Assembly (NCBI GenBank): GCA_937872065.1
Contig: CALMRA010000150.1
Location: 1 to 34,103 of the forward strand
Direction: 5' to 3'
DNA length: 34,103 nt
From: an uncultured Eubacteriaceae bacterium
GTDB lineage: Bacteria; Bacillota; Clostridia; Eubacteriales; Eubacteriaceae
The notes below the pieces were generated by a model, which did not search any database, was not told the origin of the DNA, and saw only the letters and a list, made by a program, of their open reading frames with translations. Positions 1 to 34,103 of the stretch are shown piece by piece. Within the stretch, counting starts at the first letter, position 1. Every line of letters starts with the position of its first letter. A program made the position numbers and the translations under genes.

Positions 1-136
1 AAGCCAGAACGGCGATCCCCGCTGCGATCAGAACGACAGGCAGAGCAGTCATAATTCCGGAGGAAGCGGAATTCGAAAGCTTAAAGCCGGCAAGGACCAG
101 AAACAGTCCGAGCAGGAGCGTGAGAAAATCCTTCAT
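1..136 (-). CDS. Membrane protein, N-terminal fragment (cut by window edge)
   Basis: Reading frame of 45 codons that starts with ATG at 136-134 and runs off the left edge of the window, so its C-terminus is unseen. The start lies directly after the rluD stop codon (137-139), and an AGGAGG site inside the end of rluD sits 5 bases before it, so it is probably the last visible member of the rqcH-ylmH-rluD operon and translationally coupled. The visible peptide begins MKDFLTLLLGLFLVLAGFKL and has two hydrophobic stretches (about residues 4-19 and 30-45) joined by a short serine-rich linker, which suggests a small integral membrane protein. I do not recognise a family and assign no function. Confidence 0.6.
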   Translation of the reverse strand, partial: MKDFLTLLLGLFLVLAGFKLSNSASSGIMTALPVVLIAAGIAVLA

Positions 137-1153
137 TCAGTCCTCCTGTGATTCCGGGTACGGGGATTCCGAATCCGTTCCCTTCGACAGCGGAGTCAGT
201 GATTCGAGGATCCGTGTAAAATAGTCGGGGAGAGGGGCGGTGAATTCGAGATATTTTCCTGTCACGGGATGAATAAAACCGAGCTTTCCGGCGTGCAGCA
301 GCTGACCTTCCGTATGGAAAGGGTTCTTCCTGTCGCCGCCGTACATCGGATCTCCGGCCAGCGGATTTCCGATCTGTTTCATATGGACACGAATCTGGTG
401 AGTCCGCCCGGTTTCAAGTCTGAAACGGCACAGCGTGTAGCCCTCGGCGTAGCGTTCGAGGACCTCGAAATGAGTGACGGCTTCCTTGGAATTTTTGTCG
501 GTGACGGCCATGCGCTTCCGGTTTTTCGGGTCTCTGCCTACAGGCATATCGATTCTGCCCGAATTATCCGGCATAATGCCCTTGACGAGGGCGAGATACT
601 CGCGGGTGACCGAATGAGCCTTGAGCTGTTTCGACAGGCTCTGGTGGGCGATATCGTTCTTTGCAGCCATCAGGAGTCCGGAGGTGTCCTTGTCTATGCG
701 GTGAACGATTCCGGGCCGCAGCTCTCCGCCGATCCCCGACAAATCGTCGATATGGTAAAGCAGAGCGTTAACCAGGGTACCGTCGGGCGTTCCGTGCGCC
801 GGATGGACGACGAGTCCCTGAGGCTTGTTTACGACGATCACATCGGAATCCTCGTAGACAATATCGAGGGGTATATTCTCCGGCTTTGCCTCAATCTCGG
901 ACGGAAGACTCAGGGCAATGGAAATATCCTCGCCTGCCTTAAGCTTTCTCGAGGGCCTGACGGCTTTCCCGTCTGCGAGAATATCTCCGTTTTCGATGAG
1001 CTGCTTGATTCTCGAGCGGGAGAGCCGGGGCTCTCTCTCCGCGCACCAGGCGTCGATCCGCTGTCCGGCGCCGTTTTCATCAACCTTCAGAACGACAGTC
1101 TCCGGTTCGTCGTCGAGGTTCTCCGGCAAATCATTTATAATATCTGGCGTCAA
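137..1153 (-). CDS. rluD: Ribosomal large-subunit pseudouridine synthase, RluD/RluA family
   Basis: Makes pseudouridine at specific uridines in 23S rRNA. The protein has 338 residues, normal for the family. An S4 RNA-binding domain (about residues 31-78) is followed by the RluA-type catalytic domain. The catalytic motif HRIDKDTSG is present with the active aspartate near residue 154, and the C-terminal RTHQIRVHM signature is intact. I chose the TTG at 1153-1151 because GGGAGG lies 7 bases upstream and the S4 domain then starts near residue 30; a longer frame opening at 1240 would lie mostly inside ylmH and adds a basic, family-atypical extension. The gene overlaps the end of ylmH by 23 bases. 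The family (RluA/C/D/YlyB) is certain, but the exact target uridine cannot be read from sequence. Confidence 0.93.
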   Translation of the reverse strand: MTPDIINDLPENLDDEPETVVLKVDENGAGQRIDAWCAEREPRLSRSRIKQLIENGDILADGKAVRPSRKLKAGEDISIALSLPSEIEAKPENIPLDIVYEDSDVIVVNKPQGLVVHPAHGTPDGTLVNALLYHIDDLSGIGGELRPGIVHRIDKDTSGLLMAAKNDIAHQSLSKQLKAHSVTREYLALVKGIMPDNSGRIDMPVGRDPKNRKRMAVTDKNSKEAVTHFEVLERYAEGYTLCRFRLETGRTHQIRVHMKQIGNPLAGDPMYGGDRKNPFHTEGQLLHAGKLGFIHPVTGKYLEFTAPLPDYFTRILESLTPLSKGTDSESPYPESQED

Positions 1154-1874
1154 TTCGAAGCCTCCCTTTCTTTGTCTTTTCAGAGCACGCGTCGATCGCG
1201 GCCTTGCCCTTCTTTCGTACCGACAGCACGTCACCGGCATGGATACGGGCGTCGCTTTTCTGAACGGGAAGCCAGTTCAGATTCACGTCTCCCGTTCTGA
1301 CGGCTTCCTGGGCCGCTGTGCGCGACAGGTGAAAGAGCGCCGCGCATACGGCGTCCACCCTGTCTGACGCGGCGGTCACGCTCGTTTCCTGATATTCTCG
1401 CTGAAGTATGCGGATTTCACCGCGTTCAAGCCAGCGGGGTTTTACACTATGCCCCTGGAGCTTCGTGAATTCGGTCAGTACAAAATCCTTCATCCGGTCC
1501 AGCATGACGATCTGAACGAAATCCTCGCCGATCTGGATATCGCCCGCGTTCTCCCGCTTGATTCCCAGCGACATCAGCGTACCGAGCACCTTCCTGTGCT
1601 CGGCTTCGAAGCCGACGGGAATATAGACAGCGCCGACAGGCCACTCGAGATCCTCTCCTGCAAGATAATCGGGATAGACCGCGAGGATGCGCCGCTCCGC
1701 ATCGGGGACGGCGCCGTAAAACGCCCAGGGCTCTCCCGAGCGGTTCAGGAGCGGCTCCAGCTCCGACTGGGTCCTGCGGTCGAGAAATCCCGTGAAGTAC
1801 GGTTCCCAGTTTGCAGACAGATGATCCTCGATACGCGCCGTCAGAAAAGCCTTCTCGTCCTTCGGTCCGCTCAT
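1131..1874 (-). CDS. ylmH: S4-domain RNA-binding protein YlmH
   Basis: 247-residue protein of the YlmH family. An N-terminal YlmH-specific domain is followed by a C-terminal S4 domain (about residues 170-230) and a basic tail. In Bacillus subtilis, YlmH binds 50S subunits carrying stalled peptidyl-tRNA and can act in ribosome-associated quality control like the related S4 protein RqcP. Here its start codon overlaps the stop of rqcH by 4 bases (ATGA), so the two proteins are translationally coupled. In Bacillus ylmH sits instead in the sepF-ylmG-divIVA division cluster. The linkage to rqcH supports a role in C-terminal alanine tailing on obstructed 50S subunits, but that role is inferred from homology and position. 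Confidence 0.88.
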   Translation of the reverse strand: MSGPKDEKAFLTARIEDHLSANWEPYFTGFLDRRTQSELEPLLNRSGEPWAFYGAVPDAERRILAVYPDYLAGEDLEWPVGAVYIPVGFEAEHRKVLGTLMSLGIKRENAGDIQIGEDFVQIVMLDRMKDFVLTEFTKLQGHSVKPRWLERGEIRILQREYQETSVTAASDRVDAVCAALFHLSRTAAQEAVRTGDVNLNWLPVQKSDARIHAGDVLSVRKKGKAAIDACSEKTKKGRLRIDARYYK

Positions 1875-3649
1875 TCCGGCTCGTCCTGCTGTTCGATCGC
1901 CGATACGGCGGCCTTGTCGGGAGTCACGTACATCGTGTTCTGATTTTTGAAGGTCACCATGCCGGGCTTCGCCTTTTTCGGCTTTTTCAGATCCTTGAAT
2001 TCAAGGTAGTCGACCGGAACGTTTTCCGAGCCCCGGAGACTTGAATACCAGGCTGCTAGCATGCCGCCCTCAAGCACCGTCTTCTCTGTGATGAACTTTC
2101 CGTCTGCGACGATAAGCACGTGGGAGCCCGGCGCATCCTTGACGTGGAGCCAGCAGTCCTCGCCGACTCCGAGGCGCGTCGAGATATAGTCGTTCTGGTA
2201 GTTGTTCTTGCCTACGTAGATGTCGAAGCCCTCGCTGGAGCGGAAGTGCATCGGTTTCGAGGCCGCGGGCTTTTTCGAACCGGACTGGCGCACCGTACGG
2301 CTGCGGTTCGAGATGAGACCCGACTGGGAGAACTCGTGGCGTATTTCGTCGAGCTCCGCGTTTTCCGTCGAGTTCTTCAGGCTTTCGAGGAGCGTCTCGA
2401 TGTAGTACAGCTGTTCCTCCGTCTGCGCCTTCTGCGCTTCGAGCTCCACCGCGGCCCGCTTGCCCTTCGCATATCGCTTGTAGAAGCGCTGGGCGTTCTG
2501 GCTTGGCGTTTCGTTCACCTTCAGAGGCACGACGACGCTGCCGCCGTCGGGATCCGAATAATCCGGAAGCTCGGCGCTTTTCATGCCGCGCTCGAGCATC
2601 CATATATTCGCGGTGATCAGGTCGCCGTACAGTTTGTTTTTATCGTTCGAGGCCAGACGTCTGAAGTCCGCGTCGAAGTACTGGAGCTTCTTGGCGGCGC
2701 GCTTGCGCAGATTCTCCAGCTGATGTCTCAGATTCGCGCTTTTCGTCCGAAAACGCATCTTCCGGTCGCGCAGCGAATAAAAGTTTTCAAGCATCGCCGA
2801 GACGGAAGCCTGTTTCTTTTCCTGTGCACCGAGATGAGTCAGCGAAACCGTGTAGAAATCCAGCAGCTCGCCGTCCTTCAGATAGATCGCGGGCGCCGGC
2901 AGCTTCGATTCCTCGAGCAGCGAAAGAAACGAAGCCGCGAGGGATTCGAGCTGTTCGTCGGAATAGGTCTTGAGCTTCGTGCCGCCTTCAAGACCCGCGC
3001 GGTACAGGACCTCCCGGGCGAAGGCCGGGCTCAGGCCGAAGAAGTGTCCGGTAAAGAAGCGCTCCGGATCGCTGTCCGCAGACTGCCCGAACAGCTCCGT
3101 AAGCTCCGCGCGCCCCGTCGTATCCGCATCGTGCCGGTCTTCTGACGGCGGCGGAAGATAGGGATTGCCCGGCAGGATCTGCCGGTACCTGCTGCTGGAG
3201 AAACCGACCTTTTTCAGGGCGTCCGTGATGACCGGACCTTCCTCTGAAGCGGCCGTCAGGATGATGTTGCTGTTGCGGCCTGTAATTTCGCAGATCAGTC
3301 TGCGCTCGATCGGTTCTCCGAATTCGTCCCGGGAATCGAGAACAATCTCGACGATTCTGTCGGAGCCCTGCTGCTCGATCCGTCTGATTTCGGAGCCGGA
3401 GATGTATTTGCGCAGCGTCATGCAGAACGACGGGGGAACGGCCGGATTTTCCTTTCGAATTTCCGTCGTATGAATTCTCGCGTTGTTCGGGGACGCGCTG
3501 ATGAGCAGAATCAGATTCTTCCGGTCCTTGTTAACCGTCAGTCTGATTTCGTCTACTTCAGGCTGCTGGATTTTTCGGACGCGTCCGCCTGAAAGCAGAC
3601 CGTCCAGCTCGCGGACGCACTGCGCCGCTGTAATACCGTCAAAGGGCAT
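1871..3649 (-). CDS. rqcH: RqcH, ribosome quality-control (NFACT/Rqc2) protein
   Basis: 592-residue NFACT-family protein, older name fibronectin-binding protein A (FbpA/YloA). RqcH binds 50S subunits blocked with peptidyl-tRNA and recruits tRNA-Ala to add alanine tails that mark the nascent chain for degradation. The NFACT-N domain carries the SDRIVEI motif with Asp97-Arg98, the pair needed for tRNA-Ala selection in characterised RqcH. A helix-hairpin-helix region and a long coiled coil (about residues 280-430) follow, then the NFACT-R domain (about 455-560). The ATG at 3649 has AAGGAGG 4 bases upstream. It is the first gene of a minus-strand operon, divergent from dapF. No RqcP/YabO homologue is seen in the window. 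Confidence 0.95.
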   Translation of the reverse strand: MPFDGITAAQCVRELDGLLSGGRVRKIQQPEVDEIRLTVNKDRKNLILLISASPNNARIHTTEIRKENPAVPPSFCMTLRKYISGSEIRRIEQQGSDRIVEIVLDSRDEFGEPIERRLICEITGRNSNIILTAASEEGPVITDALKKVGFSSSRYRQILPGNPYLPPPSEDRHDADTTGRAELTELFGQSADSDPERFFTGHFFGLSPAFAREVLYRAGLEGGTKLKTYSDEQLESLAASFLSLLEESKLPAPAIYLKDGELLDFYTVSLTHLGAQEKKQASVSAMLENFYSLRDRKMRFRTKSANLRHQLENLRKRAAKKLQYFDADFRRLASNDKNKLYGDLITANIWMLERGMKSAELPDYSDPDGGSVVVPLKVNETPSQNAQRFYKRYAKGKRAAVELEAQKAQTEEQLYYIETLLESLKNSTENAELDEIRHEFSQSGLISNRSRTVRQSGSKKPAASKPMHFRSSEGFDIYVGKNNYQNDYISTRLGVGEDCWLHVKDAPGSHVLIVADGKFITEKTVLEGGMLAAWYSSLRGSENVPVDYLEFKDLKKPKKAKPGMVTFKNQNTMYVTPDKAAVSAIEQQDEPE

Positions 3650-3842
3650 AAGTCCTCCTTATTGCTGACTATAATTTATAATAACGGCGTCATGCCGGCA
3701 TCCTTACGGTTCCTCCGAAACGGCTGCCCCAGGATGTCTGTCCGTATTCTGACACCCCCATGATACAGAGTGTGCCGGCTCTGTCAGTCTTGTCTGCCGG
3801 TTATTCTTAAGGTATGATTATAAGATACAGGTGAAAGACTGA
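3650..3842. promoter_or_regulatory. Divergent intergenic region between rqcH and dapF
   Basis: 193 bases without a gene, holding control signals for two operons that point away from each other. The dapF side has a clear promoter (listed separately). The rqcH side has an AT-rich block at 3671-3684 that could supply a -10 element on the minus strand, but I find no convincing -35. A perfect 10-base palindrome (ATGCCGGCAT) lies at 3692-3701. An inverted repeat, ACAGAG (3765-3770) with CTCTGT (3779-3784), ends 5 bases before the dapF -35 box. Confidence 0.5.
3790..3818 (+). promoter_or_regulatory. Sigma-A-type promoter for the dapF operon
   Basis: TTGTCT at 3790-3795, a 17-base spacer, and TATGAT at 3813-3818. 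Each hexamer matches the consensus at four to five positions with the optimal spacing. Transcription would begin near 3825, giving a short leader before dapF. Confidence 0.7.
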
Positions 3843-4673
3843 GTGAACCAGATGAAATATTATTTTGACAAAATGCACGGGTGCGGCAATGATTTTATCA
3901 TGATCGAAAACACAGCCGGTCTGCTGTCGCCGACGCCCGAACAGATCGCCTTTCTGTGCGACCGTCATTTCGGAATCGGAGCCGACGGTCTGATCCTCGT
4001 CGAGAAGAAAGCGGACCGCTTTTTCATGAATTATTTCAATTCAGACGGGACTCCCGCTCAGATGTGCGGCAACGGGATGCGGTGTACGGCGGAATATCTC
4101 AGACGCTACGGCTTTCTGAAGGAAACCGAAGCGGTCATCGAAAGCCGCTCAGGTTCCGTCCCCGTCAGGATCGAGGGACCGGGGCGCATCTCCGTACAGA
4201 TCGGGAAACCGGATTTTCAATGTGCTTCTCTACCTATGATACCCGAAAACGGAGAAAGCGAATTGACGGATACCGAAATTACGACAGGCGGACGCACCCT
4301 CAGATGCGGCTGTCTGTCAGTCGGAAATCCTCATATCGTAGTCGTGGCGGACCAGGAGCTGGTGGATATCGATACCCTCGGACCGCTGCTTGAGAATCAT
4401 CCGATGTTTCCGGAAAAGGTGAACGTCAATTTCGCGTGGCCGGACGACGACGAGCATATCAGAGTGGCGACATGGGAACGGGGCTGCGGACGGACCCTGG
4501 CCTGCGGGACGGGAACGAGCGCTTCGGCGGCTCTTCTGTACCATATCGGACTGTGCGGCCCCAAGGTGACCGCGACGATTCCCGGCGGAGAGCTTGTGAT
4601 CGAGAATACGGACGACGGCATCGTCATGACGGGGCCTGCGAAATTCGTATACTCGGGTGAAATCGAGCTGTAG
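3843..4673 (+). CDS. dapF: Diaminopimelate epimerase
   Basis: Converts LL-diaminopimelate to the meso form, the last shared step before lysine and peptidoglycan cross-link synthesis; cytoplasmic and cofactor-free. 276 residues, the usual length. Both catalytic cysteines are present in their signatures: Cys75 in MCGNGMRC and Cys221 in ACGTGTSASAA. The N-terminal KMHGCGNDF block is typical. The start is ambiguous. GTG at 3843 has AGGTGA (3829-3834) upstream, while ATG at 3852 gives the more usual N-terminus MKYYFDKMHG with a weaker GAG site. It is the first gene after the promoter and is followed after 24 bases by yicC. Confidence 0.95.
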   Translation: MNQMKYYFDKMHGCGNDFIMIENTAGLLSPTPEQIAFLCDRHFGIGADGLILVEKKADRFFMNYFNSDGTPAQMCGNGMRCTAEYLRRYGFLKETEAVIESRSGSVPVRIEGPGRISVQIGKPDFQCASLPMIPENGESELTDTEITTGGRTLRCGCLSVGNPHIVVVADQELVDIDTLGPLLENHPMFPEKVNVNFAWPDDDEHIRVATWERGCGRTLACGTGTSASAALLYHIGLCGPKVTATIPGGELVIENTDDGIVMTGPAKFVYSGEIEL

Positions 4674-4697
4674 AGTCTGATATCCAGCGGAGGAAAC

Positions 4698-5576
4698 ATG
4701 AACAGCATGACAGGTTACGGCCGGGCCGGACTCAAGAACGGAAACCGGGAGATCACGGTGGAAATCCGGACGGTCAACAACAGATACAGAGACGTTTTCA
4801 TCAAAGCGCCGAGGACGTTTAACGGGATCGAGGACAGGATACGCAGCGAGGTGTCGGACAGACTGAACCGCGGACGGATCGAAATCTTTATCCGGGCTGC
4901 CGGAGGAGACGAAGGCGGGCGGGTCATCTGCGACAGAAAGCTTGCCAAAAGCTATCTTGAAGCGCTGGACGAGCTCAAGCGGCTCGACTCGATGATTTCC
5001 CAGAATATCGATCTGGAGCTTCTGGCGAAGTTTCCCGATGTGATCCGTCTTGAAGACGAAGAACCGGACTGCGAGGCGCTGTGGCTGGAAACGCGGCCCG
5101 TGCTGGATCAGGCGCTCGAGCAGGTCTGTTCGGCGCGTGCGGTGGAAGGCGGCGCGCTGCAGAACGATATCCTGTCCCACGGACAGGCGCTGTCCGAAGG
5201 ACTTGCGCAGATCGTGGAGCTGGCGCCGCAGCAGCTTGAAAAGAGCACAAAGGCGCTCCGAAGCCGCGTGATGACGGCTCTCGGGGATACGGGCATCGAC
5301 GAGACGAGACTTCTCGCGGAAACGGCCGTACTGGCCGACAAGCTCGCCGTCGACGAAGAGACCGTTCGTCTGGGCTCCCACCTCGAACGTCTCGCGGAGC
5401 TGTGCGCGGAGGAAGACGAGCCCGTCGGACGCAGACTGGATTTCCTCGTACAGGAGATCAACCGCGAGATCAACACGATCGGCTCGAAAACCGACAGCAT
5501 CGAGATTACCGGCCTCGTCGTCGAAATGAAGGGCGAAGCGGAAAAAATCAGGGAACAGGTGCAGAATATTGAATAA
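4698..5576 (+). CDS. yicC: YicC/YloC family endoribonuclease
   Basis: 292-residue member of the YicC/YloC stress-protein family, whose characterised members are endoribonucleases. The diagnostic N-terminus MNSMTGYGRA is present. The conserved C-terminal DUF1732 block (about residues 245-292) contains the family pattern from RRLDFLVQEINREINTIGSK to the terminal REQVQNIE. GGAGG lies 5 bases before the ATG. In Bacillus yloC is followed by remA and then gmk; here the end of yicC overlaps the start of gmk directly, so remA is missing from this position. Its RNA targets cannot be judged from sequence. Confidence 0.93.
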   Translation: MNSMTGYGRAGLKNGNREITVEIRTVNNRYRDVFIKAPRTFNGIEDRIRSEVSDRLNRGRIEIFIRAAGGDEGGRVICDRKLAKSYLEALDELKRLDSMISQNIDLELLAKFPDVIRLEDEEPDCEALWLETRPVLDQALEQVCSARAVEGGALQNDILSHGQALSEGLAQIVELAPQQLEKSTKALRSRVMTALGDTGIDETRLLAETAVLADKLAVDEETVRLGSHLERLAELCAEEDEPVGRRLDFLVQEINREINTIGSKTDSIEITGLVVEMKGEAEKIREQVQNIE

Positions 5577-6207
5577 GGGAATGCTGCAGCGAAAATATAC
5601 GGATAACAGAGGACTACTTGTCGTCGTATCGGGACCGGCGGGAGTCGGAAAGGGCAGTATCTGCAGAGAGCTGGCCCGGACCGACGGCGGTCCGGACGTC
5701 TCGATTTCTGAAACCACCAGGCCGATGCGCCCGGGGGACGAAGCGGACGTAACGTATTATTTCGTGGACAGAGAAAAATTTGAATCGCGCATCAGCGAGG
5801 ATTATTACCTCGAATGGGCGCGGGTATACGATAATTACTACGGGACGCCGAGAGCCCGTATCGAAGAGAAGCTTGAGGCCGGTACGGACGTGATTCTCGA
5901 GATCGATCCCCAGGGAGCGGAAAGTATCCGGAAGAATTTCCCGTCGGCGGTCACGGTCTTTATCATGCCGCCGTCGGTGACGGAGCTGCGGGCCCGGATC
6001 ACGGGACGAGGTTCCGAAACGGAGGATCAGCTCGTCAAGCGGCTTTCCTGCGCGAAGGACGAAATCGAACAGGCGCCCCGCTACGACTATATTATCGTGA
6101 ACAGAGAAAACAGTCTGGGCAGATCGGTCTCCGAGCTTCAGGCCGTCATTACCGCCGAACACTTGAGAACCTCGAGGATTACGGCGCAGGACAGCCGGGA
6201 AGACTGA
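5569..6207 (+). CDS. gmk: Guanylate kinase
   Basis: Phosphorylates GMP to GDP with ATP. 212 residues, close to the usual length of about 205. The P-loop is GPAGVGKGS (residues 22-30). The GMP-binding region has SETTRPMRPGD, and the later EIDPQGAESIR block corresponds to the family's LEIDVQGA motif. TTG at 5569 is preferred because AGGTG lies 7 bases upstream, whereas the next ATG (5581) has its only purine-rich site directly against it. The TTG start overlaps yicC by 8 bases, suggesting coupled translation. The P-loop ends GKGS rather than the common GKST/GKSS, a mild variation. Confidence 0.95.
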   Translation: MNKGMLQRKYTDNRGLLVVVSGPAGVGKGSICRELARTDGGPDVSISETTRPMRPGDEADVTYYFVDREKFESRISEDYYLEWARVYDNYYGTPRARIEEKLEAGTDVILEIDPQGAESIRKNFPSAVTVFIMPPSVTELRARITGRGSETEDQLVKRLSCAKDEIEQAPRYDYIIVNRENSLGRSVSELQAVITAEHLRTSRITAQDSRED

Positions 6208-6239
6208 CAGTCCGGCTTACATTTATATAAGGAGTACAG

Positions 6240-6548
6240 ATGAAACCAAATATCTCAGACAGCTACACAAAAAAAGGCATGCGCTATCCGGCTCTGAACG
6301 ACCTGATCGCGAAAGCGAACAATAAATACGAACTGGTGCTGGCGACCGCCAAACGGGCGAGAGAAATCGTCGACGGAGCGGAACCGCTGGTCAAGATCAC
6401 AATCGACAATCCGATCTCTATTGCGACGGCTGAAATCGCCGAAGGTCTTGTGACGCTCGAAAATCCGTGCTTTGATGAAGAACTCGGCGAAATTGCGGAA
6501 CCTTCAAACCTTAAAGCGGCTTCCGGGGGAACGACCGATAACGACTGA
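6240..6548 (+). CDS. rpoZ: RNA polymerase omega subunit
   Basis: 102-residue omega subunit that helps assemble and stabilise RNA polymerase by clamping the beta-prime C-terminus. The conserved core is present: MRYPALNDLIAKANNKYEL near residues 14-32, then the ATAKRAREI helix. The C-terminal 30 residues are acidic and variable, as is usual. AAGGAG lies 6 bases before the ATG. In Bacillus coaBC follows rpoZ; here priA starts only 5 bases after the rpoZ stop, so coaBC is absent from this locus. Confidence 0.93.
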   Translation: MKPNISDSYTKKGMRYPALNDLIAKANNKYELVLATAKRAREIVDGAEPLVKITIDNPISIATAEIAEGLVTLENPCFDEELGEIAEPSNLKAASGGTTDND

Positions 6549-6553
6549 TTCCG

Positions 6554-8716
6554 GTGAAAATCGCACAGATCTTCATTGATCAGAAGAATAAAAGACTGGA
6601 CAGGACCTTTGACTATCTGGTCCCGGACAGCGCCGGGCCCGGAATGCGCACCGTTCAGCGTTTCGGTGGAGAATCCAGAATCACCCGCGGGTTCATTGTC
6701 AGAATCATCGAGCATTCCGAATATGAAAAGAGTCTGAAGGAGGTCCGCGCCGTTCTCGATGCGGAGCCCGTCCTGACTCCGTTGCAAATCAAGCTCTGCC
6801 TGGAACTCAAGCAGAGCTGTTTCTGTCTTTTCTGGGATGCGCTGTCGTTTTTTACCGCGTGGACGCCGCTGCGCAGAAGCGCCGGCGGCCTCGTTCCGTA
6901 CGCGATTAAGGACGTGACCTGGATCGCGTTTGAAAAGGAACCGGAGCGTGCGGGTCCCGTTCAGGAGGAACTGCTGGTCCTGCTCAGAAGACACGACTGG
7001 TCTTATCCGGAGCTCAGAAAGCGGATGCCCAATCTGAGGGCGCCGCTCAAGTCTCTGCACGACAAGGGAGCTGTACGCAAGTATACCCGGCGCCCCGCCG
7101 TACTGGACCCGCCCGCCCAGATCCCCGAGGATTATGTGTATTCCGAGCATCTGGTTCCCGAGGCGGAGGGGGAAGAAAAGCCGGTCTTTATTCTGGCAGA
7201 AACGGATAAGGAGCTGTTCTCTCTGATCGGCTCGCTGATCACGCCGGAACGCCAGCTGATGATCGTGTCGCCGTCGGCGGAGGATGCGAAACGTCTGGCC
7301 GACGGGTTTGCTTCCTGTTCCGGGATCGTACCGGAGGTCTATCACGGAGCAGATCCGCAGGAAAAGCGATTCGCCTTCGCCCGGAATTTTCGCGACGGCC
7401 GAATAAAGGTCGCAAGCGCGACGGCGGCCGGACTTTTCGTTCCGTTCGGAGAAACGCCCCCCGCGATTCTGGTCACGGACGCGGCCAGCGAGCGTTATCA
7501 TCTGCCGGGGACCCTCAGTCTTGACACCGTGAAGACAGCTCAGCGGCTTTCCGCCCTCAGCGGAGCGCCGCTGGTACTGACGGACAGGCTGCCGTCGGTG
7601 CTCGCGTCGTATAAAACCGAAGAAGCCGGCTTCGAAGGCGGTGAAACGGATACGGCGCAGTCAAAATGGACGGACCGGACGAGAGAGTTCAAAAGACTCT
7701 TTCCGCTCCGGCCGGAGGAATTATGCCTTGACGAGATCCACGTTATCCGCATGGATTCCGAGCTTCGGGCGGGCAATACGGGAATACTCTCGGGAATGCT
7801 CGAGGCCAGCATAGGCGAATCACTGAGAAACGGAGAGCGAAGCGTTCTGCTGCTCAACCGCAAGGGCTACGCTGGACATCTGTTCTGCCGCAGCTGCGGC
7901 TACAGCTTCCACTGTCCCGAATGCGGGCTGCCCCTTCAGACGGATAAAAGCGGGAGATGGCTGTACTGCCGGGACTGCGGCTGCAGAATCGAACGCCCGG
8001 ACAAATGTCCCGCCTGCGGCAGTCTGCGTCTGCGCGAGAGCGGACTCGGGATCGAAAAGGCCGCCGCTCTGGTTGAGAAGCGCTTCAGGCCTGATTTTCC
8101 CGATGTCAGGGTCGGAATTTATCCCGATGATGACGCGGACATCCTGATCGGAACCCAGAAGCTTCTGGGCGCGGCGGATTTCTCGAATGTCGGGACAGCG
8201 GCGGCGCTTCTGATCGATTTCGACATCAGCTTTCCTGATTACCGCGCCGAAGAGCGGGCTTACAGGCTTTACAGCAAGTTTTTTCGCAGAGTCTGTGAAA
8301 ACGGACGGCCGGAGCGCTTCATACAGACGTATCTGAGAGATTCGGAAGCGGTCAGAGCCGCTGCCGGCGCGCCGGCGCGTTTTCTCGAGCAGCAGGCGGA
8401 ATACCGCAGGCTCATGAGGCTGCCGCCCTACGGAGAGCTCTTTGTGTTTACCCTGAGAACGGAAAATGTCGAAACGGCGCGCCGTGAAAGCGCGATCCTC
8501 CACGACAGGATCGAAGGAATCTGCGAGGCGGAGAAGACTGACGCGAAGGTCTATCCGGTGTTCGGGCTCAGGAACCAGTCCGGCGCCTGCCGGTTTACGG
8601 TCAGGAGCGAGAGTCCGGAATTCAGAGATCTGCTCGCGCGTCTGTATGCGGACGGCGAGATCGAAGCTCTGGTCTGCAGCGTCTCGCTGAACATCGATCC
8701 TCCGGGCATTTTATAA
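6554..8716 (+). CDS. priA: PriA-like primosomal protein lacking helicase motifs
   Basis: 720-residue protein with PriA architecture. The N-terminal 3'-DNA-binding domain is recognisable (RTFDYLVPD at 17-25, DAEPVLTP at 69-76). The zinc-binding insert keeps eight cysteines as four pairs (445/448, 454/457, 472/475, 485/488), and the C-terminal domain has RRLMRLPPYGELF. The helicase motifs are not recognisable. Where a GxTGSGKT Walker A would lie, the chain reads VFILAETDKELFSL (211-224). The DEEH box is replaced by VTDAASERYH (307-316), SATPS by LTDRLPS (342-348), and the GRAGR motif by FFRRVCENGRPE (576-587). The frame is intact and its composition matches its neighbours, so it looks selected rather than decayed. 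It may load the primosome without unwinding DNA. GTG start, no strong ribosome site. Confidence 0.85.
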   Translation: MKIAQIFIDQKNKRLDRTFDYLVPDSAGPGMRTVQRFGGESRITRGFIVRIIEHSEYEKSLKEVRAVLDAEPVLTPLQIKLCLELKQSCFCLFWDALSFFTAWTPLRRSAGGLVPYAIKDVTWIAFEKEPERAGPVQEELLVLLRRHDWSYPELRKRMPNLRAPLKSLHDKGAVRKYTRRPAVLDPPAQIPEDYVYSEHLVPEAEGEEKPVFILAETDKELFSLIGSLITPERQLMIVSPSAEDAKRLADGFASCSGIVPEVYHGADPQEKRFAFARNFRDGRIKVASATAAGLFVPFGETPPAILVTDAASERYHLPGTLSLDTVKTAQRLSALSGAPLVLTDRLPSVLASYKTEEAGFEGGETDTAQSKWTDRTREFKRLFPLRPEELCLDEIHVIRMDSELRAGNTGILSGMLEASIGESLRNGERSVLLLNRKGYAGHLFCRSCGYSFHCPECGLPLQTDKSGRWLYCRDCGCRIERPDKCPACGSLRLRESGLGIEKAAALVEKRFRPDFPDVRVGIYPDDDADILIGTQKLLGAADFSNVGTAAALLIDFDISFPDYRAEERAYRLYSKFFRRVCENGRPERFIQTYLRDSEAVRAAAGAPARFLEQQAEYRRLMRLPPYGELFVFTLRTENVETARRESAILHDRIEGICEAEKTDAKVYPVFGLRNQSGACRFTVRSESPEFRDLLARLYADGEIEALVCSVSLNIDPPGIL

Positions 8717-8810
8717 AATGATATGAAGAATTATTGCAACAATAAAGCTGCAGCACTGCAGAGACGGCCGGCCGGCCGTTAAGTTCAGGCCCCGCGGGCC
8801 GGGAGAAAAT
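8717..8810 (+). promoter_or_regulatory. GC-rich hairpin leader before def
   Basis: This 94-base gap holds a perfect 16-base palindrome at 8764-8779 (ACGGCCGGCCGGCCGT) and a second hairpin at 8788-8800 (GGCCC, loop CGC, GGGCC) that ends at the GGGAG ribosome site of def. There is no U-run, so these are not ordinary terminators. They could be protein-binding sites, an RNA-processing or stability element, or a structure that limits def translation. Confidence 0.4.
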
Positions 8811-9278
8811 ATGGCATTAAGACAGATAAGAATGGACAGCGATCCTGTTCTCAGAAAACAGACGCGCAGCATCGACGTGATCAGCGACAGGATCCGGGAG
8901 CTTGCGCAGGACATGTTCGATACGATGTATCAGGCGGAGGGTGTCGGGCTTGCGGCTCCCCAGGTCGGAATCCTGAAGAAAATCGTCGTCATCGATACGG
9001 GAGAAAATCCGATCGTTCTGATCAATCCGACGGTATCCGAACCGGAAGGGTCGATCATTATGGAGGAAGCCTGCCTGAGCTTTCCGGAACGTTCCGGTCA
9101 GGTCGACCGGCCTGAAAAGGTCAAGGTCACCTTTACGGATCTGGAGGGCGGCCGGCAGACGCTGGAGTGCGAAGGACTCCTGGCGCGCGCGGTCTGCCAT
9201 GAGGTCGATCACCTGAACGGGATCGTCTTCCTTGACAAGGTCATCGAAGGGACACTCCATGACGACAGGAACGCATAA
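8811..9278 (+). CDS. def: Peptide deformylase
   Basis: Removes the formyl group from the initiating methionine of new proteins, using a metal ion. 155 residues. All three family motifs are present: GVGLAAPQVG (44-53), EACLSFP (86-92, with metal ligand Cys88; the usual form is EGCLSVP) and HEVDHLNG (130-137, with ligands His130 and His134 and catalytic Glu131). GGGAG lies 5 bases before the ATG. It overlaps fmt, the enzyme that adds the formyl group, as in most bacteria. The Gly-to-Ala change in motif 2 is unusual but does not remove a catalytic residue. Confidence 0.95.
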   Translation: MALRQIRMDSDPVLRKQTRSIDVISDRIRELAQDMFDTMYQAEGVGLAAPQVGILKKIVVIDTGENPIVLINPTVSEPEGSIIMEEACLSFPERSGQVDRPEKVKVTFTDLEGGRQTLECEGLLARAVCHEVDHLNGIVFLDKVIEGTLHDDRNA

Positions 9279-10254
9279 CGGCGAAAACCCTGTCCGCATC
9301 GTTTTTATGGGCTCCTCCGATTTTGCAGTCCCCGCGCTCAGAGCCCTGGCGCAGGACAGCCGGTTTGAGGTGACGCTTGCGGTCGTTCAGCCGGACCGTC
9401 CCAACAGCCGGGGGAAAAAGATCGTTCCGCTGCCCGTAAAGAGGGCGGCGGAAGAGCTGGGGATTCCCGTCTATCAGCCGGAAAAGGTCTCGTCGGAAGG
9501 GGAAGAGCTGCTGCGGGAACAGGATGCGGAGCTCTTCGTCGTCTGCGCCTACGGACAGATTCTGAAGCAGAATATCCTCGATATTCCGAAGAGCGGTTCG
9601 CTGAACATTCACGGCTCGCTCCTTCCTCATCTGAGAGGAGCTGCGCCGGTTCACCGGGCGATACTCAACGGAGACGACCGGTCCGGCGTGACGATCATGC
9701 TCCTCGACGCGGGAATGGATACGGGGGATACGCTCTCGGAAGCCTCGGTTCCGGTTACGGAGACGACCACCGCGGGCGCGCTGCACGACAGCCTGGCGGA
9801 TATCGGCGCCGGGCTTCTCCTCAGAACGATCCCGGAATACCTTGACGGCAGAATAACGCCGGTTCCGCAGGATGCGGACCGGGCGGACTACGCGGATAAA
9901 ATAGAAAAGACCGAAGGCTGCGTCGACTGGACCCTGGATTCAGGGGCGGTCGTCAGACGCATCAACGGAACGGATCCCTTCCCCGGCGCCTATACGATGC
10001 TCGAACACGGCGGGAAGACTGTCAAGATAAAGGTCTTCAGTCCGGAGGCGCTGCCCGGCTTTAAGGGCGGAGACGCGGTTCCCGGAACCGTTGTGACGGC
10101 GGACTCGAAGGAAGGCCTGACAGTCAGGACCGGCAGCGGAGCTGTAAGGATCGGGGAGGTTCAGCTGCCCGGTCGAAAACGGATGAAAACATCGGATTTT
10201 TTCAAGGGAAATTCAATCGTACCGGGTACAATACTCGGAGCACAACAGGCCTGA
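9259..10254 (+). CDS. fmt: Methionyl-tRNA formyltransferase
   Basis: Transfers a formyl group from 10-formyl-tetrahydrofolate to Met-tRNA(fMet). 331 residues from the chosen start. The N-terminal catalytic domain shows IVFMGSSDFAVPAL, the NIHGSLLPHLRGAAP motif with the catalytic Asn-His pair, and VTIMLLDAGMDTGD. A smaller C-terminal OB-like domain follows from about residue 215. ATG at 9259 has AAGGGA 6 bases upstream and overlaps the end of def by 20 bases. A TTG at 9232 would extend the frame by 9 residues but has less support. Translational coupling with def is likely. Confidence 0.95.
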   Translation: MTTGTHNGENPVRIVFMGSSDFAVPALRALAQDSRFEVTLAVVQPDRPNSRGKKIVPLPVKRAAEELGIPVYQPEKVSSEGEELLREQDAELFVVCAYGQILKQNILDIPKSGSLNIHGSLLPHLRGAAPVHRAILNGDDRSGVTIMLLDAGMDTGDTLSEASVPVTETTTAGALHDSLADIGAGLLLRTIPEYLDGRITPVPQDADRADYADKIEKTEGCVDWTLDSGAVVRRINGTDPFPGAYTMLEHGGKTVKIKVFSPEALPGFKGGDAVPGTVVTADSKEGLTVRTGSGAVRIGEVQLPGRKRMKTSDFFKGNSIVPGTILGAQQA

Positions 10255-10284
10255 TTTTACGGGCCGCTGGAATGGAGAAATTTT

Positions 10285-10980
10285 ATGTTTTATTTTTGGG
10301 ACTGGACCATGCTCCTGCTGATCCCGGGACTGATTATTTCCGCGATCGCGCAGGCGAAAATCAAGAGCGCGTACTCGCGCTACAACGAGGTTCCGACGGC
10401 AAACGGCGTGACGGGCGCTCAGGCGGCGCGTGAGATCATGCAGGACGCGGGTCTCTACGGCGTCGACATCGTCACCATCGGCGGCGAGCTGACGGACAAC
10501 TACAATCCGAAGGACAAGAAGATGAGCCTGTCGCGGGCTGTCGCAAACAGGGCGTCGGTGGCTGCAGTCGGGATCGCGGCCCACGAAACGGGTCATGCGC
10601 TGCAGGATTTCGACGGATATCTTCCGATGCGCTTCCGCAACTTTATCGTACCGATCTGCGGCTTCGCGTCGAACGCATCGTGGCCGCTGTTTATCGTAGG
10701 CTTCTTTTTCGGCAATTCGCAGCTGGGCATTACGCTGATGGATGTCGGGATCGGACTGTTCTGCGTCGCTCTCGTCTTCTATCTCGTGACGCTTCCTGTC
10801 GAATATAACGCCAGCAGACGCGCGATGGCGGCGCTCAGCTCGAACGGGATCGTCAGCGAGGATGAACTCGCGGGCGTTAAGCGCGTTCTCAACGCGGCGG
10901 CGCTCACCTATGTCGCAAGCATGCTCGCGGCGTTCCTGAACCTGCTGCGACTGCTCGTCCTGCGCGGAAACAGACGCTGA
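10285..10980 (+). CDS. yugP: Membrane zinc metallopeptidase, YugP type
   Basis: 231-residue member of the neutral zinc metallopeptidase family typified by Bacillus YugP (Zn_peptidase_2). The HETGHALQD motif supplies two histidine ligands and the catalytic glutamate, and the downstream VEYNASRRA block probably supplies the third ligand. There is one membrane segment at the N-terminus (about residues 7-24), two after the catalytic motif (about 128-170), and another near the C-terminus, so it is an integral membrane protease. Its substrate is unknown. GGAG precedes the ATG by 8 bases. Its stop codon overlaps the rsmB start by one base (TGATG). The position between fmt and rsmB is common in Clostridia but is not found in Bacillus. 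Confidence 0.85.
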   Translation: MFYFWDWTMLLLIPGLIISAIAQAKIKSAYSRYNEVPTANGVTGAQAAREIMQDAGLYGVDIVTIGGELTDNYNPKDKKMSLSRAVANRASVAAVGIAAHETGHALQDFDGYLPMRFRNFIVPICGFASNASWPLFIVGFFFGNSQLGITLMDVGIGLFCVALVFYLVTLPVEYNASRRAMAALSSNGIVSEDELAGVKRVLNAAALTYVASMLAAFLNLLRLLVLRGNRR

Positions 10981-12263
10981 TGGACGCGCGAAGCGCGGCT
11001 CTGAGCGTGCTCAGACGCGTCGAGGAGGACGGAGCCTATTCGAATCTGGAGCTTGACCGTCTGCTCAAATCAGGCCGCGTGGAGGAACGTGAACGGGGTC
11101 TGACGACGAAGCTCGTGTACGGCACGCTTCAGAACCGTCTGCTTCTCGATCAGGTTCTCAGAGGCTTTATCCGCCGCGGCTACAACAGACTCAAGCCGGC
11201 CGTAAAAAACGCGCTGCGCATGGCGGTTTATCAGATACTGATGCTGGATTCGATCCCGGACTACGCGGCGATCGACGCGGCGGTGTCTCAGGTCAGGAAA
11301 GCGGACAGACGATCTGCGGGTCTGGCCAACGCGTCCCTTCGGAATATCGCAGGAAACAGAGAACGAATCCTGAAGGATATTTCGGAGGCGCCTGCGGAGG
11401 TTCGTGCGTCGGTGCCGGACTGGATTGCCGATCTGTACCGTCGGAGCTATGGAGAGGATGCGGATAAAATCCTTGAAATGACCGGCACCCGTCCGCCGCT
11501 TGCTGTCAGGGCGAATACGCTGGTCAATACCCGCGCAGAGCTCGTCGAAAAGCTCGCGGCGGAGGGGATCGGATCCTCTTCCGCACAGCTCGGACGGGAT
11601 TCTCTGATTATCGAAGAATCGGAGCTGCCGGCCGGCGGGATCGATGCTCTGGCGTCGTTTCAGGACGGCGGCTTTATCGTTCAGGATGCCGGTGCGGCCC
11701 TGATCGGAGAAATACTCGATCCGCAGCCGGGATCTGCAGTCGCGGACCTGTGCGCGGCACCGGGAGGCAAGACGACCCACCTGTCCGCGCTGATGGATAA
11801 TACCGGGACGGTTCTTGCCGGCGATCTTCATGAGAACCGGCTCGAGCTCATCAGAGAAAATGCGCGGCGGCTCGGCTGTACGAATATCGAAGCGGTTAAG
11901 CTCGATGCTGCGGCCGCTCCCGGAGAGGATCAGCAGGAACGCTTCGATGCGGTTCTGCTGGACGCGCCGTGCTCGGGACTCGGCATCATCCGGAGAAAGC
12001 CGGATATCCGCTACAGAGTCGTGCAGGAGGATCTTGCGGAGCTTGAAAAGCTGCAGTCAGAAATGCTCGATTCGGCGGATCTGAGGCTTAAACCGGGCGG
12101 AAGGATGGTATATTCTACATGTACCGTCAATCCCGGAGAAAACGGGGATCAGGTCCGGCGCTTTCTGAAGCGCCATCCGGACTACACGGTACTGACAGAA
12201 CGTCAGACCTCGCCCCTTGAGCAGGCAGACTGCTTTTATATGTGCGAACTTAAAAAGGCCTGA
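10980..12263 (+). CDS. rsmB: 16S rRNA (cytosine-967-C5) methyltransferase
   Basis: S-adenosylmethionine-dependent m5C methyltransferase of the RsmB/Sun family, which modifies C967 of 16S rRNA. 427 residues, the normal length. An N-terminal NusB-like RNA-binding domain (about 1-130) precedes the catalytic domain. The SAM-binding motif is DLCAAPGGKT (256-265). The two catalytic cysteines are Cys331 in DAPCSGLG and Cys381 in YSTCTVNPGEN. The start overlaps the preceding peptidase stop by one base. The last codons and the stop form part of a transcription terminator (see 12252-12273). Confidence 0.95.
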   Translation: MDARSAALSVLRRVEEDGAYSNLELDRLLKSGRVEERERGLTTKLVYGTLQNRLLLDQVLRGFIRRGYNRLKPAVKNALRMAVYQILMLDSIPDYAAIDAAVSQVRKADRRSAGLANASLRNIAGNRERILKDISEAPAEVRASVPDWIADLYRRSYGEDADKILEMTGTRPPLAVRANTLVNTRAELVEKLAAEGIGSSSAQLGRDSLIIEESELPAGGIDALASFQDGGFIVQDAGAALIGEILDPQPGSAVADLCAAPGGKTTHLSALMDNTGTVLAGDLHENRLELIRENARRLGCTNIEAVKLDAAAAPGEDQQERFDAVLLDAPCSGLGIIRRKPDIRYRVVQEDLAELEKLQSEMLDSADLRLKPGGRMVYSTCTVNPGENGDQVRRFLKRHPDYTVLTERQTSPLEQADCFYMCELKKA

Positions 12264-12273
12264 GGGCCTTTTT
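12252..12273 (+). terminator. Intrinsic terminator embedding the rsmB stop codon
   Basis: AAAAAGGCC at 12252-12260 pairs with GGCCTTTTT at 12265-12273 in a perfect 9-base stem with loop TGAG. The rsmB stop TGA (12261-12263) is inside the loop. The stem ends in five Ts on the plus strand. A ribosome finishing rsmB would cover the hairpin, so termination may depend on translation, and some read-through into rlmN is plausible. Confidence 0.7.
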
Positions 12274-12309
12274 GTCATGTATAGCCTGAAACGCTGAAAG
12301 GATCATAAA

Positions 12310-13338
12310 ATGGAACAGAATCAGAAAACAAATCTATTCGGGATGACCGAACAGGAGCTCAGACAGCTTGCGTCGGATCTCGGAGAAAAGCCTTTCCGCG
12401 GCCGTCAGCTGTACGACTGGATCTACGGAAAGAAAGCGTCGTCCCTTGACGAAATGGGGAATCTTCCCGGAAAGTTCAGAGAAAATCTCGCGAAGGACTA
12501 TACTGTATTTACCGGAGACATCGAACGAAAGCAGACGGATCCCTCGGACGGCACGATCAAGTATCTGACGCGCCTTGCGGACGGAGAACACGTCGAGAGC
12601 GTTTTGATGTCATATGAACACGGAAATTCGCTGTGCGTGTCCACGCAGGTGGGCTGCAATATGGGATGCACGTTCTGCGCCTCCGGACTTGGCGGAAAGG
12701 TCAGGGACCTGACCGCGGGAGAGATCGCCGGACAGATCGTCTCCGCCGAAAAGGACTCCGGACGAAAGGTTTCGAATATCGTCCTGATGGGGATGGGAGA
12801 ACCTCTCGACAACTTTGACGAGGTCATGGATTTTATACGCATCGCCAACGAGGATCTCGGTATCGGACAGCGGCATATCACGCTGTCCACCTGCGGGCTC
12901 GTGCCCGGCATCGAACGCCTTGCCGATAAGAATCTGCAGATCAACCTGGCGGTCTCGCTTCACTCGCCGTTCCAGGAAGAACGCGCCCGGATCATGCCGG
13001 TCGCCCGCGCGTACCCGATCCCGCAGCTCATCGCGGCCTGTGACGACTACTTTAACAGAACCGGAAGACGCGTCACCTATGAATACACGCTGATAGACGG
13101 AGTTAACGACAGGCCGGAGGACGCTGCGGAGCTGAAAAAACTGCTGGGCGGAAAACCCCATCATATTAACCTGATTCCGCTCAATCCTGTAACGGAAACG
13201 AATCACAAACGTAGCAATAATGTAAATTTATTTGCGGCTGAATTGAAAAAACACCACCTTAACAGTACAATTAGAAGAAAAAACGGCGGTAATATCGACG
13301 CTGCATGCGGACAGCTTCGCAGAAACAGCATGAGGTAA
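12310..13338 (+). CDS. rlmN: 23S rRNA A2503 / tRNA A37 C2-methyltransferase (radical SAM)
   Basis: 342-residue radical-SAM enzyme that makes 2-methyladenosine at A2503 of 23S rRNA and, in some bacteria, at A37 of tRNAs. The 4Fe-4S cluster motif Cx3Cx2C is at Cys116, Cys120 and Cys123 (GCNMGCTFCAS). The C-terminal AACGQL supplies the methyl-carrying Cys333. LMGMGEPLDN and STCGLVPGI are standard blocks for this family. The absence of known acquired-resistance context and the location in the conserved rsmB-rlmN-prpC order favour RlmN over Cfr. AAAGGA lies 7 bases before the ATG. Confidence 0.95.
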   Translation: MEQNQKTNLFGMTEQELRQLASDLGEKPFRGRQLYDWIYGKKASSLDEMGNLPGKFRENLAKDYTVFTGDIERKQTDPSDGTIKYLTRLADGEHVESVLMSYEHGNSLCVSTQVGCNMGCTFCASGLGGKVRDLTAGEIAGQIVSAEKDSGRKVSNIVLMGMGEPLDNFDEVMDFIRIANEDLGIGQRHITLSTCGLVPGIERLADKNLQINLAVSLHSPFQEERARIMPVARAYPIPQLIAACDDYFNRTGRRVTYEYTLIDGVNDRPEDAAELKKLLGGKPHHINLIPLNPVTETNHKRSNNVNLFAAELKKHHLNSTIRRKNGGNIDAACGQLRRNSMR

Positions 13339-13341
13339 AGA

Positions 13342-14088
13342 ATGAAATGTGCTTACTCGACAAACATAGGCGCTAAACGAAAAATCAATCAGGACGCCTG
13401 TCTGGCTGCCGAGATCACGAACAATGGAACCGAATATTATGTCTTTGCAGCAGCGGACGGACTAGGCGGACATCGCTCGGGTGAGGTCGCAAGTCAGATG
13501 GCGGTGGACTTTATCAAGGACTTCCTGCCGGAGGTGAACGATTACTCGGACCCGGTGGAGATGGACCGATTCGTCAACGATATCAATTCAGAAATCGTCA
13601 GAGCCAGCATTCACGATCCGGAGCTCTCCGGAATGGCGACGACACTCACTCTCTGTATCCTGGGAGACGGAAAGCTGGATATTATCCAGATCGGCGACAG
13701 CCGCGCCTACAGGATCAACAAAAAAGGAATTTCCAGACTCACCAAAGATCATTCGCTTGTACAGATGCTTATCGACGAAGGACGCCTGTCTCCGGAAGAC
13801 GCGGCCAGACATCCCCAGAAGAACGTCATTACGCGCGCCCTCGGGACGGATTCGATGGTGAGCATCGATTTATACGAATATGAAGTCAAGTCAGGCGATA
13901 CGTTCCTCGTGTGTACGGACGGCCTGTACAATATGGTACCGGAAGAGGAGATTTATTCGATCGTCAGTGAGAATGCTCCTGAATCCGCGGTGAAACAGCT
14001 GATAAATCTCGCGAATGAAAACGGCGGAAGCGACAATATCACCGTGATGGTTTTCAACAGTGAAGGAGACGCGGCTGATGATCAATAA
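13342..14088 (+). CDS. prpC: PP2C-type serine/threonine phosphatase
   Basis: 248-residue metal-dependent phosphatase that reverses phosphorylation by the adjacent PASTA kinase. The PP2C motifs are present in order: INQDACL (residue 15 onward), AADGLGGHRSGE (37-48), SGMATTL, IGDSRAYRI, LTKDHS, the RALG block, CTDGLYNMV and SDNITVMV. The aspartates in QDA, ADG, TDG and SDN are the metal ligands. Cytoplasmic, with no membrane segment. It starts 3 bases after rlmN and overlaps the prkC start by 11 bases, so phosphatase and kinase are made together. Confidence 0.95.
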   Translation: MKCAYSTNIGAKRKINQDACLAAEITNNGTEYYVFAAADGLGGHRSGEVASQMAVDFIKDFLPEVNDYSDPVEMDRFVNDINSEIVRASIHDPELSGMATTLTLCILGDGKLDIIQIGDSRAYRINKKGISRLTKDHSLVQMLIDEGRLSPEDAARHPQKNVITRALGTDSMVSIDLYEYEVKSGDTFLVCTDGLYNMVPEEEIYSIVSENAPESAVKQLINLANENGGSDNITVMVFNSEGDAADDQ

Positions 14089-15886
14089 AATACTGAACGG
14101 ACGTTATCAGATCGTCGAGCTTATCGGCCGCGGCGGCATGGCGTACGTCTACAAGGCCAAGGATCTGAAACTGAACCGCTTCGTCGCGGTCAAGGTTCTG
14201 CGTGAGGAGTACACGGACAATGAACAGTTCATCAAGAAGTTCGACCGTGAATCGCAGGCAGCTGCGGGACTTTCTCATCCGAATATCGTTTCAGTCTACG
14301 ATGTCGGCGTCCAGGATAATATTTACTATATTATTATGGAATATGTCGACGGGATCACCCTCAAACAGTATCTGAACAAAAAGGGACATCTCGACTACGA
14401 GGAAGCGACCCAGTATATCCTGGAAATCGCCGAAGCGCTTAAATGCGCCCACGAGCACAAGATTATCCATCGGGATATCAAGCCCCATAACATTCTGCTT
14501 ACGAAGACGCTGACGCCTAAGGTGGCGGATTTCGGCATCGCCCGGGCGATCACATCCAGCACCGTCACGATCACAAATCAGACGATGGGCTCGGTTCACT
14601 ACATTTCGCCGGAGCAGGCCCGCGGCGGCTTTGTCGACGAACGCTCCGACCTTTATTCGCTGGGGATCATGTATTACGAGCTGCTTACAGGGCAGCTTCC
14701 CTTCGACGAAGAGAGCACCGTCTCCATTGCGATCAAGCATATTCAGGAACCGCTGAATCCGCCGAAGAATCTCGTGCCGGATCTGCCGGATTCCGTGAAC
14801 AAGGTGGTTGTCAAGCTTACTCAGAAGAAGCCCGAAGACCGCTATCAGAATATGGACGAGCTGATCCGCGACCTGGATCTGATGCTCAACGACTTCAATA
14901 CGCAGCTGGCGGGAAGCAGCGTTCCGCTGCTAGAGGAAGACGATACCGGCCTGTTCAAGGTCGAACCCGTCACGGCGCCCATCTCCACCTCCGAAGGCGC
15001 GGATGTCGAAACGCCGGCCAGCGATATCGCGAAAAAGAAAAAGAAGCATAAAACCGTCTGGACAGTGCTGATCATACTGCTTGTCATCGCGGGAACGATG
15101 GCCGTTCTGTATATGAACGGGATCATCTTCAACAAGACCGTCCAGGTTCCGAACGTCACGGGGATGACCCTGACGGACGCGACGGCGGCGATCAAGGCAG
15201 CGAACCTGTCTCTGGAAGTCGAACAGGAAGTTTACAACGCAGATGTCGAATCCGGCAAGATCATCACGCAGGATCCGGCGGCCGGTTCTGAGCTTCAGGA
15301 AAACAAGGTCGTCAAGGTTACCGTCAGCAAGGGAATTAAAACTGTGACGGTACCCGATGTCGTCGGAATGGACGAGGATGAAGCCACAACCACGCTTACG
15401 GCGCAGAAATTCAACGTCGACATCAAGCGCGAGTACAACTCGAATTACGGCTACGGCGCCGTGTTCTCTCAGGATCCTTCCGCGTCGAGCACCGTTCAGG
15501 AAGGCACGAAGGTTACGATCTACGTCAGCAAGGGCGAAGATACGGTTTCCGTTCCGGGAATTATCGGACTGACCCAGGCTGACGCGCAGTCACGTCTGTC
15601 CGCCAATAATCTGAATGTCGGTACGGTCACCCAGGCTGAGAGCAGCCAGTATGCCGCCGGCGTCGTCATTTCCCAGGATCCTGCGGAAAGCACGAGCGTC
15701 TCGAAAGGCACGTACATCAACTTTGTTGTCAGTACCGGACCGCCGAAGACGACCACCACCGATACCGGAAGCAGCGGATCGGACAGCTCGAGCAGCGGAT
15801 CAGGCAGTTCCAGTTCAAGCGGAACGAGCGGCACCAGCGGATCGTCAGGTTCAAGCAGCAGTTCGACCACAACGAGCGGCAATTAA
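14078..15886 (+). CDS. prkC: PASTA-domain serine/threonine kinase (PrkC/PknB type)
   Basis: 602-residue membrane kinase that senses muropeptides or lipid II and controls growth, division and spore germination in relatives. The kinase domain (about 8-270) has GRGGMAYVY, Lys39 in VAVKVL, HRDIKPHN with Asp133, DFG at 151-153 and a threonine-rich activation loop. A basic stretch precedes one membrane helix (about 327-349). Three PASTA repeats follow (about 355-419, 422-487, 490-554) outside the cell. The last 45 or so residues are a Ser/Thr/Gly-rich low-complexity tail. ATG at 14078 is chosen because AAGGAG lies 9 bases upstream; an in-frame GTG at 14060 adds six residues without a good site. Confidence 0.96.
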   Translation: MINKILNGRYQIVELIGRGGMAYVYKAKDLKLNRFVAVKVLREEYTDNEQFIKKFDRESQAAAGLSHPNIVSVYDVGVQDNIYYIIMEYVDGITLKQYLNKKGHLDYEEATQYILEIAEALKCAHEHKIIHRDIKPHNILLTKTLTPKVADFGIARAITSSTVTITNQTMGSVHYISPEQARGGFVDERSDLYSLGIMYYELLTGQLPFDEESTVSIAIKHIQEPLNPPKNLVPDLPDSVNKVVVKLTQKKPEDRYQNMDELIRDLDLMLNDFNTQLAGSSVPLLEEDDTGLFKVEPVTAPISTSEGADVETPASDIAKKKKKHKTVWTVLIILLVIAGTMAVLYMNGIIFNKTVQVPNVTGMTLTDATAAIKAANLSLEVEQEVYNADVESGKIITQDPAAGSELQENKVVKVTVSKGIKTVTVPDVVGMDEDEATTTLTAQKFNVDIKREYNSNYGYGAVFSQDPSASSTVQEGTKVTIYVSKGEDTVSVPGIIGLTQADAQSRLSANNLNVGTVTQAESSQYAAGVVISQDPAESTSVSKGTYINFVVSTGPPKTTTTDTGSSGSDSSSSGSGSSSSSGTSGTSGSSGSSSSSTTTSGN

Positions 15887-15894
15887 GAAGGCCT

Positions 15895-16866
15895 ATGAGC
15901 GAAACCAGAGAAGAATTAAAAATCAGAGCACGTATCATCAAGGGGATCGGGGGGTTCTATTACGCGGAACCCCTCGATCCGCTCTTTTTATCCGGAATAT
16001 CCGAAGACCGGTACGACCCGGAAACCGTCCGGCAGGTTCTTGAGAATCCGCCGGAGATTCCGATCGAATGCAAGCCCCGGGGCATCTTCCGTCACAAAAA
16101 GATGAAGCCCGCCATCGGCGATCTGATCGCACTGTCGCCGGATTCCGAGGGCGGCTGGGTCATCACGGAGATCGAAGACAGGCGCAACAGCTTTATCCGA
16201 CCCGCGGTAGTCAATGTCGATATCGCGGTCATCTGCTTTGCGCTGACAAAGCCCGCGCCGGACCTGCTCCTGCTGGACAAGCTGCTGATTCAGGCACAGC
16301 TTAACAGCGTGGACCCGGTCATCTGCTTTACGAAGCGCGATACGGACACGCAGGGTGCGTTTGAGAATTACAGCAGAATTTACGAGCCGGCCGGATTTCC
16401 GGTGATCGGTCTGTCTGCGAAGGAGGACGATTCGTTTCCGGAGCTGACGGAGAGAATCGCGGGGAAGACGGCGTTTCTGGCGGGCCCATCGGGGGTCGGC
16501 AAATCGACCCTGATCAACCGGATCAGCTCCGCGGAGATGGATACCGGAGAGCTGTCGCAGAAGCTCGGCAGAGGGCGTCATACGACCCGTCACGTCGAGC
16601 TGCTGCCGGGACTGTCGGGGGGATGGCTTGTGGATACGCCGGGGTTTACGAGCCTCGAGCTGGAACAGCAGATCACGCCTGAGGAGCTTGCGGACTGGTA
16701 TCCCGAGTTCGCGGAGGCCCAATGCCGGTTTGCGGACTGCGTTCATATCTCGGAGCCCGGCTGCGCGGTACGCACTGCGGTGGATTCCGGAGAAATTGCG
16801 AAGGAACGCTACGACAGCTATAAGACGCTGTATAAGCAGCTGAAGAACCGGAAGGTCCGGTACTGA
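15895..16866 (+). CDS. rsgA: Ribosome small-subunit assembly GTPase RsgA
   Basis: 323-residue circularly permuted GTPase (YjeQ/CpgA) that checks late maturation of the 30S subunit. An N-terminal OB fold (about 9-95) precedes the GTPase motifs in permuted order: G4 as TKRD (146-149, usual form NKxD), SAK at 174-176, G1 GPSGVGKST (197-205) and G3 DTPGF (247-251). A C-terminal zinc finger uses Cys277, Cys282, His284 and Cys290. The OB fold carries an extra segment of about 28 residues (27-57) between GGFYYAE and CKPRGIFR, not typical of the family. It starts 8 bases after prkC and closes the plus-strand run. Confidence 0.94.
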   Translation: MSETREELKIRARIIKGIGGFYYAEPLDPLFLSGISEDRYDPETVRQVLENPPEIPIECKPRGIFRHKKMKPAIGDLIALSPDSEGGWVITEIEDRRNSFIRPAVVNVDIAVICFALTKPAPDLLLLDKLLIQAQLNSVDPVICFTKRDTDTQGAFENYSRIYEPAGFPVIGLSAKEDDSFPELTERIAGKTAFLAGPSGVGKSTLINRISSAEMDTGELSQKLGRGRHTTRHVELLPGLSGGWLVDTPGFTSLELEQQITPEELADWYPEFAEAQCRFADCVHISEPGCAVRTAVDSGEIAKERYDSYKTLYKQLKNRKVRY

Positions 16867-17044
16867 TCCCGGCCGCTGGACGGAGGCGGGGACTGCCGAA
16901 ACAGGCCCGCAGGGTTCGGGACAAAGAGCCGTTTCCGTGAAAAACGGGCCTGATGAAAAGTGAGTTTTATCCTGACGCAATGGGTTATATAATAAGAATG
17001 ATCCGGCGCGCGGACGCCGGAAGCGGAAAAGGGAAAAACGGCAT
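16867..17044. other. Structured intergenic region with possible small-RNA gene
   Basis: This region holds no convincing protein gene. An 8-base inverted repeat pairs CAGGCCCG (16902-16909) with CGGGCCTG (16945-16952), and it competes with a smaller CCGTTT/AAACGG hairpin (16929-16947). A perfect TATAAT lies at 16988-16993 on the plus strand, with a weak TTTTAT 17 bases upstream. It is followed by a hairpin CCGGCG/CGCCGG (17003-17020) and then by the bidirectional terminator at 17045-17073. Transcription from that -10 would give an RNA of about 75 bases. In Bacillus this place holds rpe, thiN and spoVM; none is visible here. Confidence 0.35.
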
Positions 17045-17073
17045 AAAAAAAACGCGCCCTTCGGCACGTTTTT
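17045..17073 (-). terminator. Intrinsic terminator of rpmB, also active-looking on plus strand
   Basis: On the minus strand AAAAACGTGCC, loop GAAG, GGCGCGTTTTT forms an 11-base stem with one G-T wobble, followed by a run of eight Ts. On the plus strand the same stem ends in five Ts, so it can also stop transcription arriving from rsgA. It separates two convergent transcripts. Confidence 0.8.
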
Positions 17074-17116
17074 CCATGTATTAAGCTTAATAAATGGTTT
17101 TTGTGAACGCTTGGAA

Positions 17117-17305
17117 TCAGGCGCGTTCGACTTTGCCTGAACGAAGACATCTGGTGCAGACTTCGACATGCTTGGTAGTACCGTCTTCGACAATCTTCAC
17201 CTTCTGAAGGTTCGGTTTCCAGGTACGTTTATTATGTTTATTCGAGTGAGAGACATGGTTGCCTGACACTACGCTTTTCTTGCATACATAGCACTCTTTT
17301 GACAT
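17117..17305 (-). CDS. rpmB: 50S ribosomal protein L28 (zinc-binding form)
   Basis: 62-residue L28. The N-terminus MSKECYVCKK and the C-terminal VEVCTRCLRSG provide two CxxC pairs (Cys5/Cys8 and Cys50/Cys53), the zinc-ribbon form of L28. The SNKHNKRTWKPNLQ core is typical. The ATG at 17305 has a near-perfect AAGGAGGTG site 5 bases upstream; a longer frame starting 9 codons earlier would put the ribosome site inside the gene. It is a single-gene minus-strand unit with its own promoter and terminator, in the same reversed orientation as rpmB in Bacillus. Confidence 0.96.
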   Translation of the reverse strand: MSKECYVCKKSVVSGNHVSHSNKHNKRTWKPNLQKVKIVEDGTTKHVEVCTRCLRSGKVERA

Positions 17306-17346
17306 TGTGACACCTCCTTTATAAATTTGCAACTTAAACAGGAACT

Positions 17347-17376
17347 ATTATACCACAGGTCTAAAAAACGTGCCAA
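17347..17376 (-). promoter_or_regulatory. Promoter of rpmB
   Basis: On the minus strand TTGGCA (complement of 17371-17376) and a perfect TATAAT (complement of 17347-17352) are separated by 18 bases. The leader to rpmB is about 35 bases and carries the strong ribosome site. This looks like the strongest promoter in the window, as expected for a ribosomal protein. Confidence 0.8.
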
Positions 17377-17385
17377 TATAAAATT

Positions 17386-17414
17386 TTGAAAACAAGCCGC
17401 GCTTATTGTAGAAT
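17386..17414 (+). promoter_or_regulatory. Promoter of yloU operon
   Basis: TTGAAA at 17386-17391, 17-base spacer, TAGAAT at 17409-17414. It is divergent from the rpmB promoter, with only 9 bases between the two -35 boxes, so the two polymerases probably compete for the site. Confidence 0.8.
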
Positions 17415-17441
17415 ATGAATGAATGAAAAAAGGAGCCATCA

Positions 17442-17789
17442 ATGAAAATCGAGAACGAACTTGGTTATATCGAGATTTCTGAAAAAGCGATCGCGGACAT
17501 CGCAGGGTACGCCGCGATGACCTGTTACGGGGTTGTCGGCATGGCACATCAGCGGGGAACCGACGGACTGATCGAAATTCTGTCCGGCAAACATGTCAGC
17601 AAGGGCGTAAAGGTCCGCTTCAACGACAAGGGTGAAGCGCTCGTTGACGTTTACGTTATTCTGGAACAGGCGATAAAGATTTCTGTTGTTGCCGAAAATA
17701 TTATCGATGCGGTGAAATACAACGTTGAAAAACAGGCGGGCGTCAAAGTCAGAAGAATCAGCGTAAATGTCGTAAGCATCAGAATGTAG
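17442..17789 (+). CDS. yloU: Asp23/Gls24 family protein YloU
   Basis: 115-residue member of the Asp23/Gls24 (DUF322) envelope-stress family. The family pattern is visible in GYIEISEKAIADIAGYAA near the N-terminus and in the central VDVYVILEQAIKISVVAENI. The C-terminal VKYNVEKQAGVKVRRISVNV block completes the domain. It has no signal peptide or membrane helix; relatives associate with the membrane or with partner proteins. AAAGGAG lies 6 bases before the ATG. Its pairing with the DAK2 protein YloV, 4 bases downstream, is conserved across Bacillota, but the biochemical role is not established. Confidence 0.9.
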   Translation: MKIENELGYIEISEKAIADIAGYAAMTCYGVVGMAHQRGTDGLIEILSGKHVSKGVKVRFNDKGEALVDVYVILEQAIKISVVAENIIDAVKYNVEKQAGVKVRRISVNVVSIRM

Positions 17790-17793
17790 GTGA

Positions 17794-19431
17794 ATGATGG
17801 GAAATCAAACGATAGACGGCAAAGAGCTGAAAAAGATGTTCGAGGTCGGGGCGAAGAACCTCGAGCTCAACAAGAAGACGGTCGACGAACTGAACGTGTT
17901 TCCGGTGCCGGACGGCGATACGGGTACGAATATGTCGCTGACGTTTAAAAACGCCGTTGCCGAGCTGAACAAGCTCGGACACGATTCGCTTCACGGAGTC
18001 GCAAAGACCGCTTCCTCGGGAGCGCTGATCGGCGCGCGCGGAAATTCCGGCGTTATCCTGTCCCAGCTGCTGCGCGGTCTTGCCGCGAGCATGAAGGGCA
18101 AGGACAAGCTTGAAATCAGGGATGCGGCAGCCGCGTTAAAATCCGCTTCGGACGCAGCCTACAAGGCGGTCATGAAGCCGACGGAAGGGACAATCCTGAC
18201 CGTCGCGCGAAAGATGGGCGAATTTGCAGATGCCAATTATCCCAACTACACGGATATGAACGAATTTCTGACGGATGTCATCAGGGAAGGCAACAAGACG
18301 CTTCAGGAAACGCCGGAGCTTCTGCCGGTACTCAAAGAAGCGGGAGTCGTCGACTCCGGCGGACAGGGTCTGATGTATATCGTAGAAGGCGCTCTGAAGG
18401 GACTTAAGAACGAAGAGCTGGGCGAAGAGGTGACGCTGGATCTGTCCACGAGAGACAGACTCGTCGACGACTCGGGAATGAAGCCTGAAGATATCACCTA
18501 CGGCTACTGCACGGAATTTATCATTACGGACGCGGAAAAAGCGGACGACGAAGAGCTGCGCGATTATCTGAATACCATCGGCGACTGTACGCTGGTCATC
18601 AAAGACGACGACATCGTCAAGGTTCACGTTCATACCGACCATCCCGGCAAGGCCTTCGAAAAAGGTCTGACCTACGGCCCGCTCACACGGATGAAGATCG
18701 ACAATATGCGTGAAATGCTCGGGACGACGAAGAGCGCGGAAGAGGAAAAGGAAAAAGCGGCCAAGCAGCCGCCGAAGCCCTACGGCTTTGTCGCCGTATC
18801 CCCGGGACCGGGCCTTACGGACATCCTGAAGGATCTCGGCGTCACCGAGGTCATCACGGGCGGACAGACGATGAATCCGAGCACTCAGGACTTCCTCGAG
18901 GATATCGACAAGATCAATGCGGAGCATGTTTTCCTGTTCCCGAACAACGGCAATATCATCCTCGCGGCCAATCAGGCGGAAGCGATCTCCGACCGGAATA
19001 TCCATGTGATCCCGACAAAGACGCTGCCCCAGTGTATCGCCGCGATGCTCGTCTTCGATCCTGAAGCGGACTGGGAAACCAATCTGGAACAGATGAACGA
19101 AGCGATCGGCGAGGTCAAGACCGGCGAAATCACCTATGCGATCCGCGATACGAAGATCAACGGCCTGAAGATCGTAAAGAACAATATTATCGGACTGACC
19201 GGCGGAGAAATCGTCGCGAAGGGAAAGAGCGTCGATCAGGTCGCGGAAGAGCTCCTCGACAAAATGGTCGACGAAGATACCGAACTCATTTCGCTGTACT
19301 ACGGCAACGACGTGACGGAAGATGAAGCTGCAGCTCTGTCCGACAAGCTCGAACAGAAGTACGAGGACTGCGATTTCGAAGTAAGCTTCGGCGGACAGCC
19401 GCTCTATTACTACATCATCTCAGTTGAATAA
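17794..19431 (+). CDS. yloV: DAK2-domain protein YloV (FakA-like fatty-acid kinase subunit)
   Basis: 545-residue protein. An N-terminal DhaL/DAK2 nucleotide-binding domain has the metal-binding NVFPVPDGDTGTNMSLT motif (Asp40, Asp42) and GALIGARGNSGVILSQ (76-91). A middle domain and a C-terminal DegV-related domain follow. In Staphylococcus the homologous FakA phosphorylates fatty acids held by FakB proteins so that exogenous fatty acids enter phospholipid synthesis; no fakB is present here. Two ATGs in tandem (17794, 17797) follow an AGGTGA site. Its stop codon directly abuts the recG start. Confidence 0.92.
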   Translation: MMGNQTIDGKELKKMFEVGAKNLELNKKTVDELNVFPVPDGDTGTNMSLTFKNAVAELNKLGHDSLHGVAKTASSGALIGARGNSGVILSQLLRGLAASMKGKDKLEIRDAAAALKSASDAAYKAVMKPTEGTILTVARKMGEFADANYPNYTDMNEFLTDVIREGNKTLQETPELLPVLKEAGVVDSGGQGLMYIVEGALKGLKNEELGEEVTLDLSTRDRLVDDSGMKPEDITYGYCTEFIITDAEKADDEELRDYLNTIGDCTLVIKDDDIVKVHVHTDHPGKAFEKGLTYGPLTRMKIDNMREMLGTTKSAEEEKEKAAKQPPKPYGFVAVSPGPGLTDILKDLGVTEVITGGQTMNPSTQDFLEDIDKINAEHVFLFPNNGNIILAANQAEAISDRNIHVIPTKTLPQCIAAMLVFDPEADWETNLEQMNEAIGEVKTGEITYAIRDTKINGLKIVKNNIIGLTGGEIVAKGKSVDQVAEELLDKMVDEDTELISLYYGNDVTEDEAAALSDKLEQKYEDCDFEVSFGGQPLYYYIISVE

Positions 19432-21489
19432 ATGAGACCAGAAACACCGGTAACAGAGTTGAAAGGGGTCGGCCGGGTCAGAGCGCAGAAGCTTCACGAC
19501 GCGGGAATCGAAACCGTCGGTGGACTCCTGAATATGCTCCCGAACCGCTATGAGGACCGCACGGTCTTCGGCGGCTTCGACCTGCCGGTACCTGATACGC
19601 CCGTCACGGTTCGCGCGTGCGCGGGGGCAAAGGGGACAGTGCGCCGGATCCGGCGCGGCATGTCCCTTTTTGTTTTGCCTCTGATCTGGAAGTCGGCTGA
19701 CGGGAAGACCGTCAAGGCGGAGGCTGTCTGGTTCAACCAGCCCTATCTGTCCGGGACCTTTGCCCCGGGCGAGGAGCTTCTGCTGTTCGGCAGGATCACG
19801 AAAAAGGACAAGGAAGCCTTCAGAATGTACGCTCCGAAATTTGCGCGCGCCGCGGACGAGGAGACCTTTGTCCGGATCACGCCTGTCTACCCGAAGGTGG
19901 ACGGAATCGGCCCGGGGGTTCTGAGCGGAATGATCCGCAGAGCCTGGGACGATCTTGACGCCGGCATGACCGATCCTGTTCCGGATCATCTGCGCCGGGA
20001 TTACGGTCTGCCGGACTACCGGGAGACGATCCGGGGAATCCATTTTCCGGAAAACAGGGAGATGCTCGACGCCGCGATGCGCCGGCTTAAATTCGAAGAA
20101 GGAATCAGAATTGCGACGGGGATTCTCAGGATACGCTGCTCGGGCGGCGGGACGAGAGCCGTCGTCCGCGATTTCGATCAGGTCCGCGCCTTTGCGGCTG
20201 GTCTTCCCTTCGAACTGACCGGCGCCCAGAAACACGTTCTCGAAGAGATTTTCGGCGATTTCTCGGGCGACCGGGCGATGAACCGGATGCTTCAGGGAGA
20301 CGTGGGCAGCGGGAAGACGATTATCGCGGTGATCTGCGCCTATCAGATGGCGCTGTCCGGGTATCAGACCGTCTATATGGCGCCGACGGAGATTCTCGCG
20401 GAGCAGCATGCGAAAAATTTCGCCGCGCTGCTGGAGCCCCATGGGATACGAACCGCGATGCTGACGGGAAGCCTGAAGCCTTCCGAGGCCCAACGGGTCC
20501 GGGAGGGTCTGGAAAACGGAGAGATTCAGGTGGCTGTCGGCACCCATGCTCTGATCCAGGAAAAGACGCATTTTTATAATCCGGGTCTCGTCATCACGGA
20601 CGAGCAGCACCGGTTCGGAGTGCGCCAGAGAGGCCAGCTGTCGAACAAGGGGGGCTGTCATACCCTCGTCATGAGCGCGACGCCCATTCCGAGAACGACC
20701 GCGCTGACGCTGTACGGAGACCTGGACCTGTCGGTCATCGACGAGCTTCCCGCGGGAAGAAAGAAAATCAAGACGTATTTTTATACGACGAAGGCGCTGA
20801 CGAAGATATACGGGTTTATCGAAGATCAGATCCGGGAGGGCCATCAGGCCTTTATCGTCTGTCCCTTTATCGAAGAATCCGAGGAAATGCCCGAGGTTGC
20901 GGACGTTACGCGTGTCTGCGCGGATATCCGGAAATTTGCCGGAAAGCGCTTTAAAACGGAAGCTCTGCACGCAAAGCAGAAGCCCGAACAGAAGGAACGG
21001 GTGATCCGCCGCTTTACGGAGGGAAAAACGGATGTGCTCGTGGCGACAAGTATTATCGAGGTCGGTATTGACGTCGCCAATGTCACGACTGTGCTCGTGA
21101 TGAGCGCGGATCGTTTCGGACTTGCACAGCTCCATCAGCTGCGGGGAAGGACCGGACGCTCCGGCACCCAGAGCTACTGCTTCCTCGTATCGGACAATCT
21201 GAACGAGACGACTGTGGAACGCATGAAAATTATCGTGAACAGCACGAGCGGTCAGGAGATCGCGATGGCGGACTACAGACTGCGGGGGCCGGGAGAATAT
21301 TTCGGCTTCCGGCAGCACGGATACGGAGGACTGCGGCTGCTCGATCCGCTGGCGGAACCGGAGCTCTTCGACAGCTGTGTGAAGGCTGCCCGGGAGATCT
21401 ACGATTCAGGCAGCGCGGAGGACATGATCTTCAAGGACCGGCTCCTGTCGGAATTTGACGAGAAGACGCGTGAGATCAGCATGACGTAA
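19432..21489 (+). CDS. recG: ATP-dependent DNA helicase RecG
   Basis: 685-residue branch-migration helicase that remodels stalled replication forks and Holliday junctions. The N-terminal wedge domain begins with ELKGVGRVRAQKL and includes an OB fold. Helicase motifs are complete: Walker A QGDVGSGKT (288-296), DEQH (390-393), SATPIPRT (415-422), and the C-terminal EVGIDVANVTTV and QLHQLRGRTGRS blocks, followed by the RecG C-terminal FGFRQHG region. Unlike PriA upstream, every motif is canonical. ATG at 19432 follows the yloV stop with no spacing and no clear own ribosome site, so translation is probably coupled. Confidence 0.96.
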   Translation: MRPETPVTELKGVGRVRAQKLHDAGIETVGGLLNMLPNRYEDRTVFGGFDLPVPDTPVTVRACAGAKGTVRRIRRGMSLFVLPLIWKSADGKTVKAEAVWFNQPYLSGTFAPGEELLLFGRITKKDKEAFRMYAPKFARAADEETFVRITPVYPKVDGIGPGVLSGMIRRAWDDLDAGMTDPVPDHLRRDYGLPDYRETIRGIHFPENREMLDAAMRRLKFEEGIRIATGILRIRCSGGGTRAVVRDFDQVRAFAAGLPFELTGAQKHVLEEIFGDFSGDRAMNRMLQGDVGSGKTIIAVICAYQMALSGYQTVYMAPTEILAEQHAKNFAALLEPHGIRTAMLTGSLKPSEAQRVREGLENGEIQVAVGTHALIQEKTHFYNPGLVITDEQHRFGVRQRGQLSNKGGCHTLVMSATPIPRTTALTLYGDLDLSVIDELPAGRKKIKTYFYTTKALTKIYGFIEDQIREGHQAFIVCPFIEESEEMPEVADVTRVCADIRKFAGKRFKTEALHAKQKPEQKERVIRRFTEGKTDVLVATSIIEVGIDVANVTTVLVMSADRFGLAQLHQLRGRTGRSGTQSYCFLVSDNLNETTVERMKIIVNSTSGQEIAMADYRLRGPGEYFGFRQHGYGGLRLLDPLAEPELFDSCVKAAREIYDSGSAEDMIFKDRLLSEFDEKTREISMT

Positions 21490-21498
21490 GGAGAAGCT

Positions 21499-22062
21499 AT
21501 GAGAGTAATCGGAGGCTGCAGGGGCGGGATCAGACTGGCCGGGTTCACCGGAGACAGGATCCGTCCGACTTCGGACAAGGTCAAGGGAGCTGTGTTCTCC
21601 ATCCTCGACAATCTTGTCCCGGATTACGATACCTTCGCCGACCTGTTTGCCGGAACCGGCGGAATGGGGATCGAAGCGCTGAGCCGCGGAGCGGAGAACG
21701 TTTATTTTTTTGACAGGGATCCGAAAAGCCTGGCCGTCGTCAGGGAGAATCTGAAACGCACCGGCTTTTCGGATTCGGCCGAGGTGAACCGGATGCCCGC
21801 CCGCAGGGGACTTGACAGGCTCGCGGCAGACGAAGTCCGGTGCGACGTGATCTTTATGGATCCGCCGTACAGAGATGTCGTCGATTCGCTCTCGCTCTTT
21901 GACGAAATAGAGCGGGCGCAGCTGCTTGCTGCAGACGGAGTTATTGTACTCGAACATGACAAATCTGATATAATACCCAATAAGGTTTCAGCTTTTATGA
22001 AAATCAAAGAGAAGATGTACGGAAACACCGTCATCAGCTTTTTTCGCCGGGGGGAGAAATGA
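21499..22062 (+). CDS. rsmD: 16S rRNA (guanine-966-N2) methyltransferase
   Basis: 187-residue SAM-dependent methyltransferase of the RsmD family. It shows the N-terminal MRVIGGCRGG pattern, the RPTSDKVKGAVFSIL block, SAM motif ADLFAGTGGMGIEALSRG (47-64) and catalytic DPPY (121-124). GGAG lies 5 bases before the ATG. The stop overlaps the coaD start by 4 bases (ATGA); the rsmD-coaD pair is very widely conserved. Confidence 0.95.
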   Translation: MRVIGGCRGGIRLAGFTGDRIRPTSDKVKGAVFSILDNLVPDYDTFADLFAGTGGMGIEALSRGAENVYFFDRDPKSLAVVRENLKRTGFSDSAEVNRMPARRGLDRLAADEVRCDVIFMDPPYRDVVDSLSLFDEIERAQLLAADGVIVLEHDKSDIIPNKVSAFMKIKEKMYGNTVISFFRRGEK

Positions 22063-22544
22063 AAACAGTCGTTTATCCGGGCTCTTTTGATCCGATTACG
22101 ATCGGTCATCTTGATATTATCAAGCGCGCGTCGAAGCTTTTCGACCGCGTCATCGTATGCATTATGAAAAATGTCGAGAAAAAAGGCCTGTTTACCTACA
22201 ACGAACGAAAACAGCTTGTTGAAATCGCCATACAGGATATGGACAATGTCGTATGCTGCACCAGCAGAGGGCTGCTGACGGATTTTATGCGCGCTAACGA
22301 TATTGTCTATATTATCAAGGGACTTCGCAATGCTGAAGATTTTAATTACGAGCTTTCGATGGACCGCTTCAACAGCCAGCTGCTGCCGGAAAGCGAAACG
22401 ATCTATCTTGCGGCGGAAGCGGACCAGACGTGGGTCAGCTCAAGCGCTGTGCGCGAACTGATCTCGTACGATGCGGATATTTCTCCGTACGTTCCGCCTA
22501 AGGTACTGGAACAGATTATCGAACTCAGGAGGAACAGCCTGTGA
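22059..22544 (+). CDS. coaD: Phosphopantetheine adenylyltransferase
   Basis: Catalyses the fourth step of coenzyme A synthesis, joining AMP from ATP to 4'-phosphopantetheine. 161 residues, standard. The nucleotidyltransferase motif GSFDPITIGHLDII lies at 8-21 with His18. KGLRNAEDFNYE (usual KGLRxxxDFEYE) and WVSSSAVRE are present. It overlaps rsmD upstream and the following coiled-coil gene by 4 bases each. No other coenzyme A gene is in the window; in particular coaBC, often near priA, is missing from its usual place. Confidence 0.96.
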   Translation: MKTVVYPGSFDPITIGHLDIIKRASKLFDRVIVCIMKNVEKKGLFTYNERKQLVEIAIQDMDNVVCCTSRGLLTDFMRANDIVYIIKGLRNAEDFNYELSMDRFNSQLLPESETIYLAAEADQTWVSSSAVRELISYDADISPYVPPKVLEQIIELRRNSL

Positions 22545-22987
22545 AGGTTATCGAACTGATAGATGAAATGCAGAAAATAGTCGAAAACGGGAGCACCCTT
22601 CCGTTTTCGTCGAAGGCGCTGATCAACCCAGAAGAAGCGCTGGACATACTTGACGATATCCGCAAGGCGCTTCCTGAAGAACTGGTTCAGGCCCAGGACA
22701 TCGTCAACAGAAAAAACGCGATTCTCGTCGAAGCGCAGAACGATGCGGACAGGATCAGATCCGAAGCGAAGCAGAGACTTGCGGAAATGATCAATACGAA
22801 CGAAATCACGCGCACGGCGACCGAACAGGCGGAGAAGATCCTGGAAAACGCCCAGAATTCGGCGAAGGATATCCGCGTCGGTACTCAGCATTATTCGGAT
22901 AAAATCCTGTACAACCTGCAGGTACAGCTTAAGCAGATCAACGATACGATCGAAGAGGACCGGAAGGAACTCAGACAGATCAAATGA
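22541..22987 (+). CDS. Coiled-coil protein, DivIVA/ATPase-subunit-like
   Basis: 148-residue hydrophilic protein. The N-terminal 45 residues end in a conserved-looking NPEEALDILDDIRKALPEEL helix. A long heptad-rich coiled coil (about 50-148) rich in Ala, Glu, Gln and Lys follows. It has no signal peptide or membrane segment. Such proteins are often labelled ATPase subunit B/H- or DivIVA-like because of the coiled coil alone, so that label is weak. It starts with GTG overlapping the coaD stop by 4 bases, AGGAGG lies upstream inside coaD, and it is the last gene before a terminator. A role in division-site or polar scaffolding is only a guess. Confidence 0.75.
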   Translation: MKVIELIDEMQKIVENGSTLPFSSKALINPEEALDILDDIRKALPEELVQAQDIVNRKNAILVEAQNDADRIRSEAKQRLAEMINTNEITRTATEQAEKILENAQNSAKDIRVGTQHYSDKILYNLQVQLKQINDTIEEDRKELRQIK

Positions 22988-23015
22988 GTCGCATGCGGCG
23001 GCGCGGGTATACAGC

Positions 23016-23042
23016 GGGACAAGGGACTTTGTCCCTTTTTTT
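23016..23042 (+). terminator. Intrinsic terminator after the yloU-coaD operon
   Basis: Two alternative 7-base stems share one downstream arm: GGGACAA (23016-23022) with TTGTCCC, or AAGGGAC (23021-23027) with GTCCCTT, and both run into seven Ts (23036-23042). The direct repeat of GGGAC in the upstream arm allows either fold. Confidence 0.85.
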
Positions 23043-23099
23043 ATCTGCCTTTCATCAGGAAACGCCGGATAAAAGTCTGAAAGCGAAAGGGAATAACGC

Positions 23100-23954
23100 A
23101 TGAAGCTCGGAACGAAACAGAAAATGACCGTCGAAAGAGTCGGAGAACACGGAGCCTTCCTCGCGGAAACGCCGGGAGACCGTCAGACTGTCCTGCTCCC
23201 CGGATCGGAGCTGCGCCGCGAGCACAGAGAGCTCGAACCCGGCGATGAGATCGAGGTTTTTTTATACAAGGATACGGAAGACCGTCCGACGGCCACACTG
23301 AAGACGCCGAAAATTGAGCTCGGCGGCTTCGCGCCTCTGAAGGTTAAAACGGTCACCGGAATCGGTGCCTTTCTCGACTGGGGGCTGGACAAGGACCTGC
23401 TGCTTCCATATTCGGAACAGACTGTCAAGGTCATGCAGGGACGCGATTATCTCGTGAGTCTGTACGAGGACAAATCGGGGCGTCTCGCGGCGACGATGAA
23501 GGTCTATCCGCTGCTCGCGACCGATTCGAAGTACAAAAAAGGCGACTGGACGGAAGGCTACGTCTATCAGATCAATCCGGAGCTCGGCGCGTTTCTCGCG
23601 GTGGACAACCGTTACAACGGCATGATCCGCAAGGAAGATCTGAACGAGACCGTGAAGAACGGCCGGACGGTCAGAGTCCGGGTGACCGGAATCCGCAAGG
23701 ACGGAAAGCTCATGCTCTCTCCGGTCAAAAAAGCCTACAAGGAGATCGGGCACGACGCCGAAAGTGTTCTGACCGCGCTCAATCTGAGCCGCGGCTTCCT
23801 TCCGTACAACGACAAAAGCGACGCGGAAGAGATCCGGCAGGCCTTCGGAATTTCGAAAGGCGCGTTCAAGAAAGCGCTCGGGCATCTGCTCAAGGAAGGT
23901 CTTGTGGAACAGACAGAGGACGGGATCCGCGCGGCGGAAAAGAAACGCCGGTAA
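23100..23954 (+). CDS. cvfB: CvfB-like S1 RNA-binding protein
   Basis: 284-residue protein resembling CvfB/YitL: tandem S1-like OB domains (about 1-65, 68-135 and 140-215) and a C-terminal winged-helix domain (about 220-284). The phrases VTGIGAFLDWGLDKDLLLP and NPELGAFLAVDNRYNGMI are typical of the second and third S1 units. In Staphylococcus CvfB binds RNA and affects virulence-gene expression; its cellular target here is unknown. AAAGGGA lies 7 bases before the ATG. It stands between a terminator and the ilvB promoter, so it is probably a single-gene unit, although I see no clear promoter of its own. Confidence 0.87.
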   Translation: MKLGTKQKMTVERVGEHGAFLAETPGDRQTVLLPGSELRREHRELEPGDEIEVFLYKDTEDRPTATLKTPKIELGGFAPLKVKTVTGIGAFLDWGLDKDLLLPYSEQTVKVMQGRDYLVSLYEDKSGRLAATMKVYPLLATDSKYKKGDWTEGYVYQINPELGAFLAVDNRYNGMIRKEDLNETVKNGRTVRVRVTGIRKDGKLMLSPVKKAYKEIGHDAESVLTALNLSRGFLPYNDKSDAEEIRQAFGISKGAFKKALGHLLKEGLVEQTEDGIRAAEKKRR

Positions 23955-23984
23955 ACCCATTGCACAAAACCGGGAAGACTTTAA

Positions 23985-24013
23985 TTGACTGAAGTTTTCT
24001 TAACTGGTAGAAT
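23985..24013 (+). promoter_or_regulatory. Promoter of ilvBN
   Basis: TTGACT at 23985-23990, 17-base spacer, TAGAAT at 24008-24013; each hexamer matches consensus at five of six positions. Transcription would begin near 24020, leaving a leader of only about 23 bases, too short for a T-box or a peptide attenuator. Confidence 0.85.
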
Positions 24014-24042
24014 ATTCAGAAATCAACGTTTCGGAGGGGAAT

Positions 24043-25707
24043 ATGCTCGCATCAAAGCTAATACTGAAATGTCTCGAAGACGAAAATGTCGAAGTGATCT
24101 TCGGATACCCGGGCGGAGCGCTGCTTCCGCTGTACGAAGCGATGCGTGAATCCCCGATCCGCCATATCCTTGTGCGCAACGAACAGGCTGCTCCGCATTA
24201 CGCAAGCGGATATGCCAGAGTTTCGGGAAGAACAGGCGTATGTCTGGCGACCTCGGGTCCGGGGGCAACAAATCTTGTGACCGGGATTGCGACCGCCTAC
24301 CTGGATTCGATTCCGCTCGTCGTCCTGACGGGACAGGTCAACCGCGACCTGATCGGTACCGACGCCTTCCAGGAAGCGGACATCACCGGCGCGACGGAAC
24401 CGTTCACGAAGCATTCGTATCTCGTCAAGGATGCGTCGCAGCTTCCGAGAATCATCAAGGAAGCGTTCTACATCGCTTCGACCGGCAGGCCCGGTCCCGT
24501 TCTTATCGATATCCCGCGCGACGTTCAGGAGGAAAATCTCAGGAACATCGACAGGAATCCGGATATGAACATCCCCGGCTACAAGCCCAACTACAAAGGC
24601 CATACCGGTCAGATCCGCAGGGCGATACGCAAGATCAAGCAGTCGAAGCGGCCGGTTATCTACGCGGGAGGCGGAGTCAAGCTGTCCTACGCGGAAAACG
24701 AGCTGCTCGCCTTCGCGGAAGCCAACCAGATCCCGGTCATCACGACGATGATGGGCATCGGCTGTTTCCCGGAGGATCATCCGCTGTACTGCGGTATTGT
24801 CGGCAGCCACGGCTACGACTATTCCAACGCGATCATGGAGGAGGCGGACCTGTGCATCTGCGTTGCGGCCCGCATGTCCGACCGCGGCGTGGCAGGAACT
24901 CAGAAGGATATCGAAAAGATGGAGCTTATCCATATCGATATCGATCCGGCGGAAATCGGCAAAAATATTGAAAACACGGAGATTCCGATCGTCGGGGATG
25001 CCAGGACTGTGCTGCTGGATCTGCTCAAGCGCGATCTGAACACGGACACGTCCCGGTGGCTTACGAGGATCAGCGCGATCAAGGATGAGATTCCGCTGCT
25101 GTTCCATCAGAGCCTCGAAAACGGTCTCGCCAATCCGAAGCTGTTTTTCGAACAGCTGTCGACAGTCGCGTCGGAGGACGCGATTCTGTTCGCGGATGTC
25201 GGACTCAATCAGATCTGGGCCGCGCTGTACTACCATATTTACGGAAAACGCAGATACTTCACCTCCGGCGGGCTGGGCACGATGGGCTACAGCATCCCGG
25301 CATCGGCCGGGGCGGCGGTCGCTCTCGGAAACGAAGCGGGAAACGAAGCCGAAGACGGCAACAAACGTCAGATCTACTGCGTATGCGGCGACGGAAGTTT
25401 CCAGATGTCGCTGGCGGAGCTTGCGGTAATCTCGCAGCTGGGACTGAATATCAATATCCTGCTGTTCACGAATACGAAGCTCGGGATGGTGCGTCAGCTT
25501 CAGCACGACACCTACGGAAAGGATCATTATTCCGGAACGGATCTGAATTTCGAAATCGACTTTATGAAGCTCGCCCAGGCCTACGGAATCCCGTCGTTCA
25601 GAGCGTCGACGACCGAAGACGCGGTGACTGCCGCTCAGAAGGCGGCTGCGATACAGGGCCCGACGATCGTTCAGATCGACGTGGACAAAGATTTCCTGCG
25701 AATATAG
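24043..25707 (+). CDS. ilvB: Acetolactate synthase, catalytic subunit
   Basis: 554-residue thiamine-diphosphate enzyme that joins two pyruvates, or pyruvate and 2-oxobutyrate, in branched-chain amino acid synthesis. The catalytic Glu47 lies in RNEQAAPHYASGYAR. The central domain has the flavin-binding LTGQVNRDLIGTDAFQE region. The thiamine motif begins GDGSFQMSLAEL (449-460) and ends with Asn477 before LGMVRQLQ. Anabolic rather than catabolic (AlsS) function is indicated by the adjacent regulatory subunit. Residues 430-437 contain a tandem GNEA duplication in a loop. GGAGG lies 6 bases before the ATG. ilvC and ilvD are not in the window. Confidence 0.96.
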   Translation: MLASKLILKCLEDENVEVIFGYPGGALLPLYEAMRESPIRHILVRNEQAAPHYASGYARVSGRTGVCLATSGPGATNLVTGIATAYLDSIPLVVLTGQVNRDLIGTDAFQEADITGATEPFTKHSYLVKDASQLPRIIKEAFYIASTGRPGPVLIDIPRDVQEENLRNIDRNPDMNIPGYKPNYKGHTGQIRRAIRKIKQSKRPVIYAGGGVKLSYAENELLAFAEANQIPVITTMMGIGCFPEDHPLYCGIVGSHGYDYSNAIMEEADLCICVAARMSDRGVAGTQKDIEKMELIHIDIDPAEIGKNIENTEIPIVGDARTVLLDLLKRDLNTDTSRWLTRISAIKDEIPLLFHQSLENGLANPKLFFEQLSTVASEDAILFADVGLNQIWAALYYHIYGKRRYFTSGGLGTMGYSIPASAGAAVALGNEAGNEAEDGNKRQIYCVCGDGSFQMSLAELAVISQLGLNINILLFTNTKLGMVRQLQHDTYGKDHYSGTDLNFEIDFMKLAQAYGIPSFRASTTEDAVTAAQKAAAIQGPTIVQIDVDKDFLRI

Positions 25708-25716
25708 GAGGAGAGC

Positions 25717-26238
25717 ATGGAGCATTTAACGAATCATAATAAACACCGCTGTCTGTCACTCCTCGTTATGAATAATGCCGGAGTATTGTCGCGTATTTCA
25801 GGGCTGTTCTCGCGCCGCGGCTACAATATCGACGCGCTGACTGTCGGAACCACCGAAGACGAGCAGATATCGCGGATTACGATCACCGTGTCCGGCGACG
25901 ACAAGGTGATCGAACAGATCATCAAGCAGCTGTACAAGCTCGTCGACGTCATCAAGATTGTCGAGCTGGAAAAAGGGCAGGCGATCCGCCGGGAGCTGGT
26001 CTACATCAAGGTCAAGGCGGACGATACGAACCGGAACAAGATCGTCGCGATCTGCAATCTGTTCAGAGCCAACGTCGTCGACGTGGCGCCGGAAAGCCTG
26101 ATCCTCGAGATCGTCGGACCGGCCAGCAAAATCGACGCGTTTTTCGAGATGATCAAGCCTTTCGGGATCATCGAATTTGTCCGCTCCGGAGCAACGGGAC
26201 TCCAGAGAGGAAAGCGCAGCGTCCACGAATCGAAATAG
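25717..26238 (+). CDS. ilvN: Acetolactate synthase, regulatory subunit
   Basis: 173-residue small subunit that activates IlvB and confers feedback inhibition by valine. An N-terminal ACT domain (about 11-85) has the ligand-binding NNAGVLSRISGLFSRRGYNI loop. A C-terminal ALS_ss_C domain (about 90-165) follows. The length matches the full two-domain form. GGAGG lies 4-5 bases before the ATG, and the start is 10 bases after ilvB. A two-hairpin region and a terminator follow. Confidence 0.96.
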   Translation: MEHLTNHNKHRCLSLLVMNNAGVLSRISGLFSRRGYNIDALTVGTTEDEQISRITITVSGDDKVIEQIIKQLYKLVDVIKIVELEKGQAIRRELVYIKVKADDTNRNKIVAICNLFRANVVDVAPESLILEIVGPASKIDAFFEMIKPFGIIEFVRSGATGLQRGKRSVHESK

Positions 26239-26240
26239 AC

Positions 26241-26305
26241 CGGCATGTAACCATGCCGTACTCAGATAAGAGTCAGACAGCAGAACTGCCTGGCTCTTGT
26301 TTTTT
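26241..26305 (+). terminator. Tandem hairpins ending the ilvBN transcript
   Basis: The first hairpin is CGGCATG (26241-26247), loop TAAC, CATGCCG (26252-26258), directly after the ilvN stop. The second, the terminator proper, pairs AAGAGTCAG (26268-26276) with CTGGCTCTT (26290-26298), one G-T wobble, and is followed by six Ts. Confidence 0.85.
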
Positions 26306-26342
26306 GAGGTGAAAAATGAGAATCATCAGGTAAAAACAGCGT

Positions 26343-26368
26343 AAAAAAAGAAGACCTTGACGGTCTTC
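26343..26368 (-). terminator. Terminator of the minus-strand membrane-protein gene
   Basis: On the minus strand GAAGACC, loop GTCAA, GGTCTTC (26350-26368) is followed by seven Ts (complement of 26343-26349). It lies about 40 bases beyond the stop of the convergent minus-strand gene and about 40 bases from the ilvBN terminator. Confidence 0.8.
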
Positions 26369-26407
26369 CGAGCTTAATTTTCTTAAAAACTGTATAATAG
26401 GTAAAGC

Positions 26408-26863
26408 CTAGCGGGCACGCTGTCTTTTGCGGTCCAGATAAATCACCGAAGCGCATCTGATCGAGACGATCAGTCCGGTCATGTAGATGATCCCGCCGAC
26501 GATTCTGTATGTCGCGAGAGATCCGAAGATGCAGCCGGCGAGCTGAAGGGCAAAATAGACCGAAATTGCGTCGCACAGGATCTCGGCTCCCGTACCGAGC
26601 CGGCCTGCTCTGAGCGCCGGAATCACGCGGAAACGGATACTCCAGATCATTGCGGCAAGGATGAGTATCGTAAAGATGCCTGCGAGGAGAAGGGAACGGG
26701 TGTCGACGGTCGTCTTGTCCCAGAGGATCTCCGGCCGGATCAGACCGCTCAGAGTAAGCAGGTGGATCAGGGCCAGTCCGCACAGAAAGATGAGAAGCAG
26801 ACCCGGGCTTCTATAGAAGGATCTGCGTTTCTTATTAAGACGCTGCTGCGCTGATGATTTCAC
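26408..26863 (-). CDS. Unknown four-helix membrane protein
   Basis: 151-residue protein of unrecognised family. A basic, hydrophilic N-terminus (about 20 residues) is followed by four predicted membrane helices at roughly 22-44, 59-84, 95-115 and 120-140, ending in a basic RKRQRAR tail; both ends are probably cytoplasmic. I chose the GTG at 26863 because AAAGGA lies 8 bases upstream; an in-frame ATG at 26950 would add 29 residues across the AT-rich promoter region. It is a single gene with its own terminator. No catalytic motif is visible, so no function is proposed. Confidence 0.65.
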   Translation of the reverse strand: MKSSAQQRLNKKRRSFYRSPGLLLIFLCGLALIHLLTLSGLIRPEILWDKTTVDTRSLLLAGIFTILILAAMIWSIRFRVIPALRAGRLGTGAEILCDAISVYFALQLAGCIFGSLATYRIVGGIIYMTGLIVSIRCASVIYLDRKRQRAR

Positions 26864-26990
26864 AGAAGTATTCCTTTCTTGATAATCGGACCGCTGCGTT
26901 TTGAACAACGGTATTAAAGATTTCTTAATATATTTAGAATTGTAACACATTGTAAGCTAGTAAACAAGATTTACTAAAGGGAGTCATCGC
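26864..26990. promoter_or_regulatory. Divergent AT-rich control region
   Basis: 127 bases between two divergent starts, much richer in A and T than the surroundings. The plus strand has TTGAAC with CTTAAT 17 bases on, and a TAGAAT further down; the minus strand has TTGTTC followed after 17 bases by TTATCA. All are only moderate matches. A perfect inverted repeat AGTAAA/TTTACT (26959-26975) sits just before the AAAGGGAG ribosome site of the plus-strand gene and could act as an operator or mRNA hairpin. Confidence 0.4.
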
Positions 26991-27218
26991 ATGAATTTTA
27001 TGAGCGAAATGGCGGGATCCGCATGGTCCATCGTTCCGATCCTGCTGATTCTGTTTCTGATGGCCGGTATCGTCATGGCTTTTTTTCTGAAGGCCAAGAT
27101 CGAAGAGATCACAGTTTATCTGAAAAGCATCGCGACGTCGCTGGAAAAGCTGACGGACCGTGTCGATGAAGATGCCGAAGGCTACAGACGGAAAAATGAA
27201 CCGCCCCGCGGCTATTGA
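26991..27218 (+). CDS. Small single-helix membrane protein
   Basis: 75-residue protein. Hydrophobic helix at about 13-33 (SIVPILLILFLMAGIVMAFF), then an amphipathic helix or short coiled coil (about 35-60, KIEEITVYLKSIATSLEKL) and a charged tail. This layout resembles small DUF948-like membrane proteins, but I do not assign a family. The ribosome site AAAGGGAG lies 7 bases before the ATG. The adenine methyltransferase starts about 16 bases downstream, or overlaps it if an earlier start is used, so the two are probably co-transcribed. Function unknown. Confidence 0.7.
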   Translation: MNFMSEMAGSAWSIVPILLILFLMAGIVMAFFLKAKIEEITVYLKSIATSLEKLTDRVDEDAEGYRRKNEPPRGY

Positions 27219-27234
27219 ACGTAAGAGGACTTCT

Positions 27235-29160
27235 GTGAAGGAAGCGGCTGTATACAGGAATCTGTCCGAACTGTTTAAGGACGGCGAACAGATCGAGGGA
27301 CTCTATACCCTTGTCGCGGGGATCCTGTACGGCAGGCTCACAGGCTGCAGCCCGGGTCCGGAACAGATTTTTAAGACGGGGCTTCGCGGGCTTGCGGAGC
27401 GTCTCACAGGAGAAAATATCACCGATCCGGCATTCGGCGCAGCGGGTATCGAATGCCCGGCGCTGTCGGAGGCGGAGTTTGACGATGTCCGCCGGGCTGT
27501 CGCCGGACCTGAAGCCTTCGGCGCCGTCCGAACCGCTCTGCTCGATCTTCGGGAGCGGAAGGATTCGGGAAGCTTCTACACGCCCTCCGCGCTGGCGGGA
27601 CTTGTCGCAGAAGCAGTTCCTTCTCTGCCGGACGGGCGTATTCCTGAGGTCTGCGATCCGGCCTGCGGGGGCGGAGCGCTGCTGCTAGCGGTTCTCCGAG
27701 AGCTGACGGAACGGGGAAAGACGTCCCGGGAGGTCATACCGCATCTGTACGGGTGCGATATCGATCCGGATGCCGTCTATGCGGCCCGGTGCGCGCTGAT
27801 CTTCTCCGGAACCGGAACGGTTTATCCGGAGGGACTGACTGTCTGCGATTCGCTGACTGAGCCTCCGGATGAACGCCGGTACGATCTTGTCGTGATGAAT
27901 CCGCCGTGGCTGGGCAGACGCGCTTCAAAACAGCTGGCGCCCGCGCTCAGAGACCGCTTCTCGAGGGTCTTCACCGACAAAAGCGACTGTTCGTACTGTT
28001 TCTATCAGCTTGCGTTCGAGTCACTGCGGCCCGGCGGCACTCTGTGCGCGCTGGGATCACGCTATTTCTTCGAAGCGGGAAGCGCCGCGGATCTCAGGTC
28101 CTATCTAACTTCGTCGTTTATAATCGAAGAGATTGCCGATTTTTACGGCCAGAGGGTTTCGGAATGGCCGGGTGTCGATCCGATGCTTCTGACCGCAGCT
28201 TCCGCCGGAGAACATGTCCGGACGAAGCCAGCGCGGATCCTCAGACCTGCGTCGCTTCCGGGCGGGAGCCTGCGCGCGCAGGATGTCGCCGGCTCGATTG
28301 AAAACGCCCGGAACGGAGTGCGAGCCGGGACTGTCCCGTTTACGCTGTACGAAAGCAGGATGCCGGAACCCGGAAGCGGGGCGACATGGAAGCTCAGCGA
28401 TCCCGGTCAGCTCCGGCTGTCGGGATTGTCGGGTCTTACGGGAGGCAGGCTCGGAGATGTCTGCAGGAGCTTTCAGGGAGTCATCACAGGCTGCGACCGC
28501 GCGTTCGTACGCGGCGCGGACGATCCGGACTGCCGGAAGCTTGCAGCCTACGTCCGGCCGTGGATCAAAAATTCAGATGTTCTGAAGGACCGGATCGGGG
28601 CCGCACGGAAGCGTCTGCTTTATATCGGCAGGGATGCGCCCGAGGACAGCACGCTTGTCCGCGCACTCTCGCCGTGGCGGGACAGACTCGAGCGGCGCCG
28701 TGAAACGGCGTCGGGACGGACTCCGTGGTACAGCGTTCAGTGGGAACGGGATCCGGAGCTTTTCCAGTCCGTGAAGATCGTCTGGCCCTACAAGTCGGAC
28801 CGGAACGCGTTCCGCGTCGACAGGACCGGGGCGTTCTTTTCCGCGGACGTATACGGAATGACCGTAACCGACCCGGAATGGGATCCGGATCTTCTCGCAG
28901 CGCTGCTGAACACGCCGTTTTATGACAGGCTGTTCAAGAGCTTCGGGAAGAAGCTCGGCGCTTCGCTGTACGAATATTACCCGAATACTGTAATGCGGCT
29001 CAAGCTTCCCGATCCGAAGGCGCTTCGTCAGGCGCTGAACGAAACGGGCGGGCCGCCTTTGATAAACGGAGCCGGCTCGGGGCCGGCCGTTCCGTCTTCC
29101 GATATGCTTGAGGAAGCGATGAAAAAACTGACGGCGCCCCGGAACGGGGCTGGAAAGTGA
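27235..29160 (+). CDS. Solitary N6-adenine DNA methyltransferase, TaqI/Eco57I class
   Basis: 641-residue protein. The catalytic domain has GSFYTPSALA (motif X, about 112-121), VCDPACGGGALL (motif I, about 139-150), GCDIDPDAV and NPPW (motif IV, 222-225), the gamma-class order of adenine methyltransferases. The C-terminal half (about 385-610) resembles the TaqI-type specificity domain, with FQGVITGCDRAF, YVRPWIKNSDVL and a final LLAALLNTPFYDRLF region. No nuclease domain or restriction gene is seen nearby, so it looks like an orphan methyltransferase. GTG at 27235 has GAGG 6 bases upstream; ATG at 27196 is an alternative. Base composition matches its housekeeping neighbours. rarA follows after one base. 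Confidence 0.85.
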   Translation: MKEAAVYRNLSELFKDGEQIEGLYTLVAGILYGRLTGCSPGPEQIFKTGLRGLAERLTGENITDPAFGAAGIECPALSEAEFDDVRRAVAGPEAFGAVRTALLDLRERKDSGSFYTPSALAGLVAEAVPSLPDGRIPEVCDPACGGGALLLAVLRELTERGKTSREVIPHLYGCDIDPDAVYAARCALIFSGTGTVYPEGLTVCDSLTEPPDERRYDLVVMNPPWLGRRASKQLAPALRDRFSRVFTDKSDCSYCFYQLAFESLRPGGTLCALGSRYFFEAGSAADLRSYLTSSFIIEEIADFYGQRVSEWPGVDPMLLTAASAGEHVRTKPARILRPASLPGGSLRAQDVAGSIENARNGVRAGTVPFTLYESRMPEPGSGATWKLSDPGQLRLSGLSGLTGGRLGDVCRSFQGVITGCDRAFVRGADDPDCRKLAAYVRPWIKNSDVLKDRIGAARKRLLYIGRDAPEDSTLVRALSPWRDRLERRRETASGRTPWYSVQWERDPELFQSVKIVWPYKSDRNAFRVDRTGAFFSADVYGMTVTDPEWDPDLLAALLNTPFYDRLFKSFGKKLGASLYEYYPNTVMRLKLPDPKALRQALNETGGPPLINGAGSGPAVPSSDMLEEAMKKLTAPRNGAGK

Positions 29161-29161
29161 T

Positions 29162-30517
29162 ATGCAGCAGCAGAATTTTTTTACACAGAACTATGAACAG
29201 CAGATCAGAAGCAGGGCGCCGCTGGCGCTGAGGATGCGTCCCGAAACGCTGGACGAATTCGTCGGGCAGGGACAGATCGTCGGATCCGGCCGCCTGCTGA
29301 CGCGGCTGATCAAAGCCGACAGACTTTCGTCGGCAGTTTTCTACGGCCCCCCGGGAACGGGAAAGACGACCCTGGCGAAGATCATCGCCGGTTCGACGCA
29401 GGCCGATTTTTATGAGATCAACGCGGTGACCTCCGGAAAGAAGGAAATGACGGAGGTGCTCGAGAAGGCGAAGAACAGCCTTTCCGTATACGGGAAGCGC
29501 TCGATTCTGTTTATCGACGAAATTCACCGCTTTAATAAGGCGCAGCAGGATCTTCTGCTGCCCAGCGTCGAAGAGGGACTGATTATCCTGATCGGCGCGA
29601 CTACTGAGAATCCGTACTTCGAGATCAACTCTCCGCTGCTGTCCCGCTCGACGATCTTCGAGTTCAGACGGCTTACGGACGGGCAGGTCGTCGAGGTCAT
29701 GGAGCACGCGCTGCAGGATCCCGACAGGGGCTTCGGGCGGATGAAGGTTGAAGCAGAACCTGACGCGCTGGCTCACCTGGCTGCGGTGGCGGGAGGCGAC
29801 GCGAGACGGGCGCTCAACGCCCTTGAGCTCGCCGTTCTGACCAAGGACAAGGACGAGACCGGAACGATCCGTATCGACCTTGAAACGGCTCAGGAATGCA
29901 TACAGCAGAAAGCGGTTGTCTACGACAAGGACGGCGACTCGCATTACGATACGATCTCGGCCTTCATCAAGAGCATCCGCGGCTCCGATCCGGACGCCGG
30001 GCTGTTCTGGCTGGCCAAAATGCTCGAGGCGGGAGAGGATCCGAAGTTCATCGCGAGACGGCTCGTGATTCTCGCGTCCGAGGATGTCGGAAACGCGGAG
30101 CCCCAAGGACTTCCGGTCGCGGTTGCCGCGGCCCAGGCGGTCGACATGATCGGACTGCCTGAAGCTCAGCTCAATCTCGCCCAGGCGGTGACGTTTCTTG
30201 CCGGCGCACCGAAAAGCAACGCGAGCTGCGTCGGGATCATGGAGGCGAGACGGGCGGTCCGAAACGAATCGGACGGACAGGTGCCCGCGCATCTGAAGGA
30301 CGCGCACTACGCCGGAGCGAAAAAGCTCGGACGCGGCAGCGAGTACCGCTATCCTCACAGCTATCCGGGAAACTGGGTCGCTCAGGATTATCTGCCCGAG
30401 GATATCCGGGGGACGGTGTTTTACCGCCCGACGGAGAACGGCGCGGAAGAAGCTGTCAGCCGGCGGCTTGAACGCTATCGCAGCGCGGATCATGGGAACA
30501 GAAAGGATAAAAAATGA
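29162..30517 (+). CDS. rarA: Replication-associated recombination protein RarA (MgsA)
   Basis: 451-residue AAA+ clamp-loader-like ATPase that acts at stalled replication forks. The RPETLDEFVGQ entry motif (26-36), Walker A YGPPGTGKTT (61-70), Walker B FIDEIHRFNK (117-126), sensor GATTENPYFEIN and LLSRS arginine-finger region are all present. The C-terminal tetramerisation domain ends with the typical RGSEYRYPHSYPGNWVAQ block. It starts one base after the methyltransferase stop and its stop overlaps the M16C peptidase start by 4 bases (ATGA). Confidence 0.96.
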   Translation: MQQQNFFTQNYEQQIRSRAPLALRMRPETLDEFVGQGQIVGSGRLLTRLIKADRLSSAVFYGPPGTGKTTLAKIIAGSTQADFYEINAVTSGKKEMTEVLEKAKNSLSVYGKRSILFIDEIHRFNKAQQDLLLPSVEEGLIILIGATTENPYFEINSPLLSRSTIFEFRRLTDGQVVEVMEHALQDPDRGFGRMKVEAEPDALAHLAAVAGGDARRALNALELAVLTKDKDETGTIRIDLETAQECIQQKAVVYDKDGDSHYDTISAFIKSIRGSDPDAGLFWLAKMLEAGEDPKFIARRLVILASEDVGNAEPQGLPVAVAAAQAVDMIGLPEAQLNLAQAVTFLAGAPKSNASCVGIMEARRAVRNESDGQVPAHLKDAHYAGAKKLGRGSEYRYPHSYPGNWVAQDYLPEDIRGTVFYRPTENGAEEAVSRRLERYRSADHGNRKDKK

Positions 30518-33423
30518 CAAATCACGGTTTTCGGGAGCTTTCCCGCGAACATTCAGACATACTCGATGCCGAACTGATTCAGTTCGAGCATGAAAAATCC
30601 GGAGCGAGACTTGCGGTCGTCAGAACGGACGACAGAAACAAGGTTTTCCAGATCGGATTCCGGACGCCCTCGGACAACAGCACGGGCGTCGCCCATATCA
30701 TGGAGCATTCGGTTCTGTGCGGATCGCGCAAATACCCGGTCAAGGAGCCCTTTGTGGAGCTGGCCAAGGGCAGCATCAACACCTTTCTGAACGCGATGAC
30801 CTATCCTGACAAGACGGTCTATCCGATCGCCAGCACGAACGATACCGACTTCCGCAATCTCGAAGACGTCTATCTGGACGCGGTCTTCTATCCGGATATT
30901 ACGAATAATCCCTTTACGCTGATGCAGGAGGGCTGGCATTATCATATCGAAAAGCCGGAGGACGAAATCACGTACAACGGCGTCGTCTACAACGAAATGA
31001 AGGGGGTCTTCTCGAATCCCGAAGAGATCCTCGACAGACGCGTCTACGAGCTGCTGTTTCCGGACTCGATATACGGACAGGAATCAGGCGGAGATCCCGA
31101 AAACATTCCGGATCTGACCGATCAGGCCTTCAGGGATTTCCATGCGCGCTGCTACCATCCGTCCAATTCGTGGATCTACCTGTACGGCGATATCGATCTC
31201 GATGAACAGCTCGAATATCTCGATACGTGGCTGCGGGAATTTGACCGGATCGAACCGGACTCTGAAATTGCGGTCCAGGCGCCCTTTGACGGCATGAAAC
31301 GCGCGAGCTTCAAGTATCCCGTGACCGAACAGACCGGGGACGATCTGGACTACCTGTCCCTGAACTGGGTGCTTCCGGCCCGTTTCCCGCTTCACGACAG
31401 CCTGATGTTCCAGATCCTGAGCTACGCGCTGATGAATTCCAACGCGGCGCCTCTGAAGAAAGCACTGCTGGACTCGGGGATCGCGAAGGACATCAATTAC
31501 AGCTTCTCGACGCCGCTGCTTCAGCCTGTCTTTACGATCGAGCTGAAAAACACCAGCGCGGACCGGACCGACGAATTTCTCAGAATCGTCTGCGATACGC
31601 TTTCCGGACTCGCCGAAAAGGGTCTTGATCCCGTCGATGTCGAAGCGGCTGTCAACGCGTCCGAATTCAAGACGCTGGAAACCCTCGGCGGCGAAACGGG
31701 AACCACGCCGAAGGGACTGCTGCTGGGGCTTGAAATGATGGAAGCCTGGCTGTACGGCGACGACGCCTTCGAACGTCTGCGCTACGAAGGCCTGTACGAT
31801 GAAATCAGAAAACAGATCGCCGGCGGCGCGCTTCAGCGGATGATCCGCGAATATCTGCTGGATAATCCTCATATCGGACTGGTCGCGCTGACTCCCGACA
31901 CGGAAATGGCCGCCGAAGCCGAAGCGAAGACTGCGGGGAAGCTTGCGGACTTCAAGGCCTCCCTCGGCGAAGACGAGATCGGGCGGCTTGTCGAACAGAC
32001 GAACGAACTGATCCGCCGTCAGAGCGAACCGGATTCCGCGGAAGCGCTGGCGACAATCCCGAGACTTGCCGTCTCGGAAATAGACAGGGCGGCCGTCTCG
32101 CCGGAATGGACAGAAAAGAAGATCGACGGAGCAACCTGGCTCGAGCATCCCGAAGCGACGAGAGGACTGGTCTATCTGGATCTGTACTTCGATACGGACT
32201 TTGTTCCTGCCGAAGACGTCAAGACGCTGTCTCTGCTGAACAAGCTGCTGGCCAGAATCGGGACGGAAAACCTGAGCTACGAAACCCTGCTCAGAGAAAC
32301 CGACCTGTATACCGGCGGAATTACGACGTCTATTGAAACAAACGAAAACGCGGACGGCGCAACGATTTCGAGCTTCGTCCTCCACGCGAAGTCGACGATG
32401 GAAAATCTCGGACACGTGCTGCGGCTTTCAGACGAAATTCTGCTTCATCCGGCTTTTGATGAGACAGATCAGATCAGAAGCATCGTCTCGGAAACGCGTC
32501 TGGCGAAGCAGCAGCAGATCCAGAGCGCGGGCAATGCGGCGGCCGTATCGCGGATCTCCGCAGGCTATTCTGACTCCGCGCGCTTCTTCGAAGAAATCGG
32601 CGGAATCTCGTTCTACGACTGGATCTCAGGCCTGGACAGAGAGTTCGCCGGCGAAGCGGACAGGCTCCGTGCGGAGCTTGAACGTACCGTTCGGGAAATC
32701 ATCAGCCGGGGCGGACTGACTGTCAGCCTGACGGCCACTCCCGGGGATATGGAACGTGCGCGGGAAATGACGGCGGAATTCGTCAAGCGTATACCCGAAG
32801 CCGTCACAGCGAAGAAAAAGCCTGTCTTCGCCCCCCTCGCCCGTAACGAAGCCTTCATGACGGCGGGAAGCGTTCAGTACAACGCTCAGGGCGGAAGCTA
32901 CGAGGGAACCGCTCCGTACAGCGGCGGAATGCTCGTCGCGAAGACCATCCTGTCCATGGACTATCTGTGGAACAGAGTCCGCGTCAAGGGCGGCGCCTAC
33001 GGCGCGGGCTTCGGCGTAAGCCGGACCGGCGACATGCACCTGAGCTCCTTCCGCGATCCGAACCTGGCGGCCACCTACGATGCGTTCGCAGGCGTTCCGG
33101 AATATCTCGAAAACCTCGAGCTGACCCGGGACGAACTCGACAAGTACGTGATCGGAACCATCTCGCCGAAGGAAATTCCGCTGTCTCCGTCGATGAAGGC
33201 GAGTCTTGCGAATTCGATGTATTTTGCGGGGCTTACCGCGGAGGACAGACAGCGGGAACGCGAGGAGATCCTCGACGTGACCACGGACCAGCTTCGCGCC
33301 TTCGGAAAGACCGTCCGGGATGTTCTCGATCAGAACCGGATCTGCACCATCGGCGCCCAGAGCGCGGTGACTGAGGATCAGGAAAAGACACATAGATTCG
33401 GCGGGGTGAGGAATGTCGGATAG
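30514..33423 (+). CDS. M16C-family zinc metallopeptidase (presequence-protease-like)
   Basis: 969-residue peptidase of the pitrilysin clan, subfamily M16C (PreP/Cym1/falcilysin relatives), which degrade short peptides inside a two-half clamshell. The inverted zinc motif HIMEH (His61, Glu64, His65) is in AHIMEHSVLCGSRKYPVKEP. The third ligand is probably Glu161 in VVYNEMKGVFSNPE. The C-terminal half lacks the motif, as expected, but has KGGAYGAGFG, which shapes the active site. No signal peptide, so cytoplasmic. AAAGGA lies 5 bases before the ATG. Its end overlaps the following carboxypeptidase start by 11 bases. Its substrate is unknown. Confidence 0.94.
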   Translation: MTNHGFRELSREHSDILDAELIQFEHEKSGARLAVVRTDDRNKVFQIGFRTPSDNSTGVAHIMEHSVLCGSRKYPVKEPFVELAKGSINTFLNAMTYPDKTVYPIASTNDTDFRNLEDVYLDAVFYPDITNNPFTLMQEGWHYHIEKPEDEITYNGVVYNEMKGVFSNPEEILDRRVYELLFPDSIYGQESGGDPENIPDLTDQAFRDFHARCYHPSNSWIYLYGDIDLDEQLEYLDTWLREFDRIEPDSEIAVQAPFDGMKRASFKYPVTEQTGDDLDYLSLNWVLPARFPLHDSLMFQILSYALMNSNAAPLKKALLDSGIAKDINYSFSTPLLQPVFTIELKNTSADRTDEFLRIVCDTLSGLAEKGLDPVDVEAAVNASEFKTLETLGGETGTTPKGLLLGLEMMEAWLYGDDAFERLRYEGLYDEIRKQIAGGALQRMIREYLLDNPHIGLVALTPDTEMAAEAEAKTAGKLADFKASLGEDEIGRLVEQTNELIRRQSEPDSAEALATIPRLAVSEIDRAAVSPEWTEKKIDGATWLEHPEATRGLVYLDLYFDTDFVPAEDVKTLSLLNKLLARIGTENLSYETLLRETDLYTGGITTSIETNENADGATISSFVLHAKSTMENLGHVLRLSDEILLHPAFDETDQIRSIVSETRLAKQQQIQSAGNAAAVSRISAGYSDSARFFEEIGGISFYDWISGLDREFAGEADRLRAELERTVREIISRGGLTVSLTATPGDMERAREMTAEFVKRIPEAVTAKKKPVFAPLARNEAFMTAGSVQYNAQGGSYEGTAPYSGGMLVAKTILSMDYLWNRVRVKGGAYGAGFGVSRTGDMHLSSFRDPNLAATYDAFAGVPEYLENLELTRDELDKYVIGTISPKEIPLSPSMKASLANSMYFAGLTAEDRQREREEILDVTTDQLRAFGKTVRDVLDQNRICTIGAQSAVTEDQEKTHRFGGVRNVG

Positions 33424-34103
33424 AGTGATCAGACGTTCTGCCGGCATTCTTCTGCTGATATTCGCCTTTACGGTTTTTACCGCGCTGCCTGCACAAGCCG
33501 CTTTTCCGACCTATGATTCTGACGAAGGAATCGTCGTGATGGAAACGCAGAGCGGCGACGTTCTCGATTCCCAGAATGCGGATCAGAAGTATTATCCGGC
33601 GTCGACGACAAAGCTGATGACGGCGCTGGTCATGATGGAATATGTCGGCGACAGTCTCGACAAGACTGTGACTGTGGGCGACGAGGTTACGCAGTTCGGC
33701 TACGAGAGCAGCACGGCAGGTCTAGAGACCGGACTGAAGATCAGCTACAAGGATCTGCTGTACGCGATGCTCCTGCCCTCGGGAAACGACGCCGCGGAAA
33801 CCATCGCGGCGAACGTCGGCCGTGTCATCCTGAAGGATGACAGCGCGGACTGGGAGAAGGCGGTGTCCGCGTTCGTCACCGAGATGAATCAGAAGGCGAA
33901 GGATCTCGGGATGACGGGGACTCATTTCGTCAATCCCCACGGTCTTTACGACGACGATCATTACACGACGCCTCTCGATTTTGCGAAGCTCGGCGCCGCA
34001 GCGTTTGCCAACGATGCGATCAAGACGGCAGCGAGCACGAAGACCTATACGATCAAGTATCTCGACGGAACGGACAACGAGCTCAAGAGCACGAATCTGT
34101 TCC
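33413..34103 (+). CDS. dacA: D-Ala-D-Ala carboxypeptidase, DacA type (cut by window edge)
   Basis: The first 230 codons of a penicillin-binding protein of the DacA/PBP5 type (peptidase S11), which trims the terminal D-alanine from peptidoglycan stem peptides. A signal peptide covers about residues 1-29 (basic start, hydrophobic core, cleavage after AQA). The active-site STTK (Ser64, Lys67) is in YYPASTTKLMTAL, and SGN (Ser123) is in MLLPSGNDAAE; the KTG motif lies beyond the window. HFVNPHGLYDDDHYTT is typical of S11. ATG at 33413 overlaps the M16C peptidase by 11 bases, so translation may be coupled. Confidence 0.93.
   Translation, partial: MSDRVIRRSAGILLLIFAFTVFTALPAQAAFPTYDSDEGIVVMETQSGDVLDSQNADQKYYPASTTKLMTALVMMEYVGDSLDKTVTVGDEVTQFGYESSTAGLETGLKISYKDLLYAMLLPSGNDAAETIAANVGRVILKDDSADWEKAVSAFVTEMNQKAKDLGMTGTHFVNPHGLYDDDHYTTPLDFAKLGAAAFANDAIKTAASTKTYTIKYLDGTDNELKSTNLF

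Follow-up and report, generated by a model that had tools for sequence, protein, structure and literature searches.

The window analyzed here is a stretch of 34,103 nucleotides from an uncultured Eubacteriaceae bacterium, and at positions 6554-8716 of its forward strand it carries priA, encoding a putative helicase-dead PriA (pseudohelicase) of 720 amino acids with a GTG start and a reading frame free of stops and frameshifts. The gene lies between gmk and rpoZ upstream (5569-6548, forward strand) and def and fmt downstream (8811-10254, forward strand), and this gmk-rpoZ-priA-def-fmt order is common to Eubacteriaceae and its sister families; the operon position of priA has been kept. The protein is identified as PriA by the NCBIfam model NF004066 (E 4.4e-56) and matches the PriA chains in the PDB (E ~2e-24). 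It also matches TIGR00595, the equivalog model of the active PriA helicase with its SF2 motifs, with an E-value of 7e-48, yet it fails that model, reaching 163 bits against a curated cut-off of 230 bits. A search of the window's genome (2.55 Mb, 97% complete) for a second PriA, as advised with the original prediction, finds only this single copy, and a second canonical PriA is not seen in closed Eubacteriaceae genomes either.

The original prediction, made from the DNA sequence of the window, held that Walker A, DEEH, SATPS and GRAGR are all replaced by unrelated sequence in this protein, and an alignment with 22 canonical PriAs from four sister families confirms this. At the former motif I, or Walker A (the ILAETDK region, residues 213-219; 7190-7210), the P-loop is lost and shortened in both the alignment and the structure model, with a gapped IL----AETDK standing where canonical proteins have GVTGSGKT. 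On the same forward strand, TDAA replaces DEEH at motif II (residues 308-311; 7475-7486), DRLPS replaces SATPS at motif III (residues 344-348; 7583-7597) and RRVCE replaces GRAGR at motif VI (residues 578-582; 8285-8299). The broader statement that all recognizable helicase motifs are lost thus stands for motifs I, II, III and VI but not for motif V, whose core G533-T534-Q535 (GTQ; 8150-8158, forward strand) is retained. We looked through the rest of the protein for a working P-loop or DExH and found none: scanning all of its residues gives no occurrence of GxxxxGK[ST], and a DEIH string at residues 393-396 (7730-7741, forward strand), beside a low-confidence insertion present only in the window protein, is rejected as a Walker B motif and taken as chance, being downstream of the motif III site and missing from the same-genus UBA7485 protein. 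Missing motifs could in principle mask a highly diverged nucleotide site; the best explanation of the aligned residues is that the window gene is an ortholog of priA whose product has probably lost ATP binding and hydrolysis.

The claim that the DNA-binding domain, the eight zinc cysteines and the C-terminal domain remain in an open frame is borne out by Pfam, the alignment and the open reading frame. The 3'-end-binding domain (residues 1-105; 6554-6868, forward strand) is matched by PriA_3primeBD (PF17764) at the N terminus with an E-value of 2.5e-12 and 46.9 bits (cut-off 22.7). Its FDY at residues 19-21 aligns with the FDY of E. coli PriA, and Y21 is invariant across the family, while some other residues of the domain vary in g7, the most decayed genus. 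The zinc region (residues 445-488; 7886-8017, forward strand) retains every one of its eight cysteines (445, 448, 454, 457, 472, 475, 485 and 488), which are invariant in 29/29 family members, and the winged helix and C-terminal domain are kept as well. Among 130 columns that are near-invariant in canonical PriAs, the window protein keeps 55, distributed by region as 5/7 in the 3'-binding domain, 14/21 in the zinc region and 12/51 in lobe 1.

Structure prediction and superposition on PriA, another check proposed at the outset, gives a PriA fold over the full length. The AlphaFold model (27 sequences; pLDDT 80.8, pTM 0.78) superposes full-length on solved PriA structures, and five PriA entries lead its PDB matches, with Z of 26-31 and up to 665 residues aligned, after which Z drops to about 14 for helicases of other families. 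Against 4nl4, a PriA with ADP, we find Z 28.1 over 656 residues at an rmsd of 3.4, and against 6dcr Z 31.3 over 571 residues. At the P-loop position the model places a strand (211-214), three residues and then a helix (218-228); read from this predicted secondary structure rather than from coordinates, there is no room for a usual P-loop between the two elements.

To see how far this state extends, we searched 61 genomes of Eubacteriaceae and sister families of the same order with TIGR00595. All 37 sampled Eubacteriaceae genomes, from nine genera and including closed single-contig genomes, score 115-399 bits, and none of their best matches starts before profile position 6, the start lying within the P-loop or beyond it. 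The sister families score 514-682 bits from profile position 1, apart from two draft assemblies (G050 and G058) that hold a PriA fragment only or no PriA. Reading the sequences themselves gives the same division: motifs I, III and VI occur in 0/29 family proteins and motif II survives at most as a remnant, and the 22 PriAs from four sister families are all canonical. The loss is therefore not a peculiarity of the window's genome, as might have been supposed, and alignment with relatives dates it to before at least nine genera diverged. The degenerate form is found in the named records of Eubacterium callanderi, E. barkeri, E. aggregans and Pseudoramibacter alactolyticus and of Acetobacterium fimetarium, A. 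tundrae, A. bakii, A. paludosum, A. dehalogenans and A. wieringae, with UBA7485 the closest of the named records to the window protein; the degeneration recurs in isolates and in closed genomes, and we therefore reject an assembly or MAG artefact. In the same scan the motifs are kept in an Anaerofustis MAG and in nearly all Chloroflexota matches, and they are also kept in two other MAGs labeled Eubacteriaceae, whose PriAs group with the sister families. Across 391 genomes of about 86 families we see no whole-family loss of PriA motifs elsewhere in the class; eight weak single genomes that we followed up there turn out to carry a fragment at a contig end, a split frame or a zinc-less PriA, or to yield no PriA. 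We searched the literature for a loss of the PriA helicase in Acetobacterium or Eubacterium and found no such paper. Judged by its sequence, PriA of the Eubacteriaceae thus appears to be a genuine pseudohelicase, fixed across the family and absent from the literature searched.

The wider survey also turned up several unusual PriA loci. One genome of another family (G300; L140 / L146, contig C9:58160-59428, reverse strand) encodes in one frame a PriA of about 612 amino acids that aligns with the profile over 1-217 and 274-481; its zinc region is apparently deleted and its Walker A kept, the mirror image of the window protein. In G280 (L139 / L145, C5:29181-30714) priA is present as two adjacent open reading frames, possibly through a frameshift or a sequencing error. 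No PriA is found in G127, a draft rated 100% complete, or in G389 (0.9 Mb), which may be a true absence or an assembly gap.

The history of the loss can be followed within the family. In a tree built with a quick method, with some long branches and a midpoint root, a branch with full support sets the family apart from the other PriAs, which fits, most simply, a single loss of the PriA motor at the base of Eubacteriaceae. Horizontal gain of the gene from Actinobacteria is disfavored by model scores and by the operon position. Acetobacterium PriA still has the P-loop lysine (GASKY) together with DDEH, the E. callanderi-type and E. barkeri-type proteins carry arginine in its place and retain DEE, and the proteins of g1, g2, g4 and g7 keep least of the old motifs; the vestiges in Acetobacterium and Eubacterium suggest the course that the decay may have taken. 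The arginine-for-lysine state in Eubacterium is the same change as that in Deinococcus PriA.

Substitution rates point to a gene that is still constrained. Pairwise dN/dS (NG86) is 0.085-0.164 within the family and 0.053-0.185 for canonical pairs, and dividing dN of lobe 1 by dN of the 3'-binding domain gives a ratio above 1 in 11/12 family pairs (median ~1.5) and below 1 in 7/8 canonical pairs (median ~0.7); as the pairs are partly non-independent and dS is close to saturation in several of them, we read these numbers as indications and not as a formal test. They indicate that family priA is probably under purifying selection and, from the higher ratio in family pairs, that the former motor is relaxed relative to the DNA-binding domain yet still constrained. 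Conservation is found at 50 positions shared by at least 27/29 family members, and at an 80% threshold three columns carry derived conserved states: serine of motif III has become aspartate (26/29; D344 in the window protein) or glutamate (3/29), a winged-helix alanine has become glycine in 29/29 (G134), and a lobe 2 alanine has become isoleucine in 24/29.

Helicase-dead PriA is itself already known elsewhere, and the comparison helps to place the present case. Actinobacterial PriA, described by the PRK14873 models, has no helicase motifs, a property that the window protein shares as far as recognizable motifs go. The window protein scores 190 bits with a PRK05580 model and at most 91 bits with any PRK14873 model, and is thus not of the actinobacterial type; from this better score and from an operon typical of its own class, the loss in Eubacteriaceae is most likely independent of the actinobacterial one, and PriA of this family is most likely an independently derived pseudohelicase. 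The tested precedent is Deinococcus PriA, which has no ATPase or unwinding activity and binds DNA forks and DnaB (Lopper et al., 2015, PMC4504706). PriA of Deinococcus-Thermus resembles the window protein in that motifs I and II are degenerate throughout the clade while PriA architecture and DNA-binding domains are kept, but it belongs to another phylum, its activity has been tested whereas Eubacteriaceae PriA is known from sequence, and in Deinococcus the Walker A lysine is changed to arginine whereas in the window protein the entire P-loop is gone, as are motifs II, III and VI. Unlike Deinococcus-Thermus, the degenerate clade here is one family in a class with otherwise canonical PriAs. E. 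coli PriA has the same fold and domain order as the window protein; the wild type is an active 3'-5' helicase with PriB, DnaT and DnaC as partners, whereas the window protein is apparently motor-less. The E. coli priA300 mutant (K230R) has no helicase activity, and its cells are viable and assemble primosomes (PMC4504706; PMC4752480), so that restart is possible in the absence of PriA ATPase.

Genes for putative primosome partners are retained. In B. subtilis, a PriA with intact helicase motifs works in a PriA-DnaD-DnaB-DnaI primosome; DnaD-like and DnaI-like genes are also kept in the window's genome, where a single DnaD-like protein, carrying two DnaB_2 domains, is seen adjoining an AAA+ DnaI-like loader (L135) with an intact GKPGTGKT. 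This answers the earlier call to look for DnaD, DnaB and DnaI, and DnaD-family matches occur in 60/61 genomes, in family and sisters alike.

Taken together, we consider it quite probable that a single loss in the Eubacteriaceae ancestor deprived PriA of its ATPase and that the protein has persisted as a scaffold for replication restart, feeding a DnaD-like/DnaI-like primosome. The precedents of E. coli K230R and Deinococcus are what lead us to a fork-binding loading scaffold. Forked DNA and the leading-strand 3' end would be recognized by the winged helix together with the N-terminal domain and the zinc region; the DnaD-like protein and the AAA+ loader of DnaI type would then take over the fork from PriA and load the replicative helicase. 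PriA itself would not unwind the lagging strand, the clearing of which might be either skipped or left to other nucleases or helicases. For PriA of this family, the absence of ATPase activity, the binding to DNA, the role as a scaffold and the transfer of the fork are inferred rather than observed. The loading scaffold of the original prediction is in this respect the best reading, in line with the retained DnaD-like and DnaI-like genes and with purifying selection; its further proposal, compensation by RecG, finds no support here. The helicase domains of RecG are intact, the gene is nearby (19432-21489, forward strand) and the enzyme works on the same forks in E. coli, so that RecG, or RecQ, might have assumed the unwinding step. 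However, recG is an ancestral downstream neighbor, equally present in the canonical sister families, at some 12-15 kb from priA, and sited elsewhere in some family genomes such as the closed G017. RecQ is present in four of the nine sampled family genera and missing in the other five (g1, g2, g4, g5 and g7), including the window's genome and G017, and neither protein shows a compensation pattern across family and sisters. For E. coli, moreover, it has been proposed that RecG prevents the unwinding of joint molecules by PriA, so that helicase loss may be simply tolerated (PMC4752480). We therefore regard such a takeover as improbable.

A decaying pseudogene, in a lineage where restart no longer needs PriA, would account for the very long branches and weak scores of g1, g2 and g7, but it is hardly credible for a gene whose frame is open in every family member read, whose eight cysteines are invariant, whose conserved positions, dN/dS of about 0.1 and operon position are as described above, and whose loss of motifs is older than the divergence of at least nine genera. 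That PriA is still an ATPase through unrecognized motifs draws on the lysine and DDEH of Acetobacterium and on the arginine and DEE of other genera; it is very unlikely given that the P-loop threonine and GRxGR are gone in all family sequences, that lysine to arginine alone abolishes the ATPase of E. coli PriA (PMC4504706) and that the window protein has neither K/R at the lysine position nor DE nor GRxGR. The derived residues particular to the family (Asp/Glu in 29/29, Gly in 29/29, Ile in 24/29) could instead mark recruitment to a new task, with the replacements in the old motor forming a new site for, e.g., a loader or a regulator. With just three such columns, which may merely stabilize an empty nucleotide pocket, and no known partner, this seems improbable, and it is similarly a long shot that the old ATP pocket was rebuilt into a regulatory or partner site (the motif III Asp/Glu and the winged-helix Gly) serving an ATP-independent, family-specific restart pathway.

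The preferred reading, a scaffold without a motor, bears on a general question, as the helicase motifs of PriA are conserved almost everywhere and yet laboratory-grown E. coli can do without the activity. A whole family without the motor, with living intermediates and intact sisters, makes the purpose of the PriA helicase testable by comparison and genetics. The family includes culturable, free-living acetogens (the Eubacterium callanderi group and Acetobacterium) with a DnaD/DnaI primosome of the Bacillota type. The automatic label 'replication restart helicase PriA' would also be incorrect for Eubacteriaceae genomes. Elsewhere in the window, an Eco57I/TaqI-type DNA adenine methylase gene (27160-29157) adjoins a gene for an MgsA/RarA-like ATPase (29162-30514), a family linked to stalled forks in other bacteria.
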